Assembly: GCF_000019085.1 (NCBI RefSeq)
Contig: NC_010321.1
Coordinates: 876,501 to 940,500 of the forward strand
From: Thermoanaerobacter pseudethanolicus ATCC 33223
GTDB taxonomy: Bacteria; Bacillota; Thermoanaerobacteria; Thermoanaerobacterales; Thermoanaerobacteraceae
Reading direction: 5' to 3'
DNA: 64,000 bases
How positions within the stretch are numbered: the stretch's first letter is position 1; each line of letters begins with the position of its first letter. Under the pieces are notes generated by a model. It was not told the DNA's origin. It saw only the letters and a program-made list of their open reading frames with translations, and did not search any database. The translations under genes and the position numbers were made by a program. Positions 1-64,000 of the stretch are shown here, one piece after another.

Positions 1-1353
1 TGTAAATTGTTTTTTATAAACCTACTTGGAATTTTAATAGTCGCCATATTTTTTTTAGGCTATGTTCCAATGACTAAATTTATTTTTGCTATTTTATTAG
101 GAATTTTAGTAACATTTTTTTTAAGTTATAGATTTATAAAAAATATAGTAGAGCCTATAAAAGAGATAACTGAAATCACAAAGGATATTGCAAAGGGGAT
201 ATACAGTCATAGGCTTGAAAGCGATTCTATTGATGAAATAAAAGAACTTTCTCTTGCAGTAGATTCTATGTCTTATAAATTAAAAGAAACAATAGAGGAA
301 TTAAATGATAGAAACGCAAAATTAGAAGCCATTTTAAAAAGCATAGTAAATGGGGTTATCGCTTTTGATAATAATGAGAAGATATTACTTATAAATGACG
401 CTGCGAGGAAAATTCTAAATATAAAAGAGAAAGATTTAATTGGAAGACATATCTTAGAAATTGTAAGAAATAGTAAATTACATGACTTTTTTGAAGATGT
501 TAAGAAAAATAAAAATTCCCCTTCCAAAAGTTTAGAACTAAATGTTTTCAACAAACACCTCAAAGTGTATACTAGTCCAATTCTTCATCCAATTTCCCAT
601 CAAAATTTAGGTTTTGTGTTAATAATAGATGATATTACAGAAATGAGAAGATTGGAAAAAATAAGAAGCGAATTTGTTGCAAATGTGTCCCATGAGCTGA
701 GAACTCCTTTGACTTCTATTAGAGGCTTTATTGAAACTTTAAGAAATGGTGCTATTGACAATCCGCAGGCAAGAGATAAATTTTTAGATATAATTGATTT
801 TGAGTCTGAAAGACTTACAAGACTTATAAACGATATACTCACTCTTTCTGAAATAGAAAATGTTAAAGAAGGTTATCCTAAAGAAGAAATAGAATTAGAT
901 AATGAGATAGAGGATATATTATATATAATGGACAAGGTCGCGAGAAATAAAAATATAACGTTGAAAAAAGATTTAAATTGTACAGATTTAGTGATAAAAA
1001 CTAATAAAGATAGATTTCATCAAATGATGATTAATTTAATAGATAATGGTATAAAATACACTCCAGAGGGAGGATTTGTAAAGGTATCTACCAGAGAAGA
1101 GGGGGATAAAATAATTGTTACAGTTGAAGACAACGGTATAGGAATTTCGAAAGAAAATATTCCTAGGCTTTTTGAGAGATTTTATCGAGTTGACAAAAGT
1201 CGCTCAAGAAAATTAGGTGGTACAGGATTGGGACTTGCTATAGTTAAACATATTGTGGAATCTATGAAAGGAGAAATTTTTGTAGAAAGTGAAGTAGGGA
1301 GAGGTACAAAATTTATTATAAAATTCAACAAAACTGATTTAACAAAGACTTAA
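1..1353 (+). CDS. phoR: Phosphate-regulon sensor histidine kinase PhoR (5'-truncated by window edge)
   Basis: The frame is open to the window edge, so the N-terminus is missing. Visible in order: a hydrophobic membrane segment, a HAMP linker, a PAS domain (about residues 105-215), a HisKA domain with the phospho-acceptor motif VSHELRTPL, and a HATPase domain with an N-box (NLIDNGIKYTPEGG), DNGIGIS and GGTGLGLAIVKHIVE. Known role: a membrane kinase that phosphorylates the response regulator PhoP when phosphate is scarce. The pst-phoU genes directly downstream support this. phoP presumably lies just upstream of the window. The last codons overlap the pstS-proximal PhoP-box array. Confidence 0.93.
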   Translation, partial: CKLFFINLLGILIVAIFFLGYVPMTKFIFAILLGILVTFFLSYRFIKNIVEPIKEITEITKDIAKGIYSHRLESDSIDEIKELSLAVDSMSYKLKETIEELNDRNAKLEAILKSIVNGVIAFDNNEKILLINDAARKILNIKEKDLIGRHILEIVRNSKLHDFFEDVKKNKNSPSKSLELNVFNKHLKVYTSPILHPISHQNLGFVLIIDDITEMRRLEKIRSEFVANVSHELRTPLTSIRGFIETLRNGAIDNPQARDKFLDIIDFESERLTRLINDILTLSEIENVKEGYPKEEIELDNEIEDILYIMDKVARNKNITLKKDLNCTDLVIKTNKDRFHQMMINLIDNGIKYTPEGGFVKVSTREEGDKIIVTVEDNGIGISKENIPRLFERFYRVDKSRSRKLGGTGLGLAIVKHIVESMKGEIFVESEVGRGTKFIIKFNKTDLTKT

Positions 1354-1377
1354 CAATATCTTAATATTGAATTTACA
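1338..1377 (+). promoter_or_regulatory. PhoP-box array upstream of pstS
   Basis: Four heptamers start at 1338, 1349, 1360 and 1371, an exact 11-bp period: TTTAACA, CTTAACA, CTTAATA, ATTTACA. The PhoP box of Gram-positive bacteria is built of TTAACA-like direct repeats with about 11-bp period. The array overlaps the phoR stop codon, and a TACAAT -10-like element follows at 1387-1392. Confidence 0.75.
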
Positions 1378-1434
1378 ATAGACTGTTACAATGTACTTGT
1401 ACAAAAAAATTTAAGGAATTTTGGAGGTGCTTTA

Positions 1435-2319
1435 ATGTTAAAGAGTCGATTTGCAAAAGTTGTTATTGCAGTACTGTTGATTGCAAGCTTTTTTACTTTT
1501 GCTGCGTGTGGTTCAAAACAACCCCAAAGCAATAATTCTACTACAACCACTGACAATCTTTCAGGTAAGATAACAATTGCTGGTTCTACAGCGTTACAGC
1601 CATTAGCTGAACAAGCTGCCAAAATGTTTATGGAAAAATATCCCAATGTAGTGATAACAGTGCAAGGCGGTGGTAGTGGTACAGGATTGACACAAGTAGT
1701 TCAAGGGGCAATTGATATTGGAAATTCTGATATTTTTGCTGAAGAAAAATTAGATGCCAACACAGCCAAATCTTTAGTAGATCATAAAGTTGCGATTGTA
1801 GGTTTTGCTGTAGTTGTTAATAAAGATGTTACAGTTGATAATTTAACTCAACAACAATTAATAGACATTTTTACAGGGAAAATAACAAATTGGAAAGATG
1901 TTGGCGGGTCAGATGAAAAGATAACAGTTATTTTGAGACCTGCAAGTTCGGGCACAAGAGCAACTTTTAAGAAGATCGTGTTAAAAGGTCAGGAAGAAGC
2001 AGAAGGTCTTGCTTTGACAGAAGATTCTAATGGAGCAGTTAAAAAAGCTGTAGCAGATACAAAAGGTGCAATTAGCTATATCGGTTTGGCATATATTGAT
2101 GATACTGTAAAAGTGCTAAAGTATGATGGCGTAGAGCCAACTGCCCAAAACATAATAGATGGCAAGTATCCTATTTGGTCATACGAGCATATGTACACAA
2201 AAGGAGAACCTACTGGTGCAGTTAAAGCTTTCTTAGATTTCATGATGTCAGATGAAGTACAAAAAGAACTTGTTCCTAAGGTGGGATTTATACCTGTTAG
2301 TGAGATGAAAACAAAATAG
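1435..2319 (+). CDS. pstS: Phosphate ABC transporter substrate-binding lipoprotein PstS
   Basis: 294 residues. An N-terminal signal peptide ends in a lipobox (FTFAACG), so the protein is a lipoprotein on the outer face of the membrane that binds phosphate for the PstCAB permease. The PstS-type core is visible: ITIAGSTALQPLAEQAA, the glycine-rich VQGGGSGTGL, DIGNSDIF, and ILRPASSGTRATF, which contribute phosphate contacts in the family. The RBS (ttggaggtg) sits before the ATG. A PhoP-box array lies upstream, and a hairpin terminator separates pstS from pstC, which has its own PhoP boxes. Confidence 0.95.
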   Translation: MLKSRFAKVVIAVLLIASFFTFAACGSKQPQSNNSTTTTDNLSGKITIAGSTALQPLAEQAAKMFMEKYPNVVITVQGGGSGTGLTQVVQGAIDIGNSDIFAEEKLDANTAKSLVDHKVAIVGFAVVVNKDVTVDNLTQQQLIDIFTGKITNWKDVGGSDEKITVILRPASSGTRATFKKIVLKGQEEAEGLALTEDSNGAVKKAVADTKGAISYIGLAYIDDTVKVLKYDGVEPTAQNIIDGKYPIWSYEHMYTKGEPTGAVKAFLDFMMSDEVQKELVPKVGFIPVSEMKTK

Positions 2320-2328
2320 AAAATAATT

Positions 2329-2364
2329 AAAAAAGGAGCTGACATGAATGCCAGTTCCTTTTTT
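2329..2364 (+). terminator. Rho-independent terminator after pstS
   Basis: The stem pairs AAAAAAGGAGCTG (2329-2341) with CAGTTCCTTTTTT (2352-2364), with one G-U pair and a U-rich 3' arm. It should allow more pstS than pstCAB transcript. Confidence 0.75.
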
Positions 2365-2390
2365 AATATATATATAGATATAGATATCGA

Positions 2391-2430
2391 TTTAACATAG
2401 ATTTAACACATATTTAACATAAATTTAATG
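2391..2430 (+). promoter_or_regulatory. PhoP-box array upstream of pstC
   Basis: TTTAACA at 2391, 2402 and 2413 and TTTAATG at 2424 give four near-identical heptamers at an exact 11-bp period. A TATAAA -10-like element follows at 2454-2459. This is a better match to the PhoP consensus than the array in front of pstS, and it makes pstCAB-phoU an independently PhoP-controlled unit. Confidence 0.82.
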
Positions 2431-2515
2431 AATTTTTTTTTTAGAGTTGATACTATAAAAGAAGTGCCATTATTGTCATTATAATTTCTTATAATTCATA
2501 AATGGGGGAAAGCAC

Positions 2516-3415
2516 ATGACAGTTGATAAAAATTATGAAAGAAAGCGGAAATTGGTTAATTCGTTTGGAAAGGCTATCGTTTTCATATCTGCTTTGCTAT
2601 TAATAATTATCACTGTTTCTCTCTTTTTATTTGTAGCATCTAAAGGTCTTTCCACTTTTATAAAAGATGGCATCTCTATAAAAGAATTTTTGTTTTCTAC
2701 TACCTGGAAGCCTGATAGAGAGGTACCTGCGGTAGGGGCATTACAATTTATATTAGGTTCTATATATGTGTCTGTTTTTGCTATTATGATAAGCGCACCT
2801 ATTGGAGTTTCCTCTGCAATTTTTATGGTAGAAATTGCTAAAAAATTAGGTCAAAAGATTTTACAACCAGCTATTGAAATATTCGTAGGCATTCCTTCTG
2901 TAGTGTACGGTTGGGTTGGTCTTACAGTATTAGTTCCTTTTATAAGTAAACATTTTGGAGGATTGGGATTTAGTTTGTTGGCAGGTATATTAGTTCTCAC
3001 GATTATGACACTTCCTACAATTACCAGTGTTAGCACTGATGCTATAAAGTCGTTACCTACGGAGATAAGAGAAGCCAGTTATGCTCTCGGTGCGACAAGG
3101 TGGCAAACAATAAGACATGTGATTCTTCCTGCAGCGAAACCGGGAATTTTAACTGCTATTGTATTAGGACTGGCAAGGGCTTTTGGAGAAGCTTTGGCAG
3201 TTCAAATGGTTATAGGAAATCGACCAGTGATTCCTAAATCTTTTTTAGAACCTATGAGTACTATAACTTCTATCATTACAATGGACATGGGAAATACAGT
3301 AATGGGTACTGTGTGGAATGATGCCCTTTGGTCTTTGGCATTACTCCTTCTTATGATATCTTTTACTTTCATCATTGTAATTAAATTGGTTGGCAGGAGG
3401 GGAATGTATAAATGA
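2516..3415 (+). CDS. pstC: Phosphate ABC transporter permease PstC
   Basis: 299 residues with about six membrane segments. The ABC-permease cytoplasmic loop that docks on the ATPase is clear: LPTEIREASYALGATRWQTI followed by LPAAKPGILTAI and GLARAFGEALAVQM. It forms the phosphate channel with PstA. The ATG follows a GGGGGAAAG ribosome-binding site. The stop overlaps the pstA start by four bases (ATGA), indicating translational coupling. Confidence 0.94.
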   Translation: MTVDKNYERKRKLVNSFGKAIVFISALLLIIITVSLFLFVASKGLSTFIKDGISIKEFLFSTTWKPDREVPAVGALQFILGSIYVSVFAIMISAPIGVSSAIFMVEIAKKLGQKILQPAIEIFVGIPSVVYGWVGLTVLVPFISKHFGGLGFSLLAGILVLTIMTLPTITSVSTDAIKSLPTEIREASYALGATRWQTIRHVILPAAKPGILTAIVLGLARAFGEALAVQMVIGNRPVIPKSFLEPMSTITSIITMDMGNTVMGTVWNDALWSLALLLLMISFTFIIVIKLVGRRGMYK

Positions 3416-4299
3416 AATCTAAACTGTATGATAAAATAGCGAATATATATTTTTACGTTGTTGCTGTGTTTTTAATCTTGCTTTTGGTTTCATTAATAAG
3501 TTATATATTGTATCAAGGGAGAACTAAACTGAATATAGATTTTTTAACTTCCCCTCCAAAATTTATGGAAGCAGGAGGAGGCATAGGGCCACAGCTTTTT
3601 AATTCATTACAATTATTAATAATAACTTTGATAATTTCTGTTCCCATAGGCTTAGGTGCAGGAATCTATATGGCAGAGTATGCAAAACCGGGTTTATTAA
3701 CGGAAATTATAAGGTTGTCAGCAGAAACTTTATCTTCAATGCCTTCTATTGTAGTAGGTCTTTTTGGACTTTTAGTGTTTGTAACCATGACTGGATGGGG
3801 TTATTCCCTCGTTGCAGGAGCTCTTACTCTTACGGTGTTAAATCTTCCTGTAATGACAAGAGTAAGTGAAGATTCGATTAGAAGTGTGCCCAATAGTTTA
3901 AGAGAGGCAAGTTACGCTTTAGGTGCTACTAAATGGCAAACAATTGTAAAAGTTGTAGTGCCTGCTGCAATGCCTGGAATTATAACAGGAATAATTTTAA
4001 CTGCTGGAAGAATTTTTGGAGAAGCTGCTGCTTTGTTGTATACTGCAGGCATGAGTAGCCCTGCCTTGAATTTTTCAAACTTAAATCCCTCAAGTCCTAC
4101 TTCGCCTTTAAATATCTTTAGGCCTGCAGAGACTTTGGCTGTTTATATTTGGAAGGTAAATAGTGAGGGGTTAGCACCTGATGCAAGACAGATTGCAGAC
4201 GGTGCTGCAGCAGTTTTATTGCTAATGGTATTGATCTTCAACATTCTTGCTAGATGGTTAGGAAATACATTATATAAAAGAATGACAGGAGAAAAATAA
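3412..4299 (+). CDS. pstA: Phosphate ABC transporter permease PstA
   Basis: 295 residues with about six membrane helices and the EAA-type loop (NSLREASYALGATKWQTI, VPAAMPGIITGII, AGRIFGEAAALL). It is the partner of PstC in the high-affinity phosphate channel. The start overlaps the pstC stop. A short gap with a ribosome-binding site (aggaagggg) leads to pstB. Confidence 0.94.
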   Translation: MKSKLYDKIANIYFYVVAVFLILLLVSLISYILYQGRTKLNIDFLTSPPKFMEAGGGIGPQLFNSLQLLIITLIISVPIGLGAGIYMAEYAKPGLLTEIIRLSAETLSSMPSIVVGLFGLLVFVTMTGWGYSLVAGALTLTVLNLPVMTRVSEDSIRSVPNSLREASYALGATKWQTIVKVVVPAAMPGIITGIILTAGRIFGEAAALLYTAGMSSPALNFSNLNPSSPTSPLNIFRPAETLAVYIWKVNSEGLAPDARQIADGAAAVLLLMVLIFNILARWLGNTLYKRMTGEK

Positions 4300-4340
4300 A
4301 ATGGTATAATATAGCTAATAGGAAGGGGAATGACTGGTAA

Positions 4341-5090
4341 ATGAAAAAAATACAGGTCAAAGATTTAGACTTGTTTTACGGAGATGTCCAAGCCCTCAAA
4401 AAAATAAATTTGGATGTAGAAGCGAATAGCGTTTTGGCACTTATAGGTCCCTCTGGTTGTGGTAAATCTACCTTTATTCGTACTTTGAATAGGATGAACG
4501 ATCTTATTGAGGGAGTTAAAATAAGTGGTACTGTTTTACTTGATGGTCAAGATGTATACAAAGAAGTGGATGTTATTGAACTTAGAAAGAGAGTAGGAAT
4601 GGTTTTTCAAAAACCTAATCCTTTTCCTATGACGGTTTACGACAATGTAGCTTATGGCCCAAGAATTCATGGTATAAAAGACAAAAAAAAGTTAAATGAA
4701 ATTGTTGAAAAAAGTTTGAAAGCTGCAGCTTTATGGGATGAAGTAAAAGATAGGCTCGACAAATCAGCTCTCAGTTTGTCTGGTGGCCAACAGCAAAGGC
4801 TTTGTATTGCTAGGACATTGGCAGTAGAACCAGAGGTAATTTTGATGGACGAGCCTACTTCAGCCTTAGATCCTATTTCTACTATGAAAATTGAGGAATT
4901 AATTAATGAGTTGAAAAATAAATATACAATAATAATAGTAACTCATAATATGCAACAAGCAGGAAGAGTGTCAGATTACACGGCCTTTTTCTTAAATGGT
5001 GAATTAATTGAAAGTGGACCAACAGACAGGGTTTTTTATAATCCTAAAGATAAGAGGACGGAAGACTACATTACTGGAAGATTCGGTTAA
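4341..5090 (+). CDS. pstB: Phosphate ABC transporter ATPase PstB
   Basis: 249 residues, the usual PstB length. It carries Walker [11 protein letters not shown]-loop [10 protein letters not shown] (typical of PstB), signature [16 protein letters not shown], Walker [13 protein letters not shown] and switch histidine VTHNMQQ. It is a cytoplasmic ATPase that powers PstCA and lies in operon order before phoU. Confidence 0.96.
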
Positions 5091-5104
5091 AAGGAGGTGA
5101 CACA

Positions 5105-5758
5105 GTGAATCGTACTCATTTTGAAAAAGAATTAGAAGAACTTCATTATGATGTTTTAAAAATGGGTAGCCTTGTAGAAGAGGCCATAGCAAATTCTATT
5201 GCTTCTTTAGTAAACCATGATACAGAATTAGCTCAGAAAGTTATAGATGACGATGACAGAATAGACAAAATAGAAGTAGAAATTGATAATAAGTGTGCAA
5301 AGATTATTGTAACCCAGCAGCCAATTGCAAGAGATTTGAGAATAGTTTTGACGGGTCTTAAAATTGTTACAGATTTAGAAAGAATGGCGGACCATGCAGT
5401 AGATATAGCAAAGACTACGTTGAGGATTGCTCATCAAAATTATATAAAACCTTTAATCGATATTCCAAGAATGGCAGAAATTGTAAGAGAAATGGTTAAA
5501 ATGTCTTTGGATTCCTATGTACGACAAGATTTAGAACTGGCGAGAGCTATTGGCGAAAAAGACGATATAGTAGATGCTCTTTACAAACAGATTTTTAGAG
5601 AACTTTTGACATATATGATGGAAGACCCTAGAAACATTGACCAGGCAACACAATTTTTGTTTGTTGCTCGTTATCTTGAAAGAATTGCTGACCATGCAAC
5701 TAATATATGTGAATGGGTAATTTATCTAGATACCGGTGAACATATAGATTTAAATTGA
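5105..5758 (+). CDS. phoU: Phosphate-signalling regulator PhoU
   Basis: 217 residues, two PhoU repeats. Each carries the conserved E/D-rich metal-binding helix: IVTDLERMADHAVDIA in the first repeat and YLERIADHATNICEW in the second. Known role: links Pst transporter state to PhoR and dampens Pho signalling. The start is GTG behind the strong site aaggaggtgac. It is the last gene of the operon, closed by a 17-bp hairpin terminator. Confidence 0.94.
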   Translation: MNRTHFEKELEELHYDVLKMGSLVEEAIANSIASLVNHDTELAQKVIDDDDRIDKIEVEIDNKCAKIIVTQQPIARDLRIVLTGLKIVTDLERMADHAVDIAKTTLRIAHQNYIKPLIDIPRMAEIVREMVKMSLDSYVRQDLELARAIGEKDDIVDALYKQIFRELLTYMMEDPRNIDQATQFLFVARYLERIADHATNICEWVIYLDTGEHIDLN

Positions 5759-5760
5759 AA

Positions 5761-5809
5761 TGCAAAAAGCGCTCACTCGAAAAAGTGAGCGCTTTTTGCA
5801 TATTTTTTT
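5761..5809 (+). terminator. Strong Rho-independent terminator after phoU
   Basis: A 17-bp perfect stem pairs TGCAAAAAGCGCTCACT (5761-5777) with its complement at 5784-5800. An eight-T run follows after TGCATA. It closes the pst operon. Confidence 0.93.
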
Positions 5810-5859
5810 TGCATTGTGTAAAACATATTTTTAAGAAAAAAAGTTAGGGAGTGATTTTG

Positions 5860-6564
5860 ATGCCATTAAGCTATATTTTGCTTTCTATTACAGGATTGGT
5901 CGTTTTGTTCGGATTTGCCCATAGAGTATTAGATAGGATGAAAATGACAGATACATGGGCTTTTTTGGTGATAATTGGGATGATTATAGGGACATTAATA
6001 CCTAATATTCCTATAACAAAAACTGTGTCTATAAACATAGGTGGAGCTGTTATCCCTATAGCAGTATGTGTGTATCTTTTTTTGAAAGCAGAAAGTACCA
6101 GAGAAAGAGTAAATGCAGTTGTAGTATCAATTGTTGCAGGAATAGCTGTTTTTATTGCAGGGCGAATACTTCCTGCAGAACCTGAAGCCATGATTATTGA
6201 GCCTAAGTATATTTATGGTATTGTTGGAGGTTTAATTGCGTATCTTTTTTCACGTTCGAGAAGAAGTGCTTTTATTGCAGGGGTGATGGGAATAATACTG
6301 GCAAATGTAATGCAGGCAGTCTCAAACTACTTGACAGGGACAAGAGGAGCCGTATCCATAGGAGGAGCTGGATTTTTTGATTCGGTAGTTATATCTATGA
6401 TAATTGCCGTGTTTTTGTCTGAAATAATTGGGGAAACAAGAGAAAAAATACAAGGAGGTACTTCTAAAAAGCATCTTGAACCTAGGGAGGGTATGGCTAG
6501 CAGCTTGATAGATACTAACAAAAAAGAAGAGGGTGATAAAAATGAACAAAAGGAAGATGAATAA
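5860..6564 (+). CDS. Polytopic membrane protein, DUF1614-like
   Basis: About 234 residues with roughly seven hydrophobic segments, including VSINIGGAVIPIAVCVYLFL, and a charged cytoplasmic tail ending in a KKEEGDKNEQKEDE-like stretch. I judge it DUF1614-like from the IGGAVIPI region; its function is unknown. The ATG at 5860 has an AGGGAG site eight bases upstream. An earlier in-frame GTG at 5851 lies inside that site and is rejected. The gene overlaps the SpoIIP-like gene by 23 bases, so the two are probably co-translated and may share a role in sporulation. Confidence 0.7.
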   Translation: MPLSYILLSITGLVVLFGFAHRVLDRMKMTDTWAFLVIIGMIIGTLIPNIPITKTVSINIGGAVIPIAVCVYLFLKAESTRERVNAVVVSIVAGIAVFIAGRILPAEPEAMIIEPKYIYGIVGGLIAYLFSRSRRSAFIAGVMGIILANVMQAVSNYLTGTRGAVSIGGAGFFDSVVISMIIAVFLSEIIGETREKIQGGTSKKHLEPREGMASSLIDTNKKEEGDKNEQKEDE

Positions 6565-7687
6565 AGTTACAATATTAATCTTATTGGTTATTGGATTTTT
6601 ATCTTTTGCTATTAGCAGTTATGCAGAGAAGCAGGCTGAATTACAACCCGATTATTACACAGTGTATGATGCAAAGACAAATAAAGTGCTTTTCAGAACT
6701 GCAATGGAGGTTTATAAGGGGGATAGATATTTATCAGGAGATAATAAATTGTATGAAGTGTTCAAAGTGAATAAAAATGAAAATACAGCTTATGCAAAGT
6801 ATTTGCAAACAGAAAAACTTCCAGATGTGAATATAGAAGAAATTTTACAAGCAATGGCAGTAACAGAAAATACTGGTGAAAAAAGAGTGGCGATATATTC
6901 TACCCACAGTGACGAATCCTATCTTCCTTCAGATGGTGCTGCAAGTATCAATGGACATGGCGGCATATACAAAGTAGATGCTGCCTTACAAAAAGCTTTA
7001 GAGGCAAAAGGAGTCACAGTCAAAGTGGACAGGACTTTGTATCTACCTCATGATGCTATGGCATACAGCCGATCAAGAACTGGAGCGGTCAAACTTTTAA
7101 AGGATTTTAAACCGGACCTACTTTTGGATGTTCATAGAGATGCAGTACCACTCGAAGAATATATACGAAAAATTGCAGGGAAGAATGCTACAGGCGTAAG
7201 AATTGTCTTAGGACGAAACAATCCTAATTTAAAAGCAAATCAGCAATTAGCCTATAGGATAAAAGCTATTGCGGATAAGACATATCCAAACATGATCAAG
7301 GATATATTTTTTGGAAAAGGAGATTTTAATCAAGATTTGACTCCAAACTCTTTATTGTTAGAATTTGGTACCTATTCTCATACAAGAGAAAGAGCAGAAG
7401 TTTCTGCTTCTTTAATAGCAGACGTATTGACTAAAGCACTTTATGGTTCAGATGAGCAAAAACAAGTAGGTACTGTTACAAAAGCTCAAAGACCGCTTCC
7501 TGGACAGAACAAAGCTGCAGGTACCGGAATATGGGTTTTGATTGGAGTTGTCGTAGTGTCAGCAGTAGCTTTCATGTTTTTGAGTACTGGTGGGCGAGAG
7601 ATGTATCACAAGTTTTCTAAAGCTACGCGCAAAGAATTTGCAAGTTATTTGGGTAAGTTTAGGCGGAAAAAAGGAGATGAGCCATGA
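6542..7687 (+). CDS. Stage II sporulation protein P-like (SpoIIP domain)
   Basis: 381 residues. An N-terminal membrane anchor is followed by a SpoIIP-type amidase/endopeptidase region: YSTHSDESYLPSDG, a GGIYKV segment, LLLDVHRDA and LLLEFGTYSHT, with histidine and glutamate residues expected to bind zinc. Known family role: degrades septal peptidoglycan during forespore engulfment. Unusually, a second membrane segment (IWVLIGVVVVSAVAFMFL) and a basic tail follow the catalytic region. The ATG at 6542 fits GAGGG better than the GTG at 6533. Its stop overlaps the next gene's start (ATGAGC). Confidence 0.8.
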   Translation: MNKRKMNKVTILILLVIGFLSFAISSYAEKQAELQPDYYTVYDAKTNKVLFRTAMEVYKGDRYLSGDNKLYEVFKVNKNENTAYAKYLQTEKLPDVNIEEILQAMAVTENTGEKRVAIYSTHSDESYLPSDGAASINGHGGIYKVDAALQKALEAKGVTVKVDRTLYLPHDAMAYSRSRTGAVKLLKDFKPDLLLDVHRDAVPLEEYIRKIAGKNATGVRIVLGRNNPNLKANQQLAYRIKAIADKTYPNMIKDIFFGKGDFNQDLTPNSLLLEFGTYSHTRERAEVSASLIADVLTKALYGSDEQKQVGTVTKAQRPLPGQNKAAGTGIWVLIGVVVVSAVAFMFLSTGGREMYHKFSKATRKEFASYLGKFRRKKGDEP

Positions 7688-8589
7688 GCATAAATCATGA
7701 ATTTTATATCAATATTGTGGTTTGTGGAATTGCTTTGGGGACACTTGCCCGCTTTATATATTTAAGAGTGGACTATAGGCAGTATCCTACTTATCCTCAA
7801 GGTTATATGACTCATTTAACCTTAGGGATAATTTCAGCGGCTTTAGGAGCTTTTTCTGTGCCTGCATTAATTGAAAAACAGTACACTGCTGTCACCTTTT
7901 TAGCTTTGGCAGCACAACAATTTAAAGAAGTAAGAGAAATAGAGAGAGCCAGCTTAGAAAAAATGGAAGCAACAGAATTAGTTCCAAGAGGAGCAGCGTA
8001 TATAGAAAATATAGCTAAAATTTTTGAAGCAAGAAACTATATTGCTATGGCAGTAGCTGCTCTTACTTCTTTGGCAGTTTATCTTTCTAAAAGTGTTATA
8101 ATAGGTACAATTGTGGGAGGATTAGCAATTTATTTGTCTCGTTATGTAATGAAAATCGCTTATATTAGAGATATTGCTGAAGTTCTTCCTTCAAAGATTG
8201 TTTTTAAAGGACCTTTATTGTGCGTTGAGGATGTGGTTTTAGCAGATATAGGTCTAAAAGAAGGAAGAGAAATAATAGAGAAATTTGGAATGGCTGTTAT
8301 AATACGTCCGAAAGGGTTAGATAGTTTAATTTCCATAAATAACTTAGGAATAAGACAGGCTATTCTCCATGAAGCTGCTAATCAATTAGGATTAAAAATG
8401 AATATTGATACTCCTGAATTAGCTCCTCTTACTATGAACAACAATGAAAATGGAGATATTATTGTGGTTATGGTAGCGATGAAGCCTGATATAGATGCAT
8501 TTGTGGAAATTATAAAGAATGTGCCAGCAATTGAAACTGTAAGAAAGTATCCTTCAAAGTCAAGGGGCGCGAGAAAAGCTTTCAATTGA
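7684..8589 (+). CDS. YIEGIA-family membrane protein
   Basis: 301 residues with several hydrophobic segments in the N-terminal half, a central family-type motif (here AAYIENIAKIFEARNYI), and a soluble C-terminal half. I recognise it as the YIEGIA family of spore-forming Firmicutes, which has no firm biochemical role. It overlaps the end of the SpoIIP-like gene by four bases. The next gene encodes the small protein that usually accompanies it. Confidence 0.8.
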   Translation: MSINHEFYINIVVCGIALGTLARFIYLRVDYRQYPTYPQGYMTHLTLGIISAALGAFSVPALIEKQYTAVTFLALAAQQFKEVREIERASLEKMEATELVPRGAAYIENIAKIFEARNYIAMAVAALTSLAVYLSKSVIIGTIVGGLAIYLSRYVMKIAYIRDIAEVLPSKIVFKGPLLCVEDVVLADIGLKEGREIIEKFGMAVIIRPKGLDSLISINNLGIRQAILHEAANQLGLKMNIDTPELAPLTMNNNENGDIIVVMVAMKPDIDAFVEIIKNVPAIETVRKYPSKSRGARKAFN

Positions 8590-8598
8590 GGTGATAGA

Positions 8599-8802
8599 AT
8601 GGAAGTACATGTTACAGGATATATAATAGCAATAGTAGCTTTAAGAAAAGCAAAAGACAATGTCTCAAGTGGTACTGCACCCATCATTTATGTAGAAAAT
8701 GAAGAAGAACAGCAAAAGCTTTCTATGTATTTGAGCAGAATTTTTAAGGCAGCCGTTCACGACCTTGAAAATGGAGTATTTATTTTAGTTAAACAATATT
8801 AG
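8599..8802 (+). CDS. Small partner protein of YIEGIA ('capping complex subunit')
   Basis: 67 residues: an alternating hydrophobic beta start (VTGYIIAIVALRKAKDN), a TAPIIYVENEEE segment and a C-terminal VFILVKQY. Its size and position immediately after the YIEGIA gene match the family annotated as capping complex subunit for YIEGIA. The name is from family annotation; nothing in the sequence proves the complex. Start ATG with gaggtgatag upstream. Confidence 0.72.
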   Translation: MEVHVTGYIIAIVALRKAKDNVSSGTAPIIYVENEEEQQKLSMYLSRIFKAAVHDLENGVFILVKQY

Positions 8803-8811
8803 GTGGTATCT

Positions 8812-9243
8812 ATGAAAGTAGTGTATTATAGCTATTATGGGTGCTATTCTTCTCCTATATGTGCATATCTTCATTTAAATGACAAATCCAAAATTGAAAA
8901 AGAGGAATTTTTTAAAATTCCTTTTTTGTTTCAAGTTGATTATGGACAAATGAGATTTATTGGGAAAGATAATAATCAAAATGAAGTCTTCATAATAGGA
9001 ATGAAAAATTTTAGTGAAAATATCAAGAAAACTTTGTATGATTTGATGGAAGTTTTTAAAATAAAAGAAGATATAATTTTTATAGACACTTCCCACTATG
9101 ATGTAATTTTTTTTAAAGTGCTGATGAATCTAAGAGGTAAGAAAATACTAACACAAACTATAGACAATTTTTTATATAATTACTATTTGATGAGACACAA
9201 GAATATAAAAAGATTTGTAGAGAGATATAAAAAAATACTATGA
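8812..9243 (+). CDS. DUF3189-family protein (first copy)
   Basis: About 143 residues. It starts MKVVYYSYYGCYSSPICAYLHL, the divergent form of the DUF3189 start VYxCYGxAHSS seen in the next gene. It is rich in Phe, Tyr and Lys and less conserved than its neighbour, suggesting a diverged tandem duplicate. The ATG at 8812 follows taggtgg. Function unknown; the family is usually found near sporulation and cell-envelope genes in Clostridia. Confidence 0.68.
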   Translation: MKVVYYSYYGCYSSPICAYLHLNDKSKIEKEEFFKIPFLFQVDYGQMRFIGKDNNQNEVFIIGMKNFSENIKKTLYDLMEVFKIKEDIIFIDTSHYDVIFFKVLMNLRGKKILTQTIDNFLYNYYLMRHKNIKRFVERYKKIL

Positions 9244-9255
9244 GGTGGTAGGTTT

Positions 9256-9720
9256 GTGATTATTGTATATATGTGTTATGGAAGTGCTCACTCTTCTGTT
9301 GTAGCTGCTTCTATACACATAGGACTTTTACCTATTGACAGAGTGCCTACTTATGAAGAAATTGTTTCTCTTCCTCATTATGATAAAACTTCCAACGATG
9401 AAATTGGCACTCTTTTTTATATGGGTAAGGATGAATTTGGAAACTATGTGTACATTGTCGGTGCGAGAAATGGGCGAGAAATAGTGACAAAAGCTATTTA
9501 CAGTTTTTTGTCTTTATATGGAATTTCTGAAAAAGATATATTAGTCGTAGATGCACTTCCTACCATAGGACTTACTACAAAGATTGGAGGTATTACGTCA
9601 AGGCGCTTAGGAATTATCTTTTTAGGTAGGCCTATAACGGTATATGGTATATTGAAAAAATACAACAATTTCGTAAAATTAGTAACAGATATTAAAACAA
9701 AGTTGCAAATAAGGTCTTGA
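9256..9720 (+). CDS. DUF3189-family protein (second copy)
   Basis: 154 residues starting MIIVYMCYGSAHSSVVAASIHIGLLP, the characteristic DUF3189 N-terminus, followed by PTYEEIVSLPHYDK and LFYMGKDEFGNYVYIVGARN. The GTG start lies behind gaggtgg. It is more canonical than the preceding copy, from which it is separated by only 12 bases. Biochemical role unknown. Confidence 0.75.
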   Translation: MIIVYMCYGSAHSSVVAASIHIGLLPIDRVPTYEEIVSLPHYDKTSNDEIGTLFYMGKDEFGNYVYIVGARNGREIVTKAIYSFLSLYGISEKDILVVDALPTIGLTTKIGGITSRRLGIIFLGRPITVYGILKKYNNFVKLVTDIKTKLQIRS

Positions 9721-9778
9721 CGTATTGATAGGATTAATTCATAATTGAAAAGAGAGGAGTTAATTTAGGAGGAAAAAT

Positions 9779-11095
9779 ATGCATAAAATAAATATAAAAG
9801 ATGTAATAAAAGGAAGTATAGCATGGGATTTAGATATACAAAAAGGAGACAAACTCATTACATTAAACGGAAAAGAAATAATTGATATAATAGATTATCG
9901 ATATGAAGTGTCAAATGAGTTTATACAATTAGAAATTGAAAAGGCTACAGGAGAAAGATATATTTTTGAAGTGGAAAAAGACTATGATGAGGATTTAGGG
10001 TTAGTCTTTGAAGAAGAAATAATTGACAGGCCAAAACATTGTAGAAATAAGTGTATTTTTTGCTTTATTGACCAGTTACCTAAAGGAGTCCGCAAATCTC
10101 TTTTATTTAAGGATGACGATTATAGGTTTTCCTTTTTACAAGGTAATTTTATTACTATGACTAATATGAGTGAAGAGGAAATTGCCAGGGTAATAAAATA
10201 TAAGCTCTCTCCCTTATATGTTTCAATTCATGCCACTGATGATGATGTAAGAGTGAAAATGATAAATAACCCGAATGCAAAAGGTATAATGGATAAATTA
10301 AAAAAACTTGTTGAGAACGGAATTGAGGTACATGGTCAAATCGTATTATGTCCAGAAATAAATGATGGTAAAATTCTTGACAGAACTATCAAGGATTTGT
10401 CGAGCTTGTATCCAGGAGTAAAATCAATAGCAGTTGTTCCAGTAGGACTTACAGACCACAGAGAGAGACTTTATAAACTTAGGACATTTACCAAAGAAGA
10501 AGCTAAAAATGTAGTCGAACAAGTGTCTTCATGGCAAAAGAAATTAAAGAAAGAATTAGGTTCTTCTTTTGTTTTTTTATCAGATGAGTTTTATGTGATG
10601 GCAGGTGTTACTATACCTTCTTATTATTATTACGAGGGGTTCCCTCAAATAGAAAATGGCGTAGGACTTATGGCATTGTTTAAACATCAATTTGAAAGGA
10701 GTCTAAAAAGATTAAAAGCGAATAAAGGGAAAAATATAAACACCACCCCTTACCTTATTGTTACAGGAATAGCTGCCTATAATTTTATGGAAGAAGTAGC
10801 GAAAGAATTAAGAAAAACAGGGTTTAATGTAAAAGTGGAGAAGATACACAATGAGTTTTTTGGTCACAATATCACAGTAGCTGGACTTGTGGTGGGGAAA
10901 GATATAATAAACCAATTAAAAGGTAAAATAAATGAGGAAGTTTTAGTTATTCCCGATGTCATGTTAAAGGAAAGTTCAAATGTTTTTCTTGATGATACTA
11001 CTGTTGAAGAAATAGAAAGAGAACTGGGGACAAAAGTTATAGTTTCTGAAGTCGATGGGAGAAAATTTTTACAAAGGATACAGAGTGGAAGGTGA
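9779..11095 (+). CDS. DUF512 protein with PDZ-like and radical-SAM-type iron-sulfur motif
   Basis: 438 residues. The N-terminus (IKGSIAWDLDIQKGDKLITL) is PDZ-like. It is followed by CRNKCIFCFIDQLPKGVRKSL, a three-Cys cluster motif resembling radical SAM proteins, then a TIM-barrel-like segment and the DUF512 C-terminal domain. This architecture is conserved next to der in Clostridia; the role is not established. Its stop overlaps the der upstream region, so the two are co-transcribed. Confidence 0.82.
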   Translation: MHKINIKDVIKGSIAWDLDIQKGDKLITLNGKEIIDIIDYRYEVSNEFIQLEIEKATGERYIFEVEKDYDEDLGLVFEEEIIDRPKHCRNKCIFCFIDQLPKGVRKSLLFKDDDYRFSFLQGNFITMTNMSEEEIARVIKYKLSPLYVSIHATDDDVRVKMINNPNAKGIMDKLKKLVENGIEVHGQIVLCPEINDGKILDRTIKDLSSLYPGVKSIAVVPVGLTDHRERLYKLRTFTKEEAKNVVEQVSSWQKKLKKELGSSFVFLSDEFYVMAGVTIPSYYYYEGFPQIENGVGLMALFKHQFERSLKRLKANKGKNINTTPYLIVTGIAAYNFMEEVAKELRKTGFNVKVEKIHNEFFGHNITVAGLVVGKDIINQLKGKINEEVLVIPDVMLKESSNVFLDDTTVEEIERELGTKVIVSEVDGRKFLQRIQSGR

Positions 11096-11100
11096 TAGAT

Positions 11101-12420
11101 ATGGCAGGAGCAATGGTAAGTATTGTAGGTAGACCAAACGTGGGTAAATCTACTCTTTTTAATAAAATTATGGGAAAAAGAATTTCTATTGTTGAAGACA
11201 AACCAGGAGTTACAAGGGATAGAATATACGGCAATGTAGAATGGCTGGACAAAAAATTTATATTAGTAGACACAGGAGGATTAGACCCAAATGCTGAAGA
11301 TATCCTCTTTTCAAAAGTTCGTTTACAAGTGGAAGCAGCAATTGATGCTTCCGACGTAATATTATTTTTAGTTGATGCAAAAGAAGGTTTAATGCCAGAA
11401 GATGAAGAAATAGCAAACATTTTAAGAAGAGCAAAAAAAGAAGTTATTTTGGTTTGCAACAAGGTGGACAGTTTTAAAGAAATGCCTCCTACTTATTATG
11501 ACTTTTTTAGCCTTGGTTTAGGCAATCCCATTCCAATTTCAGCGTCAAATGGGTTGGGCATCGGAGAACTTTTAGACGAAGTAGTAAAAAAATTGCCACA
11601 GGAAGAGTTAGAATACACTGAAGAGACAATTAAAATTGCTGTTATTGGCAAACCTAATGTGGGGAAATCCTCACTAGTTAACAAAATATTAGGGGAAGAA
11701 AGGGTAATAGTCAGTAACATACCTGGCACTACACGGGATGCAATAGATACTCCTTTTTCAAAAGATGGGAAGAACTATGTTCTTATTGATACAGCAGGGA
11801 TACGTAGAAAAAGTAGAATTAGCGAATCTATAGAAAGGTACAGCGTACTAAGAGCTTTAGCTGCAATTGAAAGGTCTGATATATGCCTTTTGATGATAGA
11901 TGCTACAGAAGGTCCAACAGAACAGGACACTAAAATAGCAGGATATGCGTTTGAAAATGGAAAAGGAATCATCATAGTTGTTAATAAATGGGATGCAATA
12001 AAAAAAGATAATAATACTGTTAATGAGTATACTAAGATGGTAAGAGAAAAACTATCTTTTATATCTTTTGCTCCTATACTATTTATTTCAGCAAAAACAG
12101 GGCAAAGAGTACACAGAGTTTTAGAGACTGTAGATAAAGTATGGGAGGAATATAATAAAAGAATTACTACTGGTCTTTTAAATAATGTGCTAAATGAAGC
12201 TATGCTTATGTTTCCGCCACCTGCTGATAAGGGCAAACCATTAAAAGTATATTATACTTCACAAGTAGGAATTAAGCCGCCTTCTTTTGTAGTATTTGTC
12301 AATGAACCTGAGCTTATGCATTTTTCCTATTTAAGATTTATTGAGAATACATTAAGACAAAATTTTGGCTTTGAAGGAGTACCTGTTGTGATTTCTACGA
12401 GAAAAAGAGGGGAAAATTAA
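11101..12420 (+). CDS. der: Ribosome-assembly GTPase Der (EngA)
   Basis: 439 residues with two consecutive GTPase domains: G1 GRPNVGKST with DTGG and NKVD in the first, and G1 GKPNVGKSS with DTAGI and NKWD in the second. A KH-like C-terminal domain follows and ends with a basic STRKRG tail. Essential for 50S ribosomal subunit maturation. The ATG at 11101 ([13 protein letters not shown]) sits behind aaggtg, which overlaps the end of the preceding gene. Confidence 0.96.
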
Positions 12421-12439
12421 AAGGGAAAGGGGGGGAAAT

Positions 12440-13036
12440 ATGTACGCTGTTTTGACAGCCATCATTGCTTATTTGATTGGTTGCATAAACAATGCATATA
12501 TTTTAACAAAATATACGCGAAAAATAGACATTCGCAATTATGGGAGTGGAAATGCGGGGGCTACTAATGTTTTAAGAGTATTAGGGTATAAAGCTGCAGC
12601 TCCTGTTTTTGCATTGGATGTGTTAAAAGGAGTTATAGCCGTATTAATCGGTAAGTATTTAATGGGTAATACTGGTGCTATGATTGCAGGAATAGCAGTG
12701 GTATGCGGTCATAACTGGCCTGTGTTTTTAAAATTTAGAGGTGGAAAAGGAATTGCTACAAGCGTTGGAGTTGTAATGACTGTAAGTCCTCTTTTAGGGC
12801 TCATAGCCTTAGCAATTGGGGTTACAGTAATTGTTTTGACAAAATACGTATCTTTAGGGTCCATAACAGGGTCGGTTACTTTTGTGCTTTTAAATGCAAT
12901 CTTTTGGAATTCAACACAAATATTCATATTTTCGCTTATTCTGGCATCTTTAGCAATTTTCCAACACCGTTCTAATATAAAACGTTTGCTGGCGGGAACA
13001 GAATCCAAGCTGGGACAAAAGACGGAAATAAAATGA
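12440..13036 (+). CDS. plsY: Acyl-phosphate:glycerol-3-phosphate acyltransferase PlsY
   Basis: 198 residues, membrane protein with about five hydrophobic helices. PlsY motifs are visible: [12 protein letters not shown], the G-rich [21 protein letters not shown], and a late [19 protein letters not shown]. It makes lysophosphatidate from acyl-phosphate and glycerol-3-phosphate at the membrane. It sits just before gpsA, which makes the glycerol-3-phosphate, giving a functional pair. A strong GGGGGG-type ribosome site precedes the ATG. Confidence 0.95.
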
Positions 13037-13051
13037 GAAAGGAAAGTGGTC

Positions 13052-14044
13052 ATGAAAATATCAGTATTAGGTGCGGGAAGTTGGGGAACAGCTATAGCGA
13101 TACACTTAAACCGACTTGGGCATCAAATTACATTGTGGCTGAGAGATAAAAATCAGTTTGAGGAAATTGTGTCTACTCGTCACAATAAAAAATATCTTGA
13201 TGTTGATATTCCTCAAGAAATTTCCATTACTACTGATTTAAAAGAGGCAGTAACTAACTCTGAAATAGTAGTAATCGCAGTACCTTCTCATGCTGTGAGA
13301 GAGATATCGGAAAAATTAAAAGAGGTAGTTGATAAAAACTTTATTGTGGTAAATCTTGCAAAGGGAATAGAGACTTCCACTTTAAAAAGAATGTCTGAAG
13401 TCATAAAAGAATATCTTTCAAATGATGTAGTTGTTTTGTCAGGTCCTAGTCATGCTGAGGAAGTAGTCAGGCAAATTCCTACAGCCTGTGTTTTAGCCTC
13501 TTTGAATGTTAAAGCCTGTGAAATAGTGCAAGATGCCTTTATGGATGAAAACTTTAGGTTGTATATAAACAAGGACGTTGTGGGAGTGGAATTAGGAGGA
13601 TCATTAAAGAATATTATAGCCTTGGGAGCTGGAATTTCAGACGGGCTTGGATTTGGCGATAATACCAAAGCTGCTCTTATGACAAGAGGTCTTGCGGAAA
13701 TTACTCGTTTGGGTGTCGCGTTAGGTTCTGATCCGTTGACGTTTTTAGGTTTGGCAGGTGTAGGAGACCTCATTGTCACTTGTACCAGCATGCTTTCACG
13801 AAATAGAAGAGCAGGGATACTTATAGGTAAAGGTAAAAGTTTAGAAGAAGCATTAAAAGAGATAGGAATGGTAGTAGAAGGAGTTAATACTACAAAATCC
13901 GCCTACAGACTTTCTCAAATTAATAAAATAGAAATGCCAATAACTAAAGAAATTTATTCCATACTTTTTGAGGGTAAAAATCCCTATGAGGCTGTTTATA
14001 GCCTTATGACGAGAGATAAAAAACATGAATTGCACGGTATTTGA
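13052..14044 (+). CDS. gpsA: NAD(P)-dependent glycerol-3-phosphate dehydrogenase GpsA
   Basis: 330 residues. It begins [19 protein letters not shown], the Rossmann dinucleotide fold. Further motifs are [18 protein letters not shown], the catalytic lysine region [28 protein letters not shown] and [14 protein letters not shown]. It reduces DHAP to glycerol-3-phosphate for phospholipid synthesis. The ATG at 13052 follows aaggaaagtgg. A terminator overlaps the stop. Confidence 0.96.
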
Positions 14045-14066
14045 TCTCCGGTTTTCCGGAGATTTT
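14044..14066 (+). terminator. Terminator after gpsA
   Basis: ATCTCCGG (14044-14051) pairs perfectly with CCGGAGAT (14056-14063) around a TTTT loop, followed by a short T-rich tail. Confidence 0.75.
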
Positions 14067-14165
14067 ATTATATTTCAATATTTTTTACATATAAATGTAC
14101 TGTTAAAGCATATATATATGAGTGAGAAGAAAAGGATATGGGGATATAAAAAGGAGGGAAATGGG

Positions 14166-15644
14166 TTGGAAAACTACGATATCTATAAAAATATTGCAGA
14201 AAGAACACAAGGGGATATCTACATAGGAGTAGTAGGCCCAGTGAGAACAGGTAAATCGACTTTTATTAAGCGATTTATGGACATATTAGTACTGCCATAC
14301 ATAGAAAATCTTCCCCAAAAAGAGAGAATAAAAGATGAATTGCCACAAAGTGCAGCAGGCAAAACCATAATGACTACTGAGCCTAAATTTGTTCCTGAAA
14401 AAGCGGTAGAGATAACAATTAATGAAAACACGAGGTTTAAAGTGAGATTAGTAGATTGTGTAGGATATATGGTCAAAGGTGCACTGGGATACATGGAAGG
14501 GGATAAGCCACGTATGGTGTCTACTCCTTGGTATGATTATGAAATACCTTTTGAGGAAGCGGCAGAAATAGGAACAAAAAAAGTCATAAATGACCATTCT
14601 ACAATAGGATTAGTGATGACCACTGATGGAAGCATAACCGACATACCGCGAGAAAATTATGTAGCAGCAGAAGAAAGGGTAGTAAAAGAATTAAAAGAAT
14701 TGAATAAACCTTTTATAATAGTGCTAAATACAACTGATCCTCAAAGTCCCGAAACAATTAATTTAGCAAAAGAATTAGAGAAAAAATACGATGTACCTGT
14801 TGTTGTTTTAAATGTACTTAAAATGGAAATACCAGACATTCATGCAATTTTGGAAAAAGTCTTATTTGAATTTCCCATACGGGAGATTGCAATTGATTTG
14901 CCTAAATGGGTAGATGCTCTTGATAAAAGTCATTGGCTTAAGCAAAATATAATGGAAACAGTAAAAGAAAACATAAAAGATTTGTTTAGATTAAGAGATA
15001 TACCTAAGTTAGTTGGTGGTCTTAAAGCAAATGAAAACTTTTCTGAGGTGTTTATAAAGAAGATAACTCCAGGTGAAGGCTGTGCAAATGTTGAAATAAA
15101 AACCCAGGAAGGCTTATTCTTTAAGATATTAAGTGATGAAAGCGGACTTGAAATTCAGGGTGATAAAGAATTAATGACAATGATGAGAGAATTGGCTTAT
15201 GCAAAAAGACAGTATGATAGAGTTAAAGATGCTTTTTTACAAGCTGAAAAAACAGGTGTAGGAGTGGTACCTGCAAGCCTTGATGACATGAAGTTTGAAA
15301 AACCCGAAATAGTAAGGCAAGGTGGGAGATTTGCGGTAAGGCTTAGAGCTTCTGCTCCTTCATATCACATATTTAGAACTGATATTACGGCAGAAGTATC
15401 GCCAGTTGTAGGAACAGAAAAGCAAAGTGAAGATTTTGTAAAATATTTGACAGAACAGTTTGAGAGCGATCCAGAAAAAATTTGGGAATCTAACATTTTT
15501 GGCAAGACCTTGAGTGACCTTGTAAAAGAGGGAATGCAAAACAAGATTGGCACCATTCCCGAAAACTTAAGTCATAAACTGAGAGATACATTAGAAAGAG
15601 TAGTGAATGACAGCGGAGGCGGAATAATCTTTATAATCATTTAA
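14166..15644 (+). CDS. spoIVA: Spore coat basement ATPase SpoIVA
   Basis: 492 residues, the same length as the Bacillus subtilis protein. It begins with a YDIYKNIAERTQGDIYIGVV segment, then Walker A GPVRTGKST, followed by the SpoIVA middle domain and a C-terminal region ending FIIII-like. It polymerises around the forespore using ATP to form the coat platform. I choose the TTG at 14166 because AAGGAGGG lies 7 bases upstream and the length then matches the family. An in-frame ATG upstream would add about 47 unmatched residues. Confidence 0.95.
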   Translation: MENYDIYKNIAERTQGDIYIGVVGPVRTGKSTFIKRFMDILVLPYIENLPQKERIKDELPQSAAGKTIMTTEPKFVPEKAVEITINENTRFKVRLVDCVGYMVKGALGYMEGDKPRMVSTPWYDYEIPFEEAAEIGTKKVINDHSTIGLVMTTDGSITDIPRENYVAAEERVVKELKELNKPFIIVLNTTDPQSPETINLAKELEKKYDVPVVVLNVLKMEIPDIHAILEKVLFEFPIREIAIDLPKWVDALDKSHWLKQNIMETVKENIKDLFRLRDIPKLVGGLKANENFSEVFIKKITPGEGCANVEIKTQEGLFFKILSDESGLEIQGDKELMTMMRELAYAKRQYDRVKDAFLQAEKTGVGVVPASLDDMKFEKPEIVRQGGRFAVRLRASAPSYHIFRTDITAEVSPVVGTEKQSEDFVKYLTEQFESDPEKIWESNIFGKTLSDLVKEGMQNKIGTIPENLSHKLRDTLERVVNDSGGGIIFIII

Positions 15645-15647
15645 CTA

Positions 15648-15676
15648 TTGATTTTTTCTTTTATCTCGTTTATAAT
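15648..15676 (+). promoter_or_regulatory. Promoter of tRNA-Pro
   Basis: TTGATT (15648-15653) is separated by 17 bases from TATAAT (15671-15676), 22 bases before the mature tRNA 5' end. Confidence 0.75.
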
Positions 15677-15698
15677 AAAAGCTGAACATAGTTTCTTT

Positions 15699-15774
15699 CT
15701 GGGTGTGGCGCAGCTGGTAGCGCGCCAGAATGGGGTTCTGGAGGCCGGGGGTTCAAGTCCCCCCACTCAGACCA
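15699..15774 (+). tRNA. tRNA-Pro (anticodon GGG)
   Basis: A full cloverleaf of 76 nt including an encoded CCA. The acceptor CTGGGTG pairs with CACTCAG (one G-U). The D stem is GCGC/GCGC. The anticodon stem CCAGA/TCTGG holds the loop ATGGGGT, so the anticodon is GGG. The T stem is GGGGG/CCCCC with loop TTCAAGT. The discriminator is A. Confidence 0.95.
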
Positions 15775-15792
15775 GTGTTTACAGCATAGTAC

Positions 15793-15830
15793 CGCTTACC
15801 TCTAAATGAAAAGGAGGTAGGCGATTTTTA
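15793..15830 (+). terminator. Terminator after tRNA-Pro
   Basis: CGCTTACCTC (15793-15802) pairs with GAGGTAGGCG (15814-15823), with one G-U pair, followed by ATTTTTATTTT. Confidence 0.72.
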
Positions 15831-15973
15831 TTTTAAAGATTTTTTATACAGGGATTTAAAAACTTTTTAGTGAAAACATTAATTAGTAAACGTAACATAT
15901 GCAAAATTTTAAAAACTGTGGTAATATTGAATTAAAGGATTTTGCATTTAGAATTAATTTAAAGGAGACTAAA

Positions 15974-16127
15974 ATGATGAACGAAATAAGTATTGCGCAT
16001 CTTAGGCTTTGCTACTTTTATTCATGTAGATGAGAATGGAAGGCCAGCGCCGCATAATGTTACCTTACCTGAGCCTGAGAATGAAGAAGAAAGAATGCTT
16101 AGGGAAAGGGCAAAACAAATTATCTAG
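15974..16127 (+). pseudogene. Remnant of a hot-dog-fold acyl-CoA thioesterase
   Basis: An AAAGGAG site and ATG at 15974 open a short frame. From 16011 another frame reads ATFIHVDENGRPAPHN and then a Glu/Arg-rich end to the TAG at 16125-16127. That segment matches the C-terminal end of YciA/BFIT-type acyl-CoA thioesterases (AxxTFVALDENGRP in relatives). The catalytic core is missing and the frame is broken, so this is a deletion remnant. Together with the dehydratase genes that follow, it suggests an old CoA-thioester gene set. Confidence 0.65.
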
Positions 16128-16201
16128 GAGATGAGAAATAAATATCAACTGGAGAAAAAACCACTTCTGTGAGGAAGGGGAGTTTATGGGGTAGTGATAA
16201 A

Positions 16202-17452
16202 ATGGATACAATAAGGATTTATACCAATATTATAAAAGAGAATATGGATAGACCGGAAAAAGTAAATAAGCTAATAAACTTTGGTCTTACCGCTGCTTAT
16301 TATTATGTGAGCTTTTTCAAAGACAAGAGGATTCCCAAATCTCTTAATTACCTAAATAAATACTCTATAAAAAGCATAAAAGATTCTTTAGCAAATCCTC
16401 AAAATTCTGCTTGGGTAAACCTCTTTGCACCCTCTGAATTTTTGATTGCTATGGACATAAAACCCTTATTTATTGAAGCATATTCTTCTTTCATGTCAGG
16501 CTTCTTCATCGAAGATTATCTCGTCGATACTGCCGAATCGAGAGGCATGTCAAATACTTTATGCAGTTACCATAAAACTTTTATAGGAGCCAGTGAGCTT
16601 AATATTCTCAAAAAACCTAAATTTATGATGACTACTTCCATGATCTGTGATGCGAATATACCTACTTTCAAGTATCTTTCAAAAAAGCACGGGGTTCCAC
16701 TGTACATTATTGATATTCCCTACAAATATTCTAAAGACGCTGTAGTGTATGTAAAAAAACAACTTTTAGAAGTGGCGGAAAAGCTTGAGGAAGTCTTTAA
16801 CAGAAAGCTTGATACTGATAAATTGAGGGAAGTCGTAAAAACGGAAAATAAAACAAGAGCACTTATGAGAGAGTATTTAAATTATGCGGGAGAAAAAAGA
16901 TTTTTACCTACTATGACCTTTGAAATGTATATGCTTTTTGCATCCCATGTATTCATTGGAAGCAAGGAAGTATTGCATTTTTATGAGATGTTAGTGGAGG
17001 ATATAAAAAGAGCTCCTGAAAGAAGTGGAAAAAGCATATTTTTTATACACCTTCTTCCTATGTTTGAGAAAAATTTTAAAGATTACTTTAATTTCAACGA
17101 TAAATTTCACATTGCTGGTAGTGATTTAAATTATGATTTTCTTGAGGAAATTGATGAAAACGACCCATTCAAGGGAATTGCTGAAAAGCTTATCTTAAAC
17201 TCTTTTAATGGTGAAATAAATAGAAAAGTTGCAAGAATCAGAGAACTGATAGAAAAAATAAAACCGGACGGCATTATACAGTTTTGTCATTTGGGCTGTA
17301 AACAGTCGATGGGTGGAACGTTTATAATTAAAAATCTTGCTTCAGAATTGGGTATTCCATTTCTTTATTTAGATGGGGATTGTGTAGACAAAAGAAATAA
17401 TCAAGAGGGACAGAATAGGACGAGGCTCGAAGCCTTTCTTGAAATGCTCTAG
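16202..17452 (+). CDS. 2-hydroxyacyl-CoA dehydratase D-family (HgdB/double-cubane type) iron-sulfur protein
   Basis: About 416 residues. It has the HgdB-like two-domain body with candidate cluster cysteines in LCSYHK, MICDANIP and QFCHLGCKQS, plus the SELGIPFLYLDGDCVD segment typical of the family. Members bind [4Fe-4S] or double-cubane [8Fe-9S] clusters and are activated by an ATP-dependent reductase, encoded next. The substrate cannot be told from sequence. The ATG at 16202 is chosen for its fit to the family start; an upstream in-frame start would add about 11 residues. Confidence 0.83.
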   Translation: MDTIRIYTNIIKENMDRPEKVNKLINFGLTAAYYYVSFFKDKRIPKSLNYLNKYSIKSIKDSLANPQNSAWVNLFAPSEFLIAMDIKPLFIEAYSSFMSGFFIEDYLVDTAESRGMSNTLCSYHKTFIGASELNILKKPKFMMTTSMICDANIPTFKYLSKKHGVPLYIIDIPYKYSKDAVVYVKKQLLEVAEKLEEVFNRKLDTDKLREVVKTENKTRALMREYLNYAGEKRFLPTMTFEMYMLFASHVFIGSKEVLHFYEMLVEDIKRAPERSGKSIFFIHLLPMFEKNFKDYFNFNDKFHIAGSDLNYDFLEEIDENDPFKGIAEKLILNSFNGEINRKVARIRELIEKIKPDGIIQFCHLGCKQSMGGTFIIKNLASELGIPFLYLDGDCVDKRNNQEGQNRTRLEAFLEML

Positions 17453-17474
17453 TAATCCTTCTGGAGGTGAAAAA

Positions 17475-19094
17475 TTGATAGGGTACATTTGCAAATACAC
17501 GCCTGTAGAAATAATCGAAGCTTTTGGAGAAAAACCGGTAAGACTTGATCCAGGATATAAGTCTCATGAGCGTGCTGAAGCACTGATTCATTCAAATATG
17601 TGCAGCTTTGCAAAAGGGGTTTTGGAAAATATAATTGAAAATAATATTGAAGAGGTTGTATTAACTGCCTGTTGTGATAGTATAAAAAGACTTTATGATG
17701 TGTTAAAAGATAAAGTAAAATTTATCCATCTTCTAGACCTCCCCAGAAAAAAAGATCTTCTCGCAATAGATCTTTTTTACAATGAAATAATTGAATTTAT
17801 AGAAGCGTATCAGGCCTTTAAAAACAAGAGTTTTGATGAAGAGAGTTTGCTAAAAATTCTAGAAAGCAAGTCTTTTAATAAAGAAGAATCCGCTGAAAGC
17901 ATTGCTATATTAGGTGCGAGGCTTAAAGATGATGTTATAGAAAAAATCAGAAATTCTTGTACAGCAAACGTAATAAATTTTACCTGCACAGGTGAAGAAA
18001 GAGTATTCAATATTGAAGCAAAAGATAATTTATTAAAAAGCTACGCGGAATCGCTTCTTAATTTTACACCCTGTATGAGAATGGCAGAAGATCGAAGCAA
18101 GTTAATCAATAAAGAATTGAAGGGGATAATATACAACACCATAAAGTTCTGTGATTTTTATTCCTATGAATATGCTGAACTCAAAAGCAGAGCAGACATC
18201 CCACTTTTAAAAATTGAAACTGACTATAACGATTCAAATAGCGGACAGATTTTAACAAGAATAGATGCTTTTTTGGAATCAACCGGTATAAAAAAGATGG
18301 AAAAACAGAAAGCCAAGAAAGGATATTTTGTAGGAGTGGATAGTGGCTCTACTTCTACAAATGTAGTCATAATCGACGAAAACAAAAACGTAATATCATA
18401 TTCTATTATTCCAACAGGTCCTAAAGCTCTAGAAAGTGCTTTTAAAGCTTTTGAAATTGCTTTAAACAGTGCGGGCCTTCAAAAAAAGGATATTACATCA
18501 ATAGTAGCAACAGGGTATGGAAGAGTAAGCATTCCCTTTGCAGATAGAATTATAACTGAAATTACCTGTCACGGAAAAGGCGCATTTTTTATAGACAATG
18601 CTATTAGAACTGTTATAGATATAGGTGGACAGGATAGCAAAGTGATAAGGTTAGATGACAGCGGCAATGTTATTGATTTTGTGATGAATGACAAATGTTC
18701 AGCAGGGACAGGCCGGTTTCTTGAAGTAATGGCGAGAACGTTAGGCATTTCAATAGAAGAAATGGCAAAAGTCCATAAGGAAGTAAAAGAAAATATCACG
18801 ATTACCAGTATGTGCACTGTATTTGCAGAATCGGAAGTAATATCTCTTATTGCCCAAAATAAGGACCAGAGGGATATAATACATGCCCTCAATAAATCCA
18901 TTGCTTCAAAAGCTATTTCCCTGGTCGACAGAATAGGGAGAAAAGGAAAATACATGATGACAGGGGGCGTTGCCAAAAATCAGGGAGTAGTTTATGCCAT
19001 CGAAAGCAGGCTCGGCGAAAAACTTATAATTCCATTTGAACCACAGATTATTGGAGCACTTGGAGCAGCGCTAATTTCACTTGAAGGTAAATGA
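17475..19094 (+). CDS. Fused HgdB-like domain plus ATP-dependent activator (HgdC/YjiL type)
   Basis: About 539 residues. The N-terminal ~270 residues are a second, HgdB-like half (LTACCDSIKRLYDVL, FTPCMRMAEDR). The C-terminal ~260 residues are an ASKHA ATPase activator: GYFVGVDSGSTSTNVV, ATGYGR, VIDIGGQDSKVI, the cluster cysteine in DKCSAGTGRFLE, a second in SMCTVFAESE, and MTGGVAKN. Known role: hydrolyses ATP to inject a low-potential electron into its partner. TTG start at 17475 with GGAGGTG five bases before. It forms a pair with the preceding gene. Confidence 0.85.
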   Translation: MIGYICKYTPVEIIEAFGEKPVRLDPGYKSHERAEALIHSNMCSFAKGVLENIIENNIEEVVLTACCDSIKRLYDVLKDKVKFIHLLDLPRKKDLLAIDLFYNEIIEFIEAYQAFKNKSFDEESLLKILESKSFNKEESAESIAILGARLKDDVIEKIRNSCTANVINFTCTGEERVFNIEAKDNLLKSYAESLLNFTPCMRMAEDRSKLINKELKGIIYNTIKFCDFYSYEYAELKSRADIPLLKIETDYNDSNSGQILTRIDAFLESTGIKKMEKQKAKKGYFVGVDSGSTSTNVVIIDENKNVISYSIIPTGPKALESAFKAFEIALNSAGLQKKDITSIVATGYGRVSIPFADRIITEITCHGKGAFFIDNAIRTVIDIGGQDSKVIRLDDSGNVIDFVMNDKCSAGTGRFLEVMARTLGISIEEMAKVHKEVKENITITSMCTVFAESEVISLIAQNKDQRDIIHALNKSIASKAISLVDRIGRKGKYMMTGGVAKNQGVVYAIESRLGEKLIIPFEPQIIGALGAALISLEGK

Positions 19095-19134
19095 GGGTAT
19101 CACTATAGTCAATTAATTTTTAAGAGGGATGCTT

Positions 19135-20142
19135 ATGCTCAGTCATGAGGATTATCAAAAGATTGTAAATAGGCTTATGAATATTCTTGGCAAAAATATA
19201 AACATTATGGATACAAAAGGGGTAATTATAGCATCAGGAGATTCTACAAGGATAGGCTCTTTCCATGAAGGGGCAAAAATTGCAGCCTCGAGAAAGATTG
19301 ATGTTATTATAGATGATAGCAATATAGAATATTACAAAGGAACTAAAAAAGGGATAAACATTCCTTTGTTTTATAATGGTGAAGTAATAGGTGTTGTTGG
19401 AATTACGGGTGAACCAAAAGAAATAATTGGCTTTGGCAGAATAATTAAGGAATTAGTTGAGCTTATGGTCCAAGAATATGAGAATAAAAAATATGAAACA
19501 TTACATTCAAGAGCAATGGTAAGTTTCATTAAAGAAATTCTCAATCATCCTAATATAGGGCATGAGGAAGAAAAAATTTTAGAAAGCAGAGCTAAACTTA
19601 TAGGCTTTGATATAAAAAAGCAGAGAAGTTTAATTGTTGCTGATATTAGAGGCTTTAATGATTTTATTTTATCCAAAAACTTAAAAGAGATAGATATTCA
19701 AGAATTAAAGGAAAACATTGTAGAATTTATAAAAAGTAAATTAAATCACGATGAGATAGTCTTTAACTTTAACGAAGATAGATTTGTTATAATGCTGAGC
19801 TCTAAAAACCCTATGCCTTTCTGTAAAGAACTTCAAGAAGGGGTTAAAAAGAAATTTAATCTTTCCTGCATCATAGGAATAGGTCCAGATTGTAAAGATA
19901 TAAAAAACTATCATACTTCTTTTACAATTGCAAATAAATTAATAGATATTGGGAGAAAGATTGACAAAGATATTTTAGATTTTAAAGATTATAAAATAGA
20001 ACTATTGATTCACAGCTTATCCATCAATGATAGCATAATATTCTTTGAAGAGTATAAAGATATTTTAAATTCGAAAAACAAAGATATAATAAACACTATT
20101 AAAGTTTATTTTATAAATTGCAATATTAAATGCAACACCTAA
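19135..20142 (+). pseudogene. CdaR/PucR-family regulator, C-terminal HTH lost at the IS30 element
   Basis: About 335 residues. The N-terminal sugar-diacid-recognition-like domain (MLSHEDYQKIVNRLMNILG, KGVIIASGDSTRIGSFHEGA) and the central GGDEF-like CdaR domain are intact. The C-terminus should carry a PucR-type HTH after the YFxNNCN motif. Here YFINCNI is followed by four residues and a stop lying inside the left end of the IS30-family element. Start at 19135 with aagaggg seven bases upstream. It probably regulated the preceding dehydratase/activator pair; without the HTH it should not bind DNA. Confidence 0.78.
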
Positions 20143-20187
20143 TGAAAATCATGTAGATATAGGATTTGGAACAAATCATATATAACC

Positions 20188-21413
<1,226 letters not shown>

Positions 21414-21474
21414 TTCTATTCTTTTATCTGTTGCATTTAATTATACAACTAACCATAAAAAAATAAAAAATATA

Positions 21475-21502
21475 TTGCATTTTTATTTTCTTATGTTATA
21501 AT
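21475..21502 (+). promoter_or_regulatory. Promoter of the small peptide gene
   Basis: TTGCAT (21475-21480), 16-bp spacer, TATAAT (21497-21502), with ATG at -15/-14-like position upstream. It lies just outside the right end of the IS30 element, so it belongs to the host sequence. Confidence 0.6.
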
Positions 21503-21540
21503 AAAGGCAAGAGGGTAGATAGTTGAGAGGGGGTAAGAAA

Positions 21541-21648
21541 ATGAGGGGGAAGCTCAAGGTGCTACTCACATCACTGATACTCCTTGCCTATGTATATGGG
21601 GCTTTTATTTTAATTCCACTTGAAAATCCTCCTATTTGGGTAGGTTAA
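21541..21648 (+). CDS. Small 35-residue hydrophobic peptide gene
   Basis: Preceded by a promoter and a GAGAGGGGG ribosome site, the ATG at 21541 opens a 35-codon frame: a short basic start (MRGKLK), a hydrophobic stretch VLLTSLILLAYVYGAFILIP, then LENPPIWVG and TAA. I do not recognise a named family. The build (charged N-end, one membrane or signal segment, short C-terminal tail with a WVG end) resembles precursor peptides of RRNPP/SHP-type signalling or a small membrane or toxin peptide. No cognate regulator is visible nearby. Confidence 0.5.
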   Translation: MRGKLKVLLTSLILLAYVYGAFILIPLENPPIWVG

Positions 21649-22262
21649 AAAGACAATAATATCAATAGCGGATTAAAATTGATCCACTTTCAATGGTTTT
21701 AACTTAACTTATTCTAACTTTCTTAATCTAGACCTTACTGATTGTCCTACTGTAAAGACTAATCTTTGACCTATCCTTTAGAGGGGTCAATTATACACCT
21801 ATTAGTTGCCCAAAAGAAGTCTTTATATACTTTCAATCCTCTTAAAGAATGTTCTCTTCATGAAATTTATTTTTAATTAGAACTACCTGAAAACATTTGT
21901 TTAACAGAGTGATGAACACTTTGAAATATTTATTTGTTTAAATCATAATAAATGTCACCCGTCTCAATATCTTTGTTATGTTTTAATGTAGGAACCATTG
22001 CCATTAGGAAAGAAAAATTTAATAAGATGGTATTTTGTATTGCCCAGGGGATGATAAACACAAAAGAACTAATTATTTTAATTTAAGGGAAAGTTTAATT
22101 TCAATTATAATTAAAAGTCAGAATATGTCAATATATAGTAATCAAGGCTGATAAAGTAAGGGATAAGGGAAAAGAAAAGACAAAAAGAAGAGCTAAAAAA
22201 GGGCATAAATATCCTGTAGAAGTCAAATGTTAAAAAGTGGCATGAACTAAATTCAGCAAAAG
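21649..22262. other. Degenerate intergenic region, probable transposon debris
   Basis: About 600 bases without a coherent gene. Short stretches look coding, such as a Lys-rich KADKVRDKGKEK-like run near 22143, and a GATCCACTTT end-like motif lies near 21680. All frames are interrupted. I see no RNA structure or promoter I can defend. Confidence 0.4.
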
Positions 22263-23522
22263 TTAAGCCGATTGCATCAGACCAACAAGGGACTTAAACT
22301 CATCAAATTTACCCAGTTTAATAGCTACAATAGCGACAGTAAGCAAAGTAATATGGCCAAAAGTATTAAGGTTGCTGACAGAATTAATATTTCTAACATA
22401 AGCTTTTTCAAAATCCAGAGCTTTAAATCTAAATTTATCTTTCTGATTCTACTCTTAGTCTATAGATAGCCTTAAAATATAGGGAGTCTCTATTAATAGA
22501 AGACCTATAATCAGAAGATATAATAGCATAGTTAGTACAGCCTCTATGCTTTTTGCCATTAAAATATTTAGGATGCTTTATAGGGCAGGCAGAGTCATCT
22601 TTAGAATTATATAACTTGCAAACAAATTTTTGCTTAATAAAACCATCAAAATACTGCTTGCCGTCTTTGAGCATTTTAATACCCGCTTCATAAACCATAT
22701 AACAATCATCAGTCAGTGGGAGATTTTTAGAATTACGCCAGTTTCGAGGAATAAAACAATGACCATGGAGAGTATTTCTAACATAATTATAAACTCTCTT
22801 AACATCATACCCCTTATCGGCAATAAAATTAACATACTTAAGGTTAAACCACTTATTAGTCTTTTCAAGTAAAGACAAAGCAACTTCAAAATCGGGGACA
22901 TCAGCGGGAGTAGTAGTTTCAGCGATAGGTATAAAGAGATAGCATCAACAATAATATGATTTTTATAGCCCCAATAAAACTTGAATCATTAGAAGCAGAA
23001 TAAACGCCTAATTTACAATCTTTATCAGACTTAGGCTGATTATCTTTAGAGAATTTATTTTTAGAAAAAGACTTAGGGTTATTTAACTTAGTATTAGCTT
23101 TAATAGGGGTAGAGTCCATGGAAATAAACTCACCGGAGATGATGCCCATATTTTTGAGGATATTGACCTGATTTTGAAAGATAGAGCTCAAATAATCATG
23201 AGAGAACTCATTAATAAAACGGCGGAAAGTCCAATAAGAAGGAAGATGTTTTAAAAATATTGAAGCCACAAAGATGAGCAATGATAAGATTATTGCGGAG
23301 ATAATCCAGGAGATCAGAAATTGTACCGAATCTTTCAGCTTTTATAACAACAAAAGCTCTAAACATTGCATGATGAGAATAACCTTTACGTCCATGATTA
23401 GAGGGAGGAAATTCAGATATTGAAGACAAGTCTAGATTTTTAAACATAGAAGAATAGAAATCAATTTTAGACTGAAAAGTAAAGATTTCAGGTATATTTA
23501 AAAGCAATTAAAGCTGGTACAT
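22263..23522 (-). pseudogene. Broken DDE transposase (IS4/IS1182-like group)
   Basis: Reading down the minus strand from an AGGAGG site, ATG at 23522 gives MYQL and then a TAA, followed in frame by LLLNIPEIFTFQSK and a GYSHHAMFRAFVVIKAERFG domain. Frameshifts then lead to LPSYWTFRRFINEFSHDYL and ISMDSTPIKANTK (DDE-type Asp), FIADKGYDVKRVYNYV, CPIKHPKYF, and an end reading AYVRNINSVSNLNTFGHITL to a stop at 22263-22265. At least three frameshifts and one nonsense codon are present, so no functional protein is made. Confidence 0.8.
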
Positions 23523-23609
23523 GTAGGATTTCCTCCTACTTAAAAATATTTTCATGCTGTGTATATGATAATTCGACAAATGAGAGGGAAAATCGTACAT
23601 AAAAGATAA

Positions 23610-23674
23610 AAAATTCAAGAGCGATAGGAAAAAGTATGTCTGCAGAATCGCTTAAATAAAAGCTCTTGAATTTT
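23610..23674. repeat. 13-bp inverted repeat upstream of the broken transposase
   Basis: AAAATTCAAGAGC (23610-23622) pairs with GCTCTTGAATTTT (23662-23674). GCGAT/ATCGC pairs inside. On the minus strand the stem is followed by a T-rich run, so it could terminate leftward transcription, or it may belong to the transposon end. Confidence 0.55.
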
Positions 23675-23713
23675 GCATAAGTCTATACTTTTGTCAGAAA
23701 GGAGGTGATATTT

Positions 23714-23962
23714 ATTAAAAGATATGTAGTGGAGTTTGGATATGGAGTAGATTTACATGGACAGGATGTCAATAAAGCTGCTCAAAAAGCAGTAAAGGAT
23801 GCTATATCTCATAAGGCATGGTCATTTAATAGCAAAAGGTGGAAACCTTAAGTACATGATGGCTGAACTGTTTGGAAAAGAAACGGGTATGAAAAAGTTA
23901 ATATTGTTGAAAGGGTAATAGCAGCTGCGCAATATATCAATATATCTAATAAAATTCAATAG
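23714..23962 (+). pseudogene. Lin0512-family gene remnant joined to another broken frame
   Basis: A strong GGAGGTG site at 23701-23707 is followed six bases later by ATT instead of ATG, then KRYVVEFGYGVDLHGQDVNK and AAQKAVKDAISH. That is the N-terminus of the Lin0512 family (RYVVEFGxGVDLHGQD). After about 38 codons homology ends and different, frame-disturbed sequence follows (IAKGGNLKYMMAELFGKETG, then [18 protein letters not shown]) to TAG at 23960-23962. Looks like a deletion junction. Confidence 0.55.
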
Positions 23963-23976
23963 GGGGGTGGTTTCTT

Positions 23977-25776
23977 GTGTTTGGGTATGCCGGCAAGATA
24001 TTGAGAGTTAACTTAACAGAAAGGAAATTCAAATTTGAAGATCTTAATTTAGAACTTGCAAAGAAATACATAGGCGGAAGAGGGCTTGCAAGCAAGATAT
24101 TTATGGATGAAGTTGATCCAAATGTTGAACCCCTAAGTCCAGAAAATAAGTTAATAATTGCAACAGGACCACTTACAGGAACACCAGTTCCAACTGGTGG
24201 AAGATACATGGTAATCACTAAATCACCGTTAACAGGAACTATTGCATGTTCAAATTCAGGTGGATATTTTGGTGCAGAATTAAAGGCAGCAGGGCTTGAT
24301 ATGATTATTTTTGAAGGAAAGGCAGAAAGCCCAGTTTATGTTGCAATTGAAGATGATAAAGTTGAAATCAGAGATGCATCACATCTATGGGGAAAGCTTG
24401 TTTCTGAAACAACCGATGAACTTAAAAAAGAATATGGTGATAAATCAAAGGTTCTTTGCATAGGACCTGCGGGTGAAAAGCTTTCTAGGATTGCAGCGGT
24501 TATGAATGACTATGATAGAGCAGCAGGACGTTCTGGTGTTGGTGCTGTTATGGGGTCTAAGAACGTGAAGGCGATAGTTGTAAAGGGTTCCAAAGGGATT
24601 AAATTATACGATAAAGAGAAGGTTAGAGAAGTTGCTAGAAATAAAACAAAGATGCTTCGCGAAAATGGAGTTACGGGTGAAGGGCTACCAACTTATGGAA
24701 CGGCAGTTCTTGTCAATATAATCAATGAACACGGAATTTTTCCAGTTGCTAATTTCCAAAGGGCCTATACAGAACATGCTGATAAAATAAGCGGAGAAAC
24801 TATGACAAGGGAAATACTTGTGAGAAAGAATCCTTGTTATGGGTGTCCAATAGCTTGTGGAAGATGGATAAGATTAAAGGATGGCCGTGAGGTAGGAGGT
24901 CCTGAATACGAAACTCTCTGGGCATTTGGTGCAGACTGTGAGGTTTATGATATAAACGCTATAGCTGAAGCAAATTATTGGTGCAATGAATATGGTCTTG
25001 ATACTATTTCAACTGGAGCTACTATTGCAGCTGCTATGGAATTATATGAAAAGGGATATATAAAGGATGATGAAATAGAAAAAGATGGATATTCCTTAAA
25101 ATTTGGTGATGCAGAAGCTGTTGTTGGATGGGTTAAAAAGATAGGTGCAAGGGAAGGATTTGGAGATAAGATGGCAGAAGGTTCATATAGACTTTGCGAA
25201 AGCTATGGTGTGCCAGAACTTTCGATGTCAGTTAAAAAACAAGAACTTCCCGCTTACGACCCAAGAGGAGCTCAAGGACATGGACTTGAATATGCGACTT
25301 CTAACAGAGGTGGTTGTCATGTAAGAGGATATATGATATCTCCTGAAATATTAGGTATACCTCAAAAGCTTGATAGATTTTCTCTTGAGGGAAAAGCTGA
25401 ATGGGTTAAAACATTCCAAGATTTAACTGCTGTTATAGATTCGCTGGGACTGTGCCTATTTACATCTTTTGCCCTTGGTGCTCAAGATTACGTTGACCTT
25501 GTAAATGCAGTTTGCGGAACTGATTATACTGCAGAAACATTATTAGAGGTAGGCTCAAGGATATACACATTAGAAAGGCTGTTTAATTTGAAGGCAGGAA
25601 TCGATCCAAAAGAGGATAAACTGCCAAAGAGACTTTTAGAAGAGCCTATTCCTGAAGGCCCATCTAAAGGACATGTTCATAAATTATCAGAACTGTTACC
25701 AAAGTATTATGAGGTAAGAGGATGGGACGATAATGGATATCCAACGAAAGAAACTTTACAAAAATTGGGAATTTGA
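23977..25776 (+). CDS. aor: Tungsten-containing aldehyde:ferredoxin oxidoreductase
   Basis: 599 residues, normal AOR length. It starts [20 protein letters not shown] (GTG with GGGGTGG upstream). Four [4Fe-4S] cysteines are visible at residues 287, 290, 294 ([12 protein letters not shown]) and 493 (SLGLCLF), nearly the positions in the Pyrococcus enzyme. Cofactor-region motifs include [47 protein letters not shown], and [14 protein letters not shown]. It oxidises aldehydes to acids with ferredoxin as partner (or the reverse) using bis-pterin tungsten. The maturation genes that follow support tungsten use. Confidence 0.94.
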
Positions 25777-25786
25777 AAAATTATTA

Positions 25787-25819
25787 AGGCCCGTAAAAGG
25801 CTAATGCCTTTTAGGGCCC
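25787..25819 (+). terminator. Hairpin between aor and its maturase gene
   Basis: GGCCCGTAAAAGGC pairs with GCCTTTTAGGGCC with one bulge. There is only a weak T-tract (TTGTATATATATT), so it may be a partial terminator or an mRNA-stability element that sets more aor than maturase. Confidence 0.55.
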
Positions 25820-25859
25820 TTGTATATATATTAAAAATCAATAGCATGGAGGATAATAT

Positions 25860-26897
25860 GTGAGCTTCAAAAAATTATACATTGAGTTGACAGATAAGTG
25901 CAATTTAAACTGCAAGATGTGTTATAGACGCTCATGGGCTGAAAAACCAAAGGATATGGAGAAAAAGGTTCTATATAAGATACATAGTGAAGTTGTAAAT
26001 AAAAAATTAAATGAAATCGTCCTTGGTGGCATTGGCGAACCAACGTATTCACCCCTTATATATGATGCTATCTCATTATTTTCAAGCTTTAATTTAACAA
26101 TTACAACTAACGGAACGCTTCTTGATGATAAGTTAAAAAGTCTTATTGTTGATAATGTAAATAAAATCGTTGTTTCTATTGATGGACTTGAGGATAAATA
26201 TAAAGATATTAGAGGATTTAATTTAAAAGAAGTTTTAGAGAACTTGAAGGATATATATTTGATAAAAAGAAAGAATAATAAAGAATATCCGCACGTTGTA
26301 ATTCAATTTGTTGCATCAAAAGATAATATAGAAGATATTTTTAGTGTATTGGATATAGCAGAGACGGTAAGTGCATACCAAGTTATTATTTCAAATGTCA
26401 TTCCTCAAACTGAAGATTATAAAGATAAAATATTATATACGAGGTATGAAAATAAATTTTTTAAGGATTTATTTGAAAGACTAAGAATACATTCGTTTAG
26501 AAAAGGCATAAATCTTACTCTGCCGAATATTGAACTAAAAACGGAACGATATTGTAATTTTATTGAGGAAGAAGCAGTAGTTGTTGGCTCTGATGGATAT
26601 GTTTATCCGTGCTATAGGTTTTCCCATACTACTACTGAGTATGTTTTCGGAAGAAAAAAGAAGGTTTTTAAACACTCATTTGGAAATATATTGGAAAAAA
26701 GCTTAGATGATATTTATGAAAGCAATGAATATAAAAATTTTAGAGCGAGAGTTTATAATAATAGATATCCTTCGTGCCTCGATTGCGATCTCGTTGATGG
26801 GTGTGATTTCGTTAGAACTTCCGAATATGACTGTTATGCTATAAAACCTTCATGTGCAGATTGCCTTTGGAGTAGAAGGTTTGCTATATGTCCTTAA
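25860..26897 (+). CDS. Radical SAM/SPASM maturase of the tungsten oxidoreductase
   Basis: 345 residues. Radical SAM motif CNLNCKMCYR near residue 14, GGIGEPTYSP (SAM-binding glycine motif), VSIDGLEDKYKDIRG, and a C-terminal SPASM-like cysteine-rich end (CYRFSHTT, CLDCDLVDGC, CADCLWSRRFAICP). It resembles the maturase family found beside AOR-type tungsten enzymes; its precise reaction is not known. GTG start at 25860 with GGAGG seven bases upstream. Next in the operon are MoaD-like and E1-like genes. Confidence 0.85.
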   Translation: MSFKKLYIELTDKCNLNCKMCYRRSWAEKPKDMEKKVLYKIHSEVVNKKLNEIVLGGIGEPTYSPLIYDAISLFSSFNLTITTNGTLLDDKLKSLIVDNVNKIVVSIDGLEDKYKDIRGFNLKEVLENLKDIYLIKRKNNKEYPHVVIQFVASKDNIEDIFSVLDIAETVSAYQVIISNVIPQTEDYKDKILYTRYENKFFKDLFERLRIHSFRKGINLTLPNIELKTERYCNFIEEEAVVVGSDGYVYPCYRFSHTTTEYVFGRKKKVFKHSFGNILEKSLDDIYESNEYKNFRARVYNNRYPSCLDCDLVDGCDFVRTSEYDCYAIKPSCADCLWSRRFAICP

Positions 26898-26913
26898 TTG
26901 AAGGGGTGATATA

Positions 26914-27135
26914 TTGATTAAAGTAAAATTATTTGCAACCTTTAGAGAAGGAAGACAAAAGGAAGTAAATTTTGATTACTTTGAAGGAATTACCGGAAGG
27001 TTTATAATAAACAAACTTAACATAAAAGAAAAGGATGTAGCAATATTTTTAGTAAATGGACTTGATGGGAAGCTTGATGATCCTCTTAGTGATGGAGATG
27101 TGATTTCCCTTTTTCCACCTGTTGGTGGTGGTTGA
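26914..27135 (+). CDS. MoaD/ThiS-type ubiquitin-fold sulfur carrier
   Basis: 73 residues with a beta-grasp sequence pattern (IKVKLFATFREGR) and a C-terminal LFPPVGGG. The terminal Gly-Gly is the site that is adenylated and thiocarboxylated. TTG start behind aggggtgat. Its stop is followed immediately by the E1-like gene. In this setting it most likely supplies sulfur for the pterin dithiolene or for maturation of the tungsten enzyme. No moaE (the catalytic partner) is in the window. Confidence 0.82.
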   Translation: MIKVKLFATFREGRQKEVNFDYFEGITGRFIINKLNIKEKDVAIFLVNGLDGKLDDPLSDGDVISLFPPVGGG

Positions 27136-27152
27136 GGGAAAGGAGTGTCTTT

Positions 27153-27830
27153 ATGGGAAGATACGACAGAAATATGAATATGCTATCTAAGGAAGAAAAT
27201 GAAAAACTAAAGGACTTCAGGGTTTGTGTATTGGGATGTGGAGGATTGGGTGGGTATGCTATTGAAATGCTTGGTAGATTAGGTATAGGATATATAACTG
27301 CAGTTGATAAGGATGTTTTTGAGGAAACGAATTTAAACCGCCAGATTTTAAGTGATATGAATTCATTGGGTAAAAGTAAAGCATTAATGGCGGTGGAAAG
27401 AATGAAACTTGTCAACCCAGAAGTTTTTGTAAATGCTATTGTAGATGAATTTAATTTTGAAAATGGAAAAGATATCATAAAAGGACATGATATTGTAATC
27501 GATGCTCTTGATAATATTGAGGGAAAGCTTACTTTACAGGATATCTGCGAGGAGCTTGGCATTCCATTTGTTCATGGTGCTATTGCGGGCTGGTATGGGC
27601 AGGTTACTACAGTTTTTCCTGGCGATAAGACGCTTAAGTTTTTGTATAAAAAAGAAATGAGGAAGGGAATTGAAAAAGAACTTGGCAATCCTTCGTTCAC
27701 TCCTGCTCTTGTTGCTTCCATTCAAGTTAGTGAAGCACTAAAAGTTTTGATAGGAAGAGGAGAAGTATTAAGACGTAAGGTGTTATTTATAAATACCTTT
27801 GAGCAAGAATATGAGATTATAGTTCTTTGA
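27153..27830 (+). CDS. MoeB/ThiF/HesA-type E1 adenylyltransferase
   Basis: 225 residues. A Rossmann ATP-binding start (CVLGCGGLGGYAIEMLGRLG), NLNRQIL arginine finger, DALDNIEGK, and a HGAIAGWYGQVTTVFPG segment. It activates the C-terminal glycine of the MoaD-like protein. The two CxxC zinc pairs of classic MoeB are not present, so it belongs to the short HesA/ThiF-like class. The ATG at 27153 is chosen because aaggag lies seven bases before. Confidence 0.85.
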   Translation: MGRYDRNMNMLSKEENEKLKDFRVCVLGCGGLGGYAIEMLGRLGIGYITAVDKDVFEETNLNRQILSDMNSLGKSKALMAVERMKLVNPEVFVNAIVDEFNFENGKDIIKGHDIVIDALDNIEGKLTLQDICEELGIPFVHGAIAGWYGQVTTVFPGDKTLKFLYKKEMRKGIEKELGNPSFTPALVASIQVSEALKVLIGRGEVLRRKVLFINTFEQEYEIIVL

Positions 27831-27884
27831 AATTGGTGTACTATTGTAACGAAAGGACGAAATAAACTTAATATTTTATTACTT

Positions 27885-28030
27885 ATTCTCCGAGTCTATA
27901 ATCCTAAGGCAAGAGCTATGGATTATAGGCCGATAGGGTAGTGCTGGAAACGGTGCTGCCTCCCGCCTGGAAAGGAGAATAGGAAGGCTGCTATTCTCCT
28001 TTCGCATACTAAAACGAAAGGAGTTTTTTT
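27885..28030 (+). promoter_or_regulatory. Moco/Tuco-type riboswitch with terminator (copy 1)
   Basis: P1 pairs ATTCTCC (27885-27891) with GGAGAAT (27974-27980). P2 pairs CTATAATCC with GGATTATAG and contains an 11-nt tetraloop receptor, CCTAAG (27903-27908) with TATGG (27918-27922). The conserved core GGCCGATAGGGTAGTGCTGG, a GAAA-capped arm and GCCTCCCG follow. Downstream, CTCCTTTCG/CGAAAGGAG (27996-28004/28015-28023) with seven T forms a terminator. A competing 13-bp pair (27970-27982 with 27991-28003) acts as antiterminator. P1 and the antiterminator share 27974-27980, so cofactor binding should favour termination. The next coding sequence downstream is an IS relic, then mobB. Confidence 0.88.
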
Positions 28031-28035
28031 ATGAA

Positions 28036-28560
28036 GGTTCTTTGTCAATAGTTGGGGTGGGTATTTTTTCTGAATGTTGTTATTGTAGGTCCTAAGAGTG
28101 ATCCTGCAAAGGTACATCAAGCGGGTTCCCGCGGCGAGGGCTAAAGGTGGCTTGTTTCCGAAGGTAATATGAGGTTTCAAATGCTTGTAGAAGAGCTGTG
28201 AGAAACCTGAACTTGCGAGAATGTTTTATAATAGTAAAAGTGGCTTTCTACAGATTTAGAGCATAGTCGCAGAAAGGGCAACGATAAGTATGATGATTTT
28301 TTAGGAGAGGGCTTTTCAGGTGCCCACTTATGTTTATACACTTTACGTTGTAGCTTCTGGTAGTCCTCAAGGTCTTTGCCGAAACTGCGCAAAAAGAGAG
28401 GAGGAGTGCTGCATACAGGACATTCATCGACATCTACTTCAGGAGGCTTAATGTGCCTGACATTCGACAACTACCAACTTCGACTCCAAGGGGAGGGAAT
28501 CTTTCTTTTTTCTCAAATTTTCTCAAATCTTTTGGTATCAAATGTTGTAAGGTTTGATAG
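28036..28560 (-). mobile_element. Insertion-sequence relic between riboswitch and mobB
   Basis: Begins with GGTTCTTTGTCAATAGTTGGGG, here given in two parts as GGTTCTTTGTCAA and TAGTTGGGG, an ISL3-type end also seen at 37994 and 41209. On the minus strand, about 28470 to 28250, a frameshifted frame encodes paired zinc-ribbon cysteines (ECPVCSTPP; YRCPFCDYAL in the shifted frame) as in transposase N-termini. No intact ORF remains. Confidence 0.6.
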
Positions 28561-28616
28561 CCCTTAAAGGAGGAAGCATATCTGACAAACTGTCAATACC
28601 CTAGGAGGTATTAAAA

Positions 28617-29309
28617 TTGAAGATAATAGGTGTTATAGGAACAAAAGATACAGGTAAAACCACTCTTGTAACAAAAATTGTTAGAAAATTAGTGGATGAG
28701 GGGTACAGGGTTGCCACCCTGAAACACACCCATACAGGCTTTGATTTTGCAGATAAAGACACTGGTAAACACAGAGAAGCAGGGGCAGAGCTTGTAGTCG
28801 GTAGTGGAGAAGAAACCTTTTTTCTTCTTGGTAGGAAAATGGTGCTTGATGAACTTGTAGGTACTATCCAGCTTCTTGGGGATTTCGATTTCCTGGTTAT
28901 CGAGGGTTTTAAAGAGATGCCCCATGCAAACATTTCTACTTCCACTGAAAATGAATTCACGATAAGAAAGGTGGATCCATTCTCCCTTAAGGAGGAAGAA
29001 TTGGATGAACTCATTGAAGTCATAAAGAACAGAAGTTACTGTTTGCTGCAGGGGCTTAACTGTAAAAAGTGTGGTTTTGAATCATGCAGGGACTTTGCAA
29101 TGGCAAAGGTCCAGGGAGCTGCAGATGATATAAACTGTAAGAGCCAGCCAAAAAGGGCTCTTCTGAGAATAAATGGTCACCCGGTACCTATGAATCCATT
29201 TGTACAGGAATTTATATCAAAAACAGTTCTTGGTATGATCGATGCACTTGACATGAAAAACCACGAAATTGAGAAGGTTGAGTTAATTATAAGAAATAAT
29301 TATGAATAA
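28617..29309 (+). CDS. mobB: Molybdopterin-guanine dinucleotide biosynthesis protein MobB with Fe-S-type tail
   Basis: 230 residues. N-terminal P-loop GTPase domain: IIGVIGTKDTGKTTLV, TLKHTHTGFDF, DFLVIEGFKE. The C-terminal part carries a cysteine cluster NCKKCGFESCRDFAMAKVQG ending in INC, seen in clostridial MobB proteins. The family binds GTP and helps attach GMP or handle the metal-pterin cofactor. TTG start with AGGAGG upstream. It probably was the gene controlled by riboswitch copy 1 before the IS relic entered. Confidence 0.85.
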   Translation: MKIIGVIGTKDTGKTTLVTKIVRKLVDEGYRVATLKHTHTGFDFADKDTGKHREAGAELVVGSGEETFFLLGRKMVLDELVGTIQLLGDFDFLVIEGFKEMPHANISTSTENEFTIRKVDPFSLKEEELDELIEVIKNRSYCLLQGLNCKKCGFESCRDFAMAKVQGAADDINCKSQPKRALLRINGHPVPMNPFVQEFISKTVLGMIDALDMKNHEIEKVELIIRNNYE

Positions 29310-29533
29310 TGCACCATAAACGCATAGATGAATTGAAATTATTAGTTTAGGATAATTACCACAGACTTAAGGATCTTATGACAGGAAGAGTAATGTGAAG
29401 TGTTATTAGTCTTTTTAACCAATGCTGGTGTTCTTACTATAAATAATGTTGGGGTGGACAAAAATTATGTATCTAAGATCGCTTGACGAAGCTAATTAAT
29501 CGAGATAAAAAAATTATTAAAGTAAGGAGAATA
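29310..29533. other. Leader region before riboswitch copy 2
   Basis: No credible gene. Only a weak promoter-like TTGACG at 29483 is visible. Confidence 0.4.
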
Positions 29534-29737
29534 ACTCTCCGAGCCTTTATGTCTAAGGGGCGAAGAGCCCTATGAGATAAAGGCCGATAGGGTATTGATG
29601 GAAACATCAATGCCTCCCGTGTTGGAAAGGAGAGGCAATGCATTTGCATTTATGCAAAGCAAGAATGCGTAAGGTAAAGTAATTGTGTCCTTGCTTTGCG
29701 AAAACGATGCAGTGCCTTCTCCGGAAGGCATTTTTTT
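29534..29737 (+). promoter_or_regulatory. Moco/Tuco-type riboswitch with terminator upstream of tupABC (copy 2)
   Basis: P1 CTCTCC (29535-29540)/GGAGAG (29629-29634). P2 CCTTTAT/ATAAAGG with receptor TCTAAG/TATGA. The core GGCCGATAGGGTATTGATGG has a GAAA tetraloop closed by TTGATG/CATCAA, then GCCTCCCG. The platform holds GCAAAGCAAG/CTTGCTTTGC and a terminator TGCCTTC-TCCG-GAAGGCA (29713-29730) with seven T (29731-29737). The P1 3' strand plus GGCA can pair with TGCCTTCTCC of the terminator (one bulge). A possible promoter TTGACG/TAAAAA (29483-29511) precedes. It should switch tungstate uptake by cofactor level. Confidence 0.88.
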
Positions 29738-29849
29738 GTACCTTTGTTAGGGACTAATTTCAATGGTAAAAGCTAAAGAATGGAATCTTTCCAGTTTTAA
29801 TGGGTAAGGTTTAAACAAAAACTAATAGTGATGATGGAGGATGAATACC

Positions 29850-30734
29850 ATGGCAAGAATATCAAAGAAGTTTTTGATGATCCTTTTATATTCTATTTTG
29901 TTGTTTAGTTTATTTTCTCTGAACGGTTGTACAGGTTCTAAAACTTCAGAGAAGATTTCCCCAGGTAATCGAGATGTAATTTTGGCGACAACAACAAGCA
30001 CGCAGGATAGTGGGCTTTTGGATTACCTTTTACCGATCTTTGAGAAAGAAACAGGATACAAAGTAAAAGTGGTTGCCGTGGGGACAGGACAGGCTTTGGA
30101 GATGGGAAAAAGGGGGGAAGCAGATGTTCTTCTTACACATGCTCCTGCGGCAGAGAAAGAACTTGTGGACAACAAGGATGTTATAAACTATCAGTTGGTA
30201 ATGCACAATGATTTCATTGTGGTTGGTCCTTCAGAGGATCCAGCGCAAGTTAAGAATGCGGTTTCAGTAGAAGCAGCCTTTCAGGCGATTGCTGAAAAAG
30301 GTGTACCGTTTGTTTCGAGGGGTGATGATTCGGGTACACACAAAAAGGAATTGAGTTTATGGAAAGCAGCAGGGATTGATCCCAAGGGAAAGTCGTGGTA
30401 TATAGAAAGCGGCACAGGAATGGGACAAACGCTCCTTATTGCTAACGAAAAACGGGCGTATACACTAACTGATCGGGGAACATACCTTGCATACCGCGAT
30501 AAATTAGATCTTACCATTGTTCGAGAAGGAGATAAGGGTCTTCTTAATATTTATCACGTCATGCAGGTTAACCCCGAGAAACATCCTGGGAAACACATAA
30601 ACAGCGATGGAGCCAAAGCTTTTGTGGAGTTTATGATTTCGCCCAGAACGCAGGAACTTATTGGCAAATTTGGGGTAGACAAATACGGAGTGCCGCTCTT
30701 TTTCCCCGATGCCCAAAAAGGGGAAGTAGAATAA
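29850..30734 (+). CDS. tupA: Tungstate ABC transporter substrate-binding lipoprotein TupA
   Basis: 294 residues. Signal peptide with lipobox SLNGC. The mature part begins with the tungstate-type ligand motif ILATTTSTQDSGLLDYLLP, followed by VGTGQALEMGKRGEADVLLTHAP and SRGDDSGTHKKEL, all typical of TupA rather than the molybdate protein ModA. The ATG at 29850 has GGAGG nine bases upstream; the ATG at 29841 abuts that site and is rejected. First gene of tupABC behind a riboswitch. Confidence 0.93.
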   Translation: MARISKKFLMILLYSILLFSLFSLNGCTGSKTSEKISPGNRDVILATTTSTQDSGLLDYLLPIFEKETGYKVKVVAVGTGQALEMGKRGEADVLLTHAPAAEKELVDNKDVINYQLVMHNDFIVVGPSEDPAQVKNAVSVEAAFQAIAEKGVPFVSRGDDSGTHKKELSLWKAAGIDPKGKSWYIESGTGMGQTLLIANEKRAYTLTDRGTYLAYRDKLDLTIVREGDKGLLNIYHVMQVNPEKHPGKHINSDGAKAFVEFMISPRTQELIGKFGVDKYGVPLFFPDAQKGEVE

Positions 30735-30748
30735 GGAGTTGAATAAAA

Positions 30749-31447
30749 GTGGAACTTATTTGGGAAGGCCTGAAAGGAGCATTCAAATTTCTTTTTCATG
30801 GGGTTCCAGAAATCAGAGAAATTACTCTTCTTTCTCTTAGGATTGCTGCGTGGGCTATAGGGATAAGTTCAGCCATTGGCCTTCCACTTGGGATTGCACT
30901 TGGAGTAAGCACGTTCCGTGGCAGGGATTTTCTTCTGACTTTAGCCAATACCGGCATGGGACTTCCACCGACAGTTGTGGGGCTTTGGGTAGCTATTGTG
31001 CTATGGCGTACCGGCCCTTTAGGAGGACTAAAGCTGATTTATACTCCTACTGCCATCATCATTGCTGAAGTAATTCTTACCGTGCCTATTATTATAGCTT
31101 TGGTAGCTGCAGCTGCGTCGGATAAAAAAGCTAAATTACACGATTTTTTTCTTTCTTTAGGGTTGAACCCTCTTCAATATATGTGGCTTTTACTTCGGGA
31201 AATTCGTAGCTCAGTTTTAACAGCAATCATTGCCGGTTTTGGACGTGCAATTTCGGAGGTAGGAGCAGCAATGATGGTAGGAGGGAACATCGCTGGGGAA
31301 ACCCGCACGCTTACCACCGCTATTGTTCTTGAAGTATCTAAGGGTGAGTTTGACCGCGCGTTAGCGATAAGTTTTGTACTTCTTGCCTTATCGTTTTCTA
31401 TTACTGCCTTTATTACCCATCTTCAGTATCAACAAAACTTAAAGTAG
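30749..31447 (+). CDS. tupB: Tungstate ABC transporter permease TupB
   Basis: 232 residues with about five membrane helices. The ABC docking loop appears around LREIRSSVLTAIIAGFGRAISEVGAAMMVGGNI. Helices include LRIAAWAIGISSAIGLPLGIALG. GTG start behind aaggag. It moves tungstate bound by TupA, energised by TupC. By eye it is richer in G+C than the flanking pterin genes. Confidence 0.92.
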   Translation: MELIWEGLKGAFKFLFHGVPEIREITLLSLRIAAWAIGISSAIGLPLGIALGVSTFRGRDFLLTLANTGMGLPPTVVGLWVAIVLWRTGPLGGLKLIYTPTAIIIAEVILTVPIIIALVAAAASDKKAKLHDFFLSLGLNPLQYMWLLLREIRSSVLTAIIAGFGRAISEVGAAMMVGGNIAGETRTLTTAIVLEVSKGEFDRALAISFVLLALSFSITAFITHLQYQQNLK

Positions 31448-31497
31448 AAGCGGGAAAAACAAGAAATAATTAGATTAAAGAAAGGAGGTAGAGGAGT

Positions 31498-32259
31498 ATG
31501 AATTATATGTTTGAACGCAAAGCTACCGATTTTCGGGATATAGAGAATCAAACGCCGGTTATTATAGCCGAAGATATTAGTGTACGGCGCAATGAACGCT
31601 TTATCCTGCGAAACATAAGCCTCGTTTTGCATCAAGGGGAACGTTTGGGACTTGCGGGTCCCAATGGTTCAGGAAAAAGTACGCTCCTTAAAGTCTTATC
31701 CTTACTAATTCCACCGTCTTCTGGGAGGCTTACAGTTCTTGGCTTTATGGGAGACGGGCGGTCTTCAGTGACTGTTCGCCGAAAGATGTCTATCGTCTTT
31801 CAACAACCGACGACGCTCACAGGGAGTGTTTTGCAAAACGTGAGTATTCCCCTGCGCATGCGAGGACTTTCTGCCCGAGAAGCAACCAAGCGGGCATATG
31901 AGTGGCTTAAGTGTTTTGATTTAGAAAAGCTTGCTTTTCAGCGGATACATACACTTTCTGGGGGAGAACTTGCACGTCTTCAGCTAGCAAGGGCGTTTGC
32001 TATGGAACCGGAAATTTTGTTCCTTGATGAACCTTTTGCAGCAGTGGATGCTACTTCACGGAGTCCACTAAAGGCCCTTCTTCGGGAGATTCTGGCAAAA
32101 AACAAGGTTTCACTGCTTCTTATTAGTCATGATTTTCGTGACCTTCTCGATCTTACTGAGCGCACGCTGGTTCTTTTGGATGGGCACATTGTTGCACAAG
32201 GTAAAACCCAAACTTTGCGCATACAATCTCCACTCGTGCGTGAGATTTTTCCGGAGTAA
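31498..32259 (+). CDS. tupC: Tungstate ABC transporter ATPase TupC
   Basis: 253 residues. Walker A AGPNGSGKST, Q-loop VFQQPTTLTGSV, signature LSGGELARLQLARAFA, Walker B ILFLDEPFAAVD, switch ISHDF. A strong AAAGGAGG precedes the ATG. Codon choice (CGG, CGC, GCG) is visibly more GC-rich than in neighbouring genes, suggesting that tupBC came from another source. Confidence 0.92.
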   Translation: MNYMFERKATDFRDIENQTPVIIAEDISVRRNERFILRNISLVLHQGERLGLAGPNGSGKSTLLKVLSLLIPPSSGRLTVLGFMGDGRSSVTVRRKMSIVFQQPTTLTGSVLQNVSIPLRMRGLSAREATKRAYEWLKCFDLEKLAFQRIHTLSGGELARLQLARAFAMEPEILFLDEPFAAVDATSRSPLKALLREILAKNKVSLLLISHDFRDLLDLTERTLVLLDGHIVAQGKTQTLRIQSPLVREIFPE

Positions 32260-32444
32260 AGTTTTTCGGGATACAAAGGTTGCTCAATATGTCTCTACTC
32301 TATACCATACTTATTTAAGCAGTTTGCGAAAAAAGTTTTTTATTTCAAGTAGAAGGAATACTAATTACTATACTTTTATTATAAATGAAGGCAGGATAAA
32401 AAAATAAATTAGTGGGGGAAAGCAAGAAAGGGGATGATAAATTA

Positions 32445-32942
32445 ATGATTAAAGTTGCTATTTTGACTGTTAGTGACAAGGGTTTTAGAGGAGAGAGAAT
32501 TGACACAACATCATCTGCTATAAAAGAAGTTTTAGATCCAGCGATATATTCTATTGAAGAAATAAGAATCGTTCCAGATGAAATAGAAGATATAAAACGT
32601 GAACTAGTAAGATTTTGTGATGAATTAAAAGTTGACCTTGTTTTGACAAATGGAGGAACTGGATTTTCAAAGAGGGACGTAACACCAGAAGCAACGATGG
32701 CTGTGGTTGAGAAATTGGTTCCTGGAATTCCAGAAGCAATGAGGGCAAAGTCTTTAGAAATAACTCCACATGCTATGCTATCCCGCGCTGTTGCAGGAAT
32801 TAGAAAGAGCACTTTAATCATAAATCTTCCAGGAAGCCCTAAGGGGGCTGTTGAAAACTTAAATGTTGTTTTACCTGCTCTTAAGCATGGAATTGAGATT
32901 TTAAAGGGTGAAGCTTCAGAATGTGCAAGAAAGGACGATTAA
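32445..32942 (+). CDS. mogA: Molybdopterin adenylyltransferase, MogA/MoaB family
   Basis: 165 residues, MoCF-binding fold: IKVAILTVSDKGFRGERIDTTS, the phosphate-binding TNGGTGFSKRDVTPEA, and NLPGSPKGAVENL. Adenylates molybdopterin before metal insertion. ATG at 32445 after a ggggat site. The stop lies next to the moeA start, so they are translationally linked. Confidence 0.9.
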   Translation: MIKVAILTVSDKGFRGERIDTTSSAIKEVLDPAIYSIEEIRIVPDEIEDIKRELVRFCDELKVDLVLTNGGTGFSKRDVTPEATMAVVEKLVPGIPEAMRAKSLEITPHAMLSRAVAGIRKSTLIINLPGSPKGAVENLNVVLPALKHGIEILKGEASECARKDD

Positions 32943-32943
32943 A

Positions 32944-34167
32944 ATGGAACTTTTAAAACTTGTTACAGTAAAAGAGGCAAAGGAGATAATAGAAAAAAAT
33001 ATTAGTTTTAAACTTGGAAAAGAGAAAGTCAATATTTTAAGCTCATTGGGGCGAATTCTGGCAGAGGATATATATGCACCAGAAAATGTTCCCGATTTCA
33101 GAAAATCAACTGTTGATGGATATGCTGTGATTTCGGGTGATGTTTTTGGAGCAAGTGAGAGTTTACCTGCAATTTTAAAGCTTGTTGGAGAAGTCAAGAT
33201 AGGAACGGAACCAACCCTGGATATAATGCCAGGAGAGTGCATGTATGTTCCAACAGGGGGTATGCTTCCTAAAAGTGCCGATACTGTTGTTATGATTGAA
33301 TACACAGAAAAACTTGATGATGAAACTATTTTAGTCAATAAACCAGCTGCGCCCTTTCAAAACATAATTGAAATTGGAGAAGATGTAAAAAGAGGTGAAC
33401 TTGTTTTAAAAAAGGGAACAAAATTAAGACCATATGAAATAGGAGTTCTGTCAAGTCTTGGAATATTAGAGGTGGAGGTTTATAAAAAAGTAAAGGTTGG
33501 AATTATTTCCACAGGTGATGAGATAGTGGACCCTAAGGAGAAAATTAATAAAGGACAGGTCAGGGACATAAATAGCTATCTGTTATACTCTTTATGTATC
33601 GAAGAAGGAGCAGAGCCTATTCTATACGGCATTGTTAAAGATGATTATGAAAAATTAAGAGAGAAATTGCAAGCGGCAATAAGTGAATGCGATTTAGTTT
33701 TGATGTCGGGTGGCAGTTCAGCCGGCAACAAAGATGAAACTCTCAGGGTTATAAGTTCATTTGAAAATTCGAATATTTTTATTCATGGAGTTGCTATACG
33801 ACCTGGGAAACCTACGATTGTTGGAAAAGTAGGTGATAAATTCATATTTGGACTTCCGGGGCATCCACTGGCGTGTGCGGTAATATTTAAGACCCTTGTT
33901 ATTCACTATTTGGACAGGGTAAGGAATTTTGAAAGAGAAGAATATCCGGTTGAGTGCAGGTTTGCCGTAAACTATCATAAGGCTGAGGGTAGAGCAGAAT
34001 TTTTACCTGTTAGTATAAAAGAAGCGGAAGGAAAATTAATTGCGTATCCCACTTATTATGAATCAGGGCTTATATCTCGTTTTGCAAAATCCTTTGGATA
34101 TGTTTACATTGAAAAAGAATTAGAGGGCATATCTGAAGGACAAATAGTTAAAGTTTATAAATTTTAG
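32944..34167 (+). CDS. moeA: Molybdopterin molybdenumtransferase MoeA (first copy)
   Basis: 407 residues. MoeA motifs: VPDFRKSTVDGYAV, EYTEKLDDE, GEDVKRGELVLKKGTKLRPYEIG, ISTGDEIVDP, LMSGGSSAGNKD, HGVAIRPGKPTIVG, GLPGHPLACAV. It inserts metal (here likely tungstate) into adenylylated pterin. ATG at 32944 (MELLKLVTVKEAKEII). A second, longer moeA follows directly. Confidence 0.92.
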   Translation: MELLKLVTVKEAKEIIEKNISFKLGKEKVNILSSLGRILAEDIYAPENVPDFRKSTVDGYAVISGDVFGASESLPAILKLVGEVKIGTEPTLDIMPGECMYVPTGGMLPKSADTVVMIEYTEKLDDETILVNKPAAPFQNIIEIGEDVKRGELVLKKGTKLRPYEIGVLSSLGILEVEVYKKVKVGIISTGDEIVDPKEKINKGQVRDINSYLLYSLCIEEGAEPILYGIVKDDYEKLREKLQAAISECDLVLMSGGSSAGNKDETLRVISSFENSNIFIHGVAIRPGKPTIVGKVGDKFIFGLPGHPLACAVIFKTLVIHYLDRVRNFEREEYPVECRFAVNYHKAEGRAEFLPVSIKEAEGKLIAYPTYYESGLISRFAKSFGYVYIEKELEGISEGQIVKVYKF

Positions 34168-34176
34168 GAGGGTGCT

Positions 34177-36084
34177 ATGAGGCAAAATATTTATCTTTCA
34201 AATATAAGTTTGAATGAAGCAATAGATATTTTTCTTGAAAAAATAAAAGATTTTAAGCTTGGAAGAGAATATGTAAAAACTTATGGAGCAAATGGTAGAG
34301 TTACAGCAAAACCTATATTTGCTAAAATTTCATCACCTTTTTACAGCTGTTCTGCTGTTGACGGGATTGCAACAGTAGCAAAAAAGACATTTACTGCAAC
34401 AGACAAAAATCCTGTAAGGCTTAAAGAAGGAGTTGATTATGTAGTTATTGATACAGGTGATCCTATTCCAGATGAATATGATTGCGTAATTATGGTTGAA
34501 GATTTAATTTGGGTATCTCAAGATGAGGTTGAGATAATAAAGCCTGCTATTCCATGGCAAAATATACGACAAATTGGTGAGGATATAGTAGAAGGACAAC
34601 TTATACTTCCTCAAAGCCATAGAATAAGACCTGTTGATATTGGTGCTTTGATTGCAGGAGGAGTATTTGAAGTTGAAGTTTATAAAAAGCCTAAAGTTGC
34701 AATCATTCCAACAGGAACAGAGCTAGTAGAACCAGGGGAAGAACTTAAAGTTGGAGATATAATAGAATTTAACTCGAGAGTTTTTGCCGCGCAGGTTGAA
34801 GAATACGGCGGAATTCCAACAAGATTTGATATTGTAAGAGATGATTTTGAGAAATTGAAAGCTGCTGTTGATAAAGCTTCAAAGGAATACGACATTATCC
34901 TATTAAATGCTGGTTCATCTGCAGGACGTGAGGATTATTCTAAAAAGGTTATTGAAACCTTAGGTGAAGTCTATATTCATGGAATTGCTATAAAACCTGG
35001 AAAGCCAGTTATACTAGGAAAGGTAAACAATAAGCCTATTGTTGGAATACCAGGTTTTCCTGTTTCAGCTTATTTTATAATGGAAAACATAGTTAAGAAG
35101 CTTATCAACTTTGTTCAAGGATATGATATAAAGGATAAGAGATATATAGAAGCAACTCTTTCAAAAAGAATTATGTCATCTTCAAAATATCTTGAGTTTG
35201 TAAGAGTAAAACTTGGTTTTATAGACGGTAAATACATCGCAGCGCCAATTGAACGGGGAGCAGGTACTACAATGAGCCTTGTAAGGGCTGATGGGGTTTT
35301 GGAAATACCTGAGGAGCTTGAGGGTTATGAAAAAGGGACAAGGGTTAATGTAAACATATTAAAAAGCGAAGACGAGATTAAAAATACAATTCTTTGTATA
35401 GGAAGCCACGATTTGATACTTGATATTGCAGCAGATCTTCTTGCCAAAAGAGGAAAATTCACGCTATCTTCAGCCCATGTCGGAAGCATTGGGGGAATAC
35501 TCTCATTGAAGGATAGGGAAACACATTTTGCAACAATTCACCTTCTTGATGTGGAAACGGGTGAGTATAATAAATCTTATGTGAAAAGATATATTCCAAA
35601 CAGAAAAATTGCCCTTATAAAATTTGTAAAAAGAATTCAGGGGCTTATGGTTAAAAAAGGTAATCCACTAGAGATTAATTCTTTGGAGGATATTGTAAAA
35701 AAAGGTGCAAGGTTTGTGAACAGGCAAAAGGGATCTGGTACAAGGATTTTGCTTGATTATGAATTAAAAAGATTGGGTATAAATCCCAAAGACATCATAG
35801 GTTATGATAGGGAAGAATATACTCATATTTCGGTTGCAGCACAAATAGCTAAAGGAAATGCAGATGCTGGACTTGGGGTATTTTCTGCTGCTAAGATTAT
35901 GGACCTTGATTTTATTCCGATAGCAAATGAAGAGTATGACATTGCAATTCCCGTTGAGTACTTAGAACTTGAAGGGGTAAAGCAGTTTTTGGAGGTTATA
36001 AATTCAGAAGAATTTAAAAATGAGCTTGATAAGCTTGGAGGGTATGACTATAGCAATTTAGGAGAAATTATCATTATCGAGTAA
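34177..36084 (+). CDS. MoeA fused to a periplasmic-binding-protein-like domain (second copy)
   Basis: 635 residues: MoeA core in about residues 1-405 (FYSCSAVDGIATVA, GEDIVEGQLILPQSHRIRPVDIG, IIPTGTELVEPGEE, NAGSSAGREDY, HGIAIKPGKPVILG, GIPGFPVSAYFIM), then a PBP-like domain (ILCIGSHDLILDIAADLL, FVNRQKGSGTRILLDYEL, GNADAGLGVFSAAKI) resembling oxyanion sensors. Paired short and long MoeA proteins suggest metal or cofactor specialisation. The PBP-like part lacks a signal peptide and is cytoplasmic. Spacing to the neighbours is tight, with an AGGAGG ribosome site. Confidence 0.9.
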   Translation: MRQNIYLSNISLNEAIDIFLEKIKDFKLGREYVKTYGANGRVTAKPIFAKISSPFYSCSAVDGIATVAKKTFTATDKNPVRLKEGVDYVVIDTGDPIPDEYDCVIMVEDLIWVSQDEVEIIKPAIPWQNIRQIGEDIVEGQLILPQSHRIRPVDIGALIAGGVFEVEVYKKPKVAIIPTGTELVEPGEELKVGDIIEFNSRVFAAQVEEYGGIPTRFDIVRDDFEKLKAAVDKASKEYDIILLNAGSSAGREDYSKKVIETLGEVYIHGIAIKPGKPVILGKVNNKPIVGIPGFPVSAYFIMENIVKKLINFVQGYDIKDKRYIEATLSKRIMSSSKYLEFVRVKLGFIDGKYIAAPIERGAGTTMSLVRADGVLEIPEELEGYEKGTRVNVNILKSEDEIKNTILCIGSHDLILDIAADLLAKRGKFTLSSAHVGSIGGILSLKDRETHFATIHLLDVETGEYNKSYVKRYIPNRKIALIKFVKRIQGLMVKKGNPLEINSLEDIVKKGARFVNRQKGSGTRILLDYELKRLGINPKDIIGYDREEYTHISVAAQIAKGNADAGLGVFSAAKIMDLDFIPIANEEYDIAIPVEYLELEGVKQFLEVINSEEFKNELDKLGGYDYSNLGEIIIIE

Positions 36085-36096
36085 AGGAGAGTTTTT

Positions 36097-37050
36097 ATGA
36101 GAGATAGGTTAGGAAGAAATGTTGATTATTTAAGAGTTTCTGTTACGGATAGATGTAACTTAAGGTGCATTTATTGTATGCCGGAGGAGGGAATACCCAA
36201 AAAAGATCATAATGAGATTCTAAGGAACGAAGAAATTTTAAAAATAATTAGGATTTCAGCAGAACTTGGCATTAAAAAGGTAAGGTTTACAGGAGGCGAG
36301 CCACTTGTAAGGAAGGGAATTGAGAACATAATTTATGAAACATCAAAAATAAAAGGCATTGAAGACATTGCACTTACAACTAATGGAACAAAACTTTATG
36401 AAATGGCAGATACTTTAAAAGAAGCAGGACTTAAAAGAGTTAACATAAGCCTTGATAGTCTTAAAAAAGATCGATACCGTATGATTACAAGGCTTGGGAA
36501 TATTGATGATGTATTTAGGGCTATTGACAAAAGTTTATCTATTGGACTTGAACCTGTAAAAATTAATACGGTTGTAATAAAAGGTATAAATGACGATGAA
36601 ATTTTTGATTTTGTGAAGCTTGCCGATGAAAACCCGCTTCATATCAGATTTATTGAAATAATGCCGATAGGTGAAGGAGCAAAATTCAAAGATAACTATA
36701 TATCGTCGGATGATTTAATAAGTAGCATTCCCGGACTGACTCCGGTTGAAACAGAACCGGGTAACACTGCAAGGGTTTTTAAAAGAAAAGGAGCAAAGGG
36801 AACGGTTGGTTTTATTACACCTTTGTCATGTAAATTTTGTTCAAGTTGTAATAGGATTAGACTTACTGCAGCTGGAACTATAAAACCTTGTCTGCATTCA
36901 AAATATGAAGTAGATATTAAAAGTTTTTTAAATGATGAAGACAAGATAAGAGCAATGCTGGAACATGCAATCTTAAGTAAGCCGGCAGGGCATAATCTTG
37001 AAAAGGAAATAAGCCAGAATCAAAAAATGATGTTTCAAATAGGAGGATAG
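36097..37050 (+). CDS. moaA: GTP 3',8-cyclase MoaA
   Basis: 317 residues. Radical SAM motif DRCNLRCIYCMPEEGIP near the N-terminus, RFTGGEPLVR, and the second cluster cysteines LSCKFCSSCNRIRLTAAGTIKPCLH. It ends in the conserved Gly-Gly (QIGG) required for catalysis. It starts pterin cofactor synthesis from GTP with MoaC, encoded four bases downstream. Confidence 0.95.
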   Translation: MRDRLGRNVDYLRVSVTDRCNLRCIYCMPEEGIPKKDHNEILRNEEILKIIRISAELGIKKVRFTGGEPLVRKGIENIIYETSKIKGIEDIALTTNGTKLYEMADTLKEAGLKRVNISLDSLKKDRYRMITRLGNIDDVFRAIDKSLSIGLEPVKINTVVIKGINDDEIFDFVKLADENPLHIRFIEIMPIGEGAKFKDNYISSDDLISSIPGLTPVETEPGNTARVFKRKGAKGTVGFITPLSCKFCSSCNRIRLTAAGTIKPCLHSKYEVDIKSFLNDEDKIRAMLEHAILSKPAGHNLEKEISQNQKMMFQIGG

Positions 37051-37053
37051 TAT

Positions 37054-37530
37054 ATGAATTTAACACACATTAATGAAGAAGGTAGAGCAAGAATGGTCGA
37101 TGTTAGCGAGAAAGCTGAGACAAAAAGAGAAGCTGTTGCAATAGGAAGTATTTATATGAAAAATGAAACTTTAAGAAGAATACATGAAGGAACTATTAAA
37201 AAAGGAGATGTCCTAGCTGTTGCACAGGTTGCAGGTATTATGGCTGCGAAAAATACATCTCATATGATTCCGATGTGTCATCCTATCATGATAACCGGAT
37301 GTGATATTAGTTTTAATTTGGATTTTGAGAATTCAAAGATTGACATTAAAGCAGTAGTTAAAACTGTTGGACAAACAGGGGTTGAGATGGAGGCATTGAC
37401 TGCAGTTACGGTTGCAGCTCTTACGATTTATGATATGTGTAAAGCAATAGATAGAGACATGGTTATAAGCGAAATAATGCTTGTGAAAAAAAGTGGTGGA
37501 AAATCAGGCCTTTATGAAAGGGAGGTTTAA
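37054..37530 (+). CDS. moaC: Cyclic pyranopterin monophosphate synthase MoaC
   Basis: 158 residues. Motifs [70 protein letters not shown], and C-terminal KKSGGKSG. Completes the first step of pterin synthesis with MoaA. Co-transcribed, with only three bases between the genes. Confidence 0.95.
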
Positions 37531-37532
37531 TA

Positions 37533-37982
37533 ATGGCAAAGGTGGTGTCAGTTAATATTAGCGAAAAGAAAGGAACTGTAAAAAAGCCTATAGAAAAGGG
37601 ATATTTTAGAGAAAACCACGGGCTTGAAGGAGATGCTCATGCTGGAAGGGGACACAGGCAGGTCAGTCTTCTTGCAGAGGAGAGTATAGAAAAGATGAAA
37701 GCAAAAGGCATTTGGGATTTGGCTGCAGGAAAATTTGCAGAAAATATAACAACAGAAGGAATTGAACTTTACACTTTGCCGGTAGGAACAAAACTTAAAA
37801 TAGGAGAAGAGGTTATTCTTGAAATATCTCAAATAGGGAAAAAATGTCACGAAGCTTGTGAGATCAGAAAGATTACAGGTGATTGTATAATGCCAAGGGA
37901 AGGTGTATTTGCAAAGGTTATAAAAGGTGGATATATAAAGCCGGGTGATGAGATAGTATTACTGCATGAAACTGAAAATTAA
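37533..37982 (+). CDS. MOSC-domain protein
   Basis: 149 residues with the MOSC fold: VVSVNISEKKGTVKKPI, ENHGLEGDAHAGRGHRQVSLL, FAENITTEGIEL, GKKCHEACEIRKITGDCIMPREGVFAKV. The conserved cysteine lies in the KKCHEAC segment. MOSC domains carry or transfer sulfur/metal in pterin cofactor enzymes. It is the last gene of the pterin run; an ISL3 relic begins 12 bases after the stop. Confidence 0.86.
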   Translation: MAKVVSVNISEKKGTVKKPIEKGYFRENHGLEGDAHAGRGHRQVSLLAEESIEKMKAKGIWDLAAGKFAENITTEGIELYTLPVGTKLKIGEEVILEISQIGKKCHEACEIRKITGDCIMPREGVFAKVIKGGYIKPGDEIVLLHETEN

Positions 37983-37993
37983 TTTAAAATTTT

Positions 37994-38300
37994 GGTTCTT
38001 TGTCAAGAGTTGGGGGGTATTTTCTTAATGCCTGTCCTTACTTTTGAGGTTAGAGCATAATGTCATTATTAGAAACTTTATACATTAAATGTAACGATAT
38101 TATACTCTAACCCTCATTTAGTACAGAAGATTCCACTATTTAATTTTATCTCACCTTGCTATTTTCCTCTATACACAATAAAGTATCCTCTTTCTAAATC
38201 TTTCAAAATTCCTATATCCATATGCATTCCTCTTTAGTACTTTAATCTTGCTATTAAATCCTTCTGTCACGGCATTTGTGTATGGGACATCAAATGAACG
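37994..38300 (-). mobile_element. ISL3-family transposase remnant A
   Basis: The end motif GGTTCTTTGTCAAGAGTTGG at 37994 is ISL3-like. Minus-strand sequence near 38170-38300 reads VPYTNAVTEGFNSKIKVLKR and NAYGYRNFERFRKRILYCV, the C-terminus of an ISL3 transposase. The rest of the element is gone. A homologous remnant lies at 41209-41490 in the same orientation. Confidence 0.8.
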
Positions 38301-39100
38301 AGTATTTCCTCAAAGCAAAAGTGAATATAGTAAATAAAAATATTTAGACAATGTAAAATTTTCATAAGAGAGTGATGTTACAATCCTTTAATAAGAAGTT
38401 TATTTAAACTGTTTTCTACAAAAACTTTACACCATCTGCTAATATTAATATCTATTCAAACTGTGGGTATATTTTTTTATTGCTATCAAAACATTCTAAT
38501 ATGGTATAATAAAGGCGAACAAATAAGAATAAGAAGCTTAGCAATGTCAAAAAAGCAAAAAAGTTCAGAAAGTGGGTATTATAAACAAAAAGACAAGGTT
38601 AAATCTATATACATTGTATGAATTGTATGAAAAGTAACAAACAAAAAAGGTTAAATCATTTTCTACAAATAATACAAGCTAAAAACTAACCCAAGATGAT
38701 GACATGTCTAGTGCTAGGGTTATGTGGACATAAATATTTTTCATTTTTATTTTTTGCATAAAAAGCACTTTAAGCACAAAAAGCTTGTTTTTAAAATTTT
38801 CAACGTGCTCAATAACTGCACATTTACTGCACGTAAGGATGGAAGTTATTGTGCACTTAATGAGCACTTTTTGTATGCTTGAAACACGCATGGTTAAGCT
38901 TTTTTTTGCTTTTTGTGCAATAAGTAAATAGGTTTTATCTGAAGGACCATATTTTTCTTGGCCTTCCTTTTGTTTTGTCTATTTTACAAACAATTTTGTT
39001 TTTGGCAGATAGTTTTTGTGAGATATGGAGGCGAGGAATTTCTCATATTTCGTTTTTGGTTTGTCATATATAAAAGTTCGAAAAAAGCGGGGGAATTCCT
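38301..39100. other. Non-coding AT-rich region
   Basis: About 800 bases with no defensible gene. It contains a TATAAT-like box at 38511, repetitive AAAAAGC/TGCACTT words near 38750-38890 and an AT-rich stretch up to the transglutaminase start. The single longer antisense frame (38679-38891) lacks a ribosome site and looks random. Confidence 0.45.
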
Positions 39101-40507
39101 TTGAAAATATATAGCAGAACCCCTGAATTTATGAGGGTTTTGGGGTTCTGCAAGAACCTAAATGTTAAAATAAAGAACGTGGAATTTATAAATGTTAAGC
39201 TTCCAGAGGAAATTGTTCGTGAGGAATATTTAGGGAATTTCGACCAAGCAAATCACCTCATTGAAAGATGGCTGGAAAGAAGACTTCCAAATGACCTTAG
39301 AATGAGATTAATTTTTGAAAAGGAACGAGTAAAAAGGCTTTTAAAGAATTATCATTATGATGAGGAGACAGCTATTAACAAAGCAAGAGAGCTTATAGAT
39401 AATTTTACAAATGAAGAATTTTATACTTTGCGTGATAAAGGATTTTTAGATTACATTATGGTTGATGGAAAAAGAATGTATGAGGAAAGATTTGTTCAGA
39501 ATATTGCTTATGCGATTCCGGATTACCAGAAAAGGATGAAAAAAGACAAAAGTAGAGAAGAGTCACGAAATCTTAATGACAATAGGTTAGGAGAACTTCT
39601 GAATGGTGATAAGCCGAAAGAATATAAGGTTCGTGCTAAAATTTCTCTAAAAATTGTAGAAGACATCGAGGAAGAGAAAGTGAAAGTTTGGTTACCATTT
39701 CCAAAAGAAGAATTTCAGCAGAAAGATGTAAAACTTGTTTCAGCAAGTCATGAAAAGTATTTTTTAGCATCTTCCGATATCCCTCAAAGAACAATCTATT
39801 TTGAAGGTAAAAAAGAAAATGAATATTTTGTAGAATTCGAATATGTTATAAAAGAATGGGTAAATACAGTTGTTCCAGCAAATACTGAAGAAATAAATAA
39901 TTATGACTTTTTATCAGAGGAGCCGCCTCATATAATTTTTACACCATATTTAAAGAAACTTGCTAAAGAAATAGTAGGAGATGAGAAAAACCCCTATCTA
40001 AAAGCAAAGAAGATATATGATTGGATAACCTTAAATGTTAACTACTCTTATGTACATCCTTATGCATTATATGAAAATATTCCTGAATTTGTCGCATGTA
40101 ATTTAAAAGGAGACTGTGGATTTCAAGCGCTCCTCTTTATAACTCTTTGCAGGATTGTAGGTATTCCTGCCAGATGGCAATCCGGCTGGTATATAACCCC
40201 ATTCCTAGCGTCACCGCATGATTGGGCATTATTCTTTATACCACCTTATGGATGGCTTCCTGCCGATCTATCTTTTGGTGGGCGTTATAAAAACAATCAA
40301 GAATTAAGAGAATTCTATTTTGGTAATCTTGATGCATTTAGAATGGTGGCAAATTCTGATTTTATGAAAGACTTTACACCTAAGAAAGTATTCTGGCGTA
40401 ATGATCCTTATGATAATCAGGTTGGTGAAGCAGAAACAGAGCATAAAAATATTTATGATTTTAAATATGAGATTCAAGTATTAGATTTTAAAGAAATACG
40501 GAGGTAG
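39101..40507 (+). CDS. Transglutaminase-like (papain-fold) protein
   Basis: 468 residues. The transglutaminase-like core is near the C-terminus: KAKKIYDWITLNVNYSYV, catalytic Cys in LKGDCGFQALLFITLCRIVGIPARW, His in SPHDWALFFIPPYGW, Asp in PADLSFGG. No signal peptide is visible, so it is probably cytoplasmic. Related proteins occur beside dipeptide epimerases in murein-peptide recycling, and a truncated epimerase-like gene follows six bases downstream. TTG start with a GGGGG site. Confidence 0.82.
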   Translation: MKIYSRTPEFMRVLGFCKNLNVKIKNVEFINVKLPEEIVREEYLGNFDQANHLIERWLERRLPNDLRMRLIFEKERVKRLLKNYHYDEETAINKARELIDNFTNEEFYTLRDKGFLDYIMVDGKRMYEERFVQNIAYAIPDYQKRMKKDKSREESRNLNDNRLGELLNGDKPKEYKVRAKISLKIVEDIEEEKVKVWLPFPKEEFQQKDVKLVSASHEKYFLASSDIPQRTIYFEGKKENEYFVEFEYVIKEWVNTVVPANTEEINNYDFLSEEPPHIIFTPYLKKLAKEIVGDEKNPYLKAKKIYDWITLNVNYSYVHPYALYENIPEFVACNLKGDCGFQALLFITLCRIVGIPARWQSGWYITPFLASPHDWALFFIPPYGWLPADLSFGGRYKNNQELREFYFGNLDAFRMVANSDFMKDFTPKKVFWRNDPYDNQVGEAETEHKNIYDFKYEIQVLDFKEIRR

Positions 40508-40512
40508 AGAAA

Positions 40513-40960
40513 ATGGGAAAAATTCAATATGCAGTGCTTGATGCTTTTTCAGAAGAAATAGGAATTCCTGTTTATCAGATATTAGGTGGTGCAAAGGATA
40601 AAATTGAAACGGATAAAACAGTAGGAATAGATAGTTTTAAGAATCGTATAGAGGAAGCAAAATCTATATATAATGAGGGCTTTAGGGTTATAAAAATCAA
40701 GGTTGGTGAAAACTTAGCAGAAGATATTGAAGTTATGGAATCAATTTTTGAGGTAACAAAAGGAGCAAAATATATTGTTGATGCAAATATGGGATATACT
40801 CATAAGCAAGCAGTTGAATTTGTCAAAAAGGTATACAATATGGGAATTGATATATCAGTATTTGAGCAGCCTGTTACAGCAAACAATATAAATGGCTTAA
40901 AATTTGTTAGGTTTAATTCTCCATTTCCTGTAGCAGCAGATGAAAGTAAAAATCCGAATC
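40513..40960 (+). pseudogene. Enolase-superfamily (dipeptide-epimerase-like) gene, truncated at both ends
   Basis: ATG with a GGAGGTAG site opens a frame that begins within the barrel region: AVLDAFSEEIGIPVYQILGG, FRVIKIKVG (KxK general-base region), KYIVDANMGYT (metal Asp), ISVFEQPV (metal Glu), PFPVAADES (metal Asp region). The N-terminal capping domain (about 100 residues) and the last barrel strands are missing; homology stops at 40960 where a hairpin begins. It cannot encode a complete enzyme although the start signals look good. Confidence 0.78.
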
Positions 40961-41002
40961 AAAAGGCGCACCTCTGCTTATTTTCGCAGACGTGCACCTT
41001 TT
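40961..41002. repeat. Hairpin at the truncation point of the epimerase-like gene
   Basis: AAAAGGCGCAC (40961-40971) pairs with GTGCACCTTTT (40992-41002), one mismatch or G-U, with inner CTGC/GCAG. It marks the exact end of enolase homology, so it may be the terminus of a vanished mobile element. Confidence 0.55.
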
Positions 41003-41208
41003 GTATTTGGCAGTATATGTAGTGCAGCTTTACGGCAAATAATGAGATACAGTGACATTTTCGCAATTGTAGCCCAAGTTTCTGCTGACTTCTCTTACGG
41101 CTTCTCTGTCCTCTTTATCTCTTGAGCCTTTTTTGTTTGTATTCTTCATTATATTTTCTTTGTCCCTTTGGCATTTTATAGACACTTTCTCTCTTTACAT
41201 CATCAAAA

Positions 41209-41490
41209 TTCTTTGTCAAGAGTTGGGGTAGGTATTTTCTGAATGCCTGCCCTTACTTTTTAGATCAGAACATAATGTAATTATTAGCAATTTTATACAT
41301 TAAATGTAAATAACTTCATTATACTCTAGCCCTCATTTGATAAAGAGGCTATCCAGTATTTGCTTTTATATTCCCTTGTTACCCTTATTTACACACAATA
41401 AGGTATCCTCTTTCTAAATCGTTCAAAATTCCTATATCCATATGCCTCCCTCTTTGATACTTTAACTTTTGTTATGACATTTTGATTATA
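41209..41490 (-). mobile_element. ISL3-family transposase remnant B
   Basis: TTCTTTGTCAAGAGTTGGGG at 41209, followed by sequence closely similar to remnant A through ATACATTAAATGTAA, ACACAATAA and GGTATCCTCTTTCTAAAT. The minus strand again gives KVSKREAYGYRNFERF-like transposase C-terminal sequence. In direct orientation with remnant A, about 3.2 kb apart. Confidence 0.78.
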
Positions 41491-41653
41491 TCTTCAGCTT
41501 TTAAAAGTTTTGTGATATAATTGTTATGCACTTATTCTGGCCTTTTGAGTGTTTTTAGTATTTGAACAATTATAATATAACAGGTATTTAGAACAAGTGC
41601 TCTATTTTTTTAAATAGGGTGTTATTACCCACCATTATAGAATTTTTTAAAAA

Positions 41654-41706
41654 ATTGAAAAAGGAGAGGCGGACTTCTCACCTCTCCTTTTTCAATGTAT
41701 TTTTTG
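41654..41706. terminator. 16-bp terminator-like hairpin
   Basis: ATTGAAAAAGGAGAGG (41654-41669) pairs with its exact complement at 41681-41696, followed by GTATTTTTT. It could end a transcript in the preceding relic region or serve both directions. No intact gene lies directly upstream. Confidence 0.7.
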
Positions 41707-41710
41707 GGAA

Positions 41711-41779
41711 GTGCAGAGATGGGAAGTACGATTAAGGGAGAAAACCACTCCTTAATACCATACTTACCACCTCCTGCAC
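41711..41779. repeat. Long imperfect palindrome
   Basis: GTGCAG (41711-41716) with CTGCAC (41774-41779), GGGAAGTA with TACTTACC, and ATTAAGGGAG with CTCCTTAAT form a 60-70 base hairpin. It may be a small non-autonomous element or structured RNA. Confidence 0.55.
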
Positions 41780-42092
41780 ATACTAAATTGTATTTCTACT
41801 TTAATTAATATTATAAAGGTCAAAGAAAGTCAAAATTAAATAATTAAGTTTATCCACAATTTTTCGCCCAAAACATTAAAAAACACAAGGTAAATGAGAT
41901 TTTTCTCTTTTTATTTCAATATTACGTTATTTTTCACTGGGTTTAATATTAAAATTTTTGACAACAAAGGAGTGCAAAAAATTTTATAATCATTAAAAAA
42001 ATATTGATAAGCCATAAATATTAATGATATAATATTCTATGTATTCAGATTTTACATATTGTATAACACTTTTACTGAAAGGATGAAAATAA

Positions 42093-42470
42093 ATGAAAAC
42101 CATAATAAACACCGATGCTGCGCCAAAGGCTATTGGACCATATTCGCAAGCTATCATGGTAGACGGCTTTTTGTACACATCAGGGCAAATAGCAATTGAT
42201 CCTGCTACAGGAGAACTTGTAGAAGGAGGTATTGAAGCGCAGACGGAAAGGGTTTTAGAGAATATAAAAGCGATTTTAAAAGCTGCGGGGATGGACCTTA
42301 ACAATGTTATAAAGACAACTGTATTTGTCACTAACATGGGGGATTTTGCTAAAATTAACGAAATTTATGGAAGGTATTTTAAAGACAATCCACCTGCCCG
42401 TTCCTTAGTTGAAGTAAAAAGTCTTCCTAAGGGTGCGCTTATAGAAATAGAAGTTGTAGCACATAAATAA
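42093..42470 (+). CDS. ridA: Reactive enamine/imine deaminase RidA
   Basis: 125 residues, the usual size. KAIGPYSQAIMVDGFLYTSGQIAIDP, QTERVLENIKAIL, IKTTVFVTNM, and the arginine signature in NPPARSLVEVKSLPKGALIEIEVVA are conserved. Cytoplasmic trimer that hydrolyses 2-aminoacrylate-type intermediates formed by PLP enzymes. A GAAAGGATG site precedes the ATG. Confidence 0.95.
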   Translation: MKTIINTDAAPKAIGPYSQAIMVDGFLYTSGQIAIDPATGELVEGGIEAQTERVLENIKAILKAAGMDLNNVIKTTVFVTNMGDFAKINEIYGRYFKDNPPARSLVEVKSLPKGALIEIEVVAHK

Positions 42471-42576
42471 AATTTTCTCTTATGGTGATAGTTTTACAAT
42501 GTCTGGCCAAAAAGATGCGCTTGAGCCTTCAATATTAAGACATTTTACTGCGAGATTAGAACTGATAGAATTAATA

Positions 42577-42606
42577 AGGGGATGGCAATTCACCATCTCC
42601 TTTTTC
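42577..42606 (+). terminator. Terminator downstream of ridA
   Basis: AGGGGATGG pairs with CCATCTCCT (one G-U), followed by TTTTTCTC. Confidence 0.65.
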
Positions 42607-42704
42607 TCTATAAAAATATTGAAAACTGTGATAAAATGAATATATGCATAAATTTGTAGAAGGAAAATCGGCATTTATATAGAATATATTGATAGGTGAG
42701 AGAT

Positions 42705-43892
42705 GTGAAAAGGTTAGCTAAAATTATAGTTATATTATTAGTGATAGTTTACATAAGTAAAGTAGGGATAACGACTTTTGCAGGCAAAAATAAAACTACA
42801 GTAGTGATTTATGGAAGTATTTTAATAGCCTTTAATGCCCAAGGATATGTTATAAAGAATGAAATGATGATAAATGCTCCTTTTGATGGTAAAATAAAAA
42901 AACTTGTACCAAGTGGAGAAAAAGTTTCCAAAGGTACTCCTATTGTGCAAGTTTATTCTGCCGATTTTGATGAGGAGAAACTACATCAATTAGATGAGAT
43001 AAACAGAGAACTAAAAAATCAGGATACTAATATACCTTTTTATTCAGATGTTCAAAAATTAGACAACATGATAAAGACAGAAGAGCAAAATTATCAAAAT
43101 GCGATACAGCAAAATAGCCCTGATGCAGATAAAATACAAAAAAGGATTGAAGACTTAAAAGCCAAAAAAGAAGAAATTTTAAGTAAAGGGCCAATAATAC
43201 TTCAAAGAATTGAAAACTTAAAAGAGCAAAAAGAGTATTTAGAAAAGTATGTAGAAAAAAATGCGATTACTATAAATTCACCAGAGTCAGGAATTGTAAG
43301 TTACTATTTTGATGGCAGTGAAAGTATTCTAAATGAAAGAAATATGTTCAATTTAAATCCGACACAACTTGAAAATTTAAACTTTCAATCCAAAGAAATT
43401 AGTACAGAAGTAAAAGGAGATTACCCTTTTGTAAAAATAGTGGATAATTTGGAGTGGTATTTAGCGTTGGTTTTAAATGAAAAACAACAGGACTTATTAA
43501 AAGAAGGTAGTAATGTGAAAATTTTGATTGATAATTATAGTGGTGAATTGCGGGGAAAAGTTATAAAAACCTACAAAGGTGACGATAAATTATATATAGG
43601 AATAATTGAGATGATAGATGAATATCCCAACTTTTATAAAACTTCTAAAATAAATGTAAAAGTTAAAGTTAAAGAGTTCAATGGACTTAAAATACCTCTT
43701 TCTTCTATTGTGCAAAAAGAAGGAAAAGAAGGAGTTTTTGTAATAAAAAATGGCAAAGTTCCTACTTTTAAAGAAGTAGTAATAAAGGCTACAGATGGCA
43801 AATATGCAATTGTAGAAAGCGTTGATAAAACATCTGGATTAAAAATATATGACGAAATAGCGGTAAATGGAGAGGATTACTTGAGCAAATAA
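42705..43892 (+). CDS. HlyD-like membrane-fusion protein
   Basis: About 395 residues. An N-terminal anchor (IIVILLVIVYISKVGIT), a lipoyl/biotinyl-like beta segment (INAPFDGKIKKLVPSGEKVSKGTPIVQVYS), a coiled-coil Glu/Lys/Gln-rich central part, and a C-terminal beta-barrel-like region ending IYDEIAVNGEDYLSK. No ABC or RND partner is adjacent. Its place ahead of yggS-sepF-yggT suggests an envelope or division role, but that is inference. GTG at 42705 has AGGTGA upstream. Confidence 0.75.
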   Translation: MKRLAKIIVILLVIVYISKVGITTFAGKNKTTVVIYGSILIAFNAQGYVIKNEMMINAPFDGKIKKLVPSGEKVSKGTPIVQVYSADFDEEKLHQLDEINRELKNQDTNIPFYSDVQKLDNMIKTEEQNYQNAIQQNSPDADKIQKRIEDLKAKKEEILSKGPIILQRIENLKEQKEYLEKYVEKNAITINSPESGIVSYYFDGSESILNERNMFNLNPTQLENLNFQSKEISTEVKGDYPFVKIVDNLEWYLALVLNEKQQDLLKEGSNVKILIDNYSGELRGKVIKTYKGDDKLYIGIIEMIDEYPNFYKTSKINVKVKVKEFNGLKIPLSSIVQKEGKEGVFVIKNGKVPTFKEVVIKATDGKYAIVESVDKTSGLKIYDEIAVNGEDYLSK

Positions 43893-43904
43893 GGGGGGAT
43901 AAAT

Positions 43905-44603
43905 ACGACTATATGTGAAAATATAAGAAAAATAAAGGAAAACATAAAAGAGCATGCGTTAAGGGTAAACAGAAATCCAGAGGAAATATTAATTGTGGCA
44001 GCTACTAAAACTTTCGGTGTAGAGACTATAAAAGAGGCTATTGCTTGTGGCATAACTGACATAGGTGAGAATAAGGTTCAAGAGTTAAATGAAAAATATC
44101 CTTATTTAAAAAATGAGGTAAAATTTCACTTTATAGGACATTTACAGACAAACAAAGTGAAATACATTATTGACAAAGTTAAGTTGATACATTCTTTAGA
44201 TAGTATTAAACTGGCAGAAGAAATAGACAAAAGGGCTAAACAAAAGAGTCTCATAATAGATTGTTTGGTGGAAATCAATATTGGTGGAGAGGAAAGTAAA
44301 TACGGAATTCCTCCTGAAGAAATGCATAATTTTGTTAAAGAAATGGAAAAATATGATAATATAAGAATTAGAGGGCTTATGGCAATAGCTCCTTACCTTC
44401 CACCAGAAGAGGTAAGGCCCTATTTTAGAAAGATGAAAGAATTATTTGAAGAGCTAAAAGAAATTAAGCAACATAATGTACAAGTAGAATTTTTGTCAAT
44501 GGGTATGTCCAATGACTATTGGGTAGCAGTTGAAGAAGGGGCGAATATTGTTAGAATTGGCACTTCTATTTTTGGGCAAAGACAATATAATGTGGAGGGA
44601 TAA
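43905..44603 (+). CDS. yggS: PLP homeostasis protein YggS/YlmE, with non-canonical start
   Basis: 232 residues if it starts at 43905. ICENIRKIKENIKEHALRV is the normal N-terminal helix, then LIVAATKTF with the PLP lysine, ITDIGENKVQEL, FHFIGHLQTNK, LVEINIGGEESKYG, GLMAIAP, LSMGMSNDYWVAVEEGANIVRIG. The first ATG/GTG/TTG in frame is the GTG at 43995, which would remove the helix and leave the PLP lysine six residues from the start. An AAGGGGGG site at 43891-43898 points to ATA (43899) or ACG (43905). Family length supports the ACG region. Confidence 0.85.
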   Translation, partial: TTICENIRKIKENIKEHALRVNRNPEEILIVAATKTFGVETIKEAIACGITDIGENKVQELNEKYPYLKNEVKFHFIGHLQTNKVKYIIDKVKLIHSLDSIKLAEEIDKRAKQKSLIIDCLVEINIGGEESKYGIPPEEMHNFVKEMEKYDNIRIRGLMAIAPYLPPEEVRPYFRKMKELFEELKEIKQHNVQVEFLSMGMSNDYWVAVEEGANIVRIGTSIFGQRQYNVEG

Positions 44604-44606
44604 TTA

Positions 44607-45020
44607 ATGTCTTCAAAAATGATTGATAAATTAATGAGTTTCTTTGGTATCGATGAGCCAGAAGAAGAGAAAGAAGAAGTAGACTCTTTACAACCTGTCA
44701 TACCTTACGATAGAAAGCCTAAAATTGTCAATATTCATACACAGCCCCAAGTAAAAGTTTTGATTTTAAAGCCAGAAAAGTTTGAACAAGTGATGAATAT
44801 ATGTAATGAATTGAAAAATAAAAAACCGGTGATTGTAGATTTACAAAAGATGGACAAAAATGAAGCTCAAAGAGTAGTGGATTTTTTAAGCGGTGCAGCC
44901 TATGCTCTTAATGGAGAGATAAAGAAGATATCTGGCTATATATTTTTAGTTGCGCCTGAGAATTTTGATATTACAGGGGATATAAAAGATGAAGTAAATT
45001 CTTTATACAATCTAAATTGA
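44607..45020 (+). CDS. sepF: Cell-division protein SepF
   Basis: 137 residues. N-terminal amphipathic membrane-binding helix (MIDKLMSFFGI), acidic linker, then the SepF globular domain (VKVLILKPEKFEQVMNICNEL, KPVIVDLQKMDKNEAQRVVDFLSGAAYALNG, GYIFLVAPENFDI). SepF tethers FtsZ to the membrane. The gene lies in the conserved yggS-sepF-yggT-ylmH-divIVA order. Confidence 0.94.
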   Translation: MSSKMIDKLMSFFGIDEPEEEKEEVDSLQPVIPYDRKPKIVNIHTQPQVKVLILKPEKFEQVMNICNELKNKKPVIVDLQKMDKNEAQRVVDFLSGAAYALNGEIKKISGYIFLVAPENFDITGDIKDEVNSLYNLN

Positions 45021-45036
45021 TAAGGAGGAAATGATT

Positions 45037-45339
45037 TTGCCTGTAAATTTTGCAATTTTAACAGCATTAGATTATTTTTTTGAAGTTATAAATTGGCTTA
45101 TATTGATAAGGGTTATTTTATCTTTGCTACGAATGGAGAATATGTCAAATCCACTTTCTCGCTTTGTGATCGTAACGACAGAACCAATACTTGAGCCTTT
45201 TAGGGCATTACAATTTAGGTCTTCTATTGGAAGAAATTTAATGATAGATTTTTCGCCAGTTTTGGCGATTTTGGTGATTCAGTATTTAGTTCGTCCTTTA
45301 GTTTTTAAATTAGTATTATTACTGATGAGGTATATATGA
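45037..45339 (+). CDS. yggT: YggT-family membrane protein
   Basis: About 100 residues with two membrane segments (LDYFFEVINWLILIRVILSL; VLAILVIQYLVRPLVFKLVL) separated by the conserved TEPILEPFRAL-type loop. Often beside sepF; function in division or osmotic response uncertain. TTG at 45037 has AAGGAGG eight bases upstream; the ATG at 45031 is only two bases from that site. Confidence 0.85.
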   Translation: MPVNFAILTALDYFFEVINWLILIRVILSLLRMENMSNPLSRFVIVTTEPILEPFRALQFRSSIGRNLMIDFSPVLAILVIQYLVRPLVFKLVLLLMRYI

Positions 45340-46082
45340 TGGACAAGGAATTTACTGTATCCCGATTTGAAGACATAATTAAAGGCGTTTTAAAATCTAA
45401 AAGAGTAAAATATACAGACTTTTTAAGCCTCTCTGAACAAAAAATTTTTGAAAAAACTATATTAAAGTATCGACAGCAAGATATAAACTATAATCTAGAT
45501 GGAGGATATCCTTTAGCAGAAAGAAAGATAGCAATTATTTACCCCGATTTTTTACAGCCGGAAGATACCCCTATTTGCGCTGTAAGAATTGAAGGCAATT
45601 TTTCTAAGCTATCTCATAGAGATGTGTTGGGTTCACTTTTAGGGTTAGGGATAAAAAGACAAAAAATAGGCGATATAATTGTAAAAGAGGATAAATGTGA
45701 CATATTGTTACATAAAGATGTGGAAAGTTATGTACTTATGAACCTTTTTAAAGTCGGGAAAGAGAAGGTAAGAGTTAATTCAATTGACTTGAAAGATGTG
45801 ATAGAACCTGAAATAAAATATAAGGACATTTTTTCTACCGTAGCCTCACTACGGGTTGACAGTGTGGCAGCTGCAGGTTTTGGTATATCAAGGACGAAGG
45901 CTTCAGAACTTATAAAGTCCGGTCTTCTTCAAATAAATTGGGAGTATACAGAAGACCCTTCTTCAGAAGTAAAAGAGGGAGATGTAATTTCTTTACGTGG
46001 TTTTGGAAGAATTAGATTAGAAGAAGTGAGAGGTAATACAAAAAAAGGTCGCGTTTCTGTACATATTCTAAGGTTTATATAA
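45336..46082 (+). CDS. ylmH: S4-domain RNA-binding protein YlmH
   Basis: About 248 residues. N-terminal YlmH domain (LDGGYPLAERKIAIIYPDF, RIEGNFSKLSHRDVLGSLLGLGIKR, GDIIVKEDKCDILL), and a C-terminal S4 domain (VAAAGFGISRTKASELIKSGLLQINW, VKEGDVISLRGFGRIRL). Overlaps the yggT stop by four bases. The family is implicated in ribosome-linked RNA binding and division-gene clusters. Confidence 0.93.
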   Translation: MMDKEFTVSRFEDIIKGVLKSKRVKYTDFLSLSEQKIFEKTILKYRQQDINYNLDGGYPLAERKIAIIYPDFLQPEDTPICAVRIEGNFSKLSHRDVLGSLLGLGIKRQKIGDIIVKEDKCDILLHKDVESYVLMNLFKVGKEKVRVNSIDLKDVIEPEIKYKDIFSTVASLRVDSVAAAGFGISRTKASELIKSGLLQINWEYTEDPSSEVKEGDVISLRGFGRIRLEEVRGNTKKGRVSVHILRFI

Positions 46083-46109
46083 TGTTACAAAAGAAAAGGA
46101 GGTAATATT

Positions 46110-46595
46110 ATGCTGACGCCTATGGATATACATAATAAAGAATTTAAGCGGTCTTTTAGGGGTTATAATGAAGAGGAAGTGGACGAGTTTTTGGATAAAA
46201 TTATGGAAGACTATGAAATGTTATACAAAGAAAATGCGGAGTTAAAAGATAGAATTAATATAATGAATGAAAAACTTCAAAGTTACATAAATATGGAGAA
46301 CACTTTAAACAATACTTTGATTGTTGCTCAAAATACTGCAGAGGAATTGAAAAGAAATGCAGAAAAAGAAGCACAACTTATCATACAAAATGCACAACAA
46401 AATGCAGAAAAAATATTAGAGAAGGCAAATCAAGAAGTTGTAAGAATAAGAATGGAGTTAGAAAGATATCGCAAGCAATTAAATGTTTTTAAAGCGAAAT
46501 TTAAATCTCTTTTAGAAGCCCAGTTGGAATCAATACTTTCAATAGATGAGAAAGAATTGATTCCAGATGAGGATGAGGAGAAGGATGCAGAATAG
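46110..46595 (+). CDS. divIVA: DivIVA-family protein
   Basis: 161 residues. The N-terminal lipid-binding motif LTPMDIHNKEFKRSFRGYNEEEVDEFLDKIMEDYE (here named in part: LTPMDIHNKEFKRSFRGYN) is followed by a long coiled coil rich in Glu, Asn, Gln. It marks curved membrane at poles and septa. RBS aaggaggt upstream. Its 3' end overlaps the next gene by 11 bases. Confidence 0.94.
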   Translation: MLTPMDIHNKEFKRSFRGYNEEEVDEFLDKIMEDYEMLYKENAELKDRINIMNEKLQSYINMENTLNNTLIVAQNTAEELKRNAEKEAQLIIQNAQQNAEKILEKANQEVVRIRMELERYRKQLNVFKAKFKSLLEAQLESILSIDEKELIPDEDEEKDAE

Positions 46596-46830
46596 ATTAG
46601 GGGTTGTTGGAATATTGATTCAAAATAGAGAAAATGTGGCGGATAGGGTAAATCACATATTGAGTGAGTACGGCCACATTATTGTAGGAAGAATGGGTAT
46701 ACCCTATAAAGATAGGGGAGTATCGGTTATCGCTTTAATAGTTGATGGTACAACGGATGAAATAGGGGCTCTTACTGGTAAACTTGGAAGTCTTCCTGGT
46801 GTAAAAGTGAAATCTGCTCTGACTGCATGA
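46585..46830 (+). CDS. TM1266-like small regulator (iron-only hydrogenase system regulator family)
   Basis: 81 residues. NRLGVVGILIQNRENVADRVN, ILSEYGHIIVGRMGIPYKDRG and VSVIALIVDGTTDEIGALTGKLGSLPGVKVKSAL show the ferredoxin-like fold of the TM1266/NikR-C group. Start ATG inside the divIVA end, with GAGGAGAAGG upstream. The family name refers to hydrogenase gene neighbourhoods, but no hydrogenase gene is present here. Confidence 0.78.
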   Translation: MQNRLGVVGILIQNRENVADRVNHILSEYGHIIVGRMGIPYKDRGVSVIALIVDGTTDEIGALTGKLGSLPGVKVKSALTA

Positions 46831-46843
46831 GATATGCATACTA

Positions 46844-47124
46844 TTGACGAAAAACTTGTGGTATTATATAATTGTGTAAAAAATATTGTTAAAAGCTATG
46901 ATGAGGACGAGTAAGTAGAAGCGACTTCCAGAGAGTTGGCGGTAGGTGCGAGCCAATAAGTTCGTTTCTACTGAAAATCACCTCGGAGCTGCAGGCTGAA
47001 CTACAGTAAGCTGTGCCGGGCTTCCCGTTATCTTAAATGAGAGATTAAGGCAAAGTTTTTCTTTGTCTTAATAAGTAGGGTGGTACCGCGAACTTCTCGT
47101 CCCTGACGAGAAGTTTTATTTTTA
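46844..47124 (+). promoter_or_regulatory. Promoter and isoleucine T-box leader of ileS
   Basis: Promoter TTGACG (46844-46849), 17 bp, TATAAT (46867-46872). Stem I follows from about 46893. The specifier loop 3' side reads GAAAATCA, giving specifier ATC (Ile) at 46977-46979. T-box sequence AGGGTGGTACCGCG (47077-47090): its TGGT bulge fits a discriminator A, as in tRNA-Ile. Terminator AACTTCTCGTC/GACGAGAAGTT (47091-47101/47105-47115) with T-run. Uncharged tRNA-Ile would favour read-through. Confidence 0.94.
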
Positions 47125-47161
47125 GTTTGAAAGATAATATTTGAAGAGGAGGTAATGTTCA

Positions 47162-49960
47162 GTGGATTACAACAAGACACTTAATTTGCCGAGGACAGAT
47201 TTTCCTATGAAGGCTAATTTGCCAACACGAGAGCCAGAGATATTAAAAAGATGGGAAGAAATGGATATTTATCATAAAACATTGGAAAAAAATAAAGGCA
47301 AGGAAAAATATATTTTACACGATGGGCCGCCTTATGCTAATGGAGATATACACATTGGAACTGCTATGAATAAGGTATTAAAAGACATTATAGTGAAATA
47401 CAAAACAATGAGGGGTTATGATGCTCCTTATGTGCCAGGATGGGATACACACGGTCTTCCTATTGAACAGCAAGCTATAAAAACTTTAGGTATAAAAAGG
47501 CATGAAGTAAGTCCTACAGAATTTAGAAAAGTGTGTAGGGATTTTGCTTTTTCTCAGATTGAAAAGCAAAAAGCTCAATTCAAAAGATTGGGAGTAAGGG
47601 GAGATTGGGATAATCCTTATCTTACCTTGAATCCGGAGTATGAAGCTAAACAGATAGAAGTATTTGGTGAAATGGCTAAGAAAGGCTATATCTATAAAGG
47701 TCTAAAGCCTGTATATTGGTGCCCCAGCTGTGAGACTGCTTTGGCAGAAGCAGAAATTGAATACTTTGATGAAACCTCTGATTCTATTTATGTAAAATTT
47801 AGAGTTAAAGATGATTTAGGGAAATTCAAGGGAATTGTTGAGAATCTTAATAATGTGTATTTTGTAATATGGACAACTACTACATGGACTATTCCGGCTA
47901 ACCTTGCAATTGCTTTAAATCCAGAGTTTGATTATGCGCTTGCAAAGTTTGGAGACGAAGTATATATAATGGCAAAAGACATGTTAGATACTGTAAAGAA
48001 AGAAGCTAACCTTTCAGATTATGAAATAGTTGCTGTATTTAAAGGAAAAGATTTGGAGGGCATGAAGGCTACCCATCCTTTATATGACAGAGATTCTTTA
48101 ATAATCTTGGGTGAGCATGTAACTTTAGAAGCTGGTACTGGATGTGTTCATACTGCTCCCGGCCATGGCGAAGAAGACTTTTTAGTTGGGCAAGAGTATG
48201 GGCTTGAGGTTTTAAATCCAATAGATGATAAGGGATATTTTACAGATAAAGCGCCAGGATATGCTGGTCTGTATTATGAAGAGGCTAACAAGGTCATAAA
48301 GGAAGACTTGAAAAAAGCTAATGCATTAGTGGCAGAAACCCGTATTACCCACTCATATCCTCACTGTTGGAGATGTAAAAGTCCAATAATATTTAGGGCG
48401 ACAGAACAGTGGTTTGCTTCTGTGGAAGGATTTAGAGAAGAGGCACTAAAAGCTATTAAAGAAGTTAATTGGTATCCTTCATGGGGCGAAGAGCGCATAA
48501 CTAACATGGTAAGAGATAGACGAGACTGGTGTATTTCAAGGCAAAGGGTATGGGGTGTGCCAATTCCTATATTCTACTGTGAAAAGTGTGGGAAACCGCT
48601 TATAAATGATGATACAATAAATGCAGTTAAAAAGATCTTCAGGCAAAAGGGTTCAGATGCATGGTTTGAAATGTCAGCTGAAGAGATATTGCCAAAAGGG
48701 ATTACTTGCGAATGCGGTTCTACGAAGTTTAGGAAAGAGACAGATATAATGGATGTGTGGTTTGATTCAGGCTCCAGCCATGCAGCTGTGTTGCAAACTC
48801 ATCCTGACCTAAAGTGGCCTGCAGAGCTTTATTTAGAAGGTTCAGACCAACACAGAGGATGGTTCCAGTCTTCCCTTTTGACATCTGTGGCAACACGTGG
48901 AAAAGCACCTTATAGAAACGTATTGACCCACGGGTTTGTTGTAGACGGTGAAGGAAGGAAAATGTCAAAATCTTTAGGGAATGGTATTGACCCAGCTGAT
49001 GTAATTAAAGAATATGGAGCAGATATTTTGAGGCTTTGGACTGTTTCTGCTGACTTTACTTCAGATATGAGAATTTCACAAGAGATTTTAAAACAGATGA
49101 CAGAAGCGTACAGAAAAATACGTAACACTAGTAAGTTCTTGTTAAGCAATCTTTATGACTTTGACCCTGATAAGGATATGCTCCCTTACGAAGAGCTTTT
49201 AGAGATAGATAAATGGGCTTTATTTAGGCTTAACAGAGTAGTTGAAGAGCTTACAGAGGCTTTTGATAAATATGAGTATTACGATTTTCTCCATCTGGTT
49301 CATACCTTCTGTGTAGTAGATATGAGTAGCCTTTACCTGGACATTTTAAAAGACAGATTGTATACTTATCCTGCTACTTCTAAAGAGAGAAGAGCGGCTC
49401 AAACGACACTTTACATTATTTTAGACACTCTTGTAAGGTTGATAGCACCAGTGCTTACATTTACTTCAGAAGAAATATGGTCATATATGAAGCACGACAG
49501 TCAAAATAATTTTGAAAGTGTTCAGTTAGCTGATTGGCCTCAAGTCCAAGAAAAATACAATAATCCTTATATAATAGAAAAATGGGAAAAACTTTTTGAC
49601 ATAAGAAAAGATATTTCTAAAGCTCTTGAAATAGCGAGAACTGACAAAAAGATAGGTCACTCTTTAGAGGCACAAGTGGATATATATCCATCTCAAGAGC
49701 TTTATGATTTCTTTAAAGGCTTTAATGACCTCGAATATGTGTTCATAGTTTCAAAAGTGGTACTTCACCAACCAGAAGAACCTGCTCCTCAAAATGCTTA
49801 TGAAAGTGATGATTATAATTTGAAGATTGTGGTAACCCATGCACCGGGGGAAAAATGCGAACGCTGCTGGATGTACAGTGAAACAGTAGGAACTATAAAA
49901 GAGCATCCAACTATTTGCGCAAGATGTGCTTCTCACATTGAGCAGCAAACACAAGTTTAA
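47162..49960 (+). CDS. ileS: Isoleucyl-tRNA synthetase
   Basis: 932 residues. Class Ia motifs: HIGH-type [23 protein letters not shown] in [15 protein letters not shown], the WDTHGLPIE region, editing-domain [12 protein letters not shown], and a C-terminal zinc-binding CERCWMYSE and CARC. Charges tRNA-Ile. GTG start preceded by gaggaggtaatg. Controlled by the T-box leader upstream. Confidence 0.97.
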
Positions 49961-49982
49961 AAAGGGGATTTTTCCCCTTTTT
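49959..49982 (+). terminator. Terminator after ileS
   Basis: AAAAAGGGGA pairs with TCCCCTTTTT around a short T loop. The U-rich 3' arm forms the tract. Confidence 0.82.
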
Positions 49983-50007
49983 AAACATTATTTTTAGGAG
50001 GGATATT

Positions 50008-51303
50008 ATGAATCTGCTTATAAAAAATGTAGCTTTGCTATCTATGAAAGAAGAACAGCCACTTATGGAAAACACCAATATCTATATTGAAGGCGACACG
50101 ATAACTTACATAGGAGAAATTAATCCGGATATAAAAGTTGACAGAGTCATAGATGGAACAAAAAAAATTGCAACGCCGGGTCTTATAAATGCTCATACTC
50201 ATTTGGGAATGTCTTTACTTAGGAATTATGCAGATGATGTGCCGTTATTTGATTGGTTGAGTAAACATATCTGGCCTGTTGAATCTAAACTTTCAGCAGA
50301 AGACGTTTACTGGGGTTCTTTATTGAGTATGATAGAGATGATTTATTCTGGTACTACTACTTTTTGCGATATGTATTTTTTTATGGATGAAGTAGCTAAA
50401 GCAACAGAAGAAGTAGGGATAAGAGGAGTGTTGACAAGGGGTATTATAGAAGAAAGTGACGCTGAAATAAATAAGGAAAAGTTAAGAGATACGCGAAAAC
50501 TTTATAATACCTGGCATAATAAAGCGGATGGAAGAATCAAAGTAATGGTGGGTCCTCATGCACCTTATACTTGTAGCTCCTCTTATTTGAAGGAAGTAGT
50601 AGAATTGGCTAAGGAGTTAAATACAGGAATTCATATTCATGTATCAGAAACAAAAAAAGAAGTAGAAGAAAGTTTCCAAAAGCATGGAAAATCTCCTGTG
50701 AAACATTTAAAGGACATAGGAGTATTTGATGTTCCGACTGTAGCAGCTCATTGTGTTCATGTAAGCGATGAAGACACTGAAATATTAAAGGAAATGAAGG
50801 TATCACCAGTTTACAATCCTACCAGTAATGCCAAGTTAGCCAGTGGTTTTGCTCCTGTGGATCAAATGCTAAAAAAAGGAATAAACGTAGCTTTGGGAAC
50901 AGATGGTCCAGCCAGTAACAATAACCTAAACATGTTTGAAGAGATTCATTTTGCTGCCACTATTAATAAGGCGTTAAATTACGATGCTCTTGCCGTACCG
51001 GCCTTGGAAGCTCTAAAAATGGCGACAATCAATGGCGCTAAAGCTTTATTGTGGGATAAAGAGATAGGTTCCATCGAAGTAGGGAAAAAAGCGGATATAG
51101 TGATTATTGATATTGACAAGCCGCATTTTTATCCACACCACAACTTAATTTCTGCTTTAGCTTATACTGCTCAAGCATCAGATGTGGATACAGTAATAAT
51201 AAATGGCAAAATAATAATGGAAAATAGAGAAATAAAAACTGTAGATGTGGAAAAAGTAATGTATAACGTGGAGAAAAGAGCAAAAAATTTGATACAAAGA
51301 TAA
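50008..51303 (+). CDS. mtaD: 5-methylthioadenosine/S-adenosylhomocysteine deaminase MtaD
   Basis: 431 residues, amidohydrolase fold: metal HxH in [79 protein letters not shown]. Deaminates MTA/SAH (and in some relatives 5'-deoxyadenosine). It ends in its own terminator, so it is transcribed apart from the shunt operon that follows, though its substrates overlap with that pathway. Confidence 0.9.
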
Positions 51304-51370
51304 GGTGTTCTGGATTGTAGACAAGGTCTCATTTAAGAAGTTTTTGAATTTGGCATAAAAAGTTTGTCAA

Positions 51371-51418
51371 AAAATTGAGGTATTCTGACAATAAGTCAGA
51401 ATACCTCAATTTTTTTTG
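51371..51418 (+). terminator. Very strong terminator after mtaD
   Basis: 19-bp perfect stem: AAAATTGAGGTATTCTGAC (51371-51389) and its complement (51395-51413), loop AATAA, then a T-run to 51417. Confidence 0.95.
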
Positions 51419-51439
51419 TAAATTGTTTAAATAACAAAC

Positions 51440-51468
51440 TTGACAGTTTATTTGCAATACTATATAAT
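51440..51468 (+). promoter_or_regulatory. Consensus promoter of the shunt operon
   Basis: TTGACA (51440-51445), 17-bp spacer, TATAAT (51463-51468): a perfect match to the housekeeping sigma consensus, immediately upstream of a palindromic operator. Confidence 0.9.
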
Positions 51469-51473
51469 TTTCT

Positions 51474-51502
51474 CAGAACAACTTGTCAGACAAGTTGTTC
51501 TG
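51474..51502 (+). promoter_or_regulatory. 14-bp-arm palindromic operator, probable site for the GntR/HutC regulator
   Basis: CAGAACAACTTGTC (51474-51487), one central A, GACAAGTTGTTCTG (51489-51502): perfect symmetry. It covers the expected transcription start. GntR/HutC proteins bind such palindromes and repress by blocking initiation. The regulator is the second gene of the operon. Confidence 0.72.
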
Positions 51503-51532
51503 CAAAATGATTAAAAATCGAGGGTGATGACG

Positions 51533-52180
51533 TTGCTAATGCAATCAGAAAGGGAACAAATAGTAGAATATGGTAAAAAACTCATAACCTCTAATCTTAC
51601 CAAAGGTACAGGTGGAAACTTAAGTATTTATAATCGAGAAAAAGGATTAATGGCTATAACTCCTTCTGGAATGGATTATTTTGAAATTCGACCGGAAGAT
51701 ATTGTTGTGATGGATTTAGATGGCAAAAGGATAGAAGGCGATAGAACTCCTTCCTCGGAATATGAAATGCATAGAATTTTTTATGCTAATAGGCAGGATA
51801 TAAATGCCATTATACATACACATCCAGTGTATTCTACTACTCTTGCCTGTTTAAATTGGGACCTTCCACCAGTTCACTATTTAGTAGCTTTAGCTGGACC
51901 AAATGTGAGATGTGCGAAATATGCGACTTTTGGTACTAAAGAATTAGCGGAAAATGCTTTTGAAGCAATGAAGGACAGAAAAGCTGTTTTATTAGCTAAT
52001 CATGGATTACTAGTGGGAGCCGAAGACCTTCCAAATGCTTTTAATATAAGTGAACAGATTGAATATGTTGCGGAGTTGTACTATAGAGCAAAGTCCATAG
52101 GAGAACCGGTAATTCTTTCTGAAGATGAGATGAAATTGATGTTAGAAAAATTTAAAACTTATGGACAAGTTAAAAAATAA
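51533..52180 (+). CDS. Class II aldolase (FucA/Ald2 type)
   Basis: About 215 residues. Class II aldolase zinc and catalytic motifs: GGNLSIYNREKGLMAITPSG, the acid in SEYEMHRIFYANR, zinc histidines in IIHTHPVYSTTLACL, and LLANHGLLVG. Relatives cleave fuculose- or rhamnulose-phosphate; beside mtnP/mtnA the DHAP-shunt aldolase (5-methylthioribulose- or 5-deoxyribulose-1-phosphate to DHAP plus an aldehyde) is the better call. TTG 51533 has GAGGGTG seven bases upstream; other in-frame starts fit less well. Confidence 0.82.
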   Translation: MLMQSEREQIVEYGKKLITSNLTKGTGGNLSIYNREKGLMAITPSGMDYFEIRPEDIVVMDLDGKRIEGDRTPSSEYEMHRIFYANRQDINAIIHTHPVYSTTLACLNWDLPPVHYLVALAGPNVRCAKYATFGTKELAENAFEAMKDRKAVLLANHGLLVGAEDLPNAFNISEQIEYVAELYYRAKSIGEPVILSEDEMKLMLEKFKTYGQVKK

Positions 52181-52196
52181 TTTTAGGAAGGATAGT

Positions 52197-52937
52197 ATGA
52201 CAGAGTTTAGAAAAAGTAAGAAGTCTGTTTCTTTAAGCCAAGAAGTAAAGAAAAAAATATTGGAGTACATAGAAAAAGAAAATTTACAACCAGATGATAA
52301 ATTACCTTCGGAAAGTCAACTGACAAAAATGTTCAAGATTAGTAGATATACTATAAGAGAGGCTTTGGCCCTTTTAGAACAGGAAAAGATAATATATAAA
52401 ATTAAAGGTAAGGGTACTTTTGTAAACAAAAAGCCTATACAGATAAAGAGTGGATTAGAATATTTGGATAGCATAACAGAAATTATTAGAAAATTTGGAT
52501 ATGAGCCGGGAACAAAATGGGTTAGTATTGAGGAAACTATACCTACAAAAGATATGGTGAAAAAACTAAATCTTAAACCAAAGGAAAAGGTGATTACTTT
52601 TAAAAGAATTAGAACGGCTGATGGCAAACCTGCTGCTTTTTTAGTAGATACAGTTGCGAAAAAAATACTTGGTAACAAAAAACCTGATCAAATTAATTTT
52701 GAATCCCTGTTTGAATACATGGAAAAGGAGTTTGGAATAATTATTGAATATGCCATTTCAGAAATTATACCGACTTTCCCTACTGAAGAGATGATTCAAT
52801 ATTTAGGTGTAGATAAAAATTCCCTGTTTTTGTTGCTTTATCAATTACATTATGACAAAGAAGGAAGGACTATATTTTATTCTTTAGATTATTTTGATCC
52901 AAAAATATTTAAATTTAAAGTTATACGAAGTCGGTAA
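52197..52937 (+). CDS. GntR/HutC-family transcriptional repressor
   Basis: 246 residues. N-terminal winged helix: LQPDDKLPSESQLTKMFKIS, RYTIREALALLEQEKIIYKI, KGKGTFV. C-terminal UTRA ligand domain (FKRIRTADGKPAAFLVDTV, LLLYQLHYDKEGRTIFYSLDYFDP). It likely senses a phosphorylated intermediate or nucleoside of the pathway and binds the palindrome at 51474-51502. ATG 52197 follows aggaaggat. Confidence 0.88.
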   Translation: MTEFRKSKKSVSLSQEVKKKILEYIEKENLQPDDKLPSESQLTKMFKISRYTIREALALLEQEKIIYKIKGKGTFVNKKPIQIKSGLEYLDSITEIIRKFGYEPGTKWVSIEETIPTKDMVKKLNLKPKEKVITFKRIRTADGKPAAFLVDTVAKKILGNKKPDQINFESLFEYMEKEFGIIIEYAISEIIPTFPTEEMIQYLGVDKNSLFLLLYQLHYDKEGRTIFYSLDYFDPKIFKFKVIRSR

Positions 52938-52961
52938 ATTAAGTTGGAAGAAGGGATAAGA

Positions 52962-53918
52962 ATGAGGGGCTTGCATTTTGATAGCAAGTTAGAGCTGCGG
53001 ACTGATTTGCAAAAGCCTAAGGCCCAAAAAGGCGAATCTTTGATTAAAGTTGTGTTGGCTTCTATCTGCAATACAGATATTGAGATAATGAAAGGATACA
53101 AGAATTTTAAGGGAATATTAGGCCATGAATTTGTAGGAATAGTAGAGGAATCTGATGACCCTAATTTAATAGGAAAAAGAGTAGTAGGCGATATCAATAT
53201 AGCCTGTGGTAAATGTGACCTTTGTAGAATTGGACTTTACCACCATTGCCGTAATAGAAAAGTATTAGGGATAAAGGATAAGGATGGCGCTTTTGCTGAA
53301 TATCTTACGCTGCCAAATAAAAACCTTTATATTGTACCAAATGAAATCAAAGATGAAGAAGCAGTTTTTACGGAACCTATTGCTGCAGCTTTAGAAATTA
53401 TTGAGATGTATCACGTAAAACCCACTGATAAAGTAATAATAATTGGGGATGGTAAATTATCACAGTTTATTACTCAAGTTGTTGCTCTTACTGGGGCTAA
53501 TTTATATGTGGTAGGGAAGCATCAAGAAAAGCTGGATTACCTAAAAAGTAAAGCAAATATTATTTTACTAGATAATTTAGATAGACTAAGTTTAAAAAAT
53601 AAATTTGATATTGCTATTGAATGTACAGGAAATGAAGGAGGTTTGCAATTAGCTCAAGAATTAGTAAAACCTACAGGTACTATTATATTAAAAAGTACCT
53701 ACAATTTCCTTGCTACTCTGAGTCCCACTGATTGGGTTGTTAATGAAATAAAAATGGTAGGTACGCGGTGTGGACCTATGGAAGCAGCCCTGAGACTACT
53801 CCAGAGAAAATTGATTTCTACAGATTATTTGATAAGTGGCATCTATTCTTTAGAGGAATATCAAGAGGCTTTTTCAAAAAAGAATAAATTAAAAGCAGTT
53901 ATAGATCTGCGAAAATAA
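52962..53918 (+). CDS. Zinc-dependent medium-chain alcohol dehydrogenase
   Basis: About 318 residues. Catalytic zinc ligands CNTDIE and GHEFVG, structural-zinc cysteines in ACGKCDLCRIGLYHHC, EPIAAALEI, and nucleotide-binding region VIIIGDGKLSQF. In this setting it probably reduces the aldehyde released by the aldolase (2-methylthioacetaldehyde or acetaldehyde) to the alcohol. The ATG at 52962 follows agaaggga. Specific substrate not shown by sequence. Confidence 0.82.
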   Translation: MRGLHFDSKLELRTDLQKPKAQKGESLIKVVLASICNTDIEIMKGYKNFKGILGHEFVGIVEESDDPNLIGKRVVGDINIACGKCDLCRIGLYHHCRNRKVLGIKDKDGAFAEYLTLPNKNLYIVPNEIKDEEAVFTEPIAAALEIIEMYHVKPTDKVIIIGDGKLSQFITQVVALTGANLYVVGKHQEKLDYLKSKANIILLDNLDRLSLKNKFDIAIECTGNEGGLQLAQELVKPTGTIILKSTYNFLATLSPTDWVVNEIKMVGTRCGPMEAALRLLQRKLISTDYLISGIYSLEEYQEAFSKKNKLKAVIDLRK

Positions 53919-53939
53919 TGAAGAGGACGAGGTGAAAAA

Positions 53940-54977
53940 ATGAAAGAAATTAAATCAATAGAGTTTAAAAACGAAGTTTTGTATTTAATTGACCAAAGGA
54001 AATTACCTAATAGTTATGAGATTTTTGAATGCAAAACTTATAGGGATGTAAATTTTGCTATAAAAGAAATGGTAGTAAGAGGGGCTCCTGCTATTGGTGC
54101 TGCAGCAGCCTATGGTGTTGTGCTGGCAGCTAAAGAATTTCTCAAAGAAGATAGAGAAATATTTTTTGAAAAAATAGAGGAGGCCTTAGAAGTTATTGCA
54201 AACTCGAGACCTACAGCTGTAAATCTTATGTGGGCAGTAAAAAGGATGAAGAAAGTTATAGAGAAAAACAAGGAGTTAGAACTAATAGATATATATCAAG
54301 CTTTAAAAAAGGAAGCAGATAGTATTTATTTAGAAGATATAGAGACTAATAAAAAAATGGCTAAGTTTGGTAACGAAGTAATTAAAGAAAATGCTGTTAT
54401 TTTAACCCACTGCAATACAGGAGCGCTTGCCACTGTAGGATATGGTACAGCCTTAGGAGTCATTAGAGAGGCTCACTATAGTGGTAAGAATATATTTGTG
54501 TACGCTGATGAGACAAGGCCTCGATTACAGGGCAGTAAGTTGACAGCTTGGGAATTAGTACAAGAAGGAATTCCTGCAAAATTAATTGCTGATAGTGTTG
54601 CTGCTACTTTAATAAGGGATGGGAAAATAGATGTGATATTAGTAGGAGCTGATAGAATTGCTTTAAATGGAGATACTGCTAACAAGATTGGGACTTTTAT
54701 GTTATCTGTAATTGCAAAAGTATATAATGTTCCCTTTTATGTAGTAGCTCCTACCAGTACAATTGATTTTGAAATTGAGAGCGGAAAAGAAATAATAATA
54801 GAAGAAAGAAGTCCTGAGGAAGTTACTCATATAAACGGTGTTAGAATTGCTCCAGAGGGGATAGAAGTATACAATCCAGCTTTTGATGTGACTCCTCATG
54901 AAAACATCACGGGTATAATAACAGAAAAAGGGATAATTAAACCTCCATATAAAGAAAATATATTAAAACTAAAGTGA
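53940..54977 (+). CDS. mtnA: Methylthioribose-1-phosphate isomerase MtnA
   Basis: 345 residues. MVVRGAPAIGAAAAYGVVLAA, RPTAVNLMWAV, LTHCNTGALATVGYGTALGVI (catalytic Cys), DETRPRLQGSKLTAWEL, GADRIALNGDTANKIGT. Converts methylthioribose-1-P (or 5-deoxyribose-1-P) to the ribulose form used by the aldolase. Strong gaggtgaaaaa RBS. Confidence 0.95.
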   Translation: MKEIKSIEFKNEVLYLIDQRKLPNSYEIFECKTYRDVNFAIKEMVVRGAPAIGAAAAYGVVLAAKEFLKEDREIFFEKIEEALEVIANSRPTAVNLMWAVKRMKKVIEKNKELELIDIYQALKKEADSIYLEDIETNKKMAKFGNEVIKENAVILTHCNTGALATVGYGTALGVIREAHYSGKNIFVYADETRPRLQGSKLTAWELVQEGIPAKLIADSVAATLIRDGKIDVILVGADRIALNGDTANKIGTFMLSVIAKVYNVPFYVVAPTSTIDFEIESGKEIIIEERSPEEVTHINGVRIAPEGIEVYNPAFDVTPHENITGIITEKGIIKPPYKENILKLK

Positions 54978-54987
54978 GGGAGATAGG

Positions 54988-56712
54988 ATGTCAGTTATTG
55001 AAACAAATGTTAATTCAAAGGAGATTGTGATAAAGGATTTAACTTTTAGATATAAAGACCAAAAAGAAAGAAATGCAATAGAAAATATTAACTTAGAAAT
55101 TGAAAAAGGAGAATTTGTAGTGATTATGGGACCAAGTGGGGCAGGGAAATCTACATTAGCGCAATGCTTAAATGGCCTCATCCCTCATTTTACAAAAGGG
55201 CACTATAGCGGAGATGTTATAGTGAAAGGTATAAAAGTAAAGGAAACAAGAGTAAGCAAGATGGCAAAAGAGATAGGGCTCGTGTTTCAAGATTTTGAAT
55301 CACAACTATTTTCTACAAACACAAGGTTGGAAATAGCTTTTGGTCCGGAAAATTTTGGAGTAGAAAGAGAAGAAATACAAAGACGAATAGAGAGAATATT
55401 AAAAATTGTTAATTTAGAAGGACTTGAAGATAGACAGCCTTCTACTCTTTCTGGTGGTCAAAAGCAAAGATTAGCTATAGGTTCTGTGTTAGCATGTATG
55501 CCAAGTATAATCTGTATGGATGAACCTACTACTGATTTAGATCCGATAGGCAAAATAGGTATTTTTAATATTGCAAAAGAATTACATAAAGATAAAGATT
55601 TGACTCTGATTATAATAGAGCATGAAACGGAAGAGGCGTTGAATGCTGATAGAGTGATTATAATGGAAAAAGGTAGAATTATAAAAGATGGGAAACCTGA
55701 AGAAATTCTCAAAGAAGTAGAATTAATGGAAGAAATAGGAATAATGCCTTTGCAAATTCCCAAGTACTTTTTACAAGTTTCTTCTTTAAAAAGAGAAGAA
55801 CTACCACTTACTTATGAAGAAGGGATTGAGAGGTTTAAAGAATTAGGACTTAAAATAGACGAGGATAAGTATAATGAAATTCTTAGGAAAGAAGAGGAAA
55901 GAGAACAAAGTTATGGTGATGTGATAATAGATGTTAAAGATGTAGAGCATGTGTATGCTAATGGTACAAAAGCATTAGATGGAATTAACTTGCAGATAAA
56001 AGAAGGAGAATTTTTAGCACTTTTAGGACATAATGGAAGTGGCAAAACTACGTTGGCAAAACATTTAAATTGTCTCTTAAAACCTACCAGTGGTAGTGTG
56101 ATAGTATATGGAAAAGATACTAAAAAGTCGAATGTATTTGAAATAGGAAATTATGTAGGGTATGCTTTTCAAAATCCCGACCATCAAATATTTGCAGATA
56201 CCGTATATGATGAAATAGCTTTTGGACCTCGTATGAGAGGGTGTTCTGAAGCAGAAGTGAAGGAAAGAGTAAGTGAAGCATTAAAAGCTGTTGATATGGA
56301 GGGTTTTGAAAAAGAAGATCCTTTTTCACTATCTAAAGGAGAAAGACAAAGAATTGCTGTGGCTTCAATTTTAGCAGCAAGGCCAAAAGTCATTATTCTG
56401 GATGAACCTACTACTGGGTTAGATTATAAAGAACAGAAGAGAATGATGGAATTAGTGAAAAAATTGAATGAGAGTGGCCATACAATAGTGATGATAACTC
56501 ATACAATGTGGATTGTATCAGAGTACGCTCATAAAGTAGCTGTGATGAAAGATGGCAAAATAGAAATGTATGGCAAAGTAAGGGATGTATTCAGAGAAGA
56601 CGAAAAATTTTTTCAACTTTTTTTAAAAACACCTCCTATTGTTAGCATGAGTAATAGGTTGGGTAAAACTTTTTTGTCAGTAGAAGAAATGGTAAGTTGC
56701 ACAAGGAGGTAA
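54988..56712 (+). CDS. ECF transporter tandem ATPase (EcfA1-EcfA2 fusion)
   Basis: 574 residues with two ABC ATPase domains. First: GPSGAGKST, LSGGQKQRLAIGSVLA, ICMDEPTTDLD. Second (from about residue 310): GHNGSGKTT, LSKGERQRIAVASIL, VIILDEPTTGLD. Each has the ECF-type coupling Q-loop (VFQDFESQLFS; AFQNPDHQIFA). Energy module for the T and S components that follow. Fusion of the two EcfA copies is a known variant. Confidence 0.92.
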   Translation: MSVIETNVNSKEIVIKDLTFRYKDQKERNAIENINLEIEKGEFVVIMGPSGAGKSTLAQCLNGLIPHFTKGHYSGDVIVKGIKVKETRVSKMAKEIGLVFQDFESQLFSTNTRLEIAFGPENFGVEREEIQRRIERILKIVNLEGLEDRQPSTLSGGQKQRLAIGSVLACMPSIICMDEPTTDLDPIGKIGIFNIAKELHKDKDLTLIIIEHETEEALNADRVIIMEKGRIIKDGKPEEILKEVELMEEIGIMPLQIPKYFLQVSSLKREELPLTYEEGIERFKELGLKIDEDKYNEILRKEEEREQSYGDVIIDVKDVEHVYANGTKALDGINLQIKEGEFLALLGHNGSGKTTLAKHLNCLLKPTSGSVIVYGKDTKKSNVFEIGNYVGYAFQNPDHQIFADTVYDEIAFGPRMRGCSEAEVKERVSEALKAVDMEGFEKEDPFSLSKGERQRIAVASILAARPKVIILDEPTTGLDYKEQKRMMELVKKLNESGHTIVMITHTMWIVSEYAHKVAVMKDGKIEMYGKVRDVFREDEKFFQLFLKTPPIVSMSNRLGKTFLSVEEMVSCTRR

Positions 56713-56720
56713 ATTAAAAA

Positions 56721-57479
56721 ATGGATATGTTTCTGTATCTAGATAAAGATAGCTTTTTACATAAACTTGACCCACGTACAAAAATTTTCGTTATGCTTGT
56801 AAGCTTTGCAATAGCTCTCATGTTTAGTTCTTTAACAGTTCTTTTACTCTTATCAGCAGTGATAATTGTATATGGTTATATAGGGAAGGTACTTTCTAAT
56901 CTTAAACGCATACAAGTAATTTTAATTATGATTGCTCTTATGTCGATTTTGTTATGGGCCTTTACTTATCCAGGAACTACTCGCCTTTGGGGGCCAATAA
57001 CAAAAGAAGGAATAATTTATGGCATAGCTATAGGATTAAAATTTGATATTATGATAATTTCAGGAATGATTTTTTTAAGTTCTACAAAAATTGAAGAAAT
57101 ATCTCTCGGCTTAGTTAAATTAGGCATACCTTATAGGCCTGCTTTTGCTTTTTCTACAGCTATTAGATTGGTTCCAATGATAGTAGCTACTAGTTACACT
57201 ATAACTCAGGCACAAAAATCAAGGGGATTAGATTTAGATACAGGTAGTTTTCTTCAGAGAATCAAAAAATATATTCCTTTATTAATACCTGTTTTGATTT
57301 CTGTAATACGACAAGCAAATATATTGGCTATGGCTTTAGAATCAAAAGGATTTGGATATAGCGACAGGAGGACAAATTATTTGGAAATAAAATATACAGC
57401 TAAAGATTATATACTAATAGCAATCGCAATTGTAGTATTGATAATTGCTATATTTTTCAAAGTTAAATACAAAATGTAG
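56721..57479 (+). CDS. ECF transporter transmembrane protein EcfT
   Basis: 252 residues, about five to six helices. MFLYLDKDSFLHKLDPRTKI start; the two Ala-Arg-Gly-type coupling motifs appear as TQAQKSRGLDLD and LAMALESKGFGY. It connects the ATPases with the substrate-binding S component. Adjacent to mtnP. Confidence 0.9.
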   Translation: MDMFLYLDKDSFLHKLDPRTKIFVMLVSFAIALMFSSLTVLLLLSAVIIVYGYIGKVLSNLKRIQVILIMIALMSILLWAFTYPGTTRLWGPITKEGIIYGIAIGLKFDIMIISGMIFLSSTKIEEISLGLVKLGIPYRPAFAFSTAIRLVPMIVATSYTITQAQKSRGLDLDTGSFLQRIKKYIPLLIPVLISVIRQANILAMALESKGFGYSDRRTNYLEIKYTAKDYILIAIAIVVLIIAIFFKVKYKM

Positions 57480-57493
57480 GAGGTACATTTTAA

Positions 57494-58264
57494 ATGGAAA
57501 AGGCGATCATTGGTGGTACTGGATTTTACGAAATAGGACAAAAGGTGTCAAAAAAATTGGTAGAGACAAAATATGGAGAAGTGGAAATTGATATTGTGAC
57601 TATTGAAGGGGAAAAAATTGGCTTTTTGCCCCGACACGGGAAAGGTCATGCAGTTCCACCTCATCTCGTAAATTATAGGGCAAATATTATGGCATTGAAA
57701 CAAATGGGAGTAAAATATGTGTATGCAACAGCTGCAGTTGGTTCTTTTAATGAAAATTATGAGCCAGGGGATGTTGTAGTACTTAAAGATTTTTTAGATT
57801 TCACTAAATCGAGACCATTGACCTTTTTTGAAGGGGAAGATGGAGTGGTAAGACATGTAGATATGAGTGACCCTTATTGTAGCAATTTAAGGGCAAAATT
57901 TTACAATGCTGCTAAAAAAGAAGACTTATTAATAAAAGGAGATGCAGTTTATGTATGCACTGAAGGTCCACGATTTGAAACTGCACAAGAGATAAGAATG
58001 TATAAAAATTTAGGTGCCGATGTAGTAGGGATGACTAATGTTCCAGAAGTAATTTTAGCGAAAGAATTAGGAATGTGCTATGCTGCGGTGGGAATAGTTT
58101 CAAATTGGGCTACAGGAATGAAGGGCAGTATAACATTACATGAAATAAAAGATACTTTAGAATTGAACAAAGAAAAAGTGATAAAAACATTTATAAGAGT
58201 TTTTTTAGAAGAAAAATTAGATCAAAATCACTGTAGTTGTAATAGAGCAGTGATTGAATTATAA
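57494..58264 (+). CDS. mtnP: Methylthioadenosine (or methylthioinosine) phosphorylase
   Basis: 256 residues, nucleoside phosphorylase-II fold: IIGGTGFYEIGQ, FLPRHGKGHAVPPHLVNYRAN, ATAAVGSFNENYEPGD, YVCTEGPRFETAQEIRM, VVGMTNVPEVILAKELGMCYAAVGIVSNWATGM. Cleaves MTA, MTI or 5'-deoxyadenosine with phosphate to yield the ribose-1-P for MtnA. Lies between the transporter genes. Confidence 0.9.
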   Translation: MEKAIIGGTGFYEIGQKVSKKLVETKYGEVEIDIVTIEGEKIGFLPRHGKGHAVPPHLVNYRANIMALKQMGVKYVYATAAVGSFNENYEPGDVVVLKDFLDFTKSRPLTFFEGEDGVVRHVDMSDPYCSNLRAKFYNAAKKEDLLIKGDAVYVCTEGPRFETAQEIRMYKNLGADVVGMTNVPEVILAKELGMCYAAVGIVSNWATGMKGSITLHEIKDTLELNKEKVIKTFIRVFLEEKLDQNHCSCNRAVIEL

Positions 58265-58398
58265 TATTTTTGATTATTTTTATAGTTGAGGACAAAATTT
58301 ATGGTATATTTTCATAAAAAGGAAGGAGGTGGGAAAGTTATTTGGGTATAACTGTTAGATGGCAAAAATAAATATTTAAAAAGAAGGGAGTTGGAGTT

Positions 58399-59199
58399 GT
58401 GAAGGAAATTTTTAGCATGTGGAAGAACACTAAAATGGTTGTTTTAGTTGCTTTAAGTGCAGGATTATATGCAGCAGTTTTAATACCTTTCAAAGGTTTT
58501 GTCCTCATTCCTGGCATAACAGAAATAAGACCTGCTAATACTTTACCACCTGTTTTAGGATTACTCTTTGGACCTGCAGGGGCATGGGGTTCTGCTTTTG
58601 GAAATTTAATAGGTGATTTCTTTGGTACGCTGGGAGTTGGAAGTATTTTTGGATTTATAGGAAACTTTATGCAGGCTTATGTCCCTTATAAACTTTGGAG
58701 AAATCTTGGAATGTTGAAAGCAGACGACTTAGAACCAAACTTAAATTCTGGAAGAAAAGTTTTTGCATACATAGTAGCAGCATTAATTGGAGCTTTTGCA
58801 TGTGCTCTTACCATAGGATGGGGTTTGGACCTTCTTAAAATGGTTCCTTTTGCGGCTTTAGCTTCTATAATAGCTGTAAATAATTCTATTCCTTCAATTG
58901 TATTAGGAATACCTTTATTGTTAATTTTGTATCCAAGAATTAAGAAATGGAATTTATTGTGGACTGATATAATGGAGGAAGAAGATATTTCTAAACCGGA
59001 TGCAAAAGCAAGAGTAGCTGCAATAATAATGACGCTTGCAGTAATCATAGGACTTTTTGGTGGTTTAGCAGCAGCAGTAGGAGTAGGGCAGGCTTTGTTT
59101 GCTGCAGGTTTTGCAGCAGGTGGAACTGGTTCTCTTAGTGTACAAATAATAGCGGGATTAAGCACAATAATATTTATACTCTCTGGTTTATTGCAATAA
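58399..59199 (+). CDS. ECF transporter S component (substrate unknown)
   Basis: 266 residues, about seven helices. ALSAGLYAAVLIPFKGFVLIPG, EIRPANTLPPVLGLLFGPAGAWGSAFGNLIGDFFGTLGVG and FIGNFMQAYVPYKLW match ECF S proteins of the QueT/MtsT-like kind. A short extra C-terminal region (two further helices) follows. GTG start with a gaagggag site. Its operon suggests transport of a methylthio- or deoxy-nucleoside, or of a methionine precursor; not provable here. Confidence 0.82.
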   Translation: MKEIFSMWKNTKMVVLVALSAGLYAAVLIPFKGFVLIPGITEIRPANTLPPVLGLLFGPAGAWGSAFGNLIGDFFGTLGVGSIFGFIGNFMQAYVPYKLWRNLGMLKADDLEPNLNSGRKVFAYIVAALIGAFACALTIGWGLDLLKMVPFAALASIIAVNNSIPSIVLGIPLLLILYPRIKKWNLLWTDIMEEEDISKPDAKARVAAIIMTLAVIIGLFGGLAAAVGVGQALFAAGFAAGGTGSLSVQIIAGLSTIIFILSGLLQ

Positions 59200-59208
59200 A
59201 TTTATAAG

Positions 59209-59240
59209 CCGGGTATGCTATAATTAAAGAGCATACCCGG
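59209..59240. repeat. 11-bp hairpin between the S component and the PLP enzyme
   Basis: CCGGGTATGCT (59209-59219) pairs with AGCATACCCGG (59230-59240). No T-tract follows, so it is not a classic intrinsic terminator. Possibly an operator or mRNA-stability element. Confidence 0.6.
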
Positions 59241-59288
59241 TATGTCATTGATATGGAGTATTGTGATTAAATTATAGGAGGAAGTCCT

Positions 59289-60479
59289 ATGGGAGTAAAT
59301 AAAAACTATCGGTTTGACACAAAAGTAATTCATGGAAATGAGTTTAAGAAAAACCCTGAAAATGCTTTGAATCCTCCAATTTTCCAGACGACTACTTTTG
59401 TTTTTGATGACCTTGAACATGTTGAAAAGGTGATGTCTTTTCAATCTCAAGACTATGTTTATACAAGAGGTAATAATCCTACATTAAGATTATTTGAAAA
59501 CAGATTAGCGGAGTTAGAATATGGTAAAGGGGCAGTAGCTTTTTCTTCCGGGATGGCCGCTATTAGTTCAGTTTTATTTTCTCTTTTAAAACCCAAAGAT
59601 AATGTAATAATTCATAAGACTCTTTATGGTTCAAGTTATAACGTGGTGACAAATATTTTGCCTAAATATGGAGTAAATTATAAAATAGTGGATCTTACAG
59701 ATATAAGCGAATTAGAAAAAAGTATAGATGACTCTACAAAAGTTGTGTATTTTGAGACCCCTTCTAATCCAAATTTATCTATTATAGATATTGAAGAGGT
59801 TGCAAGGGTATGTCATAAAAAAGATATTAAAATTGTTGTTGATAATACTTTTGCTACCCCCTATTTTCAAAATCCTCTTCTATTGGGAGCCGATGTAGTT
59901 GTTCATAGTGCTACTAAATATATAGGAGGTCACGGTGATGCACTTGGGGGAGTTGCAGTTTCCCAAGATGAAAAGTATATACATTATTTAAAATTTGATT
60001 ATATGTGTGAATTTGGTGGAGTAATGAGTCCTTTCAATGCTTGGTTGATGTTGAGAGGTATAAAAACTTTAGGTATAAGAATGAGACAACATGAAAAAAA
60101 TGCAATAGAGGTAGCAAATTTTTTAAATTCGCATCCTAAAGTAAAAAACGTTATGTATCCTGGTCTTAAAAGTTTTAAAGGTTATGAAATAGCGAAAAAA
60201 CAAATGAGAGGATTCGGAGCTATCATAAGTTTTGAAATAGAGGGAGGAACCAAAAATTTAGAGAAGTTTATAAGTAATTTAAGATTGTGTCAGTTAGCGG
60301 TAAGCTTGGGAGATACAGAAACATTAGTGGAAGTACCTTCCCTTATGACTCACAGAGGGTATCCAAAAGAAAAACTTGTGGAGTTTGGATTGAGTGAAAG
60401 TATGGTGAGAATATCAGTAGGGCTCGAAGATTACAATGATATCATAGAGGATTTAGATCAAGCTCTTAATCAAATTTAG
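59289..60479 (+). CDS. PLP-dependent Cys/Met-metabolism enzyme (gamma-family)
   Basis: 396 residues. YTRGNNPTLRLFENRLAELEYG, SSGMAAISSVLF, YFETPSNPNLSIIDIE, VVDNTFATPYFQNPL, and the PLP lysine motif VHSATKYIGGHGDALGG. The family includes methionine gamma-lyase, cystathionine gamma-synthase and O-acetylhomoserine sulfhydrylase; sequence alone does not separate them. It stands next to the methylthio-salvage genes, so methionine breakdown or resynthesis fits. Confidence 0.87.
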   Translation: MGVNKNYRFDTKVIHGNEFKKNPENALNPPIFQTTTFVFDDLEHVEKVMSFQSQDYVYTRGNNPTLRLFENRLAELEYGKGAVAFSSGMAAISSVLFSLLKPKDNVIIHKTLYGSSYNVVTNILPKYGVNYKIVDLTDISELEKSIDDSTKVVYFETPSNPNLSIIDIEEVARVCHKKDIKIVVDNTFATPYFQNPLLLGADVVVHSATKYIGGHGDALGGVAVSQDEKYIHYLKFDYMCEFGGVMSPFNAWLMLRGIKTLGIRMRQHEKNAIEVANFLNSHPKVKNVMYPGLKSFKGYEIAKKQMRGFGAIISFEIEGGTKNLEKFISNLRLCQLAVSLGDTETLVEVPSLMTHRGYPKEKLVEFGLSESMVRISVGLEDYNDIIEDLDQALNQI

Positions 60480-60499
60480 GGATATATTGAGGTGAGAAA

Positions 60500-60793
60500 A
60501 TGCCTATTGTCAATTTAAGCCTGCAAGTATTGCCTGTAGTTTCTGAAGAAAATATATATCCAATTGTAGATAAAGTCATAGAATATATAAAGAGTACAGG
60601 TGTGAAGTATGTAGTAGGGCCAATGGAAACTACAATGGAAGGAGACCTTGATGCACTTTTAGAGATAGTGAAGAAAGCACAAGAAATTTGTATAAAAGAA
60701 GGTACAAATAGGGTCATCTCTATTGTAAAAATTGATTATAAACCGGAAGGAGTTACAATTGACGAGAAGATAAAAAAATATGAGAATCTTTAA
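60500..60793 (+). CDS. MTH1187-family thiamine-binding protein
   Basis: 97 residues: IVNLSLQVLPVVSEENIYPIVDKV, KSTGVKYVVGPMETTMEGDLDALL, VISIVKIDYKPEG. Ferredoxin-like fold of the MTH1187/YkoF superfamily, members of which bind thiamine or HMP. RBS gaggtgag before ATG. Confidence 0.82.
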   Translation: MPIVNLSLQVLPVVSEENIYPIVDKVIEYIKSTGVKYVVGPMETTMEGDLDALLEIVKKAQEICIKEGTNRVISIVKIDYKPEGVTIDEKIKKYENL

Positions 60794-60825
60794 AAGGATG
60801 AAAAATTATCTTTGGAGTTGATTTG

Positions 60826-62004
60826 ATGCTTTTTAATTTGAGGAAAAAATATTTTATAATATTAGCTTTCTTGATATTCTTATTATTTTTAATGAGCGGG
60901 TGTAACTTTTATACAAGTACTGATATTCCTACAAAGGGAGCTTTGTCAGAAGAGAAGAAAGATATAAAAACTATTACTATAACTGCAGTAGGAGATATAA
61001 TGGTTCATATGCCACAAGCTAAAAGTGCTATAAAGCCAGATGGAAGCTATGATTTTACCCCTCACTTTGAGGAGGTAAGGGAGTACATAAAAGACAGTGA
61101 TATAGCGATATGTAACCTTGAGACCACTATAAGTACTCCCGTAAAGGGTTATACTGGATACCCTCGTTTTAGGTCACCAGAGGAAATTATTCCAGCAATA
61201 AAGTATACAGGTTTTAATGTAGTCATTACTGCTAATAATCACAGCTTAGATAATTTAGAATTTGGAGTTGTAAATACTTTAAATGCTTTGGATAAATATG
61301 GTCTATTTCATGCAGGCACTTATAGAAATGAGGAAGAAAGCAAAAAAATATTAATTATTGATAAAAAAGGTATAAAAGTAGCGATACTTGCTTATACTTT
61401 CGGAACAAATGGTATGGAGGTTCACATTGATAGGGGTAAGTTAAAATATATGGTAAATTATATCGAAGAAGAAAAAATTTTAAAAGATATAAATAGAGCA
61501 AAAGAAGAAGGAGCAGATATAGTAATCTTGTATTTACATTGGGGAATGGAGTACGCTAGAACGGTTGATGAAGAAAGGAAAACTTTAACTGATAAATTAT
61601 TTAGAGCTGGTGCGGATATAATATTGGGTACACATCCTCATGTAATACAGCCTATGGAGAAAAAGAAAATAACTACAGATGATGGAGAAGAAAAAGAAGT
61701 TTTTGTGGCATATTCATTGGGAAATTTTATATCTAATCAAAGAGATCGCTATCAAGATAGTGGTGTAATTGTAAATATCACTATTACTAAGAAAAATGAT
61801 AAAACAAGTATTACTGAAGTAAGTTATGTTCCTACTTGGGTAAGAGTCTTTAAAAAAGAAGGCAAGACACAATATAGAATATTGCCTGTAGGGAAATTTT
61901 TAAATTGTGAAGAATTATCAAGTACTGAACTTGAGCGAATTAGAGAAGTATGGCAAGAAACAACTGACATAGTAGGTAGTGATGGGATAAAAATTAAAGA
62001 CTAA
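60826..62004 (+). CDS. CapA-family lipoprotein (PGA_cap metallophosphatase fold)
   Basis: About 392 residues. Signal peptide with lipobox FLMSGCN, then the CapA metallophosphoesterase-like fold: TAVGDIMVHMPQAKSA, IAICNLETTIS, FNVVITANNHSLDN, VAILAYTFGTNG, ILYLHWGMEYARTVDEERK, ILGTHPHVIQPME, YSLGNFISNQRDRYQDSG. The family occurs in capsule polyglutamate operons and as stand-alone envelope proteins; no cap genes are near. Confidence 0.88.
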   Translation: MLFNLRKKYFIILAFLIFLLFLMSGCNFYTSTDIPTKGALSEEKKDIKTITITAVGDIMVHMPQAKSAIKPDGSYDFTPHFEEVREYIKDSDIAICNLETTISTPVKGYTGYPRFRSPEEIIPAIKYTGFNVVITANNHSLDNLEFGVVNTLNALDKYGLFHAGTYRNEEESKKILIIDKKGIKVAILAYTFGTNGMEVHIDRGKLKYMVNYIEEEKILKDINRAKEEGADIVILYLHWGMEYARTVDEERKTLTDKLFRAGADIILGTHPHVIQPMEKKKITTDDGEEKEVFVAYSLGNFISNQRDRYQDSGVIVNITITKKNDKTSITEVSYVPTWVRVFKKEGKTQYRILPVGKFLNCEELSSTELERIREVWQETTDIVGSDGIKIKD

Positions 62005-62053
62005 TTAGAACCAGCTAATTTGCATAATTATTTTTATTTTGCATAAAAATATA

Positions 62054-62426
62054 TTGACAAATAATTTAATGCGTTATAGAATTAAAATAACACAATTTAA
62101 ATATGTGTGAAAACCAATGACCGGGAAGAGTAGATATCAGCGTTTAGTCAAAGCGAGCTCGGGAGGGTGGAAGCCGAGTACTGTAGCTGATATTGAATGG
62201 GCCCGTGAGGTGAGATGCGAACTTTAAGTAGCAGTATCCGGTAGTCTACCGTTAAAAAGACAGGGTATCGAGGAATTTCCGTACCCGAAAGAGTGGTCCT
62301 GTGTTAAAAAGGTGGCACAAGCGAGCATTTCGCCCTTTTGGTGAAATGCTTTTTTTTTTTAGTAATACAGGACAAATTGGGTGGCACCGCGAGTCACTTC
62401 GCCCCAATGGGCGGAGTGACTTTTTT
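62054..62426 (+). promoter_or_regulatory. Tryptophan-type T-box with duplicated antiterminator/terminator
   Basis: Promoter TTGACA (62054-62059), 17 bp, TAGAAT (62077-62082). One Stem I follows; its specifier loop 3' side reads TGAATGGG, giving TGG (Trp) at 62198-62200. Two T-box modules follow: GGTGGCACAAGCG (62311-62323) with terminator AGCATTTCGC/GTGAAATGCT (62324-62333/62341-62350) and ten T; then GGGTGGCACCGCG (62379-62391) with terminator AGTCACTTCGCCC/GGGCGGAGTGACT (62392-62404/62409-62421). Both TGGC bulges fit a discriminator G, as in tRNA-Trp. TCCTGTGTTA (62297-62306) can pair with TAATACAGGA (62363-62372) and enclose module 1. Confidence 0.88.
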
Positions 62427-62428
62427 AA

Positions 62429-64000
62429 GTGCGCCCGGCATGGGCGATAACTAGGCGGTGAAAGTCCGCTGTGGGCTTGGTAGTGGGAACCACTAGCCAA
62501 GAGCAAGGGTGTCCATCGTGAGGTGGAATCTGAAGGAAGCTTAAGGCAAAATCTCGGTCTGATGAACAAGAACCAGATAAGAGGCTGAATTGGGATGGAT
62601 GAGTTTGCGTAACAAAACGAAGTCCAACACTACCCGAATCCCATACAGTAAATCTGGCAGATATATGAGATGAAAGTTATCGTTCTTACCCGGGGAGGTC
62701 TCAAGGATAAGTCACTAAAGTGAACTCTGAAGTGACAACCCATACAGTGATGTATGGTTGAACCTTGAGAAGTCAGCAGAGGTCATAGTACTTATCTAGT
62801 CATGAATAGATAAGGAAGGGCCGAACGTTAGGAGGTTTTGGAAATCTTATGGACTCGAAAGATATGCAGAGACTGCAGACAACTCAACAAAGAGGCTATC
62901 CGTTGAATAGAGAAATGGAATTTCAAAAGACAACGGAAGTGCATAGTATATCATCGGCGTCAAAAGATAGAAGAAACGATGTACAAAGATATACCAGCAA
63001 GATGCTTGAAATGATAGTAGAACGAGGAAACATGAGAGCAGCATACAAGCGCGTTGTTGCAAATAAAGGAAGCCATGGAGTCGATGGGATGGAAGTAGAT
63101 GAACTTCTACCGTATCTCAAAGAAAACTGGGCAACCATAAAACAACAACTGCTGGAGGGGAAATACAAACCACAACCAGTGCGAAGAGTAGAAATTTCCA
63201 AACCAGATGGAGGAGTAAGACTACTAGGAATACCTACAGCACTAGATAGGCTAATACAACAAGCAATAGCCCAAATACTAAATAGAGTCTACAACCATAC
63301 ATTTTCTGATAGCAGTTATGGATTTAGACCAGGACGCAGTGCAAAAGACGCAATAAAAGCCGCAGAAGCATACATAAATGAAGGATACACATGGGTTGTA
63401 GATATGGACTTAGAAAAGTTCTTTGACAGAGTAAACCACGACATAATAATGTCCAAACTAGAAAAGCGGATAGGAGACAAAAGAGTACTAAAGTTAATAC
63501 GAAGATACCTAGAATCAGGAGTAATGATAAACGGAGTCAAAGTATCAACAGAAGAAGGGACACCCCAAGGAGGGCCATTAAGTCCCCTATTAGCAAACAT
63601 AATGTTGGACGAACTAGACAAAGAACTTGAGAAACGAGGGCATAAATTCTGCCGATATGCAGATGACTGCAACATATATGTAAAAAGCAGGTCTGCAGGA
63701 AACAGAGTAATGAAGAGCATAAAGAAATTCATAGAAAGCAAATTAAAACTAAAAGTCAACGAAGCAAAAAGTGCTGTAGATAGACCATGGAGAAGAAAAT
63801 TTCTTGGATTTTCATTCTACACAAAAGAAAACGAAGTAAGAATAAGAATCCATGAAAAATCCATCAAAAGGTTTAAGGAAAAAGTAAGAGAAATAACCAA
63901 TCGGAACAAGGGAATAAGCATGGAAAACAGAATAAAAAGACTAAATCAAATAACAACAGGATGGGTCAACTATTTTGGATTAGCAGACGCGAAAAGCATA
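62429..64000 (+). mobile_element. Group IIC intron (3' end beyond window)
   Basis: The 5' end GTGCGCCCGGCATGGGCG at 62429 and later stretches (GCAAGGGTGTCC, GGAATCTGAAGGAAGC, GATGAGTTTGCGTAACAAAA, TTACCCGGGGAGGTCT) resemble the Oceanobacillus group IIC ribozyme. The site is two bases after a terminator T-run, the known target preference of class C introns. The intron ORF starts at 62849. Confidence 0.92.
62849..64000 (+). CDS. ltrA: Group II intron reverse transcriptase/maturase LtrA (3' part beyond window)
   Basis: 384 codons visible, open to the window end. RT domain: ISKPDGGVRLLGIPTALDRL, SYGFRPGRSAKDAI, VVDMDLEKFFDRVNHD, GTPQGGPLSPLLANIMLD, catalytic RYADDCNIYVKS, RRKFLGFSFY, and the start of domain X/maturase (RLNQITTGWVNYF). 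No endonuclease domain is visible so far, as expected for class C. It reverse-transcribes and helps splice the intron. AGGAGG lies upstream of the ATG. Confidence 0.95.
   Translation, partial: MDSKDMQRLQTTQQRGYPLNREMEFQKTTEVHSISSASKDRRNDVQRYTSKMLEMIVERGNMRAAYKRVVANKGSHGVDGMEVDELLPYLKENWATIKQQLLEGKYKPQPVRRVEISKPDGGVRLLGIPTALDRLIQQAIAQILNRVYNHTFSDSSYGFRPGRSAKDAIKAAEAYINEGYTWVVDMDLEKFFDRVNHDIIMSKLEKRIGDKRVLKLIRRYLESGVMINGVKVSTEEGTPQGGPLSPLLANIMLDELDKELEKRGHKFCRYADDCNIYVKSRSAGNRVMKSIKKFIESKLKLKVNEAKSAVDRPWRRKFLGFSFYTKENEVRIRIHEKSIKRFKEKVREITNRNKGISMENRIKRLNQITTGWVNYFGLADAKSI

Follow-up and report, generated by a model that had tools for sequence, protein, structure and literature searches.

The window studied here, the whole 64-kb stretch of DNA to which all positions below refer, contains a consensus promoter followed by a set of genes that are tightly packed, from that of a class II aldolase to that of a thiamine-binding-type protein (Table 1). 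An MtnP-like protein, MtnA and a class II aldolase, the combination that marks a DHAP shunt operon, are encoded together, the substrate of the aldolase being predicted. This gene content is as expected for a DHAP shunt using MTA, a sulfur-containing waste nucleoside, and 5'-deoxyadenosine and provided with its own uptake system. Comparison with relatives indicates that the aldolase probably starts at the in-frame TTG at 51533, with GAGGGTG about 8 nt upstream. Elsewhere in the window, a T-box leader followed by a group II intron gives Rfam matches at 62108-62821.

Table 1. Features of the promoter region and of the downstream operon (positions in the window)
Feature	Position	Strand	Remark
Terminator-like hairpin with T run	51369..51415	+	Separates the promoter from the upstream amidohydrolase gene
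-35 hexamer TTGACA	51440..51445	+	Sequence read directly; conserved in G003 and G007
-10 hexamer TATAAT	51463..51468	+	17-nt spacer from the -35; TATAAT also in G003
Perfect palindrome CAGAACAACTTGTC-A-GACAAGTTGTTCTG	51474..51502	.	14+1+14, no mismatch
Predicted operator core CTTGTC-A-GACAAG	51482..51494	.	Half-site spacing GT-N3-AC; conserved across genomes
Class II aldolase, FucA-like; candidate Ald2 of the DHAP shunt	51524..52180	+	
GntR/UTRA (HutC-type) regulator, proposed repressor	52161..52937	+	Pfam GntR 1.1e-16, UTRA 5.8e-29
Zinc-type (MDR) dehydrogenase; candidate reductase of the aldehyde product	52944..53918	+	Role inferred
MtnA, methylthioribose-1-phosphate isomerase	53940..54977	+	TIGR00512, 482.9 bits (cut-off 279)
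Fused ECF transporter ATPase, two ABC halves	54988..56712	+	Named from reading the translation
ECF T component, CbiQ family	56721..57479	+	
MTA-phosphorylase-like protein (MtnP)	57494..58264	+	TIGR01694, 269.6 bits, just below the 274.85 cut-off; PNP_UDP_1
QueT-family ECF S component	58399..59199	+	
Cys/Met-metabolism PLP enzyme, methionine gamma-lyase-like	59289..60479	+	
Thiamine-binding/MTH1187-type small protein	60500..60793	+	Probably the last gene of the operon

A sequence-only reading of this DNA had described a TTGACA-17-TATAAT promoter and, over the start site, a perfect 14+1+14 palindrome said to be unusually long and symmetric. Direct reading of 51440-51468 and of 51474-51502 bears out both elements. 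The palindrome begins six bases past the end of the -10 hexamer, five bases lying between them, and overlaps the transcription start predicted about 7 nt after the -10. It is the sole perfect palindrome of the window with arms longer than 8 bp (loop of 0 or 1); when the window was randomised 60 times by a first-order Markov model, the longest arm was 13 bp, reached once. No second copy of the 29-mer was found in the window at up to 3 mismatches (0.00 expected); in the whole genome, the 21-bp centre has no other copy at up to 2 mismatches and one at 3. The palindrome is far above chance expectation and present as a single copy in the genome. The exact 29-mer was absent from the viral contigs searched.

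The second gene of the operon encodes, as the same reading had proposed, a regulator of the GntR/HutC type (PF00392, 60.7 bits for a cut-off of 27; PF07702, 101.1 bits for a cut-off of 23.8), which we predict to be a repressor. Its nearest solved structures by profile are those of NagR/YvoA (2wv0, 4u0v), and an AlphaFold model (3 rows, pLDDT 74, pTM 0.56) confirmed a NagR/DasR-like fold and nothing further. Orthologues were searched across the phylum (398 genomes) with a profile of three rows, the regulators of the genome analysed (G000), G003 and L066. Seven genomes (G000, G003, G243, G219, G111, G146 and G313) scored 266-484 bits and all others at most 193.7 bits, a clear gap, three of the seven orthologues being those that built the profile. 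Their identity to the window regulator is as low as 44%. In 7/7 genomes, the regulator gene is clustered with mtnA, mtnP or ECF genes; on the G111 contig (9.8 kb), no mtnA was seen. Moreover, ECF genes belong to six of the seven operons with the regulator versus two of seven without it; therefore, regulation may go together with uptake from outside.

The kinship of these regulators was computed from a tree of NagR and 40 other regulators, which included six shunt-linked rows (that of G003 was left out) and did not include NupR from Bacillus thuringiensis. The shunt-linked rows form their own clade (support 99/100), apart from the 34 others, many of which adjoin nucleoside-transport genes; the shunt regulators thus cluster separately from the nucleoside-linked ones. 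This suggests a clade of repressors dedicated to the MTA/5'-deoxyadenosine (DHAP) shunt, which would be sister or close to NupR-like regulators and have its box in common with them.

The conservation of the site was computed by scanning the 130 nt upstream of the operons for TGTCnGACA, with at most 1 of the 8 bases off. This motif occurs in all seven shunt promoters with a regulator (0.29 expected), and the five other spacings in 2, 0, 0, 0 and 2 of the same seven. The boxes are CTTGTCAGACAAG in G000 and G003, GATGTCAGACAAG in G243, G219 and G111, GACGTCAGACAAA in G146 and TTTGTCAGACAAG in G313. In G243 and G219 (L124 and L125), a second box, CTTGTCCTACAAA, lies upstream of gntR, 43 bp downstream of the first and near the start codon; it is possibly a second operator. 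The half-sites are 3 nt apart (GT-CAG-AC), the scan giving 7/7 at N3 and 0/7 at N4. In HutC-type sites, according to the part of PMC4494728 consulted, GT and AC are mostly 4 nt apart, with exceptions, and 3 nt apart in most FadR-type sites; the core therefore departs from the usual HutC trait, which is not strictly defining. The distance between the -10 and the core, read by eye, is about 5-17 nt in several promoters. Since it varies, it fits a steric block better than activation.

Hence, the palindrome expected before homologous operons recurs there as its core, and the idea of a 29-bp operator holds in part: the symmetry is real, but the conserved portion is a core of 13-15 bp and the outer arms are lineage-specific. 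Relatives do not keep the outer arms, and the full-length palindrome was therefore rejected as the conserved operator. In G000, these arms differ from those of G003, where the outer pairs are broken. They are nevertheless perfectly symmetric over 8 bp on each side, for which an origin by chance is unlikely, and they might be functional, the 29-bp site accommodating two dimers or extended contacts of a single one. This variant, which is compatible with an operator centred on the core, seems to us rather unlikely given the lack of conservation in G003. Furthermore, positions 9 and 14 of the right arm, compared by eye, are A in both G007 and G003 and G in G000, which suggests that the palindrome became fully symmetric within the G000 line.

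The palindrome could also act in RNA, as a stabilising or attenuating hairpin at the start of the transcript. A 12-bp stem would indeed form, and the 71-nt leader has a folding energy of -18.7 kcal/mol (z -2.9). However, only the DNA core is kept in relatives: in G003 the outer pairing is interrupted, and the two half-sites differ from each other in G243, G219, G111 and G146, so that no long stem is possible in these genomes. In addition, no Rfam match reaches the gathering threshold at the site. We consequently disfavour this hairpin reading, which appears very improbable compared with a DNA operator.

Among Thermoanaerobacter, seven genomes (G001, G002, G004, G005, G007, G008 and G009) have a shunt operon without an intact regulator. 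The box is found in only one of them, as a damaged, one-mismatch copy (G007, T. thermocopriae, close to G000), and the regulator of that strain is a 75-aa remnant. The match between intact site and regulator is 2/2 with it versus 0/7 without it (p 0.028), for two genomes that are possibly close kin and events that are not independent. Six of the ten differences between the promoter regions of G007 and G000 sit in the right arm of the palindrome. The T. thermocopriae operon (L067 6001-7254) also lacks the adh and ECF genes and has its mtnA split over two frames; since mtnA is affected as well, the decay of the site may be part of a general decay of the operon, or reflect a sequencing fault. In G005, the aldolase gene contains stops, and no matching aldolase at all was found in G006. 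In Thermoanaerobacter, the two genomes with the regulator (G000 and G003) have TATAAT as the -10 and the seven without it have TATGAT, perhaps a weaker promoter where repression was lost.

The genome encodes a second UTRA regulator (G000:C1:1875451-1876131, minus strand), 40% identical to the shunt regulator. It lies outside the shunt clade, in an operon that, from reading of the translations, comprises genes for a BmpA-like binding protein, an ABC transporter, and cytidine deaminase-like and phosphopentomutase-like proteins. The promoter of this nucleoside operon carries GATGTCAGACAAG 3' of a TATAAT, a box that has 11 of the 13 core bases in common with the shunt operator and differs from it by two. 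When 18 nucleoside-type promoters were scanned for TGTCnGACA at up to one mismatch, 13 had the box (0.46 expected) and any other spacing was found in at most 2. Three of the others (G129, G296 and G020) have it only at 2 mismatches, that of G022 falls beyond the 130 nt scanned, and G034 shows no clear box, its first gene not being found in the stretch. A GTCnGAC-type box closely following the -10, the trait of NupR-type sites, is common to the shunt promoter and most of these nucleoside-type promoters. The same GATGTCAGACAAG also lies at G000:C1:1990927-1990937 (L133 1501-1511), between mtlD-like and secreted 5'-nucleotidase-like genes and 3' of a minus-strand TATAAT; this box likely belongs to the nucleoside regulon.

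Given this resemblance, the paralogue, a NupR-like GntR protein, might itself bind the shunt site, which would make the shunt operon a member of the nucleoside regulon. The distribution of the exact 11-mer TGTCAGACAAG in ten Thermoanaerobacter genomes argues against it as the sole binder. The paralogue is kept in 10/10 genomes, and the 11-mer occurs at the 5'-nucleotidase gene in all ten (as a weak match in G003) and at the nucleoside operon in eight, whereas it is found in the shunt promoter in only two, those with the shunt regulator. Since the intact box is present only where the shunt regulator is, and the paralogue persists where the site is lost, the shunt box appears to track its own regulator, in two genomes that are related. 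We hence regard control by the paralogue as improbable, although cross-binding to the shunt operator is possible because the boxes are only two bases apart. The simple in-operon switch proposed from the sequence therefore stands as to the co-occurrence of regulator and site, but it is not isolated, as a paralogous GntR protein with nearly the same box is encoded in the genome. The 11-mer is also found inside a degV-like gene in 7/10 Thermoanaerobacter genomes. A repeat array resembling TGTCnGACA lies between parM-like and small protein genes (L129 1340-1600, G000:C1 near 73292); it looks like a partition-type site with an accidental resemblance to the operator. Both the copies in this array and those in the degV-like gene were taken as unrelated to the operator.

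The palindrome thus very probably serves as operator for the GntR/UTRA repressor of the same operon (its second gene), which would bind the core as a dimer and be released by a sugar phosphate. With this co-occurrence of site and regulator computed, we infer binding, repression, autoregulation and effector as follows. The dimer would sit on the central CTTGTC-A-GACAAG, just 3' of the consensus promoter, and would stop initiation of the aldolase-gntR-adh-mtnA-ECF-mtnP operon, its own gene included. Phosphorolysis of MTA or 5'-deoxyadenosine would then yield a sugar phosphate belonging to the pathway, in our best guess 5-methylthioribose or 5-deoxyribose carrying a 1-phosphate. This candidate effector would bind the UTRA domain and bring the repressor off the DNA.

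The residues of the UTRA domain are consistent with such a ligand. In NagR, the phosphate ligands described in the part of PMC4333415 consulted are Thr90, Ser165, Ile166, Tyr167, Arg133 and Arg135. The aligned positions here (profile alignment, own reading) are T106, S182, L183, F184, R149 and R151; T106, R149, R151, S182 and F184 do not vary among the seven shunt regulators. The conservation of these phosphate-pocket residues favours a phosphorylated effector and points to a phosphorylated sugar, perhaps 5-methylthioribose-1-phosphate. The nucleoside paralogue has the same residues too, and they hence single out no effector. The conserved pocket, and the report that nucleosides did not release NupR, suggest that sugar phosphates are candidate effectors for both proteins.

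The half-sites may also tell how the two boxes diverged. In four of the five more distant genomes, the left half is GATGTC or GACGTC, as in the nucleoside box. It is CTTGTC in G000 and G003, the two genomes with both regulators at the search threshold, at which a divergent paralogue elsewhere could be missed. A speculative scenario, which we hold as doubtful, is that the two paralogous repressors inherited one ancestral box, GATGTC-A-GACAAG. Where they coexist, in Thermoanaerobacter, the shunt operator would have changed to CTTGTC-A-GACAAG, which is symmetric, and the two circuits would thus have been insulated from each other. Later, in the G000 line, the outer arms would have acquired perfect symmetry, perhaps through a single template switch at an imperfect palindrome. 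The idea of insulation comes from the finding of CTTGTC in G000 and G003, two related genomes in which both regulators are present. Coexisting paralogues with boxes two bases apart would offer a compact case of cross-talk avoidance after duplication of a repressor.

For the DHAP shunt of Clostridia-type bacteria, these data provide predictions of a regulator, its operator and its regulon. In the literature searched, titles and abstract beginnings revealed no GntR regulator of this pathway, and the motif string retrieved no title on bacterial gene regulation. Likewise, nothing on this motif was found in the parts consulted of publications about regulators of C. bescii and C. thermocellum. The type of switch is known, and its dedicated shunt member seems undescribed so far. 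The only shunt regulator found in these searches is the unrelated MtnR of E. coli (in the part of PMC12632272 consulted); if our prediction is true, one pathway would be under convergent control by two repressor families.

Three known systems can be compared with this one, each from the part of its source consulted. NagR/YvoA of Bacillus subtilis has the same GntR wHTH and UTRA architecture and conserved phosphate-ligand residues, but it binds GlcN-6-P and GlcNAc-6-P and its sugar-contact positions are not the same (PMC4333415). NupR (NagR2) of B. thuringiensis BMB171 is, like the protein proposed here, a GntR/HutC repressor of its own gene, and its EMSA-tested sites such as AAAGGTCAGACATCTTACGT (PMC9430930, Table 1) have, as read from that table, the GTCAGAC core and GT-N3-AC spacing found here. 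The comparison with NupR was made at the level of the sites. NupR controls nucleoside uptake and not the MTA/5'-deoxyadenosine shunt, and its reported ligand is zinc, nucleosides and nucleobases being without effect (PMC9430930). MtnR (YjhU) represses the DHAP-shunt operon of E. coli from a proposed site that overlaps the promoter, with a phosphorylated intermediate suggested as effector. However, it belongs to the DeoR family, whereas the regulator described here is a GntR/UTRA protein by Pfam; its gene is found downstream of its operon in the opposite orientation, and CRP also acts there (PMC12632272).
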